DNA of 64,000 bases from Sphingomonadaceae bacterium. Its GTDB lineage: Bacteria > Pseudomonadota > Alphaproteobacteria > Sphingomonadales > Sphingomonadaceae. The position numbers and the translations under genes were made by a program. This document shows, one piece after another, positions 1 through 64,000 of this stretch. The notes below the pieces were generated by a model, which was not told where the DNA came from, ran no database searches, and saw nothing but the letters and a program-made list of their open reading frames with translations. The stretch is from contig CANHQT010000008.1 of assembly GCA_947463325.1 (NCBI GenBank), positions 1 through 64,000 of the forward strand, in the 5' to 3' direction. Numbering within the stretch: position 1 is the stretch's first letter; each line of letters begins with the position of its first letter.

Positions 1-72
1 CAATTAACCATATCCGGTGAACCAGCAGCCGGTGTTTGCCCTCGCTGCGGGTGCGCGCTAATGCCTCGCGCC

Positions 73-1197
73 ATGAGTATCCGACCCGTCATTTCCTCCA
101 CCGGCCTCCACACCCCGACCGAGAGCATCTCGAACGCGGAATTGGTCGAAAGCTTCAACGCCTATGTCGCCGCGCACAATGCCGAGCATGCGGCGGCGAT
201 CGCTGCCGGCGAACGCCCGGCGCTCGAACCTTCGAGCGTCGAGTTCATCGAAAAGGCGAGCGGCATCAAGGCGCGCCATGTGGTCGACAAAGCCGGCGTG
301 CTCGATCCGGCTGTGATGCGCCCGCGCAATCTCGAGCGGCCCAATGAGGAACTGGCGATCCTCGCCGAAATCGGCGTTACCGCGAGCCGCGACGCTCTCG
401 CGCGGGCAGGGCGTGACCCCGGCGATGTCGATGCCGTCTTGTGCGCCTGTTCGAACCTGCAACGCCCCTATCCGGCGGTCGCGGTCGAAATCCAGGACGC
501 GCTCGGCATCGAAGGCTTTGGCTTCGACATGAATGTCGCCTGCTCCTCGGCAACCTTCGGCATCCAGACAGCCGCAGACTATATCCGCGCCGGCAATGCG
601 AGGAGCGTGCTTGTCGTCTCCCCGGAAATCACGTCGGGCCACCTCAACTGGCGCGACCGTGATAGCCACTTCATCTTCGGTGACGTCGCCACGGCGGTGC
701 TGGTGGAAGCCGCGGACATGGCCCCCGCATCGCACTGGGACATCCTCGGCACGAAGCTGAAGACCGTCTTTTCCAACAACATCCGCAACAATTTCGGCTT
801 CCTGAACCGCACCGATCCTGAGCATCGCGATGATCCGGACAAGCTGTTCATCCAGGAAGGGCGCAAGGTCTTCAAGGAAGTGGTGCCGATGGTTGCGGCG
901 ATGATCCTCGCCGAGATGGAGCGCCTCAATCTGCCGCAGGGTTCGATGCGCCGTATCTGGCTGCATCAGGCCAATACCAACATGAACCGGCTGATTGCCC
1001 AGCGCGTGTACGGGCATGAGGCGAGCGAGGATGAAAGCCCGACGGTGCTGGATACCTATGCCAACACCAGCTCGGCCGGATCGGTAATCGCCTTCCACAA
1101 GCACAGCGACGATCTTTCGGCCGGGGACAATGGCCTCATCTGCTCGTTCGGCGCCGGCTATTCCGCAGGCTGCGTTTTCGTCCGCAAGGTGGGGTAA
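73..1197 (+). CDS. beta-ketoacyl-ACP synthase III (FabH-like thiolase-fold enzyme)
   Basis: Predicted 374-residue thiolase-fold condensing enzyme that would join an acyl-CoA starter to malonyl-ACP in the cytoplasm. The catalytic triad of the family is visible: Cys157 in NVACSSATFG, His298 in IWLHQANTNMN and Asn331 in YANTSSAG. It is longer than a housekeeping FabH (about 320 residues), because of an Ala/Glu-rich insertion near residues 30-60. This matches the FabH-like group that is often annotated as KASIII in sphingomonads and may use unusual substrates. I prefer the ATG at 73 (protein begins MSIRPVISSTG) over the in-frame ATG at 61, because the family normally begins close to this motif. 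Neither start has a strong Shine-Dalgarno. It converges on the DUF962 gene. The family is firm; the substrate is unknown. Confidence 0.88.
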   Translation: MSIRPVISSTGLHTPTESISNAELVESFNAYVAAHNAEHAAAIAAGERPALEPSSVEFIEKASGIKARHVVDKAGVLDPAVMRPRNLERPNEELAILAEIGVTASRDALARAGRDPGDVDAVLCACSNLQRPYPAVAVEIQDALGIEGFGFDMNVACSSATFGIQTAADYIRAGNARSVLVVSPEITSGHLNWRDRDSHFIFGDVATAVLVEAADMAPASHWDILGTKLKTVFSNNIRNNFGFLNRTDPEHRDDPDKLFIQEGRKVFKEVVPMVAAMILAEMERLNLPQGSMRRIWLHQANTNMNRLIAQRVYGHEASEDESPTVLDTYANTSSAGSVIAFHKHSDDLSAGDNGLICSFGAGYSAGCVFVRKVG

Positions 1198-1207
1198 AGG
1201 GCGCCGG

Positions 1208-1540
1208 TCAATTCACCCCGGCGCGCTTCAGCTCCGGCCCCAGCCGGCCGGTCAGCCACATCCACCACATTTTGAAATCGCCCGCGAGGCTCCACAGCGG
1301 ATAGGTGAAGGTCGCCGGGCGGTTCTTTTCCACCGCGAAATGGGCGAACCAGGCAAAACCATAGCCAGCCACCGGCAATAGGGCGAGCAGCAGCCAACTG
1401 CCCGTGACCAGCGCATAGAGGGCGATGCCAACGACCAGCGTCGTTCCCGCATAATGCAGGGCACGCGTGAAGGGCTTGGCATGTTCGCGCAGATAATAGG
1501 GCCAAAAGTCCCGGAAATTGCTGATCGTGCGTTCGGCCAT
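1208..1540 (-). CDS. DUF962 / Mpo1-like membrane protein
   Basis: A 110-residue integral membrane protein of the DUF962 (YGL010w/Mpo1-like) family. The hallmarks are an N-terminal FWPYYLREHAKP motif, a conserved HY pair, two hydrophobic segments (about residues 32-60) and the block FAHFAVEKNRPATF followed by YPLWSLAGDFKMWW. Yeast Mpo1 is an Fe2+-dependent dioxygenase in phytosphingosine alpha-oxidation. Sphingomonads make sphingolipids, so a lipid role is attractive, but that is inference. A good ribosome site (AGGACG) lies just upstream of the ATG. It is convergent with the FabH-like gene, 10 bases away, and divergent from the symporter gene. Confidence 0.85.
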   Translation of the reverse strand: MAERTISNFRDFWPYYLREHAKPFTRALHYAGTTLVVGIALYALVTGSWLLLALLPVAGYGFAWFAHFAVEKNRPATFTYPLWSLAGDFKMWWMWLTGRLGPELKRAGVN

Positions 1541-1637
1541 GCTCTCGTCCTAGCTGATTTTCCTTTACCCGTTTTAGTGCCAGCGGTTGCCATCGCAAGC
1601 CACCCGCCCTAGCCGTGGCGGAGAGGGAGAAGGGGAT

Positions 1638-3134
1638 ATGCCGACACTCGGTTGGGCAAGCCTTGCGGGCTATTTCGCACTGATGCTCGGCATCGGCTTT
1701 TACGCTTGGCGAAAAGCCAAGGCGGACGCCGAAGGCTATATGCTTGGCGGGCGCGATCTTGGGCCCGGGGTGACCGCCTTGAGCGCCGGCGCGAGCGACA
1801 TGTCCGGCTGGCTGCTGATGGGCCTGCCCGGCGCCATTTTTGCGGATGGGCTCGCGGCCGCCTGGATCGGCATCGGGCTGACGCTTGGCGCCTGGGCCAA
1901 TTATCACCTCGTCGCCCCGCGCCTGAGGACCTTCACCGAACTCGCGGGGGACGCCATCACGATCCCCGATTTCCTTGAGGAGCGCTTCGCCGACGATTCG
2001 CGCCTGCTGCGCGTCATTGCCGCAGTCGTCATCATCCTGTTCTTCACCCTCTATTGCTCGGCAGGGATGGTCGCGGGCGGCAAGTTCGCGGAAGCAGCAT
2101 TGGACCTCCCCTATCTGCAAGGGGTGGCGCTCGCGACGGTGGTGGTCGTGATCTATGTCCTGTTCGGCGGCTTCCTCGCGGTCAGCCTCACCGATTTCGT
2201 GCAGGGCTGCATCATGTTCGCCGGGCTCGTCATCGTGCCGATTGTCGTGGTGCTCGAACTGGGCGGATTCGCCGGAACCTCGGCTGCACTAGCAGCGGCA
2301 GAGGAAGGACGCGGGCTCCTCCCCGGCACACTCACCAGCCTGTTCACCGGCACAACTCTGCTCGGCATCATTTCCACAGCGGCATGGGGCCTCGGCTATT
2401 TCGGACAGCCGCATATCATCGTGCGTTTCATGGCGATCCGCCGGGTGGAGGATCTGCCGATCGCACGCCGCATCAACATCGGCTGGATGGCGATCAGCCT
2501 TGCCGGCGCCATCGCCACCGGCCTGCTCGGCGCAGCCTGGGCAGCCAATGGAGGAGAAGCGCCGGGCGATCCCGAGACCATCTTCATCCTGTTCGCGAAA
2601 ATCCTGTTCCATCCGCTGATGACCGGATTCCTGCTCGCCGCCATTCTGGCCGCCATCATGTCCACCATTTCCTCCCAGCTGCTGGTCACGGCATCGAGCC
2701 TTGCCGAAGATATCTGGCGCGGAGTCATCCGCCGCGACGCAAGCGAGAGCTCCGTGGTGGCCATAGGGCGCGCCGCCGTGCTGCTCGTATCGGCGGTTTC
2801 CGCTCTCCTCGCCATGAATCCGGACAGCAGCATCCTGAATCTTGTTTCCAATGCCTGGGCCGGTTTCGGTGCGGCTTTCGGCCCGCTGATCCTGTTTGCG
2901 CTTCACTGGCGCGGCACCACCCGCTGGGGCGCATTGGCAGGCATGGTGACCGGCGCTGCCGTTGTCATCGGCTGGATCGCCGCCGGCTGGTCCGCGGCGA
3001 TGTACGAGATTGTTCCCGGCTTCCTCGCCGCGAGCCTCGCCATCTGGCTGGTCAGCAAGATAACAGCCAAGGTCCCCGAAGACCGGCTGGTCCTATTTGG
3101 TCAAGCAGCAGAGGCGGCACGGGCAGGTCGCTGA
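1638..3134 (+). CDS. putP: sodium/proline symporter (SSS family)
   Basis: A 498-residue inner-membrane transporter of the sodium:solute symporter family, predicted to import proline with Na+. About 12-13 hydrophobic helices can be read. Family landmarks include YMLGGRDLGPGVTALSAGASDMSGWLLMG written as neighbouring pieces near residues 34-56, the GGFLAVSLTDFVQG loop and the GYFGQPHIIVRFMAIR segment, all typical of PutP. The start at 1638 is chosen because GAGAAGGGG sits six bases upstream; the frame stays open further upstream but without a ribosome site. The gene is convergent with the GST. No putA is present nearby, so proline as substrate rests on family resemblance. Confidence 0.92.
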   Translation: MPTLGWASLAGYFALMLGIGFYAWRKAKADAEGYMLGGRDLGPGVTALSAGASDMSGWLLMGLPGAIFADGLAAAWIGIGLTLGAWANYHLVAPRLRTFTELAGDAITIPDFLEERFADDSRLLRVIAAVVIILFFTLYCSAGMVAGGKFAEAALDLPYLQGVALATVVVVIYVLFGGFLAVSLTDFVQGCIMFAGLVIVPIVVVLELGGFAGTSAALAAAEEGRGLLPGTLTSLFTGTTLLGIISTAAWGLGYFGQPHIIVRFMAIRRVEDLPIARRINIGWMAISLAGAIATGLLGAAWAANGGEAPGDPETIFILFAKILFHPLMTGFLLAAILAAIMSTISSQLLVTASSLAEDIWRGVIRRDASESSVVAIGRAAVLLVSAVSALLAMNPDSSILNLVSNAWAGFGAAFGPLILFALHWRGTTRWGALAGMVTGAAVVIGWIAAGWSAAMYEIVPGFLAASLAIWLVSKITAKVPEDRLVLFGQAAEAARAGR

Positions 3135-3159
3135 CACGAAGCACCGGCCGGGCGATCGC

Positions 3160-3801
3160 TCAGCCCGCGCGCACGCCCTGAGCGACCGCCTCGGCGGCTT
3201 CACGGCCAACCGCGGTCTTGAATCCCTCGCGCGCTGTCATTGTTTCGAGCCACTCCGTCAGGCGGGGGGTGAGGTGATGCGACAGCCGCGTCATCCGGCT
3301 CAACCACAATGCATAGGCGATGCAGATGTCGGCGACAGTGAACCGCCCGCCACACAGATAGTCGCGACTGGCGAGATGATGGTCGATCTTGGCGAGGCGC
3401 TTGCCGAACCAATCGCCGTAGGCCTCCCCGGCCGCCTCAAGCCCGCGCTCGCGTTCAAACACACTGAAACGCAGCGCGACCGTCTGGGGGAAGGTCAAGG
3501 TGGCATCAGCGTGCGCGATGAAATCGAGGAACATCGGATAATCCGGCTCATCGGGCGTCAGCGCCAGCCCGCCCGGATCGTGCCGCGCCGCCAGCCAATG
3601 CGCGATGGCACAGCTTTCGGTCATCAGCTGCCCGTCGAACTCCAACGCAGGCACTGTGCCTAACGGATTGATGGCCAGATACTCCCGCGCCTTCGCCCGC
3701 GGAGGAAAGGGCAGCATCGTCATCGGCAAAGCAATGCCCAGCTCGGCGGCCGTCCAGCTCACGCGCAAACCCCGAGAACCCTCACATGTGTAAAGCCGCA
3801 T
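3160..3801 (-). CDS. glutathione S-transferase family protein
   Basis: A 213-residue cytosolic GST. The N-terminal thioredoxin-like half begins [16 protein letters not shown], with a Ser/Cys-type active-site region near residues 5-10, and carries the conserved cis-Pro segment [11 protein letters not shown] and the glutathione-binding TES motif. The C-terminal half is all-helical, with the [12 protein letters not shown] signature typical of the GST-C domain. The ATG at 3801 is chosen because GAGG lies at good spacing upstream; a GTG two codons further out is possible. It is divergent from the LOV-HTH regulator, with roughly 70 bases between them, so the two may share a control region. The substrate is not predictable. 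Confidence 0.9.
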
Positions 3802-3818
3802 TGACACCTCAAGTGTAA

Positions 3819-3828
3819 CGAAATTTCG
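3819..3828. promoter_or_regulatory. perfect 10-bp palindrome in the GST / LOV-HTH divergent promoter
   Basis: The palindrome CGAAATTTCG lies in the short divergent intergenic region between the GST and the LOV-HTH gene. A smaller inverted repeat, ACAC-N5-GTGT, sits at 3804-3816. A dimeric regulator such as the neighbouring LuxR-type HTH protein could bind here, but this is inferred from position only. The sequence does not visibly match a site I can name. Confidence 0.3.
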
Positions 3829-3874
3829 CGAACTACTGGCACAATGCCGAACTAGCCTCTATAACGGAAGCGTA

Positions 3875-4504
3875 GTGGGACAAGTTTTCAATCCAGCGCC
3901 CTATGCCGTAGCGTCGCGCGTACTCCGCATGATTGCGGATAGCCCGATTGCGTCCGTGATCAGCAACCCGCGGATCGAGGATAATCCGCTGGTCGCCTGC
4001 AATAAGGCGTTCTGCGACCTGACCGGCTATGGGCCAGATGCCATTATCGGACGCAACTGCCGCTTTCTTGCAGGCCCGGGAACTGAACCTTGGCTAACCG
4101 CCGCCATCAGTGATGGTGTGCGGGAGCATCGCCCGGTGTTGGTCGAAATTCTGAACTACAAGGCGGATGGCACGCCATTCCGCAATGCGGTGCTGGTTGC
4201 GCCCATGTATGATGAAAATGGCGACCTCGAATATTTTCTGGGCTCGCAAGTCGAGCTGATGGACGAAGCACCGGGCCCATCGACAACCCGGCGCATCCGC
4301 GCAGCGGAAATCGTCAAAACCCTGTCCGAGCGGCAGCGGCAAGTGCTTAAGCTGGCCGCTAATGGTCTGATGAATAAGCAGATTGCGGGCGAGCTCGGAC
4401 TCTCCGAAAAAACGGTGAAAATGCACCGTGGCATCCTCATGGAACGGCTGGGTGTGCGCAGCTCCGCAACGATGGTTCGGCTCGCAGTAGAGGCCGGGCT
4501 TTAG
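3875..4504 (+). CDS. LOV-domain blue-light-responsive LuxR-type transcription factor (EL222-like)
   Basis: A 209-residue one-component photoreceptor regulator. The N-terminal PAS/LOV domain (about residues 15-130) contains GRNCRFLAG at 59-67; Cys62 is the residue that forms the flavin adduct in LOV photosensors. Conserved Asn/Gln flavin contacts follow ([29 protein letters not shown]). The C-terminal LuxR/GerE helix-turn-helix (about 149-209) includes [15 protein letters not shown] and [17 protein letters not shown]. This LOV-then-HTH order and length match EL222 of Erythrobacter litoralis, where light releases the HTH so it can dimerise and activate transcription. It starts at GTG 3875 with GGAAG close upstream; no later in-frame ATG would keep the whole LOV fold. 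Targets are unknown. Confidence 0.93.
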
Positions 4505-4788
4505 CGTTACAGCCGAAGGTCCGTATGGGCTCTCATGCCTCTGCCACATAGAACAAAGGGGCATCGTGGCAGGCGGCTTTTGTCCGACGGCTTCGTCAAG
4601 AAGCCACCCCACCGCGCACTTCCCCCCCCACGGGCAGTCCCGCCTGCCGCGATGCGCCCAAGCTCAACCTCTGCAGTCATGCTGGCGCCACACGGCGGCA
4701 GAGCGCCGCCGCACGTCGGCCGAGCCCCGATGGCGCCTGCAAACAGAGTCTGTTGAAAATTTGGCGCCGCGCTGTGCGGCAGCGAAAA

Positions 4789-4864
4789 TGGTGACCCCTA
4801 CGGGACTCGAACCCGTGTTTTCGCCGTGAAAGGGCGACGTCCTAGACCGCTAGACGAAGGGGCC
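4789..4864 (-). tRNA. tRNA-Glu (anticodon TTC)
   Basis: A complete 76-nt cloverleaf on the minus strand with an encoded CCA end. The acceptor stem GGCCCCT pairs with AGGGGTC (one G-T pair), the anticodon loop reads CTTTCAC, and the T-arm contains GGTTCGAGTCC. Anticodon TTC decodes GAA/GAG glutamate codons. It lies just downstream of recJ on the same strand. The 284 bases between it and the LOV-HTH gene hold no gene I can support. Confidence 0.97.
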
Positions 4865-4937
4865 AACCGAAGACCGGCAAGCGCGGCAGGCGCGCCCATT
4901 AGGACGGCCTGACGTGGCGGTCAAGCGGGCTGTGCGG

Positions 4938-6707
4938 TCAATCGGCAAAGGCCGCATCATCAAGGTGCAACTCGGCCGCAATCCGGCCCTGCCACTCCTC
5001 TACACGCACGCGCCCTGCCAGCCACAAGCGCCGTCCGCTGCCGCATCCCAGCAGCGCCTGACCCATCTCCCCGTCAGCCGCGCGAAAAGCGATACCCTTG
5101 AAACTGCCGCCATCATCGCCCGACGCAATGAAGCGGACATGCCCGTTGCCGACCACGTCGCAGCGCACCAGCCGTGCCGGACCGCTGGCAACGCGCGGTT
5201 GCGACCAGCCGTGACCATAAGGTCCGCCCGCCTCAATCGCTGCGGCAAAGTCCGGGTTGATGCCGCGCGGCGCGAGCAGGGCGTCCAGCGAGAGGCTGCG
5301 TGATGCCGATGCGGTTTCCACATCCGATTCGAGCCGGTCACATAACCAGCGCGCCAGCGGCTCCACCCCACCCGGCGCAACGGTCAGCCCTGCCGCCATG
5401 GCATGGCCGCCGCCAGCAACCAGCAGCCCCGAATCGCGCGCGGCAATAACCGCACTGCCAAGATCGACGCCGGCGATCGATCGGCCCGAACCTTTGCCGG
5501 TGCCGTCCTCGCCCAGCGCAATAACGATGGCCGGTCGCCCCAGCCGTTCCTTGAGCCGGCCGGCAACGATCCCGATCACCCCGGGATGCCACCCTTCGCC
5601 CGCCACCACCGCGACCGGCGCATTGCCGGTGGCATCAGCCATCGCGATGGCCTGTTCCGTCACTGCCGCCTCTATGGCGCGCCGCTCCTCGTTAAGGCGG
5701 TCCAGTTCCGTAGCGATGCGACGGGCTTCGTCGGCATCTTCGGTCATCAAGAGCCGCACGCCGAGATCAGCCTGCCCGACGCGCCCACCAGCGTTAATAC
5801 GCGGGCCGAGCGCGAAGCCGAGTTCGTGAGAGCCCGGCGCCTTCTTGAGGCCAGCAACATCGGCAAGCGCTGCGAGGCCGACATTCTGCCGGCGCGCCAT
5901 GACCTTGAGCCCCTGCGCGACAAAGGCGCGGTTGAGCCCCTGGATTTTGGCCACATCGGCCACCGTGCCGAGCGCGACAATGTCGAGCAGCGAGAGGAGA
6001 TCAGGTTCGTTGCCCGGCGCAAAGCGGGCCTGCCCGCGCAATCGCCGCACGATGGCCGCGCCGAGCAGGAAGGCCACGCCGACCGCGGCAAGATGGCCAT
6101 GCGCTCGCGCTTCCGGCGAATCATCGAGCCGGTTGGGGTTCACCAGCGCGAACGCTGGCGGCAGGCTGGTCGAACATTGGTGATGGTCGACGACGATCAC
6201 GTCGAGCCCGGCATCGCGCGCAGCCCCCAGCGCCTCAAACGCCTGTGCGCCGCAATCGACAGTGATGACGAGATCGATACCCTCGCGCTTCAGGCGAACC
6301 AGCGCGTCTGCCGAAGGGCCATAGCCTTCAAGCAGCCGGTCGGGGATATAGGGGCGGGCTTCCACCCCCAGCATCCGCAGCAAGCGGATCAGCAACGCGG
6401 CTGATGTGGCCCCGTCGACATCATAGTCGCCATAAACAGCGATCGCCTCGCCCGCATCAATGGCGGCGCAGATACGGGCAACCGCCGTATCCATATCCGC
6501 AAAAACCGACGGGTCGGGCAAAAAGGCGCGGAGCGAGGGGCGACGCCAGTCTTCGAGCCGATCAGGCGGCGCGCCGCGGGACAGGAGGATGCGGTCGACC
6601 AGTTCGTCGGGTCGCAAAGTTTCGCCATCGCCGCCCGTGCGCCATTGCCAGCGCTGTCCGGACAGGGATCGTTCGATGCCGAGGGCTGCCCGCATTATCT
6701 CGCTCAT
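4938..6707 (-). CDS. recJ: single-stranded-DNA-specific exonuclease RecJ
   Basis: A 589-residue 5'-3' ssDNA exonuclease acting in RecF-pathway recombination and mismatch or base-excision repair. The DHH phosphoesterase signatures are present: VYGDYDVDGATSA at about 91-102 and VVDHHQC at 172-178 (the DHH motif proper). They are followed by the DHHA1 region with LGFALGPRINAGGRVG, and by GGGHAMAAG near residue 435. The length fits RecJ (about 570-600). Its ATG overlaps the stop of the upstream PH-domain gene (ATGA), so it is the last gene of a three-gene leftward operon. tRNA-Glu follows it. Confidence 0.97.
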   Translation of the reverse strand: MSEIMRAALGIERSLSGQRWQWRTGGDGETLRPDELVDRILLSRGAPPDRLEDWRRPSLRAFLPDPSVFADMDTAVARICAAIDAGEAIAVYGDYDVDGATSAALLIRLLRMLGVEARPYIPDRLLEGYGPSADALVRLKREGIDLVITVDCGAQAFEALGAARDAGLDVIVVDHHQCSTSLPPAFALVNPNRLDDSPEARAHGHLAAVGVAFLLGAAIVRRLRGQARFAPGNEPDLLSLLDIVALGTVADVAKIQGLNRAFVAQGLKVMARRQNVGLAALADVAGLKKAPGSHELGFALGPRINAGGRVGQADLGVRLLMTEDADEARRIATELDRLNEERRAIEAAVTEQAIAMADATGNAPVAVVAGEGWHPGVIGIVAGRLKERLGRPAIVIALGEDGTGKGSGRSIAGVDLGSAVIAARDSGLLVAGGGHAMAAGLTVAPGGVEPLARWLCDRLESDVETASASRSLSLDALLAPRGINPDFAAAIEAGGPYGHGWSQPRVASGPARLVRCDVVGNGHVRFIASGDDGGSFKGIAFRAADGEMGQALLGCGSGRRLWLAGRVRVEEWQGRIAAELHLDDAAFAD

Positions 6708-8263
6708 ATAGCCCCCATCAATGCGGCCCGCAGGCGATACGCCTCATCCATCGGGGCGGCATGGACAACATGCTGGCCACCACTGCCGCCGGGCACACCG
6801 AAATGAAGGTTGGCGGCGGCGAGGCGGCGCAGCACCGGCCCGAGGGTGAGATCCGCGCTCTGGATGTTGCGCGCCGGCAGGATGATGTGGGTAGGGGACA
6901 ACCATCCCCGCCGGATGTGCAGCTGGCGCCCGTCAAAGCGCCAGCAATGGCCTTTCCAGCCAAGCCAGCCGAGCAATGCTGCAATTGTCGCGACAAGCAA
7001 CGGCAGGCCCAGCACCAATCCGGCACCGGGCGTGATCCAGTCAGACAGGATGGTGGCATCGGGCATAAGCATCGCAGGGATCAAGGTGATGGCGCCGATC
7101 AGGAATATCACGGCAGGAGCCACCATTATGGTGCCCGGATGCCCCCGCTGCCACTGCTCTTCTGTTCCGACGTCCCGCACAAAACCGATTTCAGCGAGTA
7201 TCGCATCCAATTCATCAAGGCGCGCGAGCGGCGCGACCAGATGATCGCTCTCATTCTTGCCGTCGCTGGCCAGGCTTTGCAGGCGCAGCTCATACCAGCC
7301 GAGGAGACGGCGGATGATGCCCGTCGAAATGATCGCCGCCTGCACCCGCGCAATGGGAATCGCGACGTCAGTCTTGGTGGCAAGCCCGCGCCGTCGGCGA
7401 AATCCGCGCTCGCTGCGGTCGAGGCGAAATCCGTAATCGCGCATTACCGTGCGCACGATGCCTGTTGCCCCACCCAGCAGGAGCAGCATGACAAAGCCGC
7501 CCACTGCGGCCAGCCAGCGATGCGCATCCATCCAGTCGGCAAGCCCCGTCGACCGGGTGATCCCAATCCAGAAATCGGCATCGAACGGATCGAAGGGCAG
7601 GACATCATCGAACGTCTGCAACAAGCCGAACAGGACGGCGAACACCGCGAGCGAAAAACTGAACAGACCCGCGAGCAGCAGGCGCGGCATCGTCATCATG
7701 AAGACAGGACGATCTTGGGATTCCGCGGCGTTGGGGGCCGGCTCGCCGCTGGCGGTCAGAACCGCAGCAGAATTGACCGCCCTGTGCGCGCGAACATGTG
7801 CCCGGAGCGCCTCTGCCTCCGCGAGTGCAATCGAATCGAGCTTCGCCTCATCCTCATCGCCCGCAGCCGAGCCGGTTTCAAAACCGACTTTGGCAAGGCC
7901 CAGCGCCCGCGCGATCACCCCTTGTTCGATGGTCACGTCCTGAATGCGATCGAACGGAATGGTGCGATGCTTGCGTGAGATCACGCCACTCGCAATCGAA
8001 ACGTCATCGCTGTCGACCGTCCAGGAAAACCGGGTCCAGGCAATCCAGCTGAAAATGAGGGTAACAAGCAGGAACAGGCCGAGGGCCGGCACGATCAGCC
8101 GTGCCTGTCCAGTCACACCCAGAGCGAGAATCGCGGGCAGGAAGTTCAGCGTGCGCGGGCCCAGCTTAACCACCGCGAGCAGCAGCGTGAGGGGGTGTAA
8201 TCGGTGCGGCTGCCCTGTGAATGCCGTATCGACGGGCGCAATGACGCCTTCGCTATCGGTCAT
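6704..8263 (-). CDS. PH-domain (DUF304, YdbT-like) membrane protein
   Basis: A 519-residue membrane protein with repeated bPH_2 (bacterial pleckstrin-homology, DUF304) units separated by hydrophobic hairpins, as in Bacillus YdbT. Tandem units are seen around WTVDSDDVSIASGVISRKH, then DYGFRLDRSERGFRRRRGL, then WRFDGRQLHIRRGWLSP; each is followed by IPxxRIQ-like or ILPARNIQS segments typical of the fold. About six transmembrane segments can be read. The ATG at 8263 overlaps the stop of the preceding ydbS-like gene (ATGA); the open frame upstream of it is low-complexity and unlikely to be translated. YdbS/YdbT pairs have been linked to resistance to bacteriocins in Bacillus; the role here is unknown. 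Confidence 0.85.
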   Translation of the reverse strand: MTDSEGVIAPVDTAFTGQPHRLHPLTLLLAVVKLGPRTLNFLPAILALGVTGQARLIVPALGLFLLVTLIFSWIAWTRFSWTVDSDDVSIASGVISRKHRTIPFDRIQDVTIEQGVIARALGLAKVGFETGSAAGDEDEAKLDSIALAEAEALRAHVRAHRAVNSAAVLTASGEPAPNAAESQDRPVFMMTMPRLLLAGLFSFSLAVFAVLFGLLQTFDDVLPFDPFDADFWIGITRSTGLADWMDAHRWLAAVGGFVMLLLLGGATGIVRTVMRDYGFRLDRSERGFRRRRGLATKTDVAIPIARVQAAIISTGIIRRLLGWYELRLQSLASDGKNESDHLVAPLARLDELDAILAEIGFVRDVGTEEQWQRGHPGTIMVAPAVIFLIGAITLIPAMLMPDATILSDWITPGAGLVLGLPLLVATIAALLGWLGWKGHCWRFDGRQLHIRRGWLSPTHIILPARNIQSADLTLGPVLRRLAAANLHFGVPGGSGGQHVVHAAPMDEAYRLRAALMGAI

Positions 8264-8763
8264 GCGAAATCGGTCTGGATGCGGGCGCGGATGCTGTCCC
8301 TGATCTCGGTCGCCCGGACAGGGTCCAGCCCCGGCAGGGTGACGATGCTGTTGTGGGTGCCGGCGGTGTGGACGACGAGATGGGATACGCCGCACAGCCG
8401 CTCAATCGGCCCCTGCCCCACATCGATATGCTGGACACGCACGAACGGCACCACGGTATCGGTATGGAACATATAGCCATGGACCACCCGCAAGGCGTCA
8501 CCTTCCTCGCTATGGCCCCATGTGAGGAACTGGCGCGCCGGCAGGGTCAGGACAGCCCACAGCGAAAGCAACAGAACGGCGCCGCTCAGCCAGCCCCAGG
8601 GAAGCGCATTGCCCCGCAGCACCAGCAGATCGACTGCGGCGGCAATGGCGAGCAGTACGGCCATGGTGATGGCCCACTCGATGCGCAGGACGCGAAGATA
8701 GCCCTGCTCGAGCGGCTGCAATTCAGTGTCCGCCTTCTCCGGCGCAACCGGTTCAATGTCCAT
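8260..8763 (-). CDS. PH-domain (DUF304, YdbS-like) membrane protein
   Basis: A 167-residue protein with two hydrophobic helices (about residues 30-75) followed by one bPH_2 domain: LRVVHGYMFHTDTVVPFVRVQHIDVGQGPIERL (in pieces at about 90-122), then HTAGTHNSIVTLPGL. This is the layout of YdbS, which is normally paired with a longer YdbT. The larger partner starts within its stop codon, so the two are almost certainly translationally coupled and may form one membrane complex. It is the first gene of the operon ending in recJ. Confidence 0.85.
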   Translation of the reverse strand: MDIEPVAPEKADTELQPLEQGYLRVLRIEWAITMAVLLAIAAAVDLLVLRGNALPWGWLSGAVLLLSLWAVLTLPARQFLTWGHSEEGDALRVVHGYMFHTDTVVPFVRVQHIDVGQGPIERLCGVSHLVVHTAGTHNSIVTLPGLDPVRATEIRDSIRARIQTDFA

Positions 8764-8805
8764 GCGACCGGTCTAGTCGAGAGGCGGGCGCCTTTCCAGC
8801 ATGCG

Positions 8806-10755
8806 TTACGGCACCACCACATTGAACGCTGGATCAGGTGAGCGATGCTCGGCAAGCCATTGCTGGAGGGCCAATATGTCACCCGACAATGTCAGTTGCC
8901 CCGCCGCGATCAGCTGGCCCGCCTGCACCCGCCCGCCGAGCAGCCCGGCAAATGCCATGCGCGACGTGCGCACTTCCGCCGTCACCGGACCGTCATTGGG
9001 ACCAATGCGGGGAATTTCTATCATGCCCCGCCGCTCGACCGTGACCACTTCTCCGGTATCGCTGAACACAAAGCGGAAGAAGCGCGGTTCGGTGACCGGA
9101 GCTGCCGGAACAAGCCGGGTGGCCAGCGCATCGAACAGATCCTGTGTGGAAATGGCGCTGACGAAATCGGCCGATTGCGATCGGGGTGCCTGTTCCCCCT
9201 CCCTGCCGCGCAGGGTGGCAGCCGCAGCGAGATAATAGTTCCGCCACGCCCCGCTTTCCGCCTGGAAACCAATCTGTTCATAGGCGTCAGCCAGCGCAGC
9301 GCGTGCTGCTGCGTTACTGCTGTCGGCAAACACCAGATGGTTGAGCAGTTCGGCCGCCCAGCGATGATTGCCTGCACGGTGCGCGGCAAGGCCCGCCTCG
9401 AGCAAACGATCCGGCCCGCCTGCCAGCGCGACATAGCCACGCGCAGCCTCTTCCGGCGGCAGCGGGTCATAATTGGCGGGAACCCCGTCCCACCAGCCGA
9501 AGTAACGCTGGTAAACCGCCTTCGCATTGTGGTTGATCGTGCCGTAATAGCCGCGCGCCGAAGGGTCGATGCCAAGGCTCATCGCCTCGAGGATGGCGGG
9601 CAGCTCGTGCGGCGTCGCGCCGCCATTGGCCGCACCCAAGGCGCGGTCATGGATGAAACGATAAATGTCGCGCTGTCCCGCAAGATAGGTGCCGACAGTC
9701 TCGCGCCCGAAGGTCGGCCAACCGTGGGATGCCAGTGCGACTTCGGCCTCGCCGCCCCAGCGCTGCATCGCGGTATCGATCACCCGCGACCAGACCAGAG
9801 CATCGCGGATCTGCGCGCCGCGCAAAGTCAGCAGATTGTGCAGGGTTTTGGTTGCCACCTCGGTGGTGTGAAGCGCCCGCCAGCGCGGCAGGTAGAAAAG
9901 GAACTCGGCCGGCGCCTCGGTATTGGCAGCGTCCAGAAAATCGAACTCGACCCCGTCAATCGTTCGCAGCCCGCCTTCAGGGCCGACAGTCTCGGTCGGG
10001 GCGATAAATCCGATTGTCCCGCCAGCGATGCGCGGCCCGAGCCCGGTATCGACCTGGCTGTCCGCGCCGGGAGCGAGGAAACTGCCGAACATATACAGAG
10101 CGCGGCGATTCATCGCGCCGCCAGCGAGCACATTCTCGCTCACTGCCTCGCGCTCGAAGCCATGTGGCGCGACGATGCGCACCTCGCCACGCGCCACCGC
10201 CGCACGGTCAATCACGCCGCCGACGCCGCCGAAATGATCCGCATGGCTGTGGCTGTAAAGAACAGCGGTGACCGGCCGCTCGCCGAGCGTGCGATTGACC
10301 AGCGCCAGCGATGCGCGCGCCGCCTCCTCCGTGGTCAGCGGGTCAACGATGATCCAGCCGCGTTCGCCACGGATGATGGTCATCACCGCTATGTCATAGC
10401 CGCGTACCTGCCAGATGGCGCCGGGCACCACTTCGAACAGGCCATGGTTCGCGTTGCGCCGCGCCTGCCGCCAAAGCCGGGGATGCACGGACAATGGGGC
10501 GGTTTCTTCGCGCAGGAAGGCATAGGGTGTCCAATCCCACAAAATGCGCCCTTCGGCGTTGCGCACCTGCCCGTCCGGCAGCGTCGCCAGCAGACCGCGC
10601 CGTGCCGCGGCATCCTCTGCCGCCTCGCGCGCCTCGTCCACCGCAGCAGCGGCCACCGCTTCGGCATGAAGCGCCCGGGTCGAATCGCTGACCGGCTGGG
10701 CCGCAGCCGCGCCTGCGGCGAAGATCGCTGCCGTGACAGACAGAATGAAGCGCAT
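8806..10755 (-). CDS. alkyl/aryl sulfatase of the metallo-beta-lactamase fold (SdsA1/YjcS-like), secreted
   Basis: A 649-residue protein with an N-terminal signal peptide (residues 1-19, ending AAGAAAAQ). The metal-binding motif HSHADH lies at 169-174, within YSHSHADHFGG. A dimerisation region follows (about 390-520), then a C-terminal SCP2-like domain (about 540-649) that binds the alkyl chain. This order and length match SdsA1-type enzymes, which hydrolyse primary alkyl sulfates such as SDS to alcohol and sulfate. It would act in the periplasm. It is divergent from the flavodoxin-like gene, with 71 bases between. The exact substrate is uncertain; the family is clear. Confidence 0.9.
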   Translation of the reverse strand: MRFILSVTAAIFAAGAAAAQPVSDSTRALHAEAVAAAAVDEAREAAEDAAARRGLLATLPDGQVRNAEGRILWDWTPYAFLREETAPLSVHPRLWRQARRNANHGLFEVVPGAIWQVRGYDIAVMTIIRGERGWIIVDPLTTEEAARASLALVNRTLGERPVTAVLYSHSHADHFGGVGGVIDRAAVARGEVRIVAPHGFEREAVSENVLAGGAMNRRALYMFGSFLAPGADSQVDTGLGPRIAGGTIGFIAPTETVGPEGGLRTIDGVEFDFLDAANTEAPAEFLFYLPRWRALHTTEVATKTLHNLLTLRGAQIRDALVWSRVIDTAMQRWGGEAEVALASHGWPTFGRETVGTYLAGQRDIYRFIHDRALGAANGGATPHELPAILEAMSLGIDPSARGYYGTINHNAKAVYQRYFGWWDGVPANYDPLPPEEAARGYVALAGGPDRLLEAGLAAHRAGNHRWAAELLNHLVFADSSNAAARAALADAYEQIGFQAESGAWRNYYLAAAATLRGREGEQAPRSQSADFVSAISTQDLFDALATRLVPAAPVTEPRFFRFVFSDTGEVVTVERRGMIEIPRIGPNDGPVTAEVRTSRMAFAGLLGGRVQAGQLIAAGQLTLSGDILALQQWLAEHRSPDPAFNVVVP

Positions 10756-10826
10756 GGTTTTGATTCCCCCCCTCGTTTTCTGTTCGATAGCTTGCGCGCA
10801 CTACGGCCCTGGTTCAAGACCTGCGC

Positions 10827-11333
10827 ATGCGCACCTTGCTGATTGTCTGGCACAGCCGCACCGGAACAGCGGAAACACTGGCTCGGTCCGCTGCCGATGG
10901 CGCATTGTCCAGTGATGCATCCCGCGGCGGTGAAATCATGCTGCGCATGACCGACGCGGGAAGCGCCACAGCCGCAGATTTACTCGAAGCGGACGCCTAT
11001 ATTTTTGCCTGTCCCGAAAATCTGGCCAGCATGTCGGGCATGATGAAGGAAATGGTCGACCGGGCCTATTACCCCCTGCTGGGCAAGATCGAAGGGCGGC
11101 CATGGGCGCTGATTGTCGCCGCCGGCACCGATGGCGAGGGAGCCGTGCGGCAATGGCAACGCATCGCCACCGGCTGGCGACTGAGGCAAGTGGCAGAGCC
11201 GATCATCATACGCACAGGCGCAGACACGGCGGACACGATCCTTGCGGACAAACAGGTTGCGGACGCGGCACTGGCGCAAGCGCGTGATCTGGGCGCGGCC
11301 ATGGCAGAGGGCTTGGCACTCGGTCTGTTCTGA
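10827..11333 (+). CDS. flavodoxin-like / NAD(P)H-dependent oxidoreductase family protein
   Basis: A 168-residue FMN-binding flavodoxin-fold protein. The N-terminus LLIVWHSRTGTAETLA carries the phosphate-binding loop (S-R-T-G-T-A) typical of flavodoxins. YIFACPENLASMSGMMKEMVDRAYY and VAAGTDGEGAVRQ (given in parts) supply the second and third flavin-contact loops. It probably acts as an electron carrier or small flavin reductase in the cytoplasm. It stands alone between the divergent sulfatase and the M20 hydrolase, 80 bases upstream of the latter. The partner is not known. Confidence 0.85.
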   Translation: MRTLLIVWHSRTGTAETLARSAADGALSSDASRGGEIMLRMTDAGSATAADLLEADAYIFACPENLASMSGMMKEMVDRAYYPLLGKIEGRPWALIVAAGTDGEGAVRQWQRIATGWRLRQVAEPIIIRTGADTADTILADKQVADAALAQARDLGAAMAEGLALGLF

Positions 11334-11413
11334 CGGGCGGCCTGTTCTGACGGGCTTGCGCCAAGGCCTTTGCCACAGCACAGTCGTTTGGAGAGAGATA
11401 AGGGGGATTCATC

Positions 11414-12739
11414 ATGCGGTTTTTTGCGGCAAGCATCGCCAGCGCCATTACCATCGCTGCTTCGGCTCCGGCCAATGCACAGACTTTGCGCGAACAGATC
11501 AGCCGGGAAATGCCCTCGCTGATCGAATTGTATCGCGAAATGCATGCCAACCCGGAACTGTCGGGCATGGAGGTGCAATCCGCCGCACGCATGGCGCGCG
11601 AGGCGCGGGCGCTGGGGTTTGACGTGACCGAAGGGGTGGGCGGCCACGGCGTCGTCGCGGTGCTCCGCAACGGGCCCGGCCCGGTCGTGATGGTGCGTGC
11701 GGATATGGATGCCCTGCCGGTCACCGAACAGACCGGCCTCCCCTATGCCAGCCAGGTGCGGGTGCGCACAGCAGAGGGTGTCGATACCGGGGTGATGCAC
11801 GCCTGCGGGCATGACACGCACATGACCGCATGGATCGGCGCGGCACGCCTGCTGATCGCCAACCGCAGCCGCTGGTCGGGAACGCTGGTGATGATCGGCC
11901 AACCGTCGGAAGAAACCGTAACCGGTGCCGATGCGATGATGGCAGACGGGCTGTTCACCCGCTTTCCCAAGCCGACGCACGCCATCGCTTTCCATGACGC
12001 GGCCGGATTTCCGGAAGGGATGGTCGGCTACACGCCCGGTTTCGCGCTCGCCAATGTTGATACCGTTGACGTCACCGTCCGGGGGGTCGGCGGTCATGGC
12101 GCTTATCCGCAAGCCACGCGCGACACCGTCCTGCTCGGCGCGCGCATCGTCGATTCGTTGCAGGCGCTGGTCAGCCGCAACGTCGACCCGCAGGATGCAG
12201 CCGTGGTCACCGTCGGCAGTTTCCAGGCCGGCACCAAGCACAATATCATTCCTGACGAAGGCCATCTGCAGCTGACCGTGCGCAGCTATCGCGATGAAAC
12301 CCGCCGCCTGCTGCTCGATGGAATCCGCCGTGTCGCGCGCGGTGAAGCTATCGCCCACGGCGTGCCGGAAGATCGCATGCCAATCGTCGAGGTGGATGAG
12401 GAGCAGGCGGCCGACGCCACCTGGAACACACCCGACTTCACCCTGGCGATGGCAGCCGTCGCGCGCAGGCAATTCGGCGATTCGCGGGTGATGGAGGTGC
12501 CGCCATCCATGGGCGCAGAGGATTTCGGCAATTTCTGGCGGGCGGACAATTCTATCCGCACGATGATCTTCTGGGTGGGTGGAACGCCGCTAGCCGAATG
12601 GCAGGCGGCACAAGCCAACGGAACGCCCCTGCCCTCGCTGCATTCGCCCTTCTGGGCGCCGGATGCCGAAGCGGTGATCGGGACCGCCTCTGAGGCGCTG
12701 GCGGCCATGGCGATGGACATCATGAAGCCAGCCGCCTGA
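11414..12739 (+). CDS. M20-family amidohydrolase (aminoacylase/carboxypeptidase type), exported
   Basis: A 441-residue M20D-type metallohydrolase with a signal peptide (about residues 1-23, ending SAPANAQ). The two-metal catalytic region is seen in MVRADMDALPV and HACGHDTHM (about 128-136), followed by the Glu pair in GQPSEETVTGADAMM. The lid domain contains GVGGHGAYPQATRD, and the last metal ligand lies in PPSMGAEDFG. Relatives remove acyl groups from N-acyl amino acids or cleave peptides and indole-acetyl conjugates. AAGGGGG lies nine bases before the ATG. The secreted form suggests periplasmic scavenging. The substrate is unknown. Confidence 0.92.
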   Translation: MRFFAASIASAITIAASAPANAQTLREQISREMPSLIELYREMHANPELSGMEVQSAARMAREARALGFDVTEGVGGHGVVAVLRNGPGPVVMVRADMDALPVTEQTGLPYASQVRVRTAEGVDTGVMHACGHDTHMTAWIGAARLLIANRSRWSGTLVMIGQPSEETVTGADAMMADGLFTRFPKPTHAIAFHDAAGFPEGMVGYTPGFALANVDTVDVTVRGVGGHGAYPQATRDTVLLGARIVDSLQALVSRNVDPQDAAVVTVGSFQAGTKHNIIPDEGHLQLTVRSYRDETRRLLLDGIRRVARGEAIAHGVPEDRMPIVEVDEEQAADATWNTPDFTLAMAAVARRQFGDSRVMEVPPSMGAEDFGNFWRADNSIRTMIFWVGGTPLAEWQAAQANGTPLPSLHSPFWAPDAEAVIGTASEALAAMAMDIMKPAA

Positions 12740-12817
12740 CGGCACTTCGCAACATGCTTGCTCCCGCCGCTAGGCACGGCTAAGGCGCGGGCCGTTGCGC
12801 AGGCAAGGCTGCCCCGC

Positions 12818-12893
12818 AGGGGTATAGCTCAGTTGGTAGAGCATCGGTCTCCAAAACCGAGGGTCGTGGGTTCGAGTCCCTCTGCCCCTGCCA
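12818..12893 (+). tRNA. tRNA-Trp (anticodon CCA)
   Basis: A 76-nt cloverleaf with an encoded CCA end. The acceptor arm AGGGGTA pairs with TGCCCCT (one T-G pair), the D-arm contains AGCTCAGTTGGTAGAGC, the anticodon loop reads CTCCAAA, and the T-loop is TTCGAGT. Its place directly before secE-nusG is the usual bacterial arrangement. The 224 bases between it and secE hold no gene I can support. Confidence 0.98.
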
Positions 12894-13117
12894 GCCTTGC
12901 CAGCGCGACCAGCCGTCGCTAGACGGCAAAGCATACGGGACAGGTAAACCGGCGGCCGCATCCGCTCTTCGCAAAGAGGCGAGGGGAGGGGCGGGCGGAG
13001 ATTTGCCATTTTATGCCCGCGACTTTGTAAACGGGCGGCATGCCGCCCATATGGCCGCGACAGGGAGTGCGCCGGACAATCCGGCAGCAGATTCCTGCAG
13101 GCGAGAAGGAAGACGTG

Positions 13118-13315
13118 ATGGCCAAGACCACTCCGGGCGAATTTGTCCGTCAGGTGCGCGCCGAAGCGAACAAGATCGTGTGGCCAACGCCGCGCGAGAC
13201 GATGGTGACGGCGATCATGGTGCTGATCATGACGACCATCCTTGCTATCTTCTTCCTCGGCGTGGACGGCCTTTTCCGCTTCATCGTCAACTGGCTGCTG
13301 TCCTTCGCGGGTTAA
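13118..13315 (+). CDS. secE: preprotein translocase subunit SecE
   Basis: A 65-residue single-span SecE, the essential small subunit of the SecYEG protein-export channel. The cytoplasmic amphipathic helix reads GEFVRQVRAEANKIVWPTP, with the family-typical V-W-P turn, and is followed by one transmembrane helix rich in M/I/L. The start at 13118 is preceded by GAGAAGGAAG. The open frame upstream of it is not SecE-like. It lies 47 bases upstream of nusG, presumably in the same transcript. Confidence 0.97.
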   Translation: MAKTTPGEFVRQVRAEANKIVWPTPRETMVTAIMVLIMTTILAIFFLGVDGLFRFIVNWLLSFAG

Positions 13316-13362
13316 CCGCAACGGCCGGTCACGACCCAATTCCAGAAAAAGACGGGATACTC

Positions 13363-13899
13363 ATGGCGCGCTGGTACATCATCCACGCCTATTCGGGCTT
13401 CGAGAACAAGGTGAAGGAAGCGATCACCGCTGAAGCCGAGCGGCTGGGCCTGTCCCAGCTGGTCGAGGCGATCGAGGTGCCAACCGAAACGGTGACCGAA
13501 GTGAAGCGCGGCAAGAAGGTGCAGCTCGAGCGCACCTCGATGGCCGGCTACGTCCTCGCCAAGCTGACCATGACGGATGATGTCTACCACCTCATCCGCA
13601 ACACCCCGAAGGTCACCGGCTTCCTCGGCGTTGCCGGCAAGCCGCAGGCGATCCGCGAATCCGAAGCACTGCGTATGCTCAACGTCAAGGATGAGGCCGC
13701 TGCCCGTCCGAAGCAGGACATTCGCATCGATTACGACATCGGCGATCAGGTCAAGCTGCTCGACGGTCCGTTCGCCAGCTTCACCGGCATCGTCGAAGGG
13801 CTCGACTTCGAAAAGAGCCGGGTCAAGGTCGGCGTTTCCATCTTCGGCCGCGCGACCCCGGTCGATATCGAATTCGATAAGGTCCAGGTCGTCAAGTAA
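13363..13899 (+). CDS. nusG: transcription termination/antitermination factor NusG
   Basis: A 178-residue NusG. The N-terminal NGN domain begins ARWYIIHAYSGFENKVKEA, with the RNA-polymerase contact loop in the first 110 residues. The C-terminal KOW domain (about 125-178) has GDQVKLLDGPFASFTGIVE, the ring that contacts Rho or ribosomal protein S10. The ATG at 13363 matches the conserved start; the long upstream frame is spurious. About 190 bases separate it from rplK. That gap contains GC-rich repeats and an AGGAGG for rplK but no gene. Confidence 0.98.
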   Translation: MARWYIIHAYSGFENKVKEAITAEAERLGLSQLVEAIEVPTETVTEVKRGKKVQLERTSMAGYVLAKLTMTDDVYHLIRNTPKVTGFLGVAGKPQAIRESEALRMLNVKDEAAARPKQDIRIDYDIGDQVKLLDGPFASFTGIVEGLDFEKSRVKVGVSIFGRATPVDIEFDKVQVVK

Positions 13900-14090
13900 C
13901 GGGCTGGGGCCGGTCTCCGGCTTCAAACTTGCATTGTTGGCCATTTGCCGTTAGCGGCGCCGCTTCGCGGCTGGCCATGCCTGTTCCGCGAATCCCCTGC
14001 GGGAGCGCCGGATCGATCCGGAGCGTCTGTACCGCTTAACTTGAGTTCCCGAACCATTCGGGGACGACAGAGAGAAAAGGAGGCCATGTC

Positions 14091-14522
14091 GTGGCCAAGA
14101 AGATTACCGGCTATATCAAGCTGCAGGTGCCTGCGGGCGCCGCCAACCCCTCTCCGCCGATCGGCCCTGCCCTGGGTCAGCGCGGCGTGAACATCATGGA
14201 ATTCTGCAAGGCTTTCAATGCCGCCACCGGCGACATGGAAAAGAATATGCCGATTCCGACGGTCATCACCGTCTATGCCGACCGCAGCTTCTCCTTCGAG
14301 ATGAAGACCCCGCCGGCGACCTTCTTCATCAAGAAGGCTATCGGCCTCAAGTCGGGCTCGAAGGAGCCGGGCAAGACCAGCGCAGGCAAAATCAAGCGTT
14401 CGCAGCTGGCCGAAATCGCCGAAGCGAAGATGAAGGATCTGAACGCCAACTCGATCGAGCAGGCGACCAAGATCATCGAAGGCAGCGCCCGCTCGATGGG
14501 CCTCGAAGTGGTGGAGGGCTGA
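14091..14522 (+). CDS. rplK: 50S ribosomal protein L11
   Basis: A 143-residue L11, the GTPase-centre protein that binds 23S rRNA helices 43/44. It shows the conserved [34 protein letters not shown] and [11 protein letters not shown] segments and a complete C-terminal rRNA-binding domain. Translation starts at GTG 14091, seven bases after a perfect AGGAGG. An ATG at 14086 is closer to the ribosome site but out of frame. It is separated from rplA by only four bases. Confidence 0.98.
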
Positions 14523-14526
14523 TCCC

Positions 14527-15228
14527 ATGGCAAAGCTGACCAAGAAGGCAAAGGCCCTCGGCGCCCAGTTCGACCGTGACAAGCTCTACGGCGTCGATGA
14601 AGCCATCTCCGCGCTCAAGGGCGTCGCATCGAAGAAGATGGATGAAACCATCGAGATCGCGATGAACCTCGGCGTCGATCCGCGCCACGCTGACCAGATG
14701 GTTCGCGGCGTTGTTACTCTGCCGGCTGGCACGGGCAAGGACGTCAAGGTCGCCGTGTTCGCCCGCGGCGCCAATGCCGAAGCCGCGCTCGCTGCCGGTG
14801 CTGACAAGGTCGGCGCCGAAGACCTGCTTGACGACATGCAGGCCGGCAACCTTGATTATGGCCGCGTCATCGCGACGCCGGACATGATGGGCATCGTCGG
14901 CCGCCTCGGCAAGGTTCTCGGCCCCAAGGGCCTGATGCCGAACCCGAAGCTCGGCACCGTCACGCCGAACGTCGCCGAAGCGGTCAAGGCCGCCAAGGGC
15001 GGGCAGATCGAATTCCGCGTCGAAAAGGCGGGGATCATCCACGCCGGTCTCGGCAAGGCAAGCTTTGCCGACGCCGACATCCGTCGCAACTTCGACGCCT
15101 TTGTCGATGCGATCGTGAAGGCAAAGCCGTCGGGCGCGAAGGGCAAATATGTCCGTAAGATCAGCCTCAGCTCGACCATGGGCCCGGGCCTCAAGGTCGA
15201 TATGGCCGAAGTGACCGGCGCGGCCTGA
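14527..15228 (+). CDS. rplA: 50S ribosomal protein L1
   Basis: A 233-residue L1, of the L1 stalk that guides deacylated tRNA out of the E site. Family motifs include the nucleic-acid contact segments [20 protein letters not shown] and [15 protein letters not shown], and the [11 protein letters not shown] tail. The length is standard. In many bacteria L1 represses its own rplK-rplA operon by binding the leader; no leader structure was checked here. A strong hairpin terminator follows, and the next gene is on the other strand. Confidence 0.98.
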
Positions 15229-15252
15229 TCCGCTTCGACAAGACAGAAAAGA

Positions 15253-15286
15253 AAAGGGCCGGGAGCGATCCCGGCCCTTTCCTTTT
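15253..15286. terminator. intrinsic terminator after rplA (probably bidirectional)
   Basis: A perfect 12-bp stem (AAAGGGCCGGGA with TCCCGGCCCTTT) closes a GCGA loop at 15265-15268 and is followed by CCTTTTT. Read from the other side it is followed by TTCTTTTC, so it may also end the convergent TonB-receptor transcript, whose stop is at 15303. Confidence 0.88.
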
Positions 15287-15302
15287 TGCGCCTGCGACCG
15301 CG

Positions 15303-18300
15303 TCAGAAGCGGACGTTGGCCGTCACGGTGAGTGAGCGTCCGCGCGGGTCGGCAACGCGGGGTTCCCACGAGCTGCCGGCACCGGTGTTGCTGTCATAGG
15401 TGATGGCGAAGGGCGGATCGGTATTGAACACGTTCCGGACGCCCAGCGTCATCGTGTAATTCTCGCTGACACGATAGGCGACCGACGCATTGTAGATGAT
15501 GTAATCCTCCGTCCGAACAATGTCGTTGGGCGGATTGACGGTCCCGTTCCGGACGCCCGGCAGCTGCTGGTTCTGGTAACCGTTGCGGAACAGCTGGGTG
15601 AAGGAGAAGGTGAAATCCTCATTCGACCAGCTGACAGTGGCATTATGCTTCCAGCGCAGTCCGAGATCGCCGGCGAAGGTGAACACGCCGATCTGGCTCG
15701 GGCCATAAGGCGCGCTCGGCAGGAACTTCTCGCGCTTGCGCAAGAGGTAGGTGCCATCCATCGCAAAGGTCAGGCTGCCGCCGAACAGGTCCGTGTTCGC
15801 ACGCACCGCCAGCTCAAGCCCGCGGGTACGGCGCGAACCGATGTTGGCGGTTCTCAGATCGAGCTGGGTAATGATGCCCTGCGCATTGCGAACCAGCCGC
15901 TCGGGGAAGAAGGCAGCGTTGGCCAGCAGTTGCTGCGTGGTCAGCGTGCCGATGGTGCCATCAACCGCGATCGACCAGAAATCGAGGCTCGCGCTGAACC
16001 GGCGCGAAGGCTCGAACACCACACCCACACTGAACTGCTCGGCCTCTTCCGGCCCCAGATTGACGTTCCCGCCCGAAAGGGTTTCGGGGAAGATCGCTTC
16101 GCAGCCCGGGATGCCCGGATTGACCGTGCCCTGCGGGCAGCGGGTGGGATCGACCAGATTGTTACCCGGGTTGGGCGAAACGGTGGTGCCGTTGAAAATC
16201 TGGTTGAAGGTCGGCACGCGGAAACCGGTGTTATAGGACCCGCGGAAACGCAGCCATTCGATCGGGGTGAACAATGCCGACACCTTCGGGTTCACAGTAG
16301 AACCGAAGCCCGAATATTCGTCGATGCGCGCCGCCACGGTCACGTCGAGGAAGTCGAACACAGGCAGCAGCACTTCGCCATAGGCCGCCCAGACGTCGCG
16401 GTTCCTCGGGGTGAGCGCGTTGATATTGTCAAACGGCGCGTTGAAAATGTCCGGCTGGCCGGTGACAGCCGCGGGTGAACCGTTGAAGCTGTATGTTTCG
16501 CGGCGATAGTCCATGCCGAGCGCGACCTGGATGGTGCCGCCCGGTAGTTGGAACAACCCGCCAGAAATCGACGCGTCGAACTGCTGCACCTCATACTGGC
16601 CACCGAACAGGATCGTGCCTTCGGCCGAGACAGCGCGCAGCCCGTCAAGCGCAGCCTGCGACTGCGCAACCGAGAAGGGATTGAGGATGCCGCTGTTGAG
16701 CAGGCCGACAATCCCGGGAGCGGTCGCACCCGGCGCGATCGGCGCGCGCGGATCGATGCCGCCGGATACCGCGCCTGCCACACCCGATGCCGCAGCGGCC
16801 GCTGCGCTCGGGAAAATGCCCCGGAAATGATAGCCTGTGCCGAGCACGGAGCTCGATTCGCTCTTCGCATAAGAAGCGCCGGCGCGATAATCCCAGCCAT
16901 CCCACAGCGGACCATCGACACCGAGCGCGGCGCGGAAGGTCTCCGTGTTGGTTTCAAATTCGCGCGGACCGCAAACGATACAGCGCCAGCGATAGGCGAT
17001 GGGCCTGCCATAGTTTGGCACAATCGCGGGGAATTGCGCGGCAATGGCATTGAACACAGCATTATAGGTCGCAGCCGTTGTGGCGTTGAGCGGATAGGCC
17101 AGCGGCAGCGTCGTGTTGTTCGCCGAATATTGGTTGTTCGAGAAACGCTTGCTGCTGTCCGCCTGAGAGCCGGTAACCTCGGCATAAATCTCATGCTCGC
17201 CGAGCCGCACCGTCGCACGCGCATAATAGGTCAGCGTGTTGATCGGCTGCTGGAGAGTCGCGACGCGGCCGGTGTCCCAGGCACAGGCAAAAGCGGCCGA
17301 AGGAACAGCCCACAGCTGTTCGTTATAGGCCATGCCGCCATCAACAGAATTGCATCCCGCTCCGCCGGGCAGATCGAGCGGGTTGACGCCGCCCGTTGCC
17401 AGCGTCGTTGTGCCCGGGAAGACGAGACCCGGCAGCACAGTCCCGCCAGTCGTGCCGCCGAGCAGCGTGCCGGTCGGCGAGAAGATGCTGTTGGGGTTGA
17501 TCGGGAAGGCGGTGGCGATCGGCGTGCCGCGGGTGTCGATGGAAAGACCGCGGTCGGGCTGGTTGCCGTTGACGAAGTCACGCTGGTCACCGCGCAGCAC
17601 ATTGGCCCAGCGATAGGCGACCGCGCCCATGATGTTGAACCCGTCCTCGGCAAGGTCGCCATAGCCGGCGATGCCCGACAGACGATAGATTTCCGATCCG
17701 CCGGCTTCGGTAATGTCGGTGAACCCTTCGACCCCGATGCCTTCATAATCGGTGCGGGTGATATAGTTGATCACCCCGCCGATCGCGTCCGTGCCATAGA
17801 TGGCCGATGCACCATCCTTCAGCACTTCGATCCGCTCGATCGCGCTGAACGGGATCTGGTTCACGTCAACAGCCGACCCTTGCAGGCCGTGGGCGGCGAC
17901 GCGGCGGCCATTGAGCAGGACCAGCGTCGAGGCAGACCCTTGTCCGCGAAGGTTGGCAGCGCTGAGGCCGTTGGTGCCGCGCTGCGCGCCGCTGGTCACG
18001 TCCGAGTTGGAGGCGAGATTGTCCGCGCCATTGCCGTTGGTCGAGAGGAAGGAGATGAACTGTTCCGGGCTGGAGATGCCCTCACGCGACAATTCTTCGG
18101 TGGTGACGATTTGCAGCGGCAGCGCGCTGTCATTGGGGTCGCGGCGGATGCGGCTGCCCGTCACCAAAATGTCGCGGCTGTCGGCATTGTCCTCGTCAGC
18201 GGCAGTCGGCGGCAGCGTCGCAGGGGCATCCTGCGCCAATGCGACGGCAGGGAGACCAGCGCTGGCGATCATCGCCACGCCTGCGAGCAGGCAAACGCGG

Positions 18301-18320
18301 GTTGAAACAGACAGATGCAT
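15303..18320 (-). CDS. TonB-dependent outer-membrane receptor
   Basis: A 1005-residue outer-membrane receptor. The signal peptide ends near residue 30 (AVALAQDAP). The TonB-box-like RDILVTGSRIRR and the plug domain follow, with GSASTLVLLNGRR, IERIEVLKDGASAIYG and DAIGGVINYITR. A beta-barrel of more than 700 residues ends with the terminal aromatic motif (TVTANVRF). Such receptors import siderophores, oligosaccharides or other large solutes using TonB energy; the substrate cannot be read. The start at ATG 18320 follows a purine-rich AAAGGGGG. The gene sits in reverse orientation between rplA and rplJ, which interrupts a normally continuous ribosomal block. Confidence 0.94.
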   Translation of the reverse strand: MHLSVSTRVCLLAGVAMIASAGLPAVALAQDAPATLPPTAADEDNADSRDILVTGSRIRRDPNDSALPLQIVTTEELSREGISSPEQFISFLSTNGNGADNLASNSDVTSGAQRGTNGLSAANLRGQGSASTLVLLNGRRVAAHGLQGSAVDVNQIPFSAIERIEVLKDGASAIYGTDAIGGVINYITRTDYEGIGVEGFTDITEAGGSEIYRLSGIAGYGDLAEDGFNIMGAVAYRWANVLRGDQRDFVNGNQPDRGLSIDTRGTPIATAFPINPNSIFSPTGTLLGGTTGGTVLPGLVFPGTTTLATGGVNPLDLPGGAGCNSVDGGMAYNEQLWAVPSAAFACAWDTGRVATLQQPINTLTYYARATVRLGEHEIYAEVTGSQADSSKRFSNNQYSANNTTLPLAYPLNATTAATYNAVFNAIAAQFPAIVPNYGRPIAYRWRCIVCGPREFETNTETFRAALGVDGPLWDGWDYRAGASYAKSESSSVLGTGYHFRGIFPSAAAAAASGVAGAVSGGIDPRAPIAPGATAPGIVGLLNSGILNPFSVAQSQAALDGLRAVSAEGTILFGGQYEVQQFDASISGGLFQLPGGTIQVALGMDYRRETYSFNGSPAAVTGQPDIFNAPFDNINALTPRNRDVWAAYGEVLLPVFDFLDVTVAARIDEYSGFGSTVNPKVSALFTPIEWLRFRGSYNTGFRVPTFNQIFNGTTVSPNPGNNLVDPTRCPQGTVNPGIPGCEAIFPETLSGGNVNLGPEEAEQFSVGVVFEPSRRFSASLDFWSIAVDGTIGTLTTQQLLANAAFFPERLVRNAQGIITQLDLRTANIGSRRTRGLELAVRANTDLFGGSLTFAMDGTYLLRKREKFLPSAPYGPSQIGVFTFAGDLGLRWKHNATVSWSNEDFTFSFTQLFRNGYQNQQLPGVRNGTVNPPNDIVRTEDYIIYNASVAYRVSENYTMTLGVRNVFNTDPPFAITYDSNTGAGSSWEPRVADPRGRSLTVTANVRF

Positions 18321-18460
18321 CGATAATCCCCCTTTATTCACTTTCCGCCCTTTGGGTCGGTCGCGGCGCAATAAACGACAAATAGCTGAACTTGGAAAGC
18401 TGAAAGTGATGTCGCCGAAAAAGCCACCGGCCATTCGCCGGCCACCCGAAACCGGCGCAT

Positions 18461-18490
18461 TTGCTTGACTCCTCCGCAATTTCCTCTAAT
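18461..18490 (+). promoter_or_regulatory. candidate promoter upstream of rplJ
   Basis: TTGCTT (18461-18466) and TCTAAT (18485-18490) give sigma-70-like elements with an 18-base spacer. An overlapping TTGACT is also present at 18465-18470. It lies 270 bases before rplJ, which leaves room for a regulatory leader. This is pattern-based and unproven. Confidence 0.35.
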
Positions 18491-18499
18491 CGCCGCGCC

Positions 18500-18759
18500 T
18501 GACCGGTGGGTTCGCCTGCCGTCACCGTCCGAGACAGTTGGCGGGGCAGCTTCGGCCACCCCTTAAAATCCGCCAGCCTAGACGGGGACAAAGTCTTTCA
18601 CGGGTTCGGGTCGTTAAGGCCCACCGTTCGCTGATTCGCTGCGTTTGCGGCATCCGGCACGACCTTTCCCCACGGACAAACCAAGAGCCGCCGGGCGCGG
18701 CTGTGGCCCCGTCTTTGCGCGGGATCATGGCGGGGTCCGGCATGAGTGAAAGGAATGGC
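18500..18759 (+). promoter_or_regulatory. rplJ leader region (candidate L10 autoregulatory leader); no gene seen
   Basis: About 260 untranslated bases precede rplJ. In bacteria this stretch commonly folds into the L10 leader, which is bound by L10(L12)4 and represses the operon. The region is GC-rich with several short complementary segments, but I could not verify a full L10-leader fold by eye. In-frame ATGs at 18727, 18742 and 18754 precede the chosen rplJ start. The whole interval 18321-18759 holds no supportable gene. Confidence 0.3.
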
Positions 18760-19275
18760 ATGGACCGCAACGAAAAGGCCCAAGTGGTCACCGATTTGCG
18801 CGAAACCTTGTCCGGTGCAGGGGCTGTGGTGATTACCCGCAACCTCGGCATGACCGTCGCCCAGTCGACGGCGCTCCGGAACAAGATGCGTGAAGCCGGT
18901 GCCGCTTACAAGGTGACCAAGAACCGGCTTGCCAAGATCGCGCTCGACGGCACACCCTACACCGGCATCGGCGACATGCTGACCGGCCCGACTGCACTTG
19001 CGACCAGTGACGATGCCGTCACTGCCGCCAAGGTGATCGTGGAATTCGCCAAGACGACCGACAAGATCGAGATCGTCGGTGGCGGCATGGGTGATACCGT
19101 TCTGGACGTCGCTGGCGTGAAGGCGCTGGCGGAACTGCCGTCGCTCGACGAGCTGCGTGCGAAGATTGTCGGCCTGGTACAGGCTCCGGCAACCAAGCTC
19201 GCGCAGATCGCCGCCGCTCCGGCCGGCCAGCTGGCCCGCGTGTTTGGCGCCTATGCCGCCAAGGACGCTGCCTGA
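18760..19275 (+). CDS. rplJ: 50S ribosomal protein L10
   Basis: A 171-residue L10 that anchors the L7/L12 stalk dimers on the ribosome. The N-terminal rRNA-binding part has LSGAGAVVITRNLGMTVAQ and YKVTKNRLAKIAL. The C-terminal helix ends PAGQLARVFGAYAAK and binds L12 dimers. The start MDRNEKAQVV (18760) matches the family; longer in-frame extensions do not. It is followed 93 bases later by rplL. Confidence 0.97.
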   Translation: MDRNEKAQVVTDLRETLSGAGAVVITRNLGMTVAQSTALRNKMREAGAAYKVTKNRLAKIALDGTPYTGIGDMLTGPTALATSDDAVTAAKVIVEFAKTTDKIEIVGGGMGDTVLDVAGVKALAELPSLDELRAKIVGLVQAPATKLAQIAAAPAGQLARVFGAYAAKDAA

Positions 19276-19368
19276 GGCACGCATCTGACAAGTCAATGAA
19301 CCCGAACGGGGCAGACCGGCACCAATTCCGGCGCCAAGCCCCACGATGAAAAGACATGGAGACTGACA

Positions 19369-19749
19369 ATGGCTGATCTCGCCAAAATCGTAGAAGACCT
19401 TTCCGCCCTGACCGTTCTCGAAGCCGCTGAACTGTCGAAGATGCTCGAAGAAAAGTGGGGCGTCTCGGCCGCTGCTGCTGTTGCTGTGGCCGCTGGCCCG
19501 GCTGCTGGCGGCGGTGCTGCTGCAGCTGCTGAAGAGCAGACCGAATTCGACGTCATCCTGACCGGCGACGGCGGCAACAAGATCAACGTCATCAAGGAAG
19601 TCCGCGCCATCACCGGTCTGGGCCTCGGCGAAGCCAAGGCGCTGGTCGAAAGCGCACCGAAGGCCGTCAAGGAAGGCGCCTCGAAGGCCGAAGCTGAAGA
19701 TCTCAAGAAGAAGCTTGAAGCTGCCGGCGCGACCGTCGAACTCAAGTAA
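19369..19749 (+). CDS. rplL: 50S ribosomal protein L7/L12
   Basis: A 126-residue stalk protein that recruits translational GTPases. It has the N-terminal dimerisation helices ([20 protein letters not shown]), a flexible Ala-rich hinge (about 38-58), and a C-terminal factor-binding domain with [20 protein letters not shown] and [14 protein letters not shown] is preceded by a GGAGACTGACA-type ribosome site. A strong terminator follows. rpoB, which normally comes next, is absent from this place. Confidence 0.98.
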
Positions 19750-19795
19750 GCCAAACTTGTCTGGCCTGCCCCGCGCAGGTCAAACCATGGCAAGA

Positions 19796-19831
19796 AAAGG
19801 GTGCCGTTCCTCCAGGGACGGCGCCCTTTTT
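19796..19831 (+). terminator. intrinsic terminator after rplL
   Basis: A 15-bp stem (AAAGGGTGCCGTTCC with GGGACGGCGCCCTTT, two G-T pairs) closes a TCCA loop at 19811-19814, with a T-run to 19831. It ends the rplJ-rplL transcript here, so rpoBC is not co-transcribed. Confidence 0.9.
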
Positions 19832-19841
19832 CTTTATGCGG

Positions 19842-20987
19842 CTATTGCCCGTGATGGGTGGCGACGGCGCGGCTGACCGCCTGCATCAACTGCATGCGTT
19901 GCGGCACGCTGGCCGTGGTATCGGCGAGCATCACCGCGACCGCATAACGCGTGCCGTCAGGCGCAGTGATGATGCCGATGTCATTATATCCCGTGGCCAC
20001 CGCGCCGAGCACTTGCCCCGTGCCGGTCTTGTGCGCCACGCGCCATCCGGCGGGAACACCGGCCCGCAGGCGCTGCGGGCCGCTCCGAGTGCGCGCCATG
20101 GTTTCGAGGGCGAGACGCGTCGATGCCGGAGAGAGCAGCTCGCCTCGCGCCAGCCGCGCCAGAGCGTCAACGATGGCCGATGGCGCAGCGCCATCCTCCG
20201 GATCAGCGAGATAGCGGCGTAGCGCCTCCTGCCTCAAGGACAGCGGCAGTTGCTCGCGTGCAGCTTGGAAACTGCGGGCAACCGAATAGCGCTGCTGCCA
20301 TTCAAGGCCGGCAATGCGGCTTTGAAGCAGCCGCTCGCCCGGGCCGAAACGGATGCGGCCCAATCGGTTGCGCTCGATGAATGACCGCACCGCCTCCGGC
20401 CCGCCGGCATGGCGGAGCAGGCTGTCATTGGCGGTATTGTCGCTGCCGGTGATGGCAAGCTCGAGCAGAGAGGCAACGCTTTCCTCAACTGCGCCTTCGC
20501 GCTGCACACGCGATGACAAGGGCTGGTGAAACAGAGTCAGATCGTCGGGGGTGATGCGCACCCGGTCTTCGAGCCGCGCTTGTCCGCGATCGATCCGGTC
20601 AAGCATCGCCAGCGCCACCCAAAGTTTGGAGACGCTTTGTTGCGGGAAAAACTCGTCGCCGCGCCGCGCGATCGCCCAGTCCCCGTCAATCCGGCGAACG
20701 GCAATGCCGGTGCGCCCGGGGAAAGTACGCCACAGGTCGTGGATCGTCGCTTCAAGGCCTGGTGGCGGACGATTGACGCCTGCATCAGGCAGCGCCTGCA
20801 CCTGCGGCGCAGGCGCGCTAGCTTGCGGAAGCGGCTGCGGGCTCCAGGGCCGGTCGCCCGGCCCGCTGGCCGGCGAAGCGGTGCGCGGTTCAGGCACTGC
20901 TCCTGCACAACCGGAAAGCATGAGCCCTGCCGTAACGATTGCGGTTGCCGCTTTTGCGAATCGAACCCGAGAAACTGTGCCCTGCAT
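19842..20987 (-). CDS. class A beta-lactamase-like serine hydrolase, lipoprotein
   Basis: About 381 residues. A lipoprotein signal (hydrophobic stretch then LSGC, Cys27) is followed by a Pro-rich linker to about residue 75 and a serine beta-lactamase domain. Motifs are S118-V-S-K121 (SxxK), S182-D-N184 (SDN) and K320-T-G (KTG). E218-R-L-L-Q222 is a possible omega-loop counterpart of ExxLN with Gln in place of Asn. The distance from SDN to KTG (about 138 residues) is some 30 longer than in TEM-type enzymes. It may hydrolyse beta-lactams or be a peptidoglycan-related hydrolase. The start is uncertain: ATG at 20987 or 21014. It is divergent from the acyl-CoA dehydrogenase. Confidence 0.82.
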   Translation of the reverse strand: MQGTVSRVRFAKAATAIVTAGLMLSGCAGAVPEPRTASPASGPGDRPWSPQPLPQASAPAPQVQALPDAGVNRPPPGLEATIHDLWRTFPGRTGIAVRRIDGDWAIARRGDEFFPQQSVSKLWVALAMLDRIDRGQARLEDRVRITPDDLTLFHQPLSSRVQREGAVEESVASLLELAITGSDNTANDSLLRHAGGPEAVRSFIERNRLGRIRFGPGERLLQSRIAGLEWQQRYSVARSFQAAREQLPLSLRQEALRRYLADPEDGAAPSAIVDALARLARGELLSPASTRLALETMARTRSGPQRLRAGVPAGWRVAHKTGTGQVLGAVATGYNDIGIITAPDGTRYAVAVMLADTTASVPQRMQLMQAVSRAVATHHGQ

Positions 20988-21115
20988 GAACATACTCATG
21001 CTGTTGAAGTGCATACGAAACCTAGCGCATCCGCGATGAACGATTCTTGAAGTGCGACGAAGCGTTGCAACCGGAGCGCTATGGCGGCAGCTTGCGCACC
21101 AAAAGGGGGATGAGC

Positions 21116-22291
21116 ATGACCCAATTCGACGAATGGCGGACACGCTCGCCATATTATGACGAGAGCCACGAAGCGCTGGCGATGAGCGTTCGCCGCTTCG
21201 TCGAACGGGAAATCGCGCCACATATCGACCAGTGGGAACAGGACGGCGAATTGCCGCGCGATCTCCACCGCAAGGCGGCAGAGGCAGGTGTTATCGGCCT
21301 GCGCTATCCCGAAGCCTATGGCGGGCATAGCGAGGGGTTCGACATATTCCATACGCTGGTGCTGACTGAAGAGCTGGCGGCGGTCGGCGCGGGCGGGCTT
21401 TCCGCATCGCTGATGACCCACGGCATCGGCCTGCCGCCGGTGCTGGCGCTGGGATCGGAGGAATTGAAGCAACGCATCGCCCCGCCGGTGTTGGCGGGGG
21501 AGAAGATCATAGCACTCGGCATCACCGAACCCGGTGGCGGATCGGACGTCGCGGCGCTTGCCACCAGCGCGCGGCGCGACGGCGACCATTATGTCGTCAA
21601 CGGGTCGAAGATGTTCATCACCTCCGGCATGCGCGCCGACTGGCTGACCTGCGCGGTGCGTACCGGCGGCGAAGGTGCCGGCGGCATATCGCTGCTGCTG
21701 ATCGAAATGGACGCCCCCGGCGTCACCCGCACCCGGCTCGACAAGATGGGCTGGCGCTGTTCGGACACGGCGGCGATCCATTTCAGCGACGTGCGTGTGC
21801 CCGCGGCCCATTTGATCGGGCCGGAAAATGGCGGCTTCATCGGCATCATGCGCAATTTCAACAGCGAACGGCTCGGCATGGCGATGGGCTGCTGCGCCTA
21901 CGCCCGCGTCGCGCTGGCAGAGGCCGCCGCCTGGGCGCAGGAACGGCGCACCTTCGGAAAGCAGCTCGTCGGCCACCAGTCGATCCGCATCAAGCTCGCC
22001 GATATGGCCCGGCAGATTGACGCAACCCAGGCCTGGGTCGACCTGTGCGCCTGGCAGGTGAAGGAAGGCCGCGACCGCCCGGCCGACTTCGCAATGCTCA
22101 AGGTGCAGGCAACCCGCATGCTCGAACATGTCGCACGCGAAGCCGCGCAGATATTGGGCGGCGCCAGCTACATCACCGGCAGCAAGGTCGAACGCATCTA
22201 CCGCGAGGTCCGCGTCAACGCGATCGGCGGCGGATCTGAGGAAATCATGCTCGACCTCGCCGGCCGCCAGCTGTTCGGAGGGACGCGCTAG
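21116..22291 (+). CDS. acyl-CoA dehydrogenase
   Basis: A 391-residue FAD-dependent acyl-CoA dehydrogenase. It has the N-terminal helical domain, the flavin and substrate loop ALGITEPGGGSDVAAL, the middle beta domain with VNGSKMFITSGMRADW, and the C-terminal helices with QERRTFGKQLVGHQSIR. The putative catalytic base is the Glu in IYREVRVNAIGGGSEEIM. It would introduce the alpha,beta double bond of acyl-CoA in beta-oxidation or branched-chain amino acid breakdown. The ATG at 21116 is at better spacing from AAAAGGGGG than the one at 21110. Its TAG stop interlocks with the stop of convergent nadB (CTAG). Confidence 0.93.
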   Translation: MTQFDEWRTRSPYYDESHEALAMSVRRFVEREIAPHIDQWEQDGELPRDLHRKAAEAGVIGLRYPEAYGGHSEGFDIFHTLVLTEELAAVGAGGLSASLMTHGIGLPPVLALGSEELKQRIAPPVLAGEKIIALGITEPGGGSDVAALATSARRDGDHYVVNGSKMFITSGMRADWLTCAVRTGGEGAGGISLLLIEMDAPGVTRTRLDKMGWRCSDTAAIHFSDVRVPAAHLIGPENGGFIGIMRNFNSERLGMAMGCCAYARVALAEAAAWAQERRTFGKQLVGHQSIRIKLADMARQIDATQAWVDLCAWQVKEGRDRPADFAMLKVQATRMLEHVAREAAQILGGASYITGSKVERIYREVRVNAIGGGSEEIMLDLAGRQLFGGTR

Positions 22292-23880
22292 GGCGCCAGC
22301 ACCGTGTCCCGCGCTTCAGTGAGCATATCGGGATAGTCGGTGGTGTAATGGAGGCCCCGGCTTTCCTTGCGCGAGAGAGCGGAGCGGACGATCAGCCGCG
22401 CGACCTCGAGCAGGTTGCGGAGCTCGATCAGGTCGGGCGTGACGCGGAAATGGCCGTAATAATCGTCCACCTCCTGCGCGAGCAGGTTGACGCGATGCAT
22501 CGCGCGTTCGAGCCGCTTGGTGGTGCGCACGATGCCGACATAGTCCCACATGAAACGGCGGATCTCGCGCCAATTGTGCTGGACGATCACTTCCTCGTCA
22601 GGCTCTGTCACCCGGCTTTCGTCCCAGGCGCGGATCGGCGGCGGGGCGGGGAGATCGTCCCAGCGGGCGATGATGTCACGCGCCGCCGCCTCGCCATAAA
22701 CGAAACATTCGAGCAGCGAGTTGGACGCGAGGCGATTGGCCCCGTGGAGCCCCGTCATCGTCACCTCGCCAGCGGCATAGAGGCCCGGTAGGTCGGTGCG
22801 CCCCGCCCCGTCCACCATCACCCCGCCGCAGGTATAATGCTGGGCCGGCACCACCGGGATCGGCTCGCGCGTGATGTCGATGCCCAGCCCCAGCAGCTTG
22901 TCATGGATGTTGGGGAAATGGCCGCGCACAAAATCCGCGTCCATGTGGCTGATGTCGAGGTGCACGAAATCGAGACCGTAGCGCTTGATCTCCGCATCGA
23001 TCGCGCGGGCGACGACATCGCGCGGCGCCAGCTCCAGCCGCGGGTCGTAATATTGCATGAAATGGCTGCCGGTCTGCGGGTTGACCAGCTTGCCGCCCTC
23101 GCCGCGCACCGCCTCGGTGATCAGGAAATTCTTGACCTCGAGATTGTAGAGGCAGGTCGGGTGAAACTGCATGAATTCCATGTTGGACACGCGGCACCCC
23201 GCGCGCCAGGCCATGGCAATGCCATCCCCCGTCGCACCGCGCGGCGCGGTCGAAAACAGATAGGTGCGCCCTGCCCCGCCGGTCGCCAGCACGGTCGCCC
23301 GCGCGGTCAGCGTCTCCACCCGCTGGGTCGCACGATTGTAGGCATATAGGCCCCACACATTGCCCGCACCCGAATAGGTTTCGCCATGCCGCCCGGTGAT
23401 GAGGTCGATGCCGACCATATCGGGCTGGAGCGTGATATTGGGGTGCGCCGCCGCTGCCTTTTCCAGCGCGCGCTGCACCGCCGCGCCGGTTGCGTCATCG
23501 ACATGGACGATACGGCGGTGCGAATGGCCGCCCTCGCGCGTCAGATGCCAGCGTTCGCCGAGCGAGAGATCGCCGCCGTTGAACGGAACACCGAGCGCCG
23601 CCAGCCGCTCGATCGCCGCCGGCGCATTTTCGACCACGAACTCGACCACATCGCGCCGGTTGAGCCCGGCACCGGCGACCATCGTGTCCTCGATATGATT
23701 GTCGAAATTGTCGCCCGCATCGAGCACCGCGGCGATCCCGCCCTGCGCCCAGGCCGTCGATCCGTCGGACAGATGCCCCTTGGCGAGCACCAGCACCCGG
23801 CAATGTTCGGCCAGCGTCAGCGCCGCAGTCAGCCCGGCGGCACCGGACCCGATGACGATAACGTCGTGGTCAGGGTTCAC
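22288..23880 (-). CDS. nadB: L-aspartate oxidase
   Basis: A 530-residue flavoprotein that oxidises L-aspartate to iminoaspartate, the first step of de novo NAD synthesis. It has the Rossmann FAD motif VIGSGAAGLTAAL, the substrate-loop segments ALEKAAAAHPNI and QFHPTCLYN, HYTCGGVMVDGAGRTDLPGLYAAGE (read in parts) and the C-terminal helical domain of the succinate dehydrogenase/fumarate reductase flavoprotein family. It starts at GTG 23880, which overlaps the stop of the ABC ATPase gene (GTGA), so the two are coupled. nadA and nadC are not in the window. Confidence 0.96.
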   Translation of the reverse strand: MNPDHDVIVIGSGAAGLTAALTLAEHCRVLVLAKGHLSDGSTAWAQGGIAAVLDAGDNFDNHIEDTMVAGAGLNRRDVVEFVVENAPAAIERLAALGVPFNGGDLSLGERWHLTREGGHSHRRIVHVDDATGAAVQRALEKAAAAHPNITLQPDMVGIDLITGRHGETYSGAGNVWGLYAYNRATQRVETLTARATVLATGGAGRTYLFSTAPRGATGDGIAMAWRAGCRVSNMEFMQFHPTCLYNLEVKNFLITEAVRGEGGKLVNPQTGSHFMQYYDPRLELAPRDVVARAIDAEIKRYGLDFVHLDISHMDADFVRGHFPNIHDKLLGLGIDITREPIPVVPAQHYTCGGVMVDGAGRTDLPGLYAAGEVTMTGLHGANRLASNSLLECFVYGEAAARDIIARWDDLPAPPPIRAWDESRVTEPDEEVIVQHNWREIRRFMWDYVGIVRTTKRLERAMHRVNLLAQEVDDYYGHFRVTPDLIELRNLLEVARLIVRSALSRKESRGLHYTTDYPDMLTEARDTVLAP

Positions 23881-24797
23881 GCCGCCGCCCGGGTGAGCTG
23901 GACGAACACATCCTCGAGGTCGGCTTCGCGGGTCGAGACATCGACGATGGCGAGGCCCGCGGCAGCCGCAGCGGCCAGCACATCGCCTGCGTTGGCGCGA
24001 TCCTTATTGTAGCTGATCGTCACCTCGCGCGGGCCGGTCTGCTCGACCTTCTCGAAACTGCCATGGTCGGGGAGCGCGGAGATATCTGCGCCCAGCGTCA
24101 GCACCACCGCCTTTTCCCGCGCCATGCCGACCAGCTCGCGCGTCGGCTTGTCGGCGATCAACTTGCCATGGTTGATGATGGCGATGCGATCGCACAATTG
24201 CTCGGCTTCCTCGAGATAATGGGTGGTCAGCACCACCGTCACGCCCTCGCGGTTCAATTGCCGGACATAGGCCCAGAGCTGTTCGCGCAGATCGATGTCG
24301 ACGCCCGCAGTCGGTTCATCGAGCACGATGATCGGCGGCGAATGGACCAGCGCCTTGGCGACCAGCAGGCGGCGCTTCATGCCGCCGGAGAGCGTGCGGG
24401 CATAAGCATCGCGCTTGTCAGACAGGCCGACCGCGGCGAGCAACTCGTCACTACGCCGCTTGCCCTTGGCCACGCCATAGAGGCCGGCGACCAGTTCGAG
24501 CGTCTCGAACGGGGTGAAAAAAGGATCGAACACGATCTCCTGCGGGACGATACCGATCGATGCCTTGGCATTGCGCGGATGCTCATCGATGTCGAAGCCC
24601 CAGATCGCGGCACGCCCCGATGTCTTGCGCACCATGCCGGACAGGATGTTGATCAGCGTCGATTTGCCCGCGCCATTGGGGCCGAGCAGGCCATAGATTC
24701 CGCCGCGCGGCACATCCAACGTCACACCGTCGAGTGCACGCTTGCCGCCGGCATAGACTTTGGTGAGGGCATCAATGGCGATCGCGATATCGGTCAT
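23877..24797 (-). CDS. ABC transporter ATP-binding protein (ABC-2 / drug-efflux type)
   Basis: A 306-residue ATPase subunit. Walker A GPNGAGKST (about 38-46), a Q-loop region, the signature LSGGMKRRLLVAKAL, Walker B IIVLDEPTAGVD and the H-loop TTHYLEEAEQL are all present. The C-terminal extension (about 220-306) is typical of ABC-2-type exporters such as YadG. No permease gene lies beside it: upstream is the divergent DUF4402 gene and downstream is coupled nadB. The membrane partner must be elsewhere or the gene has been re-sited. A start at 24797 gives a normal N-terminus. Confidence 0.92.
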   Translation of the reverse strand: MTDIAIAIDALTKVYAGGKRALDGVTLDVPRGGIYGLLGPNGAGKSTLINILSGMVRKTSGRAAIWGFDIDEHPRNAKASIGIVPQEIVFDPFFTPFETLELVAGLYGVAKGKRRSDELLAAVGLSDKRDAYARTLSGGMKRRLLVAKALVHSPPIIVLDEPTAGVDIDLREQLWAYVRQLNREGVTVVLTTHYLEEAEQLCDRIAIINHGKLIADKPTRELVGMAREKAVVLTLGADISALPDHGSFEKVEQTGPREVTISYNKDRANAGDVLAAAAAAGLAIVDVSTREADLEDVFVQLTRAAA

Positions 24798-24914
24798 GAA
24801 AGGCGGCTTAAAGCATTTTTCCGTCACGAGGAAACACCCCCTGATGCTGTAAATGCAATCTTTACCATGACCCCTAACTTTAGATGGAGATGTGCTGGAG
24901 TATGTCCGATCTCG

Positions 24915-25478
24915 ATGGGGACCAGACCATTCATAACCAAGGTGGCGTGCGCGCTTGTCGCGGGGCTGGCGTTTGCCGCCACCGCTCCTGCATCCGCAAA
25001 CCAGACGCAGGGGCCGACTGGCACCAACCAGGGTGAAGCCAAGACAATCGTGCTTCGCCCGCTTTCCTTCTTCCGCGTCCAGGATCTCAACTTCGGAAAC
25101 ATCATACCGGGCACCACCGCAGGTGTGGTGCGCATCCTGCCAGACGGTACGCGAACCACCACCGGCGGCGTTCGGGTGGTCGGATCGACGCATCAGCCAG
25201 CCCGATTCGCCGGCATGGGCAGCTTCAACCAGCAGGTACTGATTTCGGTTTCCGCCAACTCGATCCAGCTGACCGGGCCCGGCGCGCCGATGACCGTTTC
25301 GCAATTCGAGATCGGGTCCGCGCCGACAGTCATCCTGTCAACGACGCCGCTTCGTTTCCGGATCAACACAACCAACGGCCAGTTCAATTTCCCGGTAGGC
25401 GCACGACTTGCGGTCGGCGCCAATCAGGCGCCCGGCGTCTACACCGGAACATTCGCGATCACACTGAACTATCAGTAG
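24915..25478 (+). CDS. secreted DUF4402-domain protein (paralogue 1)
   Basis: A 187-residue exported protein. The signal peptide (MGTRPFITK, then a hydrophobic run ending APASA, about residue 28) precedes a beta-rich DUF4402 domain (about 45-187) with LNFGNIIPGTTAGVV, VGARLAVGANQAPG and a terminal YTGTFAITLNYQ. DUF4402 proteins resemble pilin-like or adhesin-like surface proteins. An alternative ATG lies at 24867, but the shorter start gives a better signal peptide. The next gene but 107 bases away is a clear paralogue. No chaperone or usher gene is nearby, and the function is unknown. Confidence 0.82.
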   Translation: MGTRPFITKVACALVAGLAFAATAPASANQTQGPTGTNQGEAKTIVLRPLSFFRVQDLNFGNIIPGTTAGVVRILPDGTRTTTGGVRVVGSTHQPARFAGMGSFNQQVLISVSANSIQLTGPGAPMTVSQFEIGSAPTVILSTTPLRFRINTTNGQFNFPVGARLAVGANQAPGVYTGTFAITLNYQ

Positions 25479-25585
25479 CCCGCCTCTCGCCAGCCCCATG
25501 CCGGTTGGCCGCGATGAAATAACGAACGCGGCATTTACCAATCTTCACCAACTGATGGTGACGCTTAGCCATTATACACGGCAGC

Positions 25586-26098
25586 GTGACCAGACTGACC
25601 ATCGCCCCCTTGTCTGCCATTGCGCTGCTTGCGGCAACGCTGGCCGCCACGCCTGTTGCCGCCGCGACGGATGACGCGCGCGGGCGCGCAACTGTGCTGC
25701 GACAGATCAGCATCGTGCGGACTGGGGATCTCGATTTCGGGACCATTTTGCGCGGAACGACAGCCGGCCGGGTGGTGATCAACGCGAACACGGGCGCACG
25801 CACTGTCTCGGGCGGTGTCTCGGTCGCGGGCGGCACGCCGCGCCGCGCGACCTTCACCATCACCGGCACGCCCAACCGCGTCGTCACCATCCGCCTGACG
25901 CCACTCACCACTACGCTCACCAACGGCAATGGCGGCACAATGCTGGTCAACACCTTCACGCTCAACGGATCGAACAACCGTAGTCTCGGCTCTACCGGCA
26001 CGATTGCACTGGGCGTTGGCGCCCGGCTCAATGTCGGCGCCAATCAGGCAGACGGCAACTACACCGGCACTTTCACACTGACCGTCAACTACCAGTAG
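25586..26098 (+). CDS. secreted DUF4402-domain protein (paralogue 2)
   Basis: A 170-residue exported protein with GTG start, an N-terminal signal peptide (to about residue 26, ATPVAAA) and a DUF4402 beta domain. It shares with the upstream gene the LDFGTILRGTTAGRVV segment, VGARLNVGANQADG and the ending YTGTFTLTVNYQ, so the pair arose by tandem duplication. The middle is Thr/Asn-rich (PLTTTLTNGNGG). It may be a surface or pilus-like subunit; this is inferred from the family. No terminator was seen between the two. Confidence 0.82.
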   Translation: MTRLTIAPLSAIALLAATLAATPVAAATDDARGRATVLRQISIVRTGDLDFGTILRGTTAGRVVINANTGARTVSGGVSVAGGTPRRATFTITGTPNRVVTIRLTPLTTTLTNGNGGTMLVNTFTLNGSNNRSLGSTGTIALGVGARLNVGANQADGNYTGTFTLTVNYQ

Positions 26099-26148
26099 GG
26101 CCTTTCTGGCAATTGCCCGCGGCATAAGCTGCTGCTAACGGCCTCGGC

Positions 26149-26367
26149 ATGATCGCACCGCCCGAAACCACCCGCACCGATAGTCTGCGCGTTTCCTGCA
26201 TGGGCGCGAGCGATGTGCCCGGTGACGGCCTCGGCCACCCTCGCGTGTGGCTGCAGATTGATCCCGATGTCGGCTTTGTCGATTGCGGCTATTGCGACCG
26301 GCGCTTCATTCTCAATGGCGGCCCGGCTGACATTGATCACGATCAGGCCCATTCAGCCAAGCCTTGA
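26149..26367 (+). CDS. CHCC-type zinc-finger protein (NDUFS6-like)
   Basis: A 72-residue protein with a zf-CHCC motif: Cys17, a His in the GLGHPRVWLQI segment, and the pair in GYCDRRF with the preceding Cys of VDCGYC. Homologues are the alphaproteobacterial counterpart of complex I subunit NDUFS6, which binds Zn in mitochondria. A role in NADH dehydrogenase assembly is therefore possible but not shown here, as no nuo genes are nearby. It lies between a DUF4402 gene and tldD on the same strand. Confidence 0.8.
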   Translation: MIAPPETTRTDSLRVSCMGASDVPGDGLGHPRVWLQIDPDVGFVDCGYCDRRFILNGGPADIDHDQAHSAKP

Positions 26368-26420
26368 CCGGATAGCGCAGGGCTCTGGCGCTCGGCGCTT
26401 GTCTGCCCCATATCAGGCAC

Positions 26421-27866
26421 ATGATCATCTCCGCCGATCCCCGCAGCTTTCTTTATCGCCCTGGCGCACTCGATCCCGACGATGCCCGCCGCCTCACCGC
26501 AGAGGCGCTGCGCGATGCCGAGGATGGCGAACTCTATCTGCAATATCGCGTCAGCGAATCTCTGGGGTTCGATGACGGGCATCTGAAAACCGCCGACTAT
26601 TCGACCGATGCGGGATTCGGCCTGCGCGCGGTATCCGGCGAAATGACCGGGTTTGCCCATTCGGGCGAAATCAGCGCGGATGCGATCCGCCGCTCGATGG
26701 CGACTCTGCGGCTGATTGACCCGGCCAAGGGCGCACATGCCGCCCCGCCACAGCGCACCAACCGGCTGCTCTATCCCGATGCCAACCCGATCGAAACAGT
26801 GCCCTTCGCCGACAAGGTGGCGCTCTGTCAGGCCATCGATGCCGCCGCACGCGCGCGCGACCCGCGCGTGGTGCAGGTGTCGGCGAGCCTAGTCGGATCA
26901 TGGAGCGTGGTCGAAATCGTCCGCGCTGACGGCTTTGTCGCAACCGACGTCCGCCCGCTTGTCCGGCTCAACATCTCGATCGTGGTCGAGGAAAATGGAC
27001 GTCGGGAAAGCGGCAGCTTCGGCATCGGCGGGCGACGCATGTATGATGACCTGTTCGCACCGGAAACCTGGAACCGCGGCATCGACAATGCTCTGGCACA
27101 GGCGCTCACCAACCTTGCCTCGGTCGATGCACCGGCAGGCGAAATGACCGTTCTGCTGGGCCCCGGCTGGCCCGGGATCCTCCTCCATGAAGCGGTCGGC
27201 CATGGCCTTGAGGGGGATTTCAACCGCAAGGGCACCAGCGCCTTTTCAGGCCGTATCGGCCAGCGCGTCGCTGCCCCCGGCGTCACCGTGATCGATGACG
27301 GCAGCCTTGCCAGCCCCGTCTCCGGCGGGCGGCGTGGCTCGCTTGCCATCGACGATGAGGGCACGCCGACGCGCGAAACAGTGCTCATCGAAGACGGCAT
27401 CCTGCGCGGCTATATGCAGGACCGGATGAACGCGCGGCTGATGGGTGTCGAACCCACCGGCAACGGCCGGCGTGAAAGCTATGCCCATGCGCCGATGCCG
27501 CGGATGACCAACACCTTCATGGCCAATGGTCATGACGATCCGGGCGAACTGCTCGCCCGGGTCAAGGACGGCATTTATGCCAAGAGCTTCGGCGGCGGAC
27601 AGGTTGACATCGTCTCGGGCAAATTCACCTTCTCCTGTACCGAGGCATGGCGCGTGCGCGGCGGCAAGCTCGCCGAGCCAATCAAGGGCGCTACGCTGAT
27701 CGGTGACGGCCCCAATGTCCTCACCCGCGTCACCGGCATCGGCAACGACTTCGCGCTCGATGAAGGCATTGGCGTGTGCGGCAAGGGCGGTCAGGGCGTC
27801 CCCGCAGGTGTCGGCCAGCCGACCCTGCTGGTCGAAGGGATCACGGTCGGCGGCACGGCAGCCTGA
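26421..27866 (+). CDS. tldD: metalloprotease TldD
   Basis: A 481-residue TldD subunit of the TldD/TldE (PmbA) zinc protease, which processes short modified peptides such as microcins and assists CcdA turnover. The metal motif HEAVGH is at 256-261 within GILLHEAVGHGLEGD, with a later Cys ligand in KFTFSCTEAW. GGQVDIVSGKF and the C-terminal GICGKGGQGVPAGVGQPTLL-type segment are typical. Length is standard. tldE/pmbA is not in the window, which is common because the partners are usually unlinked. Confidence 0.96.
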   Translation: MIISADPRSFLYRPGALDPDDARRLTAEALRDAEDGELYLQYRVSESLGFDDGHLKTADYSTDAGFGLRAVSGEMTGFAHSGEISADAIRRSMATLRLIDPAKGAHAAPPQRTNRLLYPDANPIETVPFADKVALCQAIDAAARARDPRVVQVSASLVGSWSVVEIVRADGFVATDVRPLVRLNISIVVEENGRRESGSFGIGGRRMYDDLFAPETWNRGIDNALAQALTNLASVDAPAGEMTVLLGPGWPGILLHEAVGHGLEGDFNRKGTSAFSGRIGQRVAAPGVTVIDDGSLASPVSGGRRGSLAIDDEGTPTRETVLIEDGILRGYMQDRMNARLMGVEPTGNGRRESYAHAPMPRMTNTFMANGHDDPGELLARVKDGIYAKSFGGGQVDIVSGKFTFSCTEAWRVRGGKLAEPIKGATLIGDGPNVLTRVTGIGNDFALDEGIGVCGKGGQGVPAGVGQPTLLVEGITVGGTAA

Positions 27867-28022
27867 GCGGCCAACTATAGGTCGAGGGCGTGACCCGTTC
27901 CGGGCAGCGTCCTGCCTTGTCATGTTGGAAAATCTTTGATGAGATGCGCCGATGTCGCCCGATTTTCTGGCCTGTCTGCGGCGCTCCGGCGCTCTCCGGT
28001 TCCGGCGCTGCTCCGCTCTCCA

Positions 28023-28067
28023 AAGTTTACATTTGGGGGTGGGGTATCGGTATAACTTTGTAAACTT
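28023..28067. promoter_or_regulatory. 9-bp perfect inverted repeat in the tldD / DUF2007 gap
   Basis: AAGTTTACA (28023-28031) and TGTAAACTT (28059-28067) form an exact inverted repeat separated by 27 bases. The AT-rich arms stand out in GC-rich surroundings. It lies about 50 bases before the DUF2007 gene, so it could be an operator or a hairpin in the leader. I cannot assign a regulator. The rest of 27867-28116 holds no gene. Confidence 0.4.
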
Positions 28068-28116
28068 GGCGCCACCCTGACTGGCGGCAGGCGCGCATTT
28101 CTGACAACAAGCTCCC

Positions 28117-28326
28117 GTGGCCCTTGTCGAACTCGCCCGCTTTGCCAACTCACATGAGGCCGAACTGGCCAGGGGTCGGCTCGAATCCGCTGGCATTCAC
28201 GCCTTCTGCTTCGATAGCAGCATGAACATTGGTGAGGGCGTTGGCTTCCTTATTCCCGTGCGGCTGATGGTGCTGGATGAAGACCGGGGGGACGCACTGG
28301 CCATATTGGGTGATGCCCTGCCGTGA
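28117..28326 (+). CDS. DUF2007 family protein
   Basis: A 69-residue cytoplasmic protein. It begins ALVELARFANSHEAELARGRLESAGI and continues with a PVRLMVLDED segment, the ferredoxin-like DUF2007 (putative signal-transducing protein) pattern. It starts at GTG 28117. Its TGA stop overlaps the GTG start of the next gene (GTGA), so the pair is co-translated. Its biochemical role is unknown. Confidence 0.8.
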   Translation: MALVELARFANSHEAELARGRLESAGIHAFCFDSSMNIGEGVGFLIPVRLMVLDEDRGDALAILGDALP

Positions 28327-29027
28327 GGTTGCGCGTCGCCAGCTATAACATCCACAAGGCGGTGGGACTGGACGGACGGCGCGACCCCGAACGCATCCTC
28401 ACCGTGCTCAAGGAAATCGACGCCGATGTGATCGCGCTGCAAGAGGCCGACCGGCGCTTTGGCCGGCGGGAAACCTGCCTGCCGCTCGACATGATCGATG
28501 ATCACGGCCTCTACCGCGCGGTCCAGCTCGACACCCGGCCGGACAGTATCGGCTGGCATGGCAATGCCCTGCTTGTGCGCAAGGGGGTGGAGGTGGTCGA
28601 TGCCAGCGTGGTGCCGCTGCCGGTCATCGAACCGCGCGGCGCCGTCTGCGCGGACGTGATGGTCCATGGGGTGCGCCTGCGCGTGGTCGGGATGCATCTC
28701 GATATCTCGGGAATCCGGCGGCGGGGGCAGGTGCGCGCAGTGATCGGCCATGTCGCACAATGCGGCCCGCCTTGCGCCACGGTGTTGATGGGTGACCTCA
28801 ACCAATGGAGCGTGGCGCGCGGTGCGATGCGCGAATTCGGTCATGCCTGGCAGCTGTTGAGTCCAGGCCGCAGCTTCCCCTCGCGCCGCCCCGTTGCGGG
28901 GCTGGACCGCATCATCATCTGCGATCGGCTCCGTGCCGCCGATACGGGTGTGCACCATAGCGCGCTCGCCACGCGGGCGTCCGACCATCTGCCGGTATGG
29001 GCCGATCTGGTCGCAGCGACTGCCTGA
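28323..29027 (+). CDS. endonuclease/exonuclease/phosphatase (EEP) family protein
   Basis: A 234-residue EEP-fold phosphoesterase. It shows LRVASYNIHKAVGLDGR at the N-terminus, the metal Glu in VIALQEADRRFG, the ATVLMGDLNQW motif, and the terminal DHLPVWADL containing the catalytic Asp-His. It may act on nucleic acid, phosphoinositide-like or sphingolipid substrates; the family covers all of these. It starts at GTG 28323, coupled to the DUF2007 gene. It is followed by the sigma-54 promoter of glnK. Confidence 0.86.
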   Translation: MRLRVASYNIHKAVGLDGRRDPERILTVLKEIDADVIALQEADRRFGRRETCLPLDMIDDHGLYRAVQLDTRPDSIGWHGNALLVRKGVEVVDASVVPLPVIEPRGAVCADVMVHGVRLRVVGMHLDISGIRRRGQVRAVIGHVAQCGPPCATVLMGDLNQWSVARGAMREFGHAWQLLSPGRSFPSRRPVAGLDRIIICDRLRAADTGVHHSALATRASDHLPVWADLVAATA

Positions 29028-29086
29028 AAAACAGGCAGATCCTTTCGCGGTCGCACAATGAACGGGCGCATGCGCTGCCTGAATAA

Positions 29087-29518
<432 letters not shown>

Positions 29519-29571
29519 GCGCGCCTGCCGCAACCTGCCGCATGGGCAGCAAAAGCAAGGGGACTCAAGGA

Positions 29572-31065
29572 ATGATCGCAAAAGGGGCAACACGCGCGGT
29601 CGCGCTGGGCACCGCCCTCACCGCGCTAGTGGGCGGCGTGGCTGCCCGCGCGGCCGAAGCCGCAACAGGGGCAGCGGAGGCCGTGGCCGAAGTGGCAGTG
29701 GCGGCTACCATAGCCGAAGGGCCGATCAAGGCACCAACAGTCGAACAAATGGCCGGCATGGTCGACAAGGGCGACACCACCTGGATGCTAATCAGTTCGG
29801 CGCTGGTTCTGATGATGTCGATTCCCGCCCTCGCCCTCTTCTACGGCGGGCTGGTGCGCACCAAAAACATGCTCAGCGTGCTGATGCAGGTGTTCATGAT
29901 CGTTTCGGTCGCGGCACTCGTCTGGGTAGGCTGGGGTTACTCGATCGCCTTCACCTCCACCGGCACACCCTTCCCGGCCCTGTTCGGCGGCCTGGACAAG
30001 GCATTCCTCGCCAACGTCAACGCCGGCACCTTCGCTGCAACATTCAGCAACAATGTCTACATCCCGGAATATGCTTTCGTGGTGTTCCAGATGACCTTTG
30101 CCTGCATCACGCCGGCACTGATCGTGGGCGCCTTCGCAGAGCGGGTGAAGTTCGCTCCGCTGATGATCTTCACGGTGCTGTGGCTGACCTTTGCCTATTT
30201 CCCGATCGCGCATCAGGTCTGGTACTGGGCTGGTCCGGACTTCCTGCCTGACGCGCCGACTGACGCCGGTCTGCTGTGGGGTTGGGGAGCACTCGACTTC
30301 GCGGGCGGAACCGTGGTCCATATCAACGCTGGCATCGCTGGCCTGATCGGCTGCCTGATTGTCGGCAAGCGCGTCGGTTTCGGCAAGGAAGCGACCCCGC
30401 CGCACAGCCTGACCATGACCATGATCGGTGCATCACTGCTCTGGGTGGGCTGGTTCGGCTTCAATGCCGGCTCAAACCTCGAAGCCAATGGTCTCGCAGC
30501 GCTGGCCTTTGTTAACACCCTCGTCGCGACGGCTGCAGCAGCGGTTGCTTGGTGCCTCATCGAACAGTTCCACCACGGCAAACCATCGCTGCTCGGCGCA
30601 GTGACGGGCGCGGTGGCCGGCCTGGTGGCAATCACCCCAGCCAGCGGATTTGCTGCCCCAATGGCAGCCATACTGCTTGGCTTCGCTGCCTCCGGCTTCT
30701 GCTACCTGTTCGTTGCGGTTGTGAAGAACAAGCTGGGCTATGATGACACCCTCGACGTGTTCGGCGTCCACGGCATCGGTGGCATTGTCGGCGCGATCGG
30801 CACCGCCATCGTTGCTGATCCCGCGCTCGGCGGTCAGGGCTTCTATGACTATACAGTCTTCCCGGCAGCGCCTGGCACCTATGACATGGCAGGCCAGCTG
30901 GTCACACAGATCAAGGCAGTAGGCTGGACCGTGATGTGGACCGGCATCGTCTCGGCCATCCTGTTCTACGGCCTCAAGCTGACCATGGGCCTGCGCCCCA
31001 GCGAAGAGGGCGAGCGCGAAGGTCTCGACCTCACCGACCATGGGGAGCGTGCCTACAATTATTGA
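29572..31065 (+). CDS. amtB: ammonium transporter Amt
   Basis: A 497-residue membrane channel for ammonium. An Ala-rich N-terminus (about residues 1-30) precedes eleven transmembrane helices with Amt landmarks: ALALFYGGLVRTKNMLSVL, DFAGGTVVHINAGIAGL (twin-His pore), GWFGFNAGSNLEANG and GVHGIGGIVGAIG. The ATG at 29572 is preferred, giving a cleavable-type N-terminus. A GTG at 29515 overlaps the glnK stop and would add 19 residues. It is transcribed with glnK and ends before the terminator at 31170. Confidence 0.96.
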   Translation: MIAKGATRAVALGTALTALVGGVAARAAEAATGAAEAVAEVAVAATIAEGPIKAPTVEQMAGMVDKGDTTWMLISSALVLMMSIPALALFYGGLVRTKNMLSVLMQVFMIVSVAALVWVGWGYSIAFTSTGTPFPALFGGLDKAFLANVNAGTFAATFSNNVYIPEYAFVVFQMTFACITPALIVGAFAERVKFAPLMIFTVLWLTFAYFPIAHQVWYWAGPDFLPDAPTDAGLLWGWGALDFAGGTVVHINAGIAGLIGCLIVGKRVGFGKEATPPHSLTMTMIGASLLWVGWFGFNAGSNLEANGLAALAFVNTLVATAAAAVAWCLIEQFHHGKPSLLGAVTGAVAGLVAITPASGFAAPMAAILLGFAASGFCYLFVAVVKNKLGYDDTLDVFGVHGIGGIVGAIGTAIVADPALGGQGFYDYTVFPAAPGTYDMAGQLVTQIKAVGWTVMWTGIVSAILFYGLKLTMGLRPSEEGEREGLDLTDHGERAYNY

Positions 31066-31169
31066 GTTCGGGAAGAGCGGCGCCGACTGGCCGCCGCTCC
31101 ATCCTCCCTTCCCTGCGGAAGTCGGAAGGTGCCGCTCTCCCCACCCGAGGTTCCTCCTGCGAACCGACT

Positions 31170-31201
31170 GGCCGGAGCCCTTTGTGCTCCGGCCTATTTT
31201 T
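31170..31201 (+). terminator. intrinsic terminator after amtB
   Basis: A 9-bp perfect stem GGCCGGAGC / GCTCCGGCC (31170-31178 and 31186-31194) with a 7-base loop, followed by TATTTTT. It ends the glnK-amtB transcript. Confidence 0.85.
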
Positions 31202-31235
31202 GTGCGATCGAGGACGGTGAAACGGCGTGCACGGT

Positions 31236-31260
31236 TTTTTGGCAGCGTTGCTGCCAAAAA
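31236..31260. other. 11-bp hairpin between two terminators
   Basis: TTTTTGGCAGC (31236-31246) and GCTGCCAAAAA (31250-31260) pair perfectly around a GTT loop. There is no T-run after the stem on either strand, so it is not a classical terminator. It may be part of a small RNA lying between the terminators at 31170-31201 and 31342-31378. No gene is seen in 31066-31385. Confidence 0.45.
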
Positions 31261-31341
31261 GAGCATTTTTCCTCTTTTCAGACCCAATATTCCGAGTCAT
31301 ACAAGTGTCATCAGTTTCGGGAGGGGAGAGCCCGGAAGGCT

Positions 31342-31378
31342 GGGCCGGAGCGCGTAATACGCCTCCGGCCCGTTTTTT
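31342..31378 (+). terminator. second intrinsic terminator downstream of amtB
   Basis: GGGCCGGAG (31342-31350) pairs with CTCCGGCCC (31363-31371); a short inner GCG/CGC stem lies between them, and G-TTTTTT follows (31373-31378). The stem is nearly identical in sequence to the amtB terminator. It would end any rightward transcript that begins between the two. Confidence 0.85.
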
Positions 31379-31385
31379 GTAGCCT

Positions 31386-32993
31386 TTAGCCGCGCAGAGC
31401 AGCTTTCACGAAATCCCCGGCGCGCTCACCAATCATAATGCTTGGTGCGTTGGTATTCCCAGAAACGAGGCGGGGCATCACACTCGCGTCCGCCACCCAC
31501 AGCCCGTCGACACCCTTTGCCTTGAGCGTCGGATCGACCACCGCAGCAGCGTCGTTACCCATGCGGCAGGTGCCGACCGGATGATAAACGGTGTCGGCGC
31601 GGTTGCGGATCAACTGCTCCAGAGCGGCATCATCTGCCGCCGACTGCCGCTTCCGCCCGCCATGGCGGGTCAGCGGGGCCGATTCGCAGATGCGCTCCAT
31701 TATCCGTACCCCGGCCTTCAGCACCGCCATGTCGCGGTCGTCGGTCAAGAAGGCCGGATCAATCAGCGGTGCGTCCTTAGCTCGCGGCGATGCGAGCCTG
31801 ACGGTCCCCCGGCTCTCGGGACGCAGGACACAAACATGACAGGAAAAGCCGGCGACGCGCACTTTAGTGCGCCCATGATCTTCAAGCACCGCGGGGACGA
31901 AGTGAAACTGGATATCGGGCACCTCAACATCAGGGCTCGATCGTGCAAAGCCGCCGGCCTCCGCCAGCGGAGAAGTGAACCAGCCGGTGCGGGTACGGCG
32001 CCACTGCATCAGAGCCTTGAACCCGCGCAACTGACCCTTCAACGACATGGAATGGAACAGGTCGCCACCGGTCTCATAGCCCGCGACATAATCGATATGG
32101 TCCTGGAGGTCGCTGCCTACCGCGGGATTGTCGAGCACCACAGGTATACCGAGCGACCGCAAGTGCGCTGCCGGCCCGATGCCAGAAAGCTGCAGTATCT
32201 GGGGGCTGCCAAATGCCCCGGCGCTCAGCACCACGCCAGCCCTAGCATGAATGGTGCGCCGTGTGCCGAACAGCCCTTGGCGGAAGGTGACCCCGGTCAC
32301 CCGCCCCTCCCTAACCTCCAACTTTTCGACCAGCGCATTTTGTTCGACATGCAACTGCCCCAAGGCAACAGCAGGCTCAACATAAGCCCGCGCCGCAGAC
32401 CAGCGCTCGCCGCCCTTTTGCGTCACCTGATAGAGGCCCACGCCTTCAAACTGCGCACCGTTGAAATCAGGGTTGCGCGGCATTTGCAGCGACGCCGCAG
32501 CCTCGACCCAGTCGATGCTGCCTTCATGCGGGCTGGATTGGTCCATGACATTGAGCGGGCCGCCCGACCCATGAAATTCGTCTTCACCACGCTCATTGTG
32601 CTCGGCGCGCCGGAAATACGGCAGGACATCGGCATAACTCCAGCCGTCAGCACCCAGCCGCGCCCAATTGTCATAATCCCAGGCAGTGCCGCGAATGTAG
32701 ACCATCGCGTTGATAGCCGACGACCCGCCAAGGCCACGCCCGCGCGGTTGATACCCGCGCCGGCCGTTGAGGCCGCTTTGCGGCACCGTTTCATAGCGCC
32801 AATTGGACTTGGCAGGGATATTGCCCAGCATCGCTGGGGCAAGGACCTGCGTGATATTGTTATGCCCGCCTGCCTCGATCAGGCAGACCTTCAGCGAGGG
32901 GTCTTCAGCCAGCCGACCGGCCACTGCGCTCCCTGCCGAACCGCCGCCGACGACAATTATGTCGAACTCGTCCACCCAATCTCTCCCGCTCAC
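31386..32993 (-). CDS. GMC-family FAD oxidoreductase (choline dehydrogenase-like)
   Basis: A 535-residue flavoenzyme. The Rossmann motif FDIIVVGGGSAGSAVAGRL is at the N-terminus, and the GMC signatures GRGLGGSSAINAMVYIRG and GAFGSPQILQLSGIGP are both present. The C-terminal substrate domain holds the catalytic His in TVYHPVGTCRMGND and an Asn in SGNTNAPSIMIGER. It oxidises an alcohol with FAD; choline, alkanols and polyethylene glycol are family substrates, and the actual one is not predictable. It starts at GTG 32993. It is monocistronic, with the sterol desaturase gene next on the same strand. Confidence 0.92.
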   Translation of the reverse strand: MSGRDWVDEFDIIVVGGGSAGSAVAGRLAEDPSLKVCLIEAGGHNNITQVLAPAMLGNIPAKSNWRYETVPQSGLNGRRGYQPRGRGLGGSSAINAMVYIRGTAWDYDNWARLGADGWSYADVLPYFRRAEHNERGEDEFHGSGGPLNVMDQSSPHEGSIDWVEAAASLQMPRNPDFNGAQFEGVGLYQVTQKGGERWSAARAYVEPAVALGQLHVEQNALVEKLEVREGRVTGVTFRQGLFGTRRTIHARAGVVLSAGAFGSPQILQLSGIGPAAHLRSLGIPVVLDNPAVGSDLQDHIDYVAGYETGGDLFHSMSLKGQLRGFKALMQWRRTRTGWFTSPLAEAGGFARSSPDVEVPDIQFHFVPAVLEDHGRTKVRVAGFSCHVCVLRPESRGTVRLASPRAKDAPLIDPAFLTDDRDMAVLKAGVRIMERICESAPLTRHGGRKRQSAADDAALEQLIRNRADTVYHPVGTCRMGNDAAAVVDPTLKAKGVDGLWVADASVMPRLVSGNTNAPSIMIGERAGDFVKAALRG

Positions 32994-33049
32994 TGCTCTC
33001 GTCAGTTGTTGGGGCTTACATGAATGTTAGTGGGTAGGGAGGCAAGCCT

Positions 33050-33979
33050 CTATTCCGCCGCCTCAGGCATCGGTGAGCGCGATTCCCCTCGAGGTTGCTC
33101 GCGGTCACGCCAGCGCGCCTTGATACTGTCGCTGGTGTCTCTGCTGCCGTCGTGGCTCCAGCCCGGGGGCATGACGATATAGCCAAGTTTTGCCTGCCAG
33201 GGTGCGCGCCGTAGATCGCGGGCAATGCCGACCCATTCATGCGTCGCTGCCCACAGAATGTTGAAGCTACCCAGTTGCCGGACAAGGCCGTAACGGATTG
33301 GATCAACGTCATCTTCCGGGGTGAAACTGCCGAACATACGATCCCAGAGCATGAAAACGCCCGCATAATTAGCATCGAGATAGCGGGGATTTGTGGCGTG
33401 ATGGACACGGTGGTGCGACGGCGTGTTGAACATCCATTCAAACCAGCGCGGCATCCTGTCGATCGCCTCGGTATGGATCCAGAACTGGTAGATTAGATTG
33501 AGGCCAGCGCAGAAGGCGATCATCGCCGGATGGAAACCGAGGAAGAATAGCGGCATCGAAAAGATAAAACTGAGACCGATGAAGCCGGTCCAGGTCTGCC
33601 TGAGCGCCGTCGACAGATTATAGTGCTGGCTCGAATGATGGATGACATGGCTAGCCCAGAACCAGCGGATGCGGTGTCCTGCACGGTGCGCCCAATAATA
33701 GGAAAGGTCATAGGCTACGAAAGCCGTTATCCACGCCCACCACGTCCAGCCGATAGTGACCAAGCGGTATTCATAGGTCCACATTGCCACCGCCCCGGCA
33801 GCCCCCGCGGTCATCGCACCAGCGACCGTGTTGCCGAACCCGAGAATCAAGGAAGTCAGTGTATCGCGAGGTTCATAGGCAGCACGGTTACGGCGTTGCA
33901 CAATCCACATTTCCGCCAAAATCGCTGCCACGAACAGTGGCACCGCGATATCGACCGGTTTCGGCAAATCTGGGATCAT
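33050..33979 (-). CDS. sterol desaturase / fatty acid hydroxylase family membrane protein
   Basis: A 309-residue integral membrane di-iron enzyme. It has several hydrophobic helices and the three histidine boxes HRAGH, HVIHHS with the neighbouring HYNLS, and HRVHH. The C-terminal YLDANYAGVFMLWDRMFGSF is typical. It would hydroxylate or desaturate a fatty acyl or sterol/hopanoid chain. The ATG at 33979 overlaps the stop of the preceding hypothetical gene (ATGA). It is the last gene of a coupled three-gene unit with the DUF442 protein. The exact substrate is unknown. Confidence 0.9.
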   Translation of the reverse strand: MIPDLPKPVDIAVPLFVAAILAEMWIVQRRNRAAYEPRDTLTSLILGFGNTVAGAMTAGAAGAVAMWTYEYRLVTIGWTWWAWITAFVAYDLSYYWAHRAGHRIRWFWASHVIHHSSQHYNLSTALRQTWTGFIGLSFIFSMPLFFLGFHPAMIAFCAGLNLIYQFWIHTEAIDRMPRWFEWMFNTPSHHRVHHATNPRYLDANYAGVFMLWDRMFGSFTPEDDVDPIRYGLVRQLGSFNILWAATHEWVGIARDLRRAPWQAKLGYIVMPPGWSHDGSRDTSDSIKARWRDREQPRGESRSPMPEAAE

Positions 33980-34395
33980 ATGACTGTCCTCAGCCGGCTC
34001 GCGATTACGCTCGCACGCCCACCGAAGTCGAGCTCGACTGAACCGAATGCTCTCTCCCCACTCTGCAACCACAGCCGGTTGCGGTCTAGCCTAGCGGTAA
34101 AGCCAGCATCGATCCGCCGCGCGGCAAAGCGGTTGCCATGAGCGCGCACCAACAACATCACGCCCGTCGCATTCCGCACGATCGCACCATAGCCTGCAGC
34201 ATCGACATCGGCAGCTACCCCGCCGAATCCAAACTCAGCCTCTTCGGCAAGTGCGATAGCGTGCGCCTCGTCGCGGATGCGCTCATACCCCTTACCTAGC
34301 CCCATCCGCTTTACCAGCCAGGCAATGGCGAAAATGGCTAGCAGCGAACCGCCAAACTTCACCACCAGCATCACCCAGCCAGGCAGCGTCGCCAT
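33976..34395 (-). CDS. hypothetical protein with one N-terminal membrane helix
   Basis: A 139-residue protein I do not recognise. One hydrophobic segment (about 8-28, WVMLVVKFGGSLLAIFAIAW) precedes a positively charged turn (KRMGLGKGYER) and a mainly beta/alpha cytoplasmic domain. It overlaps the gene on each side: its start shares one base with the DUF442 stop (TGATG), and its stop overlaps the desaturase start. It therefore belongs to that operon. No functional motif is visible. Confidence 0.7.
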   Translation of the reverse strand: MATLPGWVMLVVKFGGSLLAIFAIAWLVKRMGLGKGYERIRDEAHAIALAEEAEFGFGGVAADVDAAGYGAIVRNATGVMLLVRAHGNRFAARRIDAGFTARLDRNRLWLQSGERAFGSVELDFGGRASVIASRLRTVI

Positions 34396-34823
34396 CAGCG
34401 CGCGCCTTTCGCCAGAGCATCAAGCATCGGACGGATTGGAGACAGATCATAACCCGCAGCGGCTGCCTGAGATGACAGTGTATCGGGATCCGTACCGCCC
34501 CGCGCGCGAGTCAGCGCCCACAGAAAACAGGAGCGCGTACCCGATCGGCAATAGGCGAGCACCGGCCCGCCGGCATCGTCCAGCGCGGCTTCCATTGCAT
34601 CAATCTGGGCGTGGCTGAATCCGGAATGAGTAACCGGGATGGCGACGTAGCCCATGCCCGCCGCCCTTGCTGCGGATTCAATCTCTTCGCCTTGCGAAGC
34701 AGAGGGCTCCTCACCATCGGGCCGGTTGTTCACAATCAGTGCGAATCGGTCAGCAGCGGCTGTAACATCGGCGAGCGATAGTTGCGGCGCGACGGCAAAG
34801 CCTGCTTCAATCTGTCTTATCAT
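34395..34823 (-). CDS. DUF442 (TIGR01244) phosphatase / sulfurtransferase-like protein
   Basis: A 142-residue protein of the DUF442 family, a cysteine-based phosphatase fold related to the N-terminal part of beta-lactamase-hydrolase-like (Blh) proteins. The signature AYCRSGTRSCFLWA (about 92-105) contains the nucleophile Cys in a Cys-R-S-G-T-R-S loop. VNNRPDGEEPS is the other conserved stretch. Substrates may be phosphate or sulfane sulfur. The start at ATG 34823 matches the family. It is the first gene of the DUF442-hypothetical-desaturase unit. Confidence 0.85.
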   Translation of the reverse strand: MIRQIEAGFAVAPQLSLADVTAAADRFALIVNNRPDGEEPSASQGEEIESAARAAGMGYVAIPVTHSGFSHAQIDAMEAALDDAGGPVLAYCRSGTRSCFLWALTRARGGTDPDTLSSQAAAAGYDLSPIRPMLDALAKGAR

Positions 34824-34898
34824 ACTATAGCTCCAACCGCGCAACCATCGGGAATGCAACCCCTTTCCTGACAAGGTTCAAAAATTGGGCGCGCGGTC

Positions 34899-35831
34899 AT
34901 GGTAAAGCCGCTTGAAAGTGGCGCAAAGCCCAACGATTCAAGAAGCGTGAGCGCTTCCCCCGCCCTTTCTGCTTCGCCCCGTGTCAGCGTGATTCTGCCC
35001 GTCTACAATGGCGCAGACTTTCTCGCCGCCGCCATCGAGTCGGTGCTCGTGCAGGATTTCAGGGACTTCGAACTAGTCTGCGTCAACGATGGTTCGCACG
35101 ACGAGAGCGGTGCAATCATCAACGAATTCGCGATGCGCGATGCACGGGTGCGCGACTGCCCCAATCCGCAGAACATTGGTCTGCCCGCCACCCTCAACCG
35201 CGGCACATCATTAGCCCGCGCCTCACTGCACAGCTGGACCAGCCACGACAATCTGATGCGACCGGGCATGCTCGGTCGCCTCGTCGCGGCACTTGATGCC
35301 ACGCCTGACGCTGCGATCGCCTATGCGGGCTATACGGTGATTGACGGCGAAGGGATGCCAATACGTTATCATCCTCCTCGGCCCATGGAGGACCGGCTGC
35401 TTGGTAACCCTGTAGGTGCGGCATTTCTCTACCGCAGCGAAGTTCCAGCCGCGCTCGGGGGCTATGATGAGACCTTGTTTGGTGCTGAAGATTACGACTT
35501 TTGGCTACGCGCTGCGCGACGCTTTGGTTTCGTGCGGGTGGATGAGGATCTCTACCTCTATCGCCGCCATCCGGAGAGCCTCACTGACCAGCGGGCAAGC
35601 CGCATTCGTGCCATGGTCAACCAGCTGATCGAGCGCGAAATCGCTTTTGAGCCTGATAGCGAACGAAGGGCTGAAGTGCTGCTTCAGCTGGTATTCGGCA
35701 ATCATGCCCGGTTCGATGCCCAAATGGCATGGCGGGCGGCGGGTCATGATCCGGTCACCGTTTTTCGTGCGGCACCGGCGCTCACCTGGCACGCCGCCCG
35801 CTGCCTCAAGAACCGTCTGATCGCAGCCTAA
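34899..35831 (+). CDS. glycosyltransferase family 2 protein
   Basis: A 310-residue GT-A fold glycosyltransferase. SVILPVYNGADFLAAAIES begins the nucleotide-sugar domain (about residue 30). FELVCVNDGSHDESG carries the first Asp, a DXD-like region lies near LHSWTSHDN, and FGAEDYDFWLRAARRFG is the catalytic ED motif. It probably adds a sugar to a cell-surface glycan or lipid; donor and acceptor are unknown. It stands alone, and its TAA stop overlaps the stop of convergent recQ by four bases. Confidence 0.88.
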   Translation: MVKPLESGAKPNDSRSVSASPALSASPRVSVILPVYNGADFLAAAIESVLVQDFRDFELVCVNDGSHDESGAIINEFAMRDARVRDCPNPQNIGLPATLNRGTSLARASLHSWTSHDNLMRPGMLGRLVAALDATPDAAIAYAGYTVIDGEGMPIRYHPPRPMEDRLLGNPVGAAFLYRSEVPAALGGYDETLFGAEDYDFWLRAARRFGFVRVDEDLYLYRRHPESLTDQRASRIRAMVNQLIEREIAFEPDSERRAEVLLQLVFGNHARFDAQMAWRAAGHDPVTVFRAAPALTWHAARCLKNRLIAA

Positions 35832-37615
35832 TGTTGCCTGATCACGGCCAGAAAGGCATCACCCCAAGCCTCAAGCTTGCGCTGGCCTACACCGGGCAGT
35901 TCCGCCAGTGCGGCACGGGTCGAAGGTTTGAACCCCGCCATGTCCCTCAACACGCTGTCGTGAAAGATAACATATGGCGGCACTCCAGCCTCGGCCGCAA
36001 GCTCACGGCGGATGGCGCGAAGCGCATCGAACAAAGGATCCCCTATCGGATTCGGGCCGCCGCCGCTTTTGCGCGTACCTTTGCGGCGTCGCTCACGCGC
36101 GGGGGGCGCAACGAGCTCGACCCCAGCCTCGCCCTTCAGAATCGCGCGTGCGGCAGGGCCCAACATCAATCCACCATGTTCGGTTTCAGCCAATGCATCA
36201 CGCGCCAGCAGCGTGCGCGCGAGCGGGCGCAGCAGTGGTGCTTCGTCCGGCCCAACAATCCCATGCACTGACAGTTGATCGTGCCCGCGCTGGGCAATAC
36301 GTTCATCTGCATTGCCGGTCAGCACATTGACGATATGGCTGACACCAAAGCTCTGGCCCGTTCGATAGACAGCGGAAAGCATCTTCTGTGCCAACACGCT
36401 CGCGTTGGTCACCTGCGGCGCGGAAATGCAATTGTCGCAGTTGCCGCAGCGCTCCGGCGGGTCCTCGCCGAAGTGGCGGAGCAGGATGGCACGGCGGCAC
36501 GCTGGCGCCTCCACCAGCACAGCGAGCGAGGCAAGTCGCGCCCTCTCACCCGCACGGCGGCTTTCAGGCACTTCGCCGAGACGCTGGCGGGCCTTCGCGA
36601 AATCAGTCGCCCCCCAATAGCAGTGCGCCTCCGCTGGATCGCCATCGCGCCCCGCCCGGCCCGTTTCCTGATAATAGGCCTCGATCGATTTTGGGAGGCC
36701 GGCGTGAACCACAAAACGCACGTCCGGTTTGTCGATGCCCATGCCGAATGCAATTGTTGCGCACATCACCATGTCTTCGGAAGCTACGAAAGCTGCCTGA
36801 TGCGCAGCCCGCATATCCGGTGAAAGCCCAGCATGATAGACTCGCGTGGGGCGCCCACTGGCAGCAACCGCTGCTGCCAAAGCCTCTGTCGCATCGCGAG
36901 TCTGCGCATAGACGATACCTGCACCGCCGATGGCGCTTACCCGCTCTACAATCTGGCGCGTCATCCCGTCACGCGGGTGGATGGCATAGCGGATATTCGG
37001 GCGGTCGAACCCGGCGATGATGAGGCCCTCCGCCGGGATACCAAGCAGAGCCAATATGTCGCTGCGCGTGTGCGTATCGGCCGTTGCGGTGAGCGCGAGG
37101 CGCGGCGTGCCGGCAAAGGTATCAAGCAGCGGCCCGAGCGCGCGATAGTCGGGGCGAAAATCATGCCCCCATTCGGACAGGCAATGCGCCTCGTCGATAG
37201 CGAACAACGCGACCGGGACATGGGCAAGCAAGTCGCGGAACGCGCTGGTCGAGGCACGTTCCGGAGCAACATAGAGGAGGTCGAGTTCTCCGGCGAGCAA
37301 GCGCCGAACCGTCTCCGCACGATCGCTGTCGACGCTGGTCAACGTCGCGGCGCGAATGCCCACTGCCTCGGCGCTCCTCAATTGGTCATGCATGAGCGCA
37401 ATCAACGGCGAAATGACAACAACGGTGCCAGGCAACATCACCGCAGGTAGTTGATAGGTCAGCGACTTGCCTGCGCCCGTCGGCATTACCGCCAGTGTGC
37501 GCTGCGCTCCCAGCACCCGCCGCACCACAGCCTCCTGCATCCCACGAAAGGCGGGGAAACCGAACACTCGTTGAAGGGTGTCGAGGGGGTTGGCCTGCGC
37601 ATGCGCTGTCGTCAT
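35828..37615 (-). CDS. recQ: ATP-dependent DNA helicase RecQ
   Basis: A 595-residue 3'-5' helicase of recombination and fork repair. It has Walker A MPTGAGKSLTYQLPA, a DEAH-type box AIDEAHCLSEWGHDFRP, the RecQ-C zinc cysteines in ERCGNCDNC, a winged-helix region, and a C-terminal HRDC domain (about 520-590). The ATG at 37615 overlaps the upstream ABC exporter stop (ATGA). Length and domain order match RecQ. Confidence 0.96.
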   Translation of the reverse strand: MTTAHAQANPLDTLQRVFGFPAFRGMQEAVVRRVLGAQRTLAVMPTGAGKSLTYQLPAVMLPGTVVVISPLIALMHDQLRSAEAVGIRAATLTSVDSDRAETVRRLLAGELDLLYVAPERASTSAFRDLLAHVPVALFAIDEAHCLSEWGHDFRPDYRALGPLLDTFAGTPRLALTATADTHTRSDILALLGIPAEGLIIAGFDRPNIRYAIHPRDGMTRQIVERVSAIGGAGIVYAQTRDATEALAAAVAASGRPTRVYHAGLSPDMRAAHQAAFVASEDMVMCATIAFGMGIDKPDVRFVVHAGLPKSIEAYYQETGRAGRDGDPAEAHCYWGATDFAKARQRLGEVPESRRAGERARLASLAVLVEAPACRRAILLRHFGEDPPERCGNCDNCISAPQVTNASVLAQKMLSAVYRTGQSFGVSHIVNVLTGNADERIAQRGHDQLSVHGIVGPDEAPLLRPLARTLLARDALAETEHGGLMLGPAARAILKGEAGVELVAPPARERRRKGTRKSGGGPNPIGDPLFDALRAIRRELAAEAGVPPYVIFHDSVLRDMAGFKPSTRAALAELPGVGQRKLEAWGDAFLAVIRQH

Positions 37616-39522
37616 GCGGGTCGCTCCACTCCCTCGCCTTCCACCGCCTGCCGAGCCCACATCTCGGCATAGAGACCGCCGGCTGCCAGAAGTTCGTCGT
37701 GCCGTCCGATTTCCCGCACCTCGCCCGCCTCTAGCACCAGTATCTGGTCAGCGTGGGCGATGGTGGAGAGGCGGTGGGCTATAGTGATGGTGGTGCGGGT
37801 AGCGGCGATGTTGTCGAGCGTCGCAAGGATCGCCTCCTCAGTGCGACTGTCGAGCGCGCTGGTGGCCTCGTCAAGGATTAGGATCGGCGGGTTCTTGAGC
37901 AAGGTACGGGCGATCGCGATACGCTGTTTCTCCCCGCCGGAGAGCTTGAGGCCGCGCTCACCGACCTCGCTGGAATAGCTTTGTGGCAGGCTTTCGATAA
38001 AGCTGCCGACCGCTGCACCATGGGCCGCCGCTCGGACCTCCTCATCGCTCGCGCCTTCCCGGCCGTATGCGATGTTGTAGCCGATGGTATCGTTGAACAG
38101 AACCGTGTCCTGCGGGACGATCCCGATAACGGCGCGAAGGCTTGCCTGCGTCACCTCCCTGATATCCTGTCCGTCAATGGTGATGCGCCCGCCGGTCACG
38201 TCAAAGAAACGGAACAAGAGCCGGGCGATGGTCGATTTGCCCGAGCCGGAAGGGCCAACAATGGCGAGCGTACCGCCAGCCGGCACCGTGAAACTGACAC
38301 CTTTCAGGATGGTACGATCCGGATCATAGGCGAAATGCACGTCATCAAACGTGATCGCCCCCCCGCTGACGACAAGCGAGCTCGCGTTAGGCGCATCGGT
38401 TATCTCCGCTGGCATTTCGGTAAGGCGGAACATGGCGTCCATATCCACCAGACCCTGCCGTATAGTGCGATAGACCATGCCAAGCAGGTCGAGCGGTCGG
38501 AACAGCTGGCTGAGCAGCGTATTCACCAGTACCAGATCGCCTGTCGAAAACATCCCCCGCGACCAGCCCCACACGGTAAAGGCCATCGCGCCGCCCATCA
38601 TCAAGTTGGTGATCAGCGACTGTCCGATGTTTAGCCAAGCAAGGCTGTTTTCGGAGCGGATGGCCGCTTCAGCCCAGCTTTTCGCCACATCATCGTAGCG
38701 CGAAACCTCACGCTTCTCCGCACCGAAATACTTCACCGTCTCGTAGTTCAACAGGCTATCGACTGATCGGCCGATGGTCAGGGTGTCGAGATCATTCATC
38801 TTTGCGCGGAGCGCATTGCGCCAGTCGGTCACTTGCCGAGTGAAGATGAGATAAGCGGCCACCATGACCAGCGTCGCGAGCGCCAGCCAGGGACTGAACT
38901 TCAGCCAGAAAATCGCCAGAACTGCAACCAGCTCGATCAGCGTCGGCGCAATGTTGAACAGCAGGAAATAGAGCATCACATCGATGCTCTTGGTTCCCCG
39001 TTCGATCACCTTTGTGACTTCACCCGTGCGACGCGACAGATGGAAGCGCAGCGACAGCCGGTGGAGATGAGCGAAGACGGAAACGGCGAGGTGACGCGTC
39101 GCATTTTGCCCAACGCGTTCGAATACCGTGTTCCTGAGATTGTCGAACACCACGAACGAAAAGCGCGCGCCGACAAAGGCAACGACAAGGCCGATTACCA
39201 GCGCGACGCCCGGTTCCATGCCCGGTTCCATCCGGTTGATCGCCTCGGCAAACAGAAACCCCATCGACAGCTGGATAGCCTTTGACAGGATAACAAGCAG
39301 TCCGGCGATCACGATGCGCAGCCGCTGTCCCGCATCCTCGCGCGGCCAAAGATAGGGCAGAAACCGAAAAAGCGTCTCCAGTACCGGAGGATCGGCTTCT
39401 TTACTGGCGGGCTGAGCGGGAGGCGACATAGGAACAGCCATAGGCAAAGCAGGTGGAGCCGCAAGGGGCCACAGCCGCTGGACGGCTTCGTTCAGGGCAG
39501 GTCGATAACGATCATCCGGCAT
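37612..39522 (-). CDS. ATM1-type ABC exporter (fused membrane and ATPase domains)
   Basis: A 636-residue half-transporter. A six-helix membrane domain (about 60-350) has TGEVTKVIERGTKSIDVML and the LLNYETVKYFGAEKRE loop, which is diagnostic of ATM1/ABCB7. The ATPase domain (about 385-625) has Walker A GPSGSGKS, signature LSGGEKQRIAIAR and Walker B LILDEATSALD. Bacterial ATM1 exports glutathione-metal or glutathione-persulfide conjugates and helps resist heavy metals. The ATG at 39522 has AGGG five bases upstream. It is coupled to recQ and overlaps the end of a small upstream reading frame. Confidence 0.93.
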   Translation of the reverse strand: MPDDRYRPALNEAVQRLWPLAAPPALPMAVPMSPPAQPASKEADPPVLETLFRFLPYLWPREDAGQRLRIVIAGLLVILSKAIQLSMGFLFAEAINRMEPGMEPGVALVIGLVVAFVGARFSFVVFDNLRNTVFERVGQNATRHLAVSVFAHLHRLSLRFHLSRRTGEVTKVIERGTKSIDVMLYFLLFNIAPTLIELVAVLAIFWLKFSPWLALATLVMVAAYLIFTRQVTDWRNALRAKMNDLDTLTIGRSVDSLLNYETVKYFGAEKREVSRYDDVAKSWAEAAIRSENSLAWLNIGQSLITNLMMGGAMAFTVWGWSRGMFSTGDLVLVNTLLSQLFRPLDLLGMVYRTIRQGLVDMDAMFRLTEMPAEITDAPNASSLVVSGGAITFDDVHFAYDPDRTILKGVSFTVPAGGTLAIVGPSGSGKSTIARLLFRFFDVTGGRITIDGQDIREVTQASLRAVIGIVPQDTVLFNDTIGYNIAYGREGASDEEVRAAAHGAAVGSFIESLPQSYSSEVGERGLKLSGGEKQRIAIARTLLKNPPILILDEATSALDSRTEEAILATLDNIAATRTTITIAHRLSTIAHADQILVLEAGEVREIGRHDELLAAGGLYAEMWARQAVEGEGVERPA

Positions 39523-39959
39523 GGCGACCCTGCAGGATAATGGCCATCACAAGATCGTTCTTGGCTGGACGGGGGCGGCGAAGCATCGCGGGGGTTGCGC
39601 GTGCCTGGACCCACTCGGATCAACGTGCCCTTTCTGAGGCGCGCGGCATCGGACAATACCACCACACGCGCTGTGGCAGCCGCCTGCGCCGAAGAGGGCG
39701 CACCCTCGCGCGCCACTATGCTGCCAGGCAACGCAGTGAGCAACAGCGCGAGCGCAAGCAACGGCGGGATTCCGAAGCGAGCGAGTATGCGCCGGGCAAC
39801 CGCCTTGGCGGCCGGATCATCGGCATGCAGCGTTCGCCGCTGGCCAGCATTCAATGGTGCGCCTTGGGGGCGCACGCCATCCGTCCCGTGACGCGCGTCT
39901 GTCAACGCGGGTCTCCCGAAGCAATTGGACGGTCCCGATAGGCAGTGACGTGAAAACAC
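39492..39959 (-). CDS. hypothetical exported or membrane protein
   Basis: A reading frame of up to 155 codons with a basic N-terminal part, a hydrophobic segment (PPLLALALLLTALPGSIVA) and a polar C-terminus ending CRMIVIDLP. It overlaps the ATM1 start by 31 bases, as is common in this genome. I do not recognise the family. The true start is uncertain and may be well inside the frame, since the first 60 codons are low-complexity. Region 39960-40160 holds only the terminator at 40093. Moderate to low confidence that it is a gene. Confidence 0.4.
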   Translation of the reverse strand: MFSRHCLSGPSNCFGRPALTDARHGTDGVRPQGAPLNAGQRRTLHADDPAAKAVARRILARFGIPPLLALALLLTALPGSIVAREGAPSSAQAAATARVVVLSDAARLRKGTLIRVGPGTRNPRDASPPPSSQERSCDGHYPAGSPCRMIVIDLP

Positions 39960-40092
39960 GCCGAAGGTTTAGCAATTTGCCCTTGATGGTTTCCAAGCCG
40001 TTAACAAAGCTGCCCATTCGTGGGACAATGCCGCCAAGGGAAGCATGGCTTCGGTTCATCAGCGAGCGTTTTTTGCATTGTCCTGCGCATAC

Positions 40093-40125
40093 AAAACGCC
40101 GCCCCCCGCATGGCAGGGGACGGCG
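40093..40125 (-). terminator. intrinsic terminator (minus strand) after the 99-residue gene
   Basis: Read on the minus strand, CGCCGTCCCC pairs with GGGGGCGGCG (10 bp, one T-G pair) around a loop of about 9 bases, followed by TTTTG. It sits 35 bases past the stop at 40161 and ends the leftward transcript. Confidence 0.75.
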
Positions 40126-40160
40126 TATTCTCGCGTCCTTGGGCGCGATAGCGCGAGCGG

Positions 40161-40460
40161 TCAGCTCTTGCGGGTGCCCGACATCGGCATCGAGCCAAAA
40201 GCACCGGCGTTGATCGTGCCGGTCAGCGTATCGCCGTCGATCGTCGCCGTGCAGGTCAGCGTCATCGGCATCGGCACCTTCATGTTCATCTTCCAGGTCA
40301 GCGTGTTGCCATCGACCTTACCATCCTCAACATCCAAGCTGCCCATCATCCCGGCATTCTGGCCGGTAAAGGTGTCGCCATTGGTGTGAACGGTAAACAC
40401 CGACTTCTGGTCGCCCATTGGCGATTTGGTCACGCAATCATAGGAGCCGTCGAGAGCCAT
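40161..40460 (-). CDS. small hypothetical protein with repeated beta motifs
   Basis: A 99-residue soluble protein without a signal peptide. It is rich in Gly/Thr/Asp, with repeated turns GDTFTG, GNTLTW and GDTLTG spaced along the chain, which suggests a small beta-barrel or lipocalin-like fold. I do not recognise a named family. It lies downstream of the M16 peptidase on the same strand with a short gap, and a terminator follows, so it may share that transcript. Confidence 0.72.
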   Translation of the reverse strand: MALDGSYDCVTKSPMGDQKSVFTVHTNGDTFTGQNAGMMGSLDVEDGKVDGNTLTWKMNMKVPMPMTLTCTATIDGDTLTGTINAGAFGSMPMSGTRKS

Positions 40461-40486
40461 GATAAATCCTCCTGCCCGCCGGGCCC

Positions 40487-43465
40487 TTATTGGCCACCGA
40501 GCGATGCAGGTTCGACCGTTTCCACGGGAAGGCCGAGTCCGTCAAGCTGCGGTGCAACGACAGACGCATCACCGACAATGATATAGGTGAATTTGGCTGG
40601 GTCGATCTGCGCGCGCAGTGCCGCATCCATGCTCGCCGCAGTCATTGCGCGATAGCGCTCCGGCAGCTGCTCATAGTAATTGTCGGGGCGTTCCAGTTCG
40701 ACAATCTGTTGAATGCCGCCAAGCACCGCATCCGATGCCTCAAAGCTGCCAGGGAGCTCACGCACCGCGCCGTTGACCGTTCGAGCCAGCTCCTCTGCGG
40801 TAACACCGTTGTTACCGAGGAAGGCATTCACGTCCGACTGAATCTCACGCATCGCATCGGCGGTCTTATCCGCCTGCACCGGGGCGATCACGCGGAACAG
40901 CACGCGCTCCTCCTGCCCGCCGATCACCGAACGCGAGCCATAGGACCAGCCCTTGGTCTCACGCAGGTTCATATTGATGCGGCTGAGGAAGTTGCCGCCA
41001 AGCACATCATTGGCCTGCTGCAGCACAGTCAGATCATCGCGCCCGCGCGCTTCGAGCACCTGGGCAGCCACAATCACCGACTGCGGCGAGTTCGGGCGAT
41101 TGACCAGGATGATGCGGGGGGTCGGCGCCGGGATGGCTACCGAGAAGTCCTTGGTTCCGCGTTCCACTGATGGGGCCTGCCAGTTGCCGAAGCTCCGCTC
41201 CAGCTGGCGAGTCACCTCTGCAAGGGTGGTGTCGCCGACGACGTATAGCGTCGCATTGTCAGGGCGGATCCAGCGCTGGTGGAAAGCAGTCAGATCATCG
41301 CGGGTGATTGCGCGGACCGACGAGACCGTTCCGTTGCCAGCAAGCCCGCCATAGGGATGCGCCGGGCCGTAGAGCGCGGGATTAACCGCGCGGCTGGCGA
41401 GCGCGTTGGGGTTGTTGAGTTCAGCGGCGATGCCGGTGAGCTGCTGGTTGCGGAGGCGTTCGATTTCGGTCGGAGCGAAAGCGGGGTTGCGCACTATGTC
41501 GGCGAATAGATCAAAGGCCTCGGACATGGTGACTGTAGGAGCGTAGAGCGAGACGTTGGTGCGGTCGCTGTCAAATCCTACAGAGACGCCCGCACCGATG
41601 CGTTCCTGCGCTTCGGCAAGCGCAGTCGCGTCAAGCGAGGTTGTCCCCTCTGTCATCAGGTTGAGCGTCATCGCCTGCGTGCCCATGCGATCGCGCGGAT
41701 CGGCGGCGGCCCCGGCATCAAAGCTGATCGTGGCCCGAACAATCGGCACCGCGGTGCGCCGCGCGAAATGGACGCGGATACCGTTGGAGAGAGTCGTACG
41801 CTCAATGTCCGGAAAATCGAGACTGCCGAGCGGCTGCAGCGCCGGCGGCTCGATGCGCGGTGTGGCCGCGGGCGCCGCAGCCGGATCAGCAGCCGCAGTG
41901 GCACCAGCCTGTGCAGCAGCGAGGCCGACGAGCCCGCCCGAAGCGCCCATCGCGACTTCCGTGGCGGAGGTGGGCGCACGATAATAGTTGGCGCCGATCA
42001 GATTCCCCGCCGCCGCAGGTTCAACGAAGGCACCGCCGCGACCGTCACCGGTATCGGTGCGCGCGCCCGGACGATAGGTGAGCGAGAAAACAGGACGCGA
42101 CAGCCAGCGCGCCGTAATGTCCCGCACCTGCGCCGGCGTGGCGCTGGCGAAGCGGTTGATCTGCTGACGCCAGAAACCGGGATCGCCGGTGTAGAGTTCA
42201 CTCTGCGCGAGAGCGACGGCCTTGCCGCCAAAGCCGCCAACCGATTCCAGACCGTCAAGCTGACCCGAGAGGCCGGACATGACAGCGCGGCGCACCTCAT
42301 CCTCCGTGGGGCCATCACGCAGGAAATCGGCGATCACCGCGTCGAGCCGCGCGCCAACCGTGGCGGCATCAACGCCGGGGCGCACATCCGCCGAGACGAT
42401 GAAAATGCCCATATCCTCAAACGGCTGGGCACTGGCCGAGACGCTGACCGCAAGCTGCTCCCCACGCACCAGGATATTGTCGAGCCGCGAGGAGGAGAGG
42501 CCGCCGAGCGCGCTTGCCGCGACTTGCAGCAACGGGGTTTCGGCATTGCCCCAGCCGGGGATGGTCCACATGCGGAACAGGCGGGTTGTGGCGATTTGAT
42601 CCGTCACCTCGCGCGCGAGCGGCGCTGGCAGGGTGGGGATGTCGACAGTGGGGTGCACAACCTCCGGCCCGCGCGGGATACCGCCGAACCAGCGTTCGAC
42701 CATCGGCCGGGCGGTCGCGGCGTCAATATCCCCCGCCAACACGATCACGGCATTGTTGGGGCCATAATTGTCGCGGAACCAGTTCTGCACCGTATCGAGG
42801 CTGGCGGCATTGAGATCCGCCATCGAACCGATGGTCGAGTGGTAATAGGGGTGGCCGCGCGGCACGAGATTTTCGAAGATATAATAGCGCAGCAGGCCGA
42901 AGGGCTGATTATCCCCCTGCCGCTTTTCATTCTGGACAACGCCGCGCTGGTTATCGAGCTTTTCCTGAGTCACCGCGCCGAGCAGGCGGCCCATGCGGTC
43001 GGATTCAAGAAAGAGAGTGCGTTCCAGAGCACCGGTCGGAACGGTCTGGAAATAGTTGGTACGGTCAAAATTGGTCGTGCCGTTAAGGTCCGTCGCCCCG
43101 ATTTCCTGCATCCAGGTGAAATAGTCACCCGGCGCATTTTCACTGCCGTTGAACATGATATGTTCAAACAGATGGGCAAAGCCGGTGCTGCCGGCGGGCT
43201 CATGTTTCGACCCCACATCATACCAGACCGACACGGCCACCACCGGCGCCTTGCGATCGGTATGGACGACGACGGTCAGGCCATTGTCGAGCGTGAAGCG
43301 TTCATAGGGGATCTGCAGCCGTTCAACGAGCGCGCCAATTTCCGCCGAAGGCGTCACCGCAGCGGCCGAAGCGGCGCTTTGCGCGAAAGCAGGCGCAGCA
43401 GGCGTCAGCATGGTGGCACAGGCAAGCGCGGCCAACATCGGCAGGCGCAGGATCGAAGAGCGCAT
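40487..43465 (-). CDS. M16-family zinc metallopeptidase (pitrilysin type), exported
   Basis: A 992-residue two-half M16 protein. A signal peptide (1-29, ending PAFAQ) precedes the active half, with the inverted zinc motif HLFEH at 98-102 and its downstream Glu region (about 170-180). The inactive C-terminal half begins near residue 540, after an Ala/Pro-rich linker (AAADPAAAPAATP). Such paired halves degrade peptides in the periplasm or envelope. Adjacent genes give no clue to substrate. Confidence 0.93.
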   Translation of the reverse strand: MRSSILRLPMLAALACATMLTPAAPAFAQSAASAAAVTPSAEIGALVERLQIPYERFTLDNGLTVVVHTDRKAPVVAVSVWYDVGSKHEPAGSTGFAHLFEHIMFNGSENAPGDYFTWMQEIGATDLNGTTNFDRTNYFQTVPTGALERTLFLESDRMGRLLGAVTQEKLDNQRGVVQNEKRQGDNQPFGLLRYYIFENLVPRGHPYYHSTIGSMADLNAASLDTVQNWFRDNYGPNNAVIVLAGDIDAATARPMVERWFGGIPRGPEVVHPTVDIPTLPAPLAREVTDQIATTRLFRMWTIPGWGNAETPLLQVAASALGGLSSSRLDNILVRGEQLAVSVSASAQPFEDMGIFIVSADVRPGVDAATVGARLDAVIADFLRDGPTEDEVRRAVMSGLSGQLDGLESVGGFGGKAVALAQSELYTGDPGFWRQQINRFASATPAQVRDITARWLSRPVFSLTYRPGARTDTGDGRGGAFVEPAAAGNLIGANYYRAPTSATEVAMGASGGLVGLAAAQAGATAAADPAAAPAATPRIEPPALQPLGSLDFPDIERTTLSNGIRVHFARRTAVPIVRATISFDAGAAADPRDRMGTQAMTLNLMTEGTTSLDATALAEAQERIGAGVSVGFDSDRTNVSLYAPTVTMSEAFDLFADIVRNPAFAPTEIERLRNQQLTGIAAELNNPNALASRAVNPALYGPAHPYGGLAGNGTVSSVRAITRDDLTAFHQRWIRPDNATLYVVGDTTLAEVTRQLERSFGNWQAPSVERGTKDFSVAIPAPTPRIILVNRPNSPQSVIVAAQVLEARGRDDLTVLQQANDVLGGNFLSRINMNLRETKGWSYGSRSVIGGQEERVLFRVIAPVQADKTADAMREIQSDVNAFLGNNGVTAEELARTVNGAVRELPGSFEASDAVLGGIQQIVELERPDNYYEQLPERYRAMTAASMDAALRAQIDPAKFTYIIVGDASVVAPQLDGLGLPVETVEPASLGGQ

Positions 43466-43606
43466 CTATCATTCTCCCTTTCGGTCAGCGCGCCCGTGCA
43501 GGAATCGGGTGGTAGCGCGCGACGGAATATGGGCGCGGGTTATGCCACGCGCGAGGCTTGGCGCAACTGAAAAATTGTCATGTTTGCTTTACATAAGCCG
43601 CATACC

Positions 43607-45817
43607 TCACGGCCGGTAAAACCGCGGCCTCGTCGCAAGAAACGCTTGCCGATCAAACAGTACGGGTTTGAGCCGGTGTTCGACGAACATCTGCGCCTGA
43701 TCGGTGTGGTGGCGCGAGGTGGGGCGGGTGGTGGCGGCGCCGAAGGGCTGGATCGATTCCGAGCGGACATTGCCCGCCCGATCCCAAGCGACGAACATCA
43801 AAAAGCTGTCCCCATGGCGGACGGACAGACGCCCATCATCATCCACATCCCACAGGGTGGAGGCGCGCAGCGTATCATTGCCGCCGTCGAGCGGGAGGTC
43901 GATACGGGTAGCGCCTTCACCCTGCCGCAGGCGCAGCACGGTGCCGAGCGGGGGATCGAGCGTGCCGAAATGGGTTTCGAGATGGTCCGCCGCTTCAGTG
44001 AGGATGGCACGGACATCCGGCCTTTCCCGCGTGCGCAGATAATGGATGCGGTTGGCGGGCCGGAGGATCTTGAGCGCCAGAGCATCCCCCTGCCCCCGGC
44101 CATCGAGCGTCCAGTCCCAGCGGGCGAGCAGCGCCTGTGCCTGCCGTAACCGTTCATCCCCGCGCGGATCGAGCCCGGCGACCTGTGCCATGAATGTGGC
44201 GGCATAGCCGGCCCGTTCATAGCCGGTGTCAAACTTGATCGCTTTCAGCCGCGCTTCATCAATACGGCCTGACGCTTCAAACAAGGTGATGGCGCGCAAG
44301 CTACGGTTGGTTTCATCCAGTTCCACGCCCATGCGCGGATCAAAGGCCGCAGGGTCAAGTTCATCCCCCGGACCGGCGGCGGTGAAGGGCGTGTTGTTGG
44401 CATTCATGAGATAGCCTGAAGCCGGATTGACCAGCGCGGGCAGACGATCAAAGGCCAGCGTGCGTTGCCACAGGGCGCGGCTGTCATCCCCCGGCAGGAT
44501 GCCGCGCCAGTCAAAGCCCGCCGGACGATCGGGGATCATGGCGTTGTAGAAAAGGCCGATATTCCCTTCGCGATCAGCGTAGATGAAATTGGTCGCCGGG
44601 ACGCCCTGTTCCGACATGGCGGCGCGCCATTCGTCAAAATTGCGAGCCTTTTGAATGCGGTAATATTGCGTCACCATATCCAGCCGGTCGATCCCGGCGT
44701 AGCGGATGGCAAAGGCGCCCTCATCATTGATAATCACCGGACCGTGGACCGAGCGGTAGAGGGTGCGCGGCACCGGGATGGTGAACGGGCCCCATTTGAC
44801 GCGCAGCCACACCCGCCGTTTTTCGAGATCACGCCAACCACCATCGAAGCGGTAACGCGTGCCGCCCTCATCCAGGGTGAGGCGATAGACATCAATCAGA
44901 TCGGGCCGGTTGACGGTGTTGGTCCAGCCCAGATTCCGATTGTGGCCGAGGAAGGGATAAGGCGATCCGGGGAAGTTGGCGCCGGCGAAGTCCCAGCCTT
45001 CATCCGAATGGACGACAAGTTCATACCAGGCGACGCCGCCACGCAAGGGCTGATGCGAATTGGAGACGAGCCAGGTGGTGCCATCGCTGCTACGCGAAGG
45101 GGCGACGGCAAAGGCGTTGGAGCCATTCTGCCCTTCGCCATTGCCGAGCAGCGTATTGGCGAAGTAGCGCGAAGGGGATGCAGCGGCGGTGCGCAACGGC
45201 TCTGGCTGTGATGCGGTGCGCAGGTTCGCGGGGATCGGCGGGCCACCTTCTATGCCGAGCGGTTTGCCCTCAATCAGATTCCCGAGCACGCCATCGAGCC
45301 CGAAGAAGAAGGGCGAGCGGACGACGAAGCCAGCCACCACATCCTCCGGCGTGACCGGGAACAGGCCGGTGAGGCGCACTTCCTCCGGATGGCGCTCCGC
45401 ATAGCGGTTCAGCCCCGCCGCATAGGCGGTGAACAGGCGCTTCACATCATCGGGCAGGCCCGCATAATGCCGGTCCACCGTGCCACGACCGTCGATCACA
45501 TGAGCGGCGAAATCGACCCTTGCCCCATCAGCCCCGGTCAACGCACCGAGGCGGCCACGGGTCATCGCCAGCACTTCCTCCAGCGTGGCGAAATCATCCT
45601 CAGCATGGGCGTAACCGACGCCAAAGGCGACATCGGCATCGGTGGCCCCGAAGATGTGGGGAACGCCATAGGCATCGCGGGCGATGCGGACATCGGTGGG
45701 GGTATAGGCCTGTGCCTCCGGCGGGCGCGCGGTGAGCGGATCCCACACAGCAAGGCCCAGCGCGACGGCGAGCAGGAGGGCGACGAGGCCGAGACCGAGA
45801 CGTTTGAACCAGCGCAT
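43607..45817 (-). CDS. penicillin acylase family (Ntn-hydrolase) protein
   Basis: A 736-residue precursor with a signal anchor or signal peptide (about 1-25). Self-cleavage should occur at Gly232-Ser233, in QNGSNAFAVAPSRSS; Ser233 becomes the N-terminal nucleophile. The beta chain then shows SNSHQPLRGGVAWYEL and the GHNRNLGWTNTVNRPD segment. Family members cleave amides such as penicillins, acyl-homoserine lactones and aculeacin; a quorum-quenching role is possible but unproven. The start at 45817 matches the signal sequence. Its start is 14 bases from the end of the upstream cupin gene on the same strand. Confidence 0.92.
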   Translation of the reverse strand: MRWFKRLGLGLVALLLAVALGLAVWDPLTARPPEAQAYTPTDVRIARDAYGVPHIFGATDADVAFGVGYAHAEDDFATLEEVLAMTRGRLGALTGADGARVDFAAHVIDGRGTVDRHYAGLPDDVKRLFTAYAAGLNRYAERHPEEVRLTGLFPVTPEDVVAGFVVRSPFFFGLDGVLGNLIEGKPLGIEGGPPIPANLRTASQPEPLRTAAASPSRYFANTLLGNGEGQNGSNAFAVAPSRSSDGTTWLVSNSHQPLRGGVAWYELVVHSDEGWDFAGANFPGSPYPFLGHNRNLGWTNTVNRPDLIDVYRLTLDEGGTRYRFDGGWRDLEKRRVWLRVKWGPFTIPVPRTLYRSVHGPVIINDEGAFAIRYAGIDRLDMVTQYYRIQKARNFDEWRAAMSEQGVPATNFIYADREGNIGLFYNAMIPDRPAGFDWRGILPGDDSRALWQRTLAFDRLPALVNPASGYLMNANNTPFTAAGPGDELDPAAFDPRMGVELDETNRSLRAITLFEASGRIDEARLKAIKFDTGYERAGYAATFMAQVAGLDPRGDERLRQAQALLARWDWTLDGRGQGDALALKILRPANRIHYLRTRERPDVRAILTEAADHLETHFGTLDPPLGTVLRLRQGEGATRIDLPLDGGNDTLRASTLWDVDDDGRLSVRHGDSFLMFVAWDRAGNVRSESIQPFGAATTRPTSRHHTDQAQMFVEHRLKPVLFDRQAFLATRPRFYRP

Positions 45818-45831
45818 GCAATCTCCCTCCT

Positions 45832-46386
45832 TCAGCTGCGACGCACCAAGGGCCGGTCGATCAGTACCGCAAGGAGGAGCGCGGGGCCGCCGTGCGCTTC
45901 CCAAGCGTGATTGGTGCCGCGCTGGATGACGACCTGCCCCGGTTTCAGCCGCGTTTCCGCGCCTTCGAGGATCAACGAGACCTCCCCCTGAAGTAGGCAG
46001 ATGATGTCGAGGCTGTGGGTTTCGTGCATGCCCTGGTGGCGGGTCTGGTCGATGATGTGATGGTCCCCGCCGACGGTGGCGAAGGCGGCGCGGGTCGCGG
46101 TGTCGAGCACATCCTTGGGCACGCCCGGCGGGGTGGGCTGCATCACGAACCAGCGCACCTGCACATTGCCGGGGCGCGGGCCGAGCACAGCGGTGCCATT
46201 ACCCAGATCGGCATGGTCCATAGGGTCGAGCGGACCGGAGGCCACATCCTCCCATATCTCGAACAGGCCGCCGACATCGGGATCGCCCGCAGTTGCCGAG
46301 GGGCCGCCATCGATGATGATCACCGACTGCCCGTTCGCATCGTCCCCGGTGATGATCCGCCGCATTGCTGCTTTGAAGTCGCTCAT
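45832..46386 (-). CDS. cupin-domain protein
   Basis: A 184-residue protein. The C-terminal cupin barrel has HETHSLDIICLLQGEVSLIL (cupin motif 1, metal ligand His) and PGQVVIQRGTNHAWEA (motif 2). The N-terminal half is mixed alpha/beta. It could be a metal-dependent sugar or aromatic-compound enzyme or a regulator-type sensor. It lies directly upstream of the penicillin-acylase gene and probably shares its transcript. Confidence 0.85.
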   Translation of the reverse strand: MSDFKAAMRRIITGDDANGQSVIIIDGGPSATAGDPDVGGLFEIWEDVASGPLDPMDHADLGNGTAVLGPRPGNVQVRWFVMQPTPPGVPKDVLDTATRAAFATVGGDHHIIDQTRHQGMHETHSLDIICLLQGEVSLILEGAETRLKPGQVVIQRGTNHAWEAHGGPALLLAVLIDRPLVRRS

Positions 46387-46527
46387 GCCCCACTCTCCCT
46401 CTCACAGGCTGTGGTGGCATCCTAGCGTGGTGCGGGGGGCGTGTCGAAGCATGTCCAGCAGCCCCCCGTTAGCCCCCCCGGCCAGCCCCCCTTGCCAGCC
46501 CTGCCCGGCTCGGTCACCAAGGGCGGC

Positions 46528-47142
46528 ATGATCCGCACCCTCATCACCAGCATCGCCGCCGTATCGGCCCTGACCGCCTGTGCCACGCCGCGCACGGCAC
46601 CCGCACCGCAGGACCAGTTCTTTGCTGCCCTGTCTGCCCATTGCGGGCGCGCCTATGCCGGGCAGATGGTATCCAGCGACGCTGCGGACGCCGACATGGC
46701 GGGGCGGGCGATGGTGATGCATGTGCGGCAATGTAGTGGGACACGCATCGCCATCCCCTTTCACATCCAGCGGGCCGACGGGAGCTGGGACCGGTCCCGC
46801 ACCTGGTTGATCACCCGCACCGCAACCGGCCTGCGCCTGAAGCATGACCACCGGCACGAGGATGGCAGCATGGACGTGCTGACCAACTATGGCGGCGACA
46901 CCGCGAGCGCAGGCAGCGCGGGCGCCCAGGATTTCCCGGTCGATGCGGAGAGCATCGGGCTGTTCCGGGCGAATGACCGGGCGGTATCCGTCACCAACAT
47001 CTGGCGGGTGGAGGTGAGCGGCGCCGGTGAGCCCGCGCCCCGATACACCTATCAGCTGAGCCGCGCCGGCCGGCTGTTCCGCGTCACATTCGACCTTTCC
47101 ACCCCCGTCGCGCCGCCACCCGCGCCATGGGGGCATGAATAA
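46528..47142 (+). CDS. hypothetical lipoprotein
   Basis: A 204-residue protein with a lipoprotein signal (ITSIAAVSALTAC, lipobox Cys18) and a globular domain with few landmarks (HVRQCSGTRIAIPFHI; WDRSRTWLITRTATGL; KHDHRHEDG). The two remaining Cys could form a disulfide. No named family is recognised. ATG 46528 is chosen because the frame upstream is Pro-rich and lacks a signal. Divergent from the cupin gene. Confidence 0.72.
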   Translation: MIRTLITSIAAVSALTACATPRTAPAPQDQFFAALSAHCGRAYAGQMVSSDAADADMAGRAMVMHVRQCSGTRIAIPFHIQRADGSWDRSRTWLITRTATGLRLKHDHRHEDGSMDVLTNYGGDTASAGSAGAQDFPVDAESIGLFRANDRAVSVTNIWRVEVSGAGEPAPRYTYQLSRAGRLFRVTFDLSTPVAPPPAPWGHE

Positions 47143-47182
47143 GCGGGAGATGTTGCGGCCCTTGCCAAGGGCGGGTGGGCGC

Positions 47183-47310
47183 GACTCTGGATTGCCGCGC
47201 GACCTTTGGTCGCTCGCAATGACGGGGGTTCATATTCTCTCTCAGCTCTCTGCGCCTTTGCGCGAGATATTTGCGTTGGGGCAGGTGATGGGCCCCCGCC
47301 TGCGCGGGGG
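47183..47310. repeat. cluster of three different intergenic repeat fragments
   Basis: Within the gap 47143-47330 are (a) 47183-47228, an element of the kind that reads TGCCGCGCGACCTTTGGTCG and ends AATGACGGGGG; (b) 47246-47270, CTCTCTGCGCCTTTGCGCGA, also present with small changes near 50398; and (c) 47293-47310, palindrome CCCCCGC-CTGC-GCGGGGG. Dispersed elements like these are common in sphingomonad intergenic DNA. No gene is seen. Confidence 0.6.
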
Positions 47311-47330
47311 AACAAGGTAGGGGGTGGGGG

Positions 47331-47930
47331 CTATTCCGCCCCCTCCTCCTCCTCCCCCTCCTCCTCCCCCGCCAAACCCGCGGATTCTTCAGAAAGAAGA
47401 AGGCAGGCCCTTACCCTATCCCGCGCCTCCATCGCGCTTTGCGGCAGGGCGGCTTCGAAGAAGAATTGCCAGAGATCCTCCGCGCTGACGCCTTCGTCGA
47501 TCAGCTGCAGGAACCAGTCAAAGCGGGCGACGACGGCGAGCACCTCTGGCAGGGCGCCGACCGGATCGACGCGGTCCAGCAGGGTCAGAGAGAGTTTGAC
47601 ATTCTGCCGCGTGTAGCGGGTTTCCCCGTCACCCCGGATCCAGCGCGCCTCCTCCCCCTGAATGGCGGCGGTGAGCAGATTGTCCGCGACGATGCGCCGC
47701 GCGACGATCAACGCGCCTTCCCACCCCAGCGCAAAAGCATAGCCCCGCGCGCTGCGGCGGAGCGCATAGGCGCTGGAGAGGGACATGCCGACACAGCGCG
47801 CGGCATCCGCCACCAGGCCATGATCCGCGAGATGGGTGAGAAAGGCCGCCTGCCGCCCCGCGCTCCACCCATCCACCCGCCCCGCATGGCGCAAGAAAGC
47901 CGCCGCCGGGAGCATGGCCCGGCCATCCAC
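47331..47930 (-). CDS. helix-turn-helix-type hypothetical protein
   Basis: A 199-residue protein with a homeodomain-like segment near the start: FLTHLADHGLVADAARCVG, then SLSSAYALRRSARGYAF (about 30-66). This pattern recurs in many alphaproteobacterial proteins described as HTH or terminase-small-subunit-like. The C-terminus is acidic (GEEEGEEEEGAE). It may bind DNA. It sits next to the AT-rich island but on GC-rich DNA. No operon partner. Confidence 0.65.
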   Translation of the reverse strand: MDGRAMLPAAAFLRHAGRVDGWSAGRQAAFLTHLADHGLVADAARCVGMSLSSAYALRRSARGYAFALGWEGALIVARRIVADNLLTAAIQGEEARWIRGDGETRYTRQNVKLSLTLLDRVDPVGALPEVLAVVARFDWFLQLIDEGVSAEDLWQFFFEAALPQSAMEARDRVRACLLLSEESAGLAGEEEGEEEEGAE

Positions 47931-48076
47931 CCGCTACACTGATTCCCGTGTGGGGGTGTCGTTATGGTCGTGCGTGGGTGAGTCCATGGGTCCATCCCTT
48001 TCGATAAGGGAGGGAGGGTAACTTGTTTGGTTAGCTGTAGGACAGGGGGAGTTAGCTCCCAGAAAGATCGTTATAG

Positions 48077-49036
48077 CTATGCGACTCTCCGACTACGCGT
48101 CTTGCTCATCGAGTCCATCCGCGCGAACCGACCGCCAAAATGTTTCGAACTACTTGAAATTGAATGAAACAGTCGTGCAATGTCCCACAAGACATGAACA
48201 ATTTTCGAGTTAACGTTCTCAAAAAGCTGTGCCGAATCCAATTCCCTCGAAAGGTCCGTCCGAAATAAAAAATCGGCGTTCGAAATTTCGCGATATAAAC
48301 GAAATCCAACATCTTCCGATTTGCTATATGGAAACCAGACGTTGAACTCGTGTCTATAGTTTATAGAGTTCCGAGTCTTTGCGAGCCAACTCGCTGTGCC
48401 CAGCCCATCTAGGACTATGGCATTAACCAGTCCATCAGCTGAATCAAAAAATTCTCGAGAGTCGGCCTGCCCGGTGCGCAACGCTACCGTCGCCGCTTCC
48501 ATTAACTCAATACAAAAATCCCGCCAAAATCCATCATGTACGCCTAAACCTCGGCTGCTCTTGCGAACGATGAGTTGCAGTACACCATTCTTCTCTAAGG
48601 CACGGAAAGCAATGAAACCTGCGTCCAAGTTGAAGCCGGCAACACCGTACAATTCACACAGCTCGCTTAAACGTTCGATGGGCTTAGGGCTAACTTGGGA
48701 AACACCGCTGCCGAAAGCGCGCATCAAAGCATGACCCGCAAAAAAAGCAGCATAGTAAGACTCGATTAGTCGCCAAGCTGTAAATCTGAGGTTCTTCCCG
48801 TTCTGCCGTGACCGATGGAAACTTTCCATTGCTGACAGCGCAAATCTATCAAAATCTCCGGCCAGATAACTTTGAAACTTATCTACGTCTTGCACAATAA
48901 AAGAGAACGTGTTTGAGTTCAATCCAATCGGAACCAAATTTGCATTCAACAAATATGCGTCAAGACCCCCATAAATTGGGGTCGATCGCGCTATATCGCG
49001 CAATACGACGCCTCGCAGGCCGGCGACGATGCTCAC
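48077..49036 (-). CDS. hypothetical HEPN-like protein paired with the DGQHR protein
   Basis: A 319-residue, mainly helical protein that I do not recognise as a named family. It carries R222-N223-x5-H229 (in TRNSINYRH), which fits the R-x4-6-H motif with a polar residue after Arg, typical of HEPN ribonucleases. A helical segment rich in aromatics (AWRLIESYYAAFFAGH, about 87-102) precedes it. The Ser-rich, basic C-terminus (SKTRSRRVA) could contact nucleic acid. It starts at GTG 49036, four bases after the DGQHR gene stop, so they are one operon. Its base composition is strikingly AT-rich compared with neighbours, a sign of transfer. Function as a toxin nuclease is inference. Confidence 0.7.
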   Translation of the reverse strand: MSIVAGLRGVVLRDIARSTPIYGGLDAYLLNANLVPIGLNSNTFSFIVQDVDKFQSYLAGDFDRFALSAMESFHRSRQNGKNLRFTAWRLIESYYAAFFAGHALMRAFGSGVSQVSPKPIERLSELCELYGVAGFNLDAGFIAFRALEKNGVLQLIVRKSSRGLGVHDGFWRDFCIELMEAATVALRTGQADSREFFDSADGLVNAIVLDGLGTASWLAKTRNSINYRHEFNVWFPYSKSEDVGFRLYREISNADFLFRTDLSRELDSAQLFENVNSKIVHVLWDIARLFHSISSSSKHFGGRFARMDSMSKTRSRRVA

Positions 49037-49040
49037 GTCT

Positions 49041-50057
49041 TTACAACGTCAACTTACTGACCAATCTCTTTTCTAGATAATCTTGGAGCTTGGACCAACT
49101 AGTTCCTGGCTTTTCAAGTTTATTTATCCTCATGTTTTGGAAGATCGGCGAAATTATATGTTGAAAATTCGATGGTGTATATTCACCTCCGAACCTATCG
49201 ACCATTCTCTGAGCAACGTTTTTAAATATGCCCATGAAAGCTCGAAATACGACTGGCTTATTCAATAAAAACTCGTCTGACTTCTTCTCTATCTCAGATC
49301 TAATGGCAACGAAATATGCATTGAGGATATCATATACCTCATCGGGATCGCGCCCGCTAAATAGAACAAGATTTGCTTTCAGGGCTTGATTAAATGTAAC
49401 CCGTGTCAGCTTATTTTTTGACGCTTCCGCGGGCGACATGTAACCCCGTAGAACGCTTCTCTTTTTATTATCAAATAAATCAAATATTGTACGAAGGGTT
49501 TCCTCCGACTCAGATTCGATGTCGGCTAGATGCTTGATGTCCAAAAGCAGCTGCGATGGAACAGGGCGCTGTTTCGTATTTATATCGATAAATAGCCGAG
49601 TTTCCTCTTTTCGTGATAGTCCATTGTAAATGACCACAGGGACACGCAATAGTGTTTTCGCTAAGGAGAAGCCATATACCCGATGTTGCCCGTCTAAAAT
49701 AAGAAATGCGCCGGGCGTATCTGTGAATTCAAGTGTCTTTCCTCGACCAACAATCTTCAAGTTAGCTTCCGGTTGGGCCGAGAGAACAATTGAGTTTGGA
49801 ATGGTTCCGTTCTCTTGATCGATATAGCGTGCAATTTCTTCGGCGCGTTTGCGATCTAGCTCTCTCTGAAAACCTTTTTTGGGATCTTCTTTCCTTGTAG
49901 TTACCTTGCAAGTTCGCGCCAATACGTTGCTAACGATTGTTAGTGTGTAGAATTGGTGCCCGCCTTGAGTGACCAGGGATACGCTAAGACGAAGTCGATC
50001 TTCGTTCTCTAAGTCAGCGGTGCCTTGAGCGATTTCTTGGGTCACAGACGAGTCCAA
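49041..50057 (-). CDS. DGQHR-domain protein (DndB-like)
   Basis: A 338-residue protein with the DGQHR domain. The signature LDGQHRVYGF is at 121-130 and the second block FIDINTKQRPVPSQLL at 156-171. The preceding QRELDRKRAEEIARYI (about 64-79) is the usual N-terminal helix of this family. DndB, a known member, regulates DNA phosphorothioation, and the related DGQQR motif belongs to DUF262/GmrSD proteins. No dnd or gmr genes are present here. The start is uncertain (TTG 50057 or GTG 50045; no clear ribosome site). It leads the AT-rich two-gene unit. Confidence 0.82.
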   Translation of the reverse strand: MDSSVTQEIAQGTADLENEDRLRLSVSLVTQGGHQFYTLTIVSNVLARTCKVTTRKEDPKKGFQRELDRKRAEEIARYIDQENGTIPNSIVLSAQPEANLKIVGRGKTLEFTDTPGAFLILDGQHRVYGFSLAKTLLRVPVVIYNGLSRKEETRLFIDINTKQRPVPSQLLLDIKHLADIESESEETLRTIFDLFDNKKRSVLRGYMSPAEASKNKLTRVTFNQALKANLVLFSGRDPDEVYDILNAYFVAIRSEIEKKSDEFLLNKPVVFRAFMGIFKNVAQRMVDRFGGEYTPSNFQHIISPIFQNMRINKLEKPGTSWSKLQDYLEKRLVSKLTL

Positions 50058-50589
50058 ATAGCGTCGATTTGACCGAGATAGTTAGCGAAGACGAGGGGAA
50101 TGGTAAAGGCACCAAAAAACATTGAATGGTAAGGGAGTCATGCGTTGAGGCAGTTCGTATCCTAAATGTACTATGAAGGTGATCGGATTATGTCATGAAG
50201 GGCTGCTTGACCGGCCCCACTCGTAGCGGCTGTGGGCCGAGTTCGGGGTCAGTGCGAATGGGATAATATTATTAAACAAGAACAATATATTACTATGGTT
50301 TGGACTGTTGTCTGAACATATCAGACCGCAACCGCACCGGCGCCCCTGCTCGCTGCGATGGCCCCCTTCGGCCGTCGGGGTGACGGCGGGCTCTGCGCTC
50401 TCTGCGCCTCTGCGCGCGATTTTGGGTGTGGCAGCTGGGCCCCGGATCAAGTCCGGGGTGACGGGCCAGGGTGACCCCGGGTCAGGCCCGGGGTGACGGG
50501 GTGAGGGTTCCCCGGGTCGAGCCCGGGGTGACGGGCCAGGGTGACCCCGGGTCAGGCCCGTGGTGACGGGCCTTCGCCGGGGCAGAGCG
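50058..50589. other. intergenic region of 532 bases, no gene seen
   Basis: The left part (50058-50300) is AT-rich and probably holds the promoter of the DGQHR operon. The right part (50340-50575) is dense in GC-rich repeats. No coding frame here resembles a protein. Confidence 0.7.
50440..50570. repeat. four palindromic repeats at an exact 35-bp period
   Basis: Units begin at 50440, 50475, 50510 and 50545. Each has a CCCCGG left arm, a short centre (for example GTCAGG), a CCGGGG right arm, and then TGACGGG. The spacers are 9 bases, and the first and third are identical (CCAGGGTGA). The last copy carries a mismatch in the right arm (CCCGTGG). The unit is the common alphaproteobacterial intergenic palindrome. 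A CTCTCTGCGCCTCTGCGCGC element lies just before, at 50398. Confidence 0.85.
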
Positions 50590-52640
<2,051 letters not shown>

Positions 52641-52669
52641 ATGGGCGGATGATAGGGGCTCTCGCCCGA

Positions 52670-53431
52670 TCAGTCGAGCAAAATGGCGATGGCGACGGCG
52701 ATCACCATCAGCGCGAACAGGGTGCGGGCGAGGGGCGCGCGATCCTGTAGCCGGCGGGCGAGCGGCAGGGCGATGAGCGTGCCGGCGCCGCCGCCTGCGA
52801 CAAGCGCACCGAACAAGGGCCAAGCGAGCTGGCCGGCGGCAGCGTAGGAGAGGCTCGTCGCGCCGCCGAACAGCGCGACCGAGACGAGCGAGGAGGCACC
52901 CGCATTGGCGAGCGTCATCCCCGTTGAGGCCATCAGCCCCGGCGCGATCAGAAATCCGCCGCCGATACCGAAGAAGCCGGCGGCGAGCCCTGCGACAAGG
53001 CCGACCGGCGCGAGTTTGAGCACCATCGCCGGGGTGAGGCGAACGGCGGGGTCGCCTTCGCTGCGGCGGGGGATGAGCATCGAGACGGCGATGGCGATCA
53101 TCGCAAAGGCGAACCACATGAGCAGCGCATCACCATCCACCTGCCGGGCGAGCGCCGCCCCGGTGAAGGATCCGGCGAGGCCGGAGAGGCCGAAGGTGAT
53201 GGCGCAGGGCCATTTGACCCGCCCTGCCCGCGCCTGCCCGGCAAGGCCCGCAAGCGCATTGACCGCGACCGCCGCCGCCGAGGTGCCGATCGCCACATGG
53301 GTATCAGCCACGCCGACAATGTAGATCAGCCAAGGCGTCGCCAGCACCGATCCGCCGCCGCCAAACAGGGTCAGCAACAGCCCGATCAGCGCCCCGCCAA
53401 GCGCGGCGAGCAGCAGGGCCTCCAGCGCCAT
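52670..53431 (-). CDS. sulfite exporter TauE/SafE family membrane protein
   Basis: A 253-residue polytopic protein with about eight hydrophobic helices and the TauE/SafE repeat pattern: GALIGLLLTLFGGGGSVLATP in the first half and GLAAGFFGIGGGFLIAPGL in the second. It would export sulfite, sulfonate or sulfur anions. It lies directly downstream of the rhodanese gene (3 bases), and the cluster also holds a persulfide dioxygenase. Sulfite is the product of that enzyme, so export of sulfite fits the context. Confidence 0.92.
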   Translation of the reverse strand: MALEALLLAALGGALIGLLLTLFGGGGSVLATPWLIYIVGVADTHVAIGTSAAAVAVNALAGLAGQARAGRVKWPCAITFGLSGLAGSFTGAALARQVDGDALLMWFAFAMIAIAVSMLIPRRSEGDPAVRLTPAMVLKLAPVGLVAGLAAGFFGIGGGFLIAPGLMASTGMTLANAGASSLVSVALFGGATSLSYAAAGQLAWPLFGALVAGGGAGTLIALPLARRLQDRAPLARTLFALMVIAVAIAILLD

Positions 53432-53434
53432 GGA

Positions 53435-53968
53435 TCAGGCCGGCCGCGCGCGGTTCCAAGGGGCGAGCATGAGCAGGCGCGCCATGCCGCAAAATCCGGT
53501 CACGCCCGCAAAGGTAAGGCCGGCGCCGACGAAGGCGGCAAGGGCGAACCATGCCGGCGCGACGAACCAGCCGAGCAGCATACCGGTGAGGATGAGGATG
53601 CCGGCGACAATCTGGACCTGCCGCATGATTTCCAGCGGAGCGCGGGCGTCGGTTTCGACTGGCAAACCGGCCCGCTTCCACCCCTCCAGCCCGCCTTCGA
53701 GCACAAAGGCCGGGCCAGAAACGCGCGCCGCCAACCGGTCACACGCACCCTGGGTGCGCATACCCGAACGGCAGGTGAAGATGACGTCTGCATCGGGCGC
53801 GACCGAGAGATGCACCTGTTCCCAGACCGAGAGCGGCTGCGAACGGGCGCCGGCGATGTGGCTGCGGGCGAATTCATCCGCCTCCCGAATGTCGACCAGC
53901 ACGGCACGGCCTGCCGACAGGCGATCACGGACTTCAGCGGGAGAGAGGGGGGAGAGAGTGGCAGTCAT
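53435..53968 (-). CDS. rhodanese-like protein with DUF2892 membrane tail
   Basis: A 177-residue protein. The N-terminal rhodanese domain (about 5-105) has the active-site Cys66 in FTCRSGMRT and the usual VDIREADEFARSHIAGA. Two membrane helices of DUF2892 type follow (about 115-165). It would transfer sulfane sulfur at the inner membrane. The ATG at 53968 is preferred over the TTG at 53974 because AAGGA sits at good distance. It lies between the ArsR regulator and the TauE gene in one leftward unit. Confidence 0.9.
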   Translation of the reverse strand: MTATLSPLSPAEVRDRLSAGRAVLVDIREADEFARSHIAGARSQPLSVWEQVHLSVAPDADVIFTCRSGMRTQGACDRLAARVSGPAFVLEGGLEGWKRAGLPVETDARAPLEIMRQVQIVAGILILTGMLLGWFVAPAWFALAAFVGAGLTFAGVTGFCGMARLLMLAPWNRARPA

Positions 53969-53970
53969 GG

Positions 53971-54297
53971 TCAATTCCTTATGTCGGGCGGGCAGAATAG
54001 CTCTGCCAGCGTTTCGATCAGCCGCGCCGCCACCGGGTCTGCCAGCCGGTAATAGATGGTCTGGCCGCTCCGCCGCGTCGTCAGCACGCCTTCTTCCCTG
54101 AGCAGCGCGAGATGCTGTGACAGGGCCGACTGCGACAGGCCGACGCGGGGCTGGATTTCCCCCACCGACAATTCGCCATCAGCGAGCTGGCACAGGATCA
54201 TCAGCCGTCTTTCATTGCCGAGCAGGCGCAACAGCGCCGCCGCACGGGCAGCATTTTCCTGGAACAACGAAAGGTCAAAGCGGGCGAGATCGAACAT
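53971..54297 (-). CDS. ArsR-family persulfide-sensing repressor (BigR/SqrR-like)
   Basis: A 108-residue winged-helix regulator. The DNA-recognition helix is in SVGEIQPRVGLSQSALSQHLALL. Two cysteines, Cys36 (ILCQL) and Cys102 (LFCPP), lie at the places where BigR and SqrR form a di- or tetrasulfide bridge on sulfide stress. It would release its operator when persulfides appear. It is divergent from the persulfide dioxygenase gene, with the palindrome at 54320-54345 in between, and upstream of rhodanese and TauE. Confidence 0.9.
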   Translation of the reverse strand: MFDLARFDLSLFQENAARAAALLRLLGNERRLMILCQLADGELSVGEIQPRVGLSQSALSQHLALLREEGVLTTRRSGQTIYYRLADPVAARLIETLAELFCPPDIRN

Positions 54298-54319
54298 GGT
54301 TCCGATATATCGCTTGATT

Positions 54320-54345
54320 CTAAATTAGCAAGTGCTAATATTTAG
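54320..54345. promoter_or_regulatory. palindromic operator for the ArsR/BigR-like repressor
   Basis: TTAGCA-AG-TGCTAA (54325-54338) is a perfect inverted repeat, extended by CTAAA and TTTAG at the flanks. It lies between the divergent repressor and persulfide dioxygenase genes, 19 bases before the dioxygenase ATG. A shared operator for the cluster is likely; the exact contact bases are inferred. Confidence 0.7.
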
Positions 54346-54363
54346 AGCAGAAGGAGACGACTC

Positions 54364-55236
54364 ATGACCCCCTCCCCTGCTCCGGTTGTTCAGGCCTGGT
54401 TCGATGCCGCGACCCACACGGTCAGCTATCTGGTGCATGACCCGGCGACGCGCGACGCCGCGATCATTGACCCGGTGCTCGATTTCACGCCCAACAACAG
54501 CCGCATCGCCACCACCTCCGCCGACACTATATTGGCATCGGCAGAGGCGCAGGGGCTGACGATCCGCTGGCTGCTCGAAACCCACGTCCATGCCGATCAT
54601 TTGTCCGCCGCGCATCATTTGCGCGAGCGCACGGGGGCGCCGGTGGTGATCGGACGGCACATCACCGACGTGCAGGGCATTTTCGCGCCCTTGTTCGAGG
54701 CCGATGATGTCACGCCCGACGGCAGCCAGTTCGAACAGTTGGTCGAAGAGGGTGACAGTCTCCCGCTCGGCGAAATGGCGATCAAGGTGCTGCACACGCC
54801 GGGCCATACGCCGGCCTGTGTCACCTATGTGATCGGCGATGCCGCCTTTGTCGGCGATACGCTTTTCATGCCGGACTATGGCACTGCGCGCGCCGACTTT
54901 CCCGGCGGCAGTGCGGAAACGCTCTACCGGTCAACGCGGCGCATCCTATCCCTGCCGGTCGAGACGCGCATCTTTGTCGGCCATGATTACCTGCCCGCCG
55001 GGCGCAGCCAGTTCGTCTGGGAAACGAGCGTTGCCGAACAGCGCAAGGGCAATATCCATGTGCATGACGGGGTAAGCGAGGCAGAGTTTGTGGCCATGCG
55101 AACCGCGCGCGACGCGACGCTGAGCGCGCCGCAGCTGATCCTGCCATCGCTGCAGGTCAATATCCGCGCCGGGGCCATGCCGCCGCCGTCCCCGGGCGGG
55201 CATGTCTACCTCAAGCTTCCAGTCAACGCGATCTGA
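54364..55236 (+). CDS. persulfide dioxygenase (ETHE1/Blh-like, metallo-beta-lactamase fold)
   Basis: A 290-residue mononuclear iron enzyme. The metal motif HVHADH is at 74-79 (ETHVHADHLSAAHHL), and HTPGHTPACVTYV and GHDYLPAGR supply further ligands. It oxidises glutathione persulfide to sulfite and glutathione, removing toxic sulfide. It is controlled with the divergent ArsR repressor, rhodanese and TauE, a known sulfide-detoxification arrangement. It converges on the MipA/OmpV gene, 16 bases away. Confidence 0.93.
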   Translation: MTPSPAPVVQAWFDAATHTVSYLVHDPATRDAAIIDPVLDFTPNNSRIATTSADTILASAEAQGLTIRWLLETHVHADHLSAAHHLRERTGAPVVIGRHITDVQGIFAPLFEADDVTPDGSQFEQLVEEGDSLPLGEMAIKVLHTPGHTPACVTYVIGDAAFVGDTLFMPDYGTARADFPGGSAETLYRSTRRILSLPVETRIFVGHDYLPAGRSQFVWETSVAEQRKGNIHVHDGVSEAEFVAMRTARDATLSAPQLILPSLQVNIRAGAMPPPSPGGHVYLKLPVNAI

Positions 55237-55252
55237 GGATGGGGCGCGAGGA

Positions 55253-56137
55253 TCAGAAGGTGTAGCTGACCCCGGCGGCGAGGAACCATTGGTCGCGATC
55301 ACCGCGTACCGAGACGATCGGGCTGCGCGCGGCATCATTGAGCAGGCGGTTGTAGCTGGTGAGGCCGAACAGCCCCCAGCCGCCGTCGAGCCCGTTGCCG
55401 GACAGATCATAGGCGAGGACGATGCTGGCCCCCGCGCTTTTCCACCCGCTTTCAGGGGTGAAGGCGGGGAGGCCGCTGGCGAGGGCGCCAGCCGCGGTCA
55501 CGCCAAATTCCGACCGCATATAATTGCCGCTGGCATGCGTCGCATCGACGCTGAGCGCAGCGAACAGCGCGCGGCTGAGCGGGGTGGAGAAACCGACCGA
55601 GGGGGAGATGAGCATGCCATTATGCACATCCCCCAGATCGGTGAGCATATCGATACGGAAGCTGAGGCTATCGAACGGGTTGGTGACGCCGTTGACGCTG
55701 ACCCCGGCAAAGCCGCCGCCTTCGATTGCGGCATCGCGTTCCCCCAGGCGGCGTACCACCGGATCCTTGATCTGGTTCACGCGATTGAGGTTCACGCGAA
55801 AGGCGGGCCCGGCGAGAAAATCGACCTTCGCGCGCGGCGTATCGGGGATGAGATCGAGCGCGAGGCCGGGGCCGCGTGCTTCAAAATCGACGCCGCCGAA
55901 ACTGCCGCGCAGCAGCGGCGCGGGGTTGAGGAGATAATCGTCCGACCCTTCATAGGACGCGCGATAGCCCGCGCCGAAACCGAGGGTGAGATGATCACCG
56001 GCGAACACATTGGCCTGGCCGGGGGGGCCTTGGCTCGCCGAGACAGGCGGTTCGAGCAGCGGCGGGACATCCTGCGCGGCAGCGGGGACAGCGCAGACGA
56101 GCGGCGCAAGCGCGAGAAGAGCGAGGCGGGAGAGCAT
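55253..56137 (-). CDS. MipA/OmpV family outer-membrane protein
   Basis: A 294-residue predicted beta-barrel with a signal peptide (1-22, ending AVPAAAQ) and a terminal aromatic motif (SYTF). FAGDHLTLGFGAGYRASYEGSDDY and VDFLAGPAFRVNLNRV are typical of MipA/OmpV. Relatives are MltA-interacting scaffold or stress-induced porin-like proteins. The ATG at 56137 fits the signal. Isolated gene. Confidence 0.88.
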   Translation of the reverse strand: MLSRLALLALAPLVCAVPAAAQDVPPLLEPPVSASQGPPGQANVFAGDHLTLGFGAGYRASYEGSDDYLLNPAPLLRGSFGGVDFEARGPGLALDLIPDTPRAKVDFLAGPAFRVNLNRVNQIKDPVVRRLGERDAAIEGGGFAGVSVNGVTNPFDSLSFRIDMLTDLGDVHNGMLISPSVGFSTPLSRALFAALSVDATHASGNYMRSEFGVTAAGALASGLPAFTPESGWKSAGASIVLAYDLSGNGLDGGWGLFGLTSYNRLLNDAARSPIVSVRGDRDQWFLAAGVSYTF

Positions 56138-56286
56138 GGGCACGGACGTCTGGTCCTTGGAACTGGCTGGGCCGATAGCCGGAATGCGGGCAACGTGGCG
56201 GCAGCGATATGGTTGCGCCGGGCGCAGGCGCATCATCGGCCGAGGCAGGCTGGCCTGCAACCCCGCCTTGGGTCTATGGGGCGGCG

Positions 56287-56577
56287 ATGGCCGAACAAGA
56301 CACCGCCCCCGCACCTGCACCCGCACCGAGCCGCCCCGAACCGCCGTTGATCGAGCGCGCGCGGCGCACCGGCTGGGTGCTGCTCGCCGTCGCGCTGATC
56401 GCCGCAGTGGTGGCGCGCACGGGGCCGGACGGATGGCGCTTTGCCGCATGGGCGGCGGCGACAGCAGCGGCCCTTGCCGGCCTGCTCGCCATCGTCAATG
56501 TCGCGGTGGTGCGGGCGCTGTATCGTGATCTCGCCATCCGGCGCGAGGCCGGGGACGAACCCCCCGCAGCCCCTTAA
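56287..56577 (+). CDS. small hypothetical membrane protein
   Basis: A 96-residue protein. A Pro-rich, polar N-terminus (APAPAPAPSRPEPP) is followed by two hydrophobic helices (about 32-46 and 53-75, TGWVLLAVALIAAVVA and AATAAALAGLLAIVNVA) and a basic tail. No family is recognised. Its stop overlaps the stop of the convergent DUF2141 gene. Confidence 0.65.
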   Translation: MAEQDTAPAPAPAPSRPEPPLIERARRTGWVLLAVALIAAVVARTGPDGWRFAAWAAATAAALAGLLAIVNVAVVRALYRDLAIRREAGDEPPAAP

Positions 56578-57056
56578 AGCATGTAACGCACCCGCACGGT
56601 CTGGCTGACCGGGGCGGTGGCGACTGCGAAGGAGGCCGAGCCGAAGCTGGGCGGGCCCATGCCGATGGCCGGGTTGCGCGAAAAGCCGAAGCCTTCGCGC
56701 GGCATGACAAGGGCCATATCCATGCGGCCATTGCCATTTTCATCATGGATCAGCGAAACGGCATAGGTGCCCGCGGGCAGGCCATCAAAGCGTGCGCTGG
56801 TCTGGTTGGCAGGGATGGAAAGGGTGCGCGCATTCCTATCCCGCGAGCAATCGGGGAAGGCGCGCGGATTGGCGGTGAGGCAGATGCGCAGCACCCCGCG
56901 CGTGTTGCGCACATTTTCTATGGTCAGGGTGACGGCGCCGCCCTCAGGCGGGTTTGCGATCGCGGGCGACCCGCCCAGCAGCATCACCGCTGCCAAAATG
57001 CCCAAGGCCACGGTCGGTGCCGCAAAGCCGGTCCCAGAAACGGAAATAGAGGCCAT
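56574..57056 (-). CDS. DUF2141 family exported protein
   Basis: About 160 residues. A hydrophobic N-terminus ending GGSPAIANP suggests a signal peptide. The DUF2141 beta-sandwich follows, with LTIENVRNTRGVLRICL, FDGLPAGTYAVSLIHDENGNGRMD and the closing SQTVRVRYML. The function of the family is unknown. The start is uncertain (57056, 57077 or 57089). All options overlap the end of the upstream hydroxylase gene by over 100 bases in another frame, which is unusual. Confidence 0.8.
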   Translation of the reverse strand: MASISVSGTGFAAPTVALGILAAVMLLGGSPAIANPPEGGAVTLTIENVRNTRGVLRICLTANPRAFPDCSRDRNARTLSIPANQTSARFDGLPAGTYAVSLIHDENGNGRMDMALVMPREGFGFSRNPAIGMGPPSFGSASFAVATAPVSQTVRVRYML

Positions 57057-57717
57057 AGTTGCAGCGATACTCCGCATGATGCCGTTCATGATGGCTGGCC
57101 GTTATCAGCCATTTTCCCAACGGCCCATGAACGAGCCAGCGCGGGAACACTTCCCACCCCATATGATTCGTTACGCCCATGAATGTCATGATGGCAAGCA
57201 CCAGCCCAAGCACCGCGACATGGATGGGGATGACGAACACGAGTAGCGGCACGACGAGCGCGCCGGTCAGCGCCTCCCACGGGTGAAAGCTCATCGCCGC
57301 CCATGCGGTGGGCGGGCGGCTGTCATGATGGACGGCGTGCATCCGCCGGAACCACCAGGGCCGGTGCATCAGCCGGTGGGTCCAGTAAAACCATGTGTCA
57401 TGGAGAAAGAGGTAAGCGAGCAGCGAGAGCGGCGCATACCAGAGCGGAAAGGCCGACCAGTCCGAATAGATGCGCGTCCACCCCAGCGACTGCCAGCCCC
57501 AGGCGACTAGCCCCGCAGGCACGCCATAGATGGCGGCGCTGGCGAGGCTCCACAGGATTTCCCGCCGCATCTGCGGTTCCAACCCCCGATACAGCCCCGG
57601 CCGCACCCGCGCGGTGAGCGCGGCAAACAGCCCCGACACGGCGAGATAGCGCACCCCAACAATCGCGGTCATGGCGAGCGCGGAAAGGATCGCGGGGAGG
57701 AGGAGGGGGGAGGTCAT
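56944..57717 (-). CDS. fatty acid hydroxylase / sterol desaturase family membrane protein
   Basis: A 257-residue membrane di-iron hydroxylase with four or five hydrophobic helices and three His boxes: H106-DTWFYWTH-RLMH, HAVHHDS at about 127-133, and HHERHH. The catalytic domain ends with FWDRLCGTDRGL. The remaining 15-residue tail overlaps the DUF2141 start region in a different frame. It is a second, shorter paralogue of the desaturase at 33050. The lipid substrate is unknown. Confidence 0.9.
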   Translation of the reverse strand: MTSPLLLPAILSALAMTAIVGVRYLAVSGLFAALTARVRPGLYRGLEPQMRREILWSLASAAIYGVPAGLVAWGWQSLGWTRIYSDWSAFPLWYAPLSLLAYLFLHDTWFYWTHRLMHRPWWFRRMHAVHHDSRPPTAWAAMSFHPWEALTGALVVPLLVFVIPIHVAVLGLVLAIMTFMGVTNHMGWEVFPRWLVHGPLGKWLITASHHERHHAEYRCNYGLYFRFWDRLCGTDRGLGHFGSGDAAGRVARDRKPA

Positions 57718-57887
57718 TGCGGCCCCTTTAGCGGAACGGTGGAGGGATCGCTACGTCCCCCCTAACCCCCTGTTGCCCGCCTCTGCCTCCGCCGTTAAGC
57801 ATCGGGCCATCTCGGGACCGGCAATGGTCGGCCCTTGCATCCCCGCTTTGCGATTGCACCTTTGTTTTGGAAGAGGACATTCCCCCG

Positions 57888-60110
57888 ATGCGTTCACGCC
57901 ATCTGATGCTGCTGGCTGGCACCAGCCTGCTTGCCGCCTATACCCCCGCCACCATAGCGAGCGAACCCATGGCCACTGTCGCTGCCGCCGCGCCGGCCCC
58001 TGCATCTGCCTCTGCCGCCGCCTCTGCTGCTGCGCCGGCTGCGACGCCGGCACCGGCCGGCAATATCCTGACCGCCGAATATACCGGACCCTATGGCGGC
58101 GTGCCGGCATGGGACCAGATGACGCCGGAACTGTTCCCCGCCGCATTCACCGCCGCGATGGACGAGTGCCGCCGCGACGTGCAGGCGGTGCGTGACAACC
58201 CCGCCGAAGCAACGTTCGAGAATGTCCATGTCGCGATGATGCGGACCTGCGGCATGTTTGACCGGCTCTACAGCTATTGGGGTGTGCAGACATCCAACCT
58301 GTCCAGCCCGCGGGTGCGCGAGATCGAGGCGGAGTGGGAGCCGCGGCTGTCGGCTTTCTTTGATGAGCTGCGGCTCGATGACAAGCTCTTCCAGCGCTAC
58401 AAATCGGTCTATGACCGGCGCGCGAGCCTCGGCCTCGATGCGCAGCAGATGCGGATCGTGGAGCGGACCTACGAGGAATATGTGCGCAATGGCGCCAACC
58501 TCGACGCGGCGGGCAAGGCCCAGCTGACCGCGATCAACACCGAGCTGGCCGGGCTATTCTCCCAATTTTCCGCCAAGCTGCTCGCCGACGAGCAGACATT
58601 CACATTCGTGACCGACGAAGCCGAGCTCGCCGGCCTGCCTGACAGTTTCAAGGCGAGCCTTGCCTCTGCCGCTGCGGCTGCTGGCCGGCCGGGCGAGTGG
58701 GCGATCAAGAACACGCGTTCCTCCGCCCAGCCGGTGCTGCAGTTCGCGCACAACCGGGCCCTGCGCGAGCGGGTGTGGCGCGCCTTCGTGAGCCGCGGCG
58801 ACAATCCCGGCGACAGCAACACGGCAGCAACCGTCGCCCGTATCCTGGAGCTTCGGCAGCAGCGGGCAGCGTTGCTCGGGTTCGAGACGCACGCCCATTT
58901 CCGCATGTCCGACACGATGGCGCAGGACCCCGACCGGGCGATGGATCTGATGATGCGGGTGTGGCGCCCCGCGGTCGCCCGCGTGCGCGAGGAAGTGGCC
59001 GACATGCAGGCCATCGCCGACGCCGAAGCGCAGGCCAATGGCACCGCGAGCATCACCATCGAGCCGTGGGATTACCGCTATTATGCGGAAAAGGTGCGCA
59101 AGGCGCGCTACGACCTGTCCGAAGAGGAAGTGAAGCCGTATCTGGAGCTGAACAACATGGTCAACGCCATGTTCTTCATGGCCGGCCAGCTTTATGACAT
59201 GGCGTTCCGCGAGAATACGGGGACGATCCCGGTGTTCGAGCCGAATGTCCGCACGTTCGAAGTGACCAACAGCCGCACCGGCGCGCACATCGGCGTATTC
59301 TATCTCGACAATTTCGCGCGGGACGGAAAGCGTTCCGGCGCGTGGATGACCACCTATCGCGACCAGCAGCGCATGGCCCCGGCCGCGACCCCGATCGCGT
59401 CAAACAACAACAATTTCACCCAAGGCGCCAATGGCGAGCCGACGCTGATCAGCCTCGACGATGCGACGACGCTGTTCCACGAATTCGGTCATGGCATCCA
59501 CTTCCTGCTCTATGACATCCATTATCCCGAGCTGGGCGGCGTGCCGCGCGACTTCGTGGAATATCCGAGCCAGGTGCATGAAAAGTGGCTGCTGACGCCG
59601 GAGATCCTCGACCGGTTCGCGCTGCATTATCGCACCGGTGAACCGATGCCGCAGGAATTGCGCCAGAAGATCCTCGACAGCGACAAGTTCAACCAGGGTT
59701 TTGCCACGGTCGAGTTCCTCGCCAGCGGCATTCTGGACATGATGCTGCACAACCGGTCAACGCCGGTGACCGACATCGCCGCGTTCGAGCGCGAGGCGCT
59801 GGCGGAACTGGGCATGCCGCGCGAGATTGTGATGCGCCACCGCCTGCCGCAGTTCGGCCATCTGTTCAGTTCCGACGCCTATTCGGCGGGCTATTACAGC
59901 TATCTCTGGTCGGAAGTGATGGACGCCGACACCTGGGCCGCATTCACCGAAACCGGCAATGCGTGGGACCGGGCGACGGCCGACCGGTTCCGCACCCTGC
60001 TGCTGTCCACCGGCAATGAGACCGACCGGGCCGAAGCATACCGCCAGTTCCGCGGCCGTGACCCGGATGTCGCGGCGCTACTGCGCAGCCGGGGTTTCCC
60101 GACGGAATGA
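57888..60110 (+). CDS. M3-family metallopeptidase (oligopeptidase / dipeptidyl carboxypeptidase)
   Basis: A 740-residue zinc peptidase. A signal-type N-terminus (about 1-25) and an Ala/Pro-rich linker precede the M3 domain. The zinc motif HEFGH is at 531-535, and the M3 signature continues with GIHFLL and DFVEYPSQVHEKW. It would cleave oligopeptides in the periplasm, resembling Dcp. GAAGAGGA lies upstream of the ATG at 57888. The dehalogenase gene follows, with its first in-frame ATG overlapping the stop. Confidence 0.94.
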   Translation: MRSRHLMLLAGTSLLAAYTPATIASEPMATVAAAAPAPASASAAASAAAPAATPAPAGNILTAEYTGPYGGVPAWDQMTPELFPAAFTAAMDECRRDVQAVRDNPAEATFENVHVAMMRTCGMFDRLYSYWGVQTSNLSSPRVREIEAEWEPRLSAFFDELRLDDKLFQRYKSVYDRRASLGLDAQQMRIVERTYEEYVRNGANLDAAGKAQLTAINTELAGLFSQFSAKLLADEQTFTFVTDEAELAGLPDSFKASLASAAAAAGRPGEWAIKNTRSSAQPVLQFAHNRALRERVWRAFVSRGDNPGDSNTAATVARILELRQQRAALLGFETHAHFRMSDTMAQDPDRAMDLMMRVWRPAVARVREEVADMQAIADAEAQANGTASITIEPWDYRYYAEKVRKARYDLSEEEVKPYLELNNMVNAMFFMAGQLYDMAFRENTGTIPVFEPNVRTFEVTNSRTGAHIGVFYLDNFARDGKRSGAWMTTYRDQQRMAPAATPIASNNNNFTQGANGEPTLISLDDATTLFHEFGHGIHFLLYDIHYPELGGVPRDFVEYPSQVHEKWLLTPEILDRFALHYRTGEPMPQELRQKILDSDKFNQGFATVEFLASGILDMMLHNRSTPVTDIAAFEREALAELGMPREIVMRHRLPQFGHLFSSDAYSAGYYSYLWSEVMDADTWAAFTETGNAWDRATADRFRTLLLSTGNETDRAEAYRQFRGRDPDVAALLRSRGFPTE

Positions 60111-60127
60111 CGAAAGAGGGGACGGCG

Positions 60128-61030
60128 ATGAAAGCCCTGCGCACGCCCGACGAGGCCTTTGCCGCCGTCCCCGATTTTGATTTTCCGGTCGCCTATGTCG
60201 ATGATCTGCCCGGCTATGCGGGCCTGCGCATGGCGCGGATCGACGCGGGGCCGGCAGATGCGCCGCGCACCTTCCTGTGCCTCCACGGCGAGCCGAGCTG
60301 GTCATTCCTCTATCGCCGGATGATCCCGCATTTCCTGAACGCAGGCGCGCGGGTGGTGGCGCCCGACCTGTTCGGGTTCGGCCGGTCGGACAAGCCGGTG
60401 GAGCAAAGCGACTATAGTTTCAGCTTTCACCGCAACGCGTTGCTCGCGCTGGTCGAGCGGCTCGACCTTAGCAACATCACACTGGTGGTGCAGGACTGGG
60501 GCGGCCTGATCGGCCTGACGCTGCCGGTCGATCCCGCATTTCGCAAGCGGCTGTCCCGCCTGATCGTCATGAACACCACGCTCGCCACCGGGCAGACGCC
60601 GGGGCCGGGCTTTGATGCCTGGAAAGCCTATGCCCTGCGGACGCCCGACCTGCCGGTCGGCGCGCTGATCGCACGCGGCACCCCGCATCTGACACCGGCC
60701 GAGATCGCCGCCTATGACGCGCCCTATCCGTCAGCCGAGTACAAGGCGGGCGCGCAGATATTCCCGGCGCTGGTGCCGGTGACGCCGGACATGGAAGGCG
60801 CGGACATCAGCCGCGCGGCCGCAAACTTCTGGTCAAACGAGTGGGACGGCCCCAGTTTCATGGCGGTGGGCATGGCCGACCCTGTGCTCGGCCCGCCGGT
60901 GATGGCGGCGCTGAGGCGCGTGATCCGCGGCTGCCCGCCCCCGATGGAAATCGAAGGCGGCGGGCATTTCGTGCAGGAATGGGGCGATGTGATCGCGCCA
61001 GCCGCGCTGCGCCATTTCGGGGATATTTGA
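60128..61030 (+). CDS. haloalkane dehalogenase (DhlA-like, subfamily I)
   Basis: A 300-residue alpha/beta hydrolase. The catalytic triad can be placed as Asp123 (nucleophile in VVQDWGGLIGL), Asp251 (GMADPVLG) and His280 (GGGHFVQEWG). Trp124, next to the nucleophile, is the usual halide-binding residue. HGEPSWSFLYRRMIP and DLFGFGRSDKP are subfamily I landmarks close to Xanthobacter DhlA. It would turn haloalkanes into alcohols plus halide. The start at 60128 has GAGGGG at good spacing. It follows the M3 peptidase gene closely; no other dehalogenation genes are nearby. Confidence 0.9.
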   Translation: MKALRTPDEAFAAVPDFDFPVAYVDDLPGYAGLRMARIDAGPADAPRTFLCLHGEPSWSFLYRRMIPHFLNAGARVVAPDLFGFGRSDKPVEQSDYSFSFHRNALLALVERLDLSNITLVVQDWGGLIGLTLPVDPAFRKRLSRLIVMNTTLATGQTPGPGFDAWKAYALRTPDLPVGALIARGTPHLTPAEIAAYDAPYPSAEYKAGAQIFPALVPVTPDMEGADISRAAANFWSNEWDGPSFMAVGMADPVLGPPVMAALRRVIRGCPPPMEIEGGGHFVQEWGDVIAPAALRHFGDI

Positions 61031-61063
61031 ACGCGGCGGAGCCAATCTTGACTCCCCCCTGAA

Positions 61064-61084
61064 ACGATATAATTATGATATCGT
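61064..61084. promoter_or_regulatory. inverted repeat overlapping the promoter of the SPFH operon
   Basis: ACGATAT-N7-ATATCGT is a perfect 7-bp inverted repeat (arms 61064-61070 and 61078-61084). It overlaps TATAAT-like sequence (61068-61073) behind a TTGACT at 61048-61053. The layout suggests repressor control of the downstream SPFH-Arc-membrane operon. The regulator is not identified; the Arc-like protein encoded in the operon is one candidate. Confidence 0.5.
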
Positions 61085-61102
61085 ATTTAAGGGGAGGAGC
61101 AG

Positions 61103-62002
61103 ATGACCGAATCCACGCAGGCGCTTAACCGCAGCCGCGAAGTGCGCGCCGCGACCGCGAGCGGTTATGCCATGTTGTTCGTCGGGCTGTTGCTGGTGCT
61201 GCTGGCCATCTGGGCCGCCGTCACCAACATCACCGGCGATGAAGCCGGCTGGAGATGGGGCCTGTTCGGCGCCAGCGCCTTTCTCGGCACGCTGATCCTC
61301 TCCGGTTTCTACATGATCAACCCCAATGAGGCGGCGGCGATCCAGCTGTTCGGCAGCTACAAGGGCACCGACCGCACCGAGGGGCTGCGCTGGGTGCTGC
61401 CCTGGCTGACGCGTACCAAGATCGCGGTGCGCGCGAACAACGTCATTTCCCAGCAGATCAAGGTCAACGACCTGCGCGGCAACCCGATCGAGATCGCCTG
61501 CCAGGTGGTATGGCGCGTGACGGACACGGCGCAGGCATTGTTCGATGTCGAGGATTACAAGGAATTTGTGATGGCGCAGATCGAAGCAGCGGTGCGATCG
61601 ATCGGGTCACGCTATCCCTATGACGACATCGAGCACAAGGAAGTGACGCTGCGCGGCAACCATGACGAGGTTGGTGTCGAGCTGCGTGCGGCGCTGATCG
61701 AGCGGCTGGCAGTGGCGGGCATCACGGTCGACGAATGCGGCCTCACCCACCTCGCCTACGCGCCGGAAATCGCGGGTGCCATGCTGCGCCGCCAACAGGC
61801 CGAGGCGGTGATAGCCGCGCGCAAGAAGCTGGTCGAAGGCGCGGTGACGATGGTCGAGATGGCGCTGACCCAGCTGTCCGAAAAGAAGGTGGTGGAGCTG
61901 GATGACGAGCGACGCGCGGCGATGGTTTCCAACCTGATGGTGGTGCTGTGCGGCGAGCGTGACACCCAGCCGGTGGTCAACGCGGGCACGCTGTACCAGT
62001 AA
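61103..62002 (+). CDS. SPFH (stomatin/prohibitin/band 7) domain protein
   Basis: A 299-residue membrane-anchored protein. Two hydrophobic helices at the N-terminus (about 22-45 and 52-72) are followed by the SPFH domain: NPNEAAAIQLFGSYKGTDR, then VNDLRGNPIEIACQVVWRV. A helical tail follows, with ALIERLAVAGITVDECGL and REQQAEAV-like coiled segments. Such proteins organise membrane microdomains and often guard proteases. GGGGAGGAG precedes the ATG. It is followed 6 bases later by an Arc-like gene. Confidence 0.9.
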   Translation: MTESTQALNRSREVRAATASGYAMLFVGLLLVLLAIWAAVTNITGDEAGWRWGLFGASAFLGTLILSGFYMINPNEAAAIQLFGSYKGTDRTEGLRWVLPWLTRTKIAVRANNVISQQIKVNDLRGNPIEIACQVVWRVTDTAQALFDVEDYKEFVMAQIEAAVRSIGSRYPYDDIEHKEVTLRGNHDEVGVELRAALIERLAVAGITVDECGLTHLAYAPEIAGAMLRRQQAEAVIAARKKLVEGAVTMVEMALTQLSEKKVVELDDERRAAMVSNLMVVLCGERDTQPVVNAGTLYQ

Positions 62003-62008
62003 GCCATC

Positions 62009-62230
62009 ATGCCCGCGCCGCCCCGCAAGCCCTTTCCGCTCCGGCTCGACCCCGCGCTCCACGCGGCGGTCGAGCGGGCGGCGGCGGCGGACCTGAGGAG
62101 CGTCAATGCCGAGATCGAGATGCTGCTGCGCGAGGCGCTGGCACGACGGAGCGTAAAGGTGCCGGTGAGCGAGACGCCGAAGCGCGGGCGGCCGCCGGCC
62201 GACATGAAGGAAGGGACTGACAATGGGTAA
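62009..62230 (+). CDS. Arc-family ribbon-helix-helix DNA-binding protein
   Basis: A 73-residue protein. The ribbon-helix-helix core reads [19 protein letters not shown], then [14 protein letters not shown], as in Arc/MetJ repressors; the basic C-terminus ([16 protein letters not shown]) adds DNA contact. SPFH plus Arc neighbours are frequent in sphingomonads. It may regulate its own operon through the repeat at 61064. Its end overlaps the next gene by 8 bases. Confidence 0.88.
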
Positions 62231-62576
62231 GGCGCAAAAGCCTTTCATCGCCTACCGGTCTGGCCGGTGGAACCTCAAGATTGTACCGCGCAACGCGGCT
62301 GGCTGGCGGGCGCTGATCATCTGGACCGTAATGGTGCTGCCGCCAACCGTACTGCTGGGTACCTATCTTACGACCAAACCTGCAATGCCCGAGACCATCG
62401 CGGCGCACATAGCCTATATCCTTTTCCTCGGAGGCTGGTCAGTCGCGATGATCCGGTGGATGCTGGCGCGATCCGAGCGCGTCGACCTCGACGAACTGCT
62501 GGCAATCAAGCACGAGCAGGATCGATCCAAGCAGCGGCGCGGCGGGCGGCCGCCGGCGTCAGGCGGGGAATCCTGA
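62223..62576 (+). CDS. hypothetical membrane protein of the SPFH-Arc operon
   Basis: A 117-residue protein with two hydrophobic helices (about 28-48 and 57-78, separated by [14 protein letters not shown]) and a basic, charged C-terminus ([16 protein letters not shown]). Its N-terminus contains aromatic and Lys residues ([15 protein letters not shown]). No named family is recognised. It begins inside the end of the Arc gene, so it is the third member of that operon, and its 3' end overlaps the convergent deacetylase gene by 18 bases. Confidence 0.7.
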
Positions 62577-63572
62577 CAAGAGGCTGCCCAAGTTGGCGCC
62601 GAGCGCATCGACCGCATAGCCGCCCTCCATCAGGATGAGCGTGGGCAGGCCGAGGGCGGCGATATCCTGTGCCAGAAGGCGATAGTCCGCCGTTTCGAGC
62701 GCGAAGTGCGAAATCGGATCGCCGACGAAAGTGTCGGCCCCGAAGCTGAGCAGGATGATGTCCGCGCCCCATGCCGATATCGCCGCCAGCGCCCGGGCCA
62801 GGGCCGGGCGATAGGTGGCGAGCGTGGTTCCTTGCGGCAGCGGCAGGTTGATGGTCGCGCCAGCCCCTTCGCCCTCACCCTCCTCATCCGCATGGCCCCA
62901 GTAGAAGGGATAATCGCGCACCGGATCGGCATGGATGGAGACGAACAGCGGGTTGGCGCTGCCGTAGAAGATATCCTGCGTGCCGTTGCCATGATGATAG
63001 TCGATATCGAGGATCGCGACCCGGCGTCCCGCATCGACCGCCGCTTGCGCCGCGATGGCGGCATTGTTGAGGTAGCAATAGCCGCCGAAATAATCGCGCC
63101 CGGCATGGTGGCCGGGCGGGCGGCAGAGCGCGAGGGTGGTGCGCGCGTCCCCCGCCAGCAAGGGCGCGAGCGCGCTCAGTGCGACTTGCGCATTGGCATA
63201 GGCTGCATCCCAGGTGCCGGCCGCGATCGGGGTTGCCATATCATAGGCGTGGGCACCAATCCGCGCATCAATCCGTTCGAGCGCGAGCGGCCTGCGCCCG
63301 ACAATCGGAAAGACATAGGGGAAGACATCACCCGGCCAGCCCGCCGCCTGCCAGTCGGCATGGGCGTTGCGCAGGAAATCGACATAGGCCGCATCATGCA
63401 CGGCGAGGATCGGGGCGAGGCCATGATCATCCGGCGCCTCTGTATCCGGCACAGCGCAGAGCAGCGCATCAACGCGTGACTGGGTGTCTGCAGTGGGCAC
63501 GAAAGCGCCGTTGTGAAGCTCCACGGCGGGCGCGTGAGCGCGCTGTGCGGGATCGAACCATGTCCTGATCAT
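62559..63572 (-). CDS. histone deacetylase family protein (acetylpolyamine amidohydrolase-like)
   Basis: A 337-residue Zn-dependent deacetylase. RPPGHHAG provides the tandem catalytic His, ILDIDYHHGNGTQDIFY the zinc Asp/His ligands, and LLSFGADTFVGDP the third zinc Asp. Bacterial relatives act on acetylpolyamines or other small acetylated amines. The ATG at 63572 gives the typical MIRTWFDPAQRAHAP start. It is divergent from rpe. Substrate unproven. Confidence 0.92.
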   Translation of the reverse strand: MIRTWFDPAQRAHAPAVELHNGAFVPTADTQSRVDALLCAVPDTEAPDDHGLAPILAVHDAAYVDFLRNAHADWQAAGWPGDVFPYVFPIVGRRPLALERIDARIGAHAYDMATPIAAGTWDAAYANAQVALSALAPLLAGDARTTLALCRPPGHHAGRDYFGGYCYLNNAAIAAQAAVDAGRRVAILDIDYHHGNGTQDIFYGSANPLFVSIHADPVRDYPFYWGHADEEGEGEGAGATINLPLPQGTTLATYRPALARALAAISAWGADIILLSFGADTFVGDPISHFALETADYRLLAQDIAALGLPTLILMEGGYAVDALGANLGSLLSGFPA

Positions 63573-63688
63573 GGAGCAGAGATAACCATTTGGCGCACCG
63601 CCATAAAGCGCTTTGCCGCATTGATGCGAATGGATGCCGCAGGGCTGTTGCCCGCGATTCGCAACACCGCTAGAGCCTGATATCAACC

Positions 63689-64000
63689 ATGACAGCACCA
63701 CAGCCCGTCCGCATCGCTCCTTCCATTCTTTCCGCCGATTTCGCGCGGCTTGGCGAGGAGGTTCGCGCCATCGATGCCGCGGGCGCCGACTGGATCCACA
63801 TCGACGTGATGGACGGCCATTTCGTGCCCAACATCACCATTGGCCCTGCGGTGGTGAAGGCGTTGCGCCCGCACAGCGCCAAGCCGTTTGACGTCCATCT
63901 GATGATCGCGCCGGTCGACCCCTATCTGGAGGCCTTTGCCGAAGCAGGTGCGGACATCATCTCCTTTCACCCCGAAGCCGGGCCGCACGCGCACCGCACC
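63689..64000 (+). CDS. rpe: ribulose-phosphate 3-epimerase (5' part, continues beyond the window)
   Basis: The first 104 codons of a TIM-barrel epimerase that interconverts ribulose 5-phosphate and xylulose 5-phosphate in the pentose phosphate and Calvin cycles. It begins [18 protein letters not shown]. The metal-ligand His pair is seen in [14 protein letters not shown] and PFDVHLMI, and a conserved segment in IISFHPEAG. The end lies outside the window. ATG at 63689. Confidence 0.95.

Follow-up and report, generated by a model that had tools for sequence, protein, structure and literature searches.

A candidate light-induced small RNA encoded behind the gene of an EL222-type photoreceptor in a Sphingomonadaceae bacterium

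A gene in the analyzed stretch of DNA (64 kb in full length, hereafter the window) encodes a LOV-HTH transcription factor whose main output appears to be a small RNA encoded in cis directly behind its own gene. We put at about 0.7 the probability that this protein is a blue-light activator acting here mainly on that RNA, and not on the divergent glutathione S-transferase (GST) gene that an earlier sequence-only reading had proposed as its target. The LOV-HTH gene, an EL222-type operator behind its stop codon and the structured RNA that follows would form one light-response module, the coordinates of which are collected in Table 1.

Table 1. Features of the proposed light-response module and its neighbourhood in the window
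Feature	Position	Strand	Remarks
Divergent GST gene, neighbour outside the proposed system	3163..3801	-	Pfam GST_N, GST_C; not conserved beside orthologues
Palindrome CGAAATTTCG, probably chance	3819..3828	.	Chance frequency, not conserved
LOV-HTH (EL222-type) photoreceptor transcription factor	3875..4504	+	209 aa, GTG start
GRNCRF LOV motif, residues 59-64, predicted photoactive Cys62	4049..4066	+	Aligned with Cys of EL222 GRNCRF
LuxR/GerE helix-turn-helix, residues 149-204	4319..4486	+	Pfam GerE E 5.8e-20
EL222-type operator TACAGCCGAAGGTCCGTA (candidate)	4508..4525	+	3 nt past LOV-HTH stop; 1 mismatch to YAYRGNCYWWRGNCYRTA
Predicted -10 element TAGAAC	4549..4554	+	A at +33.5 from operator centre
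Predicted structured small RNA, start predicted at 4561	4561..4655	+	Fold energy, covariance model, single copy
tRNA-Glu(UUC), far-side boundary of RNA region	4789..4864	-	

The LOV-HTH open reading frame is intact over its 209 codons, has no in-frame alternative start upstream, and a Shine-Dalgarno-like GGAAG lies at 3866-3870 before its GTG. Pfam assigned PAS_9 to residues 35-124 in addition to the GerE/LuxR HTH, and the top solved relatives were two EL222 entries (8a5r, E 8e-83; 3p7n, E 1.5e-82), with which residues 13-209 align colinearly and free of gaps at 129 of 197 identical residues (~65%). The protein equals EL222 at EL222 positions C75, N107, N117, V41, L52, A79 and V121, the last four of which presumably tune the photocycle; its N94 and N104 correspond to N107 and N117, and its Gln125 aligns with a Gln of EL222, an Asn/Asn/Gln set that we take to be flavin-pocket residues. 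Domain order and an 11-residue HTH stretch are also shared with EL222 (Erythrobacter litoralis HTCC2594). Across 117 compared proteins the LOV core motif was NCR in 113 and NCK in 4. The sequence-only reading had reported GRNCRF with Cys62 in a 209-residue protein and a complete LuxR HTH, both of which were confirmed, Cys62 by its alignment with the EL222 Cys and the HTH by Pfam; its assignment as an EL222-type blue-light transcription factor has good sequence support in the Pfam domains, the EL222 structures, the identity and the tree branch described below. With the GRNCRF Cys, the flavin-pocket residues, the C-terminal HTH, the tree branch and a nearby operator all found, the product is almost certainly a member of the EL222 kind. 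Its own genome holds one LOV-HTH gene, and another protein there matches by the HTH end alone.

The in vitro binding consensus of EL222 is given as the 12-mer RGNCYWWRGNCY (PMC10521638). Exact copies of it were found upstream of rhodopsin genes in 12 of 17 regions (letter-shuffle expectation 0.25), many of them as the extended palindrome ATACGGCCTAAAGGCCGTAT or a near variant, and upstream of an amine-oxidase-like cluster in 8/27 regions against 0.55 expected, a figure that counts little since six of the eight go back to a single site, shared by near relatives and placed 13 nt ahead of the start as called. Upstream of the LOV-HTH cluster there was one in 96 regions (2.0 expected). The 18-mer YAYRGNCYWWRGNCYRTA was composed from these sites, and the window site differs by one mismatch from the 18-mer and by one from the published 12-mer. 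For the counts, the tree and the protein comparison, L001 (self) as well as L031 and L103 (too distant) were dropped and near-copies were removed by 11-mer overlap, leaving sets of 81, 106 and 111 loci. Within 60 nt past the LOV-HTH stop, the 18-mer with at most one mismatch was found in 33 of the 81 non-redundant loci (the window among them), compared to 2 of 526 other called ORF ends in the same loci; at up to two mismatches the figures were 40/81 and 4/526. Since YAYRGNCYWWRGNCYRTA was derived partly from the counted loci, the test lies in this comparison with other ORF ends and not in the raw count. At one mismatch, 48 of the 81 loci had no such operator. The window organism's genome has the 18-mer with no mismatch once (contig 12), with one mismatch twice (contig 25 and the window site) and with up to two at 45 distinct places, fewer than for a reversed control pattern. 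Given the one mismatch of the window site and such chance low-mismatch sites, position and comparison carry the argument, and on these grounds the site is very probably an operator of the LOV-HTH protein.

Operators were also seen in other settings. In further loci the operator precedes fasciclin, amine-oxidase-like or DCC1-like genes. Novosphingobium-type loci L090-L093, L095 and L096 have it (1-2 mismatches) just upstream of LOV-HTH, which suggests autoregulation in that lineage, and downstream of LOV-HTH in many genus relatives (L003-L021) an at most half-conserved operator precedes a short-chain dehydrogenase gene, an amine-oxidase-like gene lying divergently on its other side (by eye).

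A fixed position downstream of the operator points to a promoter. An A stands at +33.5 from the operator centre in 39 of 40 sites of the first set and, in an enlarged set (loci with <250 nt downstream excluded), in 56 of 58 loci with up to two mismatches (15/15, 30/31 and 11/12); among 3-mismatch sites it was found in 6/14. We read this A as position -11, within a -10 element, and place the transcription start near +44.5. Operators of LuxR-type activators overlap the -35 region, and such centring fits. A general promoter and terminator scan of 3700-4900 returned no sigma-70-like promoter and no plus-strand terminator.

From the predicted start onwards, the window can be folded into an RNA with a 16-bp closing stem (GCAUCGUGGCAGGCGG / CCGCCUGCCGCGAUGC), inner helices and an unpaired C-rich tract with CUUCCCCCCCC. 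The stretch 4558-4658 had a minimum free energy of -55.6 kcal/mol with z = -5.0 (0 of 200 shuffles as low), a z value that is optimistic because the stretch was chosen for its stem; the RNAs of 13 relatives, likewise chosen, gave z from -3.0 to -7.4. In an offset test, operators (up to two mismatches) were fixed first, and 12 nt were then scored for complementarity 50-135 nt downstream. A closing-stem score of at least 9 was reached in 16-18 of 58 loci at offsets 43.5-46.5 from the operator centre, in 0-2 at offsets up to 40.5 and again at 52.5-65.5, with a small rise (6) at 66.5. The operators had been fixed independently of the RNA. In these loci the closing stem therefore starts at the predicted transcription start. 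All 33 RNAs located by eye likewise start 43.5-46.5 from the operator centre (44.5 in 16, 43.5 in 7, 46.5 in 6, 45.5 in 4), where the choice of operator leans towards 44; their distance from the LOV-HTH stop varies from 56 to 97 nt.

A covariance model built from nine Erythrobacteraceae-type sequences, window left out, had its best match in the 64 kb, a modest one, at exactly 4561-4655 (E 0.0014, ~0.05 genome-wide by scaling), the other strand of the window reaching 20.2 bits too. In a whole-genome search with 150 of 482 candidates scored, the window copy was not among the matches listed. The model was also run on 29 family loci, three of which are copies of training sequences, and matched 6 of the 26 untrained ones (E 3e-5 to 1e-14); on 95 other loci it gave nothing significant. 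Stem sequences differ between clades. In an alignment of 15 relatives (window excluded), which was fitted to the covariance model and thus leans towards it, 96.3% of cells pair and 13 of 20 pairs changed on both sides, a count that none of 500 shuffles reached; four of five measures were equalled by 0/500 shuffles and the fifth by 5/500, and sliding by 1-3 columns as a control lowered pairing to 29-50%. GUUUCCUCCUGUCCCUCCCGAAGCG is an invariant loop in four EL222-clade sequences, with double changes in 3/23 predicted pairs, and AUCCUCCCUCCUCCU is one in six sequences of the L158 group, with 11/33; in both groups the stems partly vary with pairing kept, and some pairs are broken in one or two sequences. 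The inner part of the window RNA is unlike that of the others, with a poly-C tract where the others have CCUCC.

Rfam 15 gave no match up to E 5 on the RNA strand of 4561-4655 and one of E 5, far under its cut-off, on the opposite strand; in the loci of six relatives there was no match up to E 1. Of the stretch 4505-4720 the genome has a single full copy, with pieces of at most 42 bases elsewhere, so a repeat element was rejected; among small ORFs past 4505, one from 4535 was rejected because its start would precede the predicted transcription start. We are fairly confident that the RNA is transcribed, and its induction by light through the operator is probable. Pairing with Shine-Dalgarno regions of mRNAs, which is suggested by the CCUCC and poly-C loops and by analogy with the small RNA GsrN (see below), stands at about even odds. 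L023, L027 and L028 have an RNA-like hairpin rich in C (GGAUGUCCGGCCGG...CCGGCCGGGCAUCC type) at 70-147 nt past the stop, where no operator was recognisable.

As an alternative, light-response mRNAs might carry the RNA as a structured 5' leader (attenuator- or riboswitch-like), or the window copy might be what is left of such a leader after loss of its downstream gene. In several loci the RNA could be an mRNA leader, since L042, L046 and L049-L052 have a DCC1-like or amine-oxidase-like gene downstream in the same orientation (in L049 behind one called opposite-strand ORF); however, what comes next, a gene or ORF, lies on the opposite strand in L044, L048, L054, the window and the locus of EL222 itself (L181), conservation in the L158 and L181 groups is among the highest in the exposed CCUCC loops, and L181 has a terminator-like hairpin with TTTT soon past the RNA (by eye), so that we regard a leader as unlikely.

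Far less probable is control of the divergent GST, or of the LOV-HTH gene itself, through a palindrome in the region between the two genes. The GST reads divergently from an ATG at 3801, which leaves 73 bp (3802-3874); the roughly 70-base divergent region with a palindrome that the sequence-only reading had described is thus present, CGAAATTTCG being a perfect 10-bp palindrome within this short shared region, but the palindrome does not rise above chance, since a 73-bp stretch is expected to contain ~0.09 palindromes of ten bp, a second copy lies at 48281 of the window, and among 129 loci it was found upstream of the LOV-HTH gene only in the window's own. Between the genes there is no EL222-type site, the best match to the consensus having 3 mismatches in 12, and of 128 other LOV-HTH loci just one has a GST homologue nearby (26% identity; flanks of 1.5 kb in whole-genome loci and up to 5 kb in others). 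In Novosphingobium L090, L091 and L093 the operator upstream of LOV-HTH has at most one mismatch, which makes autoregulation possible there; for the window, a light-responsive GST and autoregulation through the 73-bp region were both rejected, which suggests that the GST is a bystander. The most improbable reading of all takes the operator palindrome not for a DNA-binding site but for a terminator or RNA hairpin belonging to the LOV-HTH mRNA: it would account for a palindrome directly past the stop codon and for TTTT or more after it in L046, L049, L052 and L181, but the site matches the in vitro EL222 motif sequence-specifically, no T-run follows it in the window or at the GTATGG-type sites of rhodopsin loci, the -10 A is fixed at +33.5 in 56/58 loci, and in Novosphingobium this motif also stands upstream of LOV-HTH itself.

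The preferred reading, a light-induced small RNA, can be compared with EL222's own locus. Among 397 family genomes, one (G284, locus L181, ~3.1 Mb) encodes a protein 100% identical to EL222, and we take this genome to be that of E. litoralis HTCC2594 or of another strain sharing the protein. The sole perfect 18-mer of this genome lies 44 nt past the EL222 stop, followed by the -10 A and an RNA (GUGACUGGGUCGGGCC...GGCCCGGUCAC) with UUUCCUCCUGUCCCUCCC in its loop; the ORF taken as the next gene is on the opposite strand. Both loci have an EL222-type operator and a C-rich RNA directly behind the gene, whereas the stem and loop sequences of the two RNAs are unlike each other and the operator has one mismatch to the 18-mer in the window and none in EL222's locus.

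LOV-HTH matches at E <=1e-66 were found in 29 of 80 genus genomes, own included, and at E 1e-40 in 116 of the 397 family genomes; G169, G268 and G445 have two or three matches each. In a tree of 111 proteins, rooted at the midpoint only, the window and EL222 fall into one 56-row branch (support 97/94), which includes 22 of 23 rows scored as RNA-bearing; L073, which carries the RNA label and sits in the rhodopsin branch, is probably a false positive. Another branch includes 14 of 15 rhodopsin-linked rows, mostly Brevundimonas with other Caulobacteraceae, Devosia and some Sphingomonadales. The relatives with the highest identity (73-79%; L032-L037, L154) show neither operator nor such RNA, so that the module seems to have been lost or moved there; the operator is present in L043, the closest to the window by tree path. 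L024, L029 and L031 each have another member of the LOV-HTH sequence cluster near the LOV-HTH gene.

At L056, L059, L061-L068, L071-L073, L075, L076 and L082, LOV-HTH adjoins rhodopsin genes or lies within three genes upstream of them, a Blh-like gene often coming next, and most of these loci have ATACGGCCTAAAGGCCGTAT or a near variant behind LOV-HTH. Pfam on one cluster member each confirmed the rhodopsin and BCD (Blh) families, PF01036 matching the L059 neighbour at E 1.6e-40. The rhodopsin loci of Brevundimonas, Devosia and Sphingomonadales are candidates for a blue-light-controlled operon. Rhodopsin as a target in the window organism was rejected, as PF01036 had no match in the 80 genus genomes, own included, where the control genomes also gave none.

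Contig 12 of the window organism's genome holds two Photo_RC (photosynthetic reaction-centre) genes, and a DUF3623 gene, which we take to be PuhE, beside a hemA-like gene (Pfam: Aminotran_1_2 only), so that aerobic anoxygenic phototrophy is probable for this organism. Its genome (2.29 Mb, 99.99% complete) is small compared to most of the 80 genus genomes, mostly 3-5.7 Mb. Among 22 examined of the 45 low-mismatch places, TA at +32.5/+33.5 in either direction was found only at the window site and on contig 12, where the perfect 18-mer (43974-43991; L149:2975-2992) with the -10 element TATTCG lies upstream of a cytochrome c gene, adjoining the hemA-like and DUF3623 genes near photosynthesis genes. 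The corresponding site (up to two mismatches with the -10 A) occurs in none of 29 cytochrome c orthologue loci (20 genomes with LOV-HTH, 9 without), and chance is estimated to give roughly one perfect match in every two genomes, so cytochrome c is at most a possible second target. The contig 25 site (C25:21659) was rejected as a target because it has no -10 element. LOV proteins reportedly act on photosynthesis genes by a different route.

Two kinds of alphaproteobacterial RNA invite comparison. The CcsR or 'cuckoo' RNAs of Rhodobacter have CU-rich hairpin loops of anti-Shine-Dalgarno type, are linked to photooxidative stress, lie downstream of the ccaF1 gene and are controlled by RpoH; the likeness to the window RNA is in the loops, and their location and RpoH control set them apart, both by description. 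GsrN of Caulobacter is a small RNA whose exposed C-rich loop pairs with G-rich mRNA leaders, is under sigma-EcfG and has homologues typically near the general-stress locus, as described in PMC5869019, which also reports no apparent gsrN-like gene in E. litoralis. The window RNA resembles GsrN in being small with an exposed C-rich loop, through which it may pair with mRNAs as GsrN does, and differs from it in following a LOV-HTH gene and an EL222-type operator at promoter distance.

Excerpts of two EL222 reviews (PMC9614035, PMC4844311) cover DNA binding, mechanism and engineered uses and give no native target or native RNA target, and a diurnal study of Porphyrobacter (PMC10674011) mentions neither LOV nor ncRNA. 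Among the papers listed on these subjects, no title or abstract opening described this RNA or rhodopsin control by LOV-HTH; primary EL222 papers were outside this scope, so the downstream site may have been described earlier.

In the mechanism that we propose by analogy with EL222, blue light would form a flavin adduct at Cys62, freeing the HTH and allowing dimerisation. The dimer would bind the operator and activate the promoter with the predicted -10 element, transcription starting at ~4561. The product would be a structured RNA of ~95 nt or longer with a C-rich single-stranded tract, for which structure and conservation were computed, and it may act in trans, presumably base-pairing with mRNAs at their G-rich Shine-Dalgarno regions, as its loop sequences suggest.

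For the EL222 branch as a whole, we see a roughly even chance that the ancestral native output was a cis-encoded, light-induced anti-Shine-Dalgarno small RNA, belonging to an undescribed RNA family that would include that of EL222 itself, and that in the sister branch the same operator serves rhodopsin and retinal-synthesis genes. EL222 is widely used in optogenetics, and the comparison proposes for it both a native promoter layout and a native product in the form of a structured C-rich RNA, while the same type of regulator is tied to rhodopsin genes in other bacteria. A candidate RNA family would thereby be added and natural light-activated promoters offered for optogenetics, and the native role of EL222-type proteins becomes a directly testable question.
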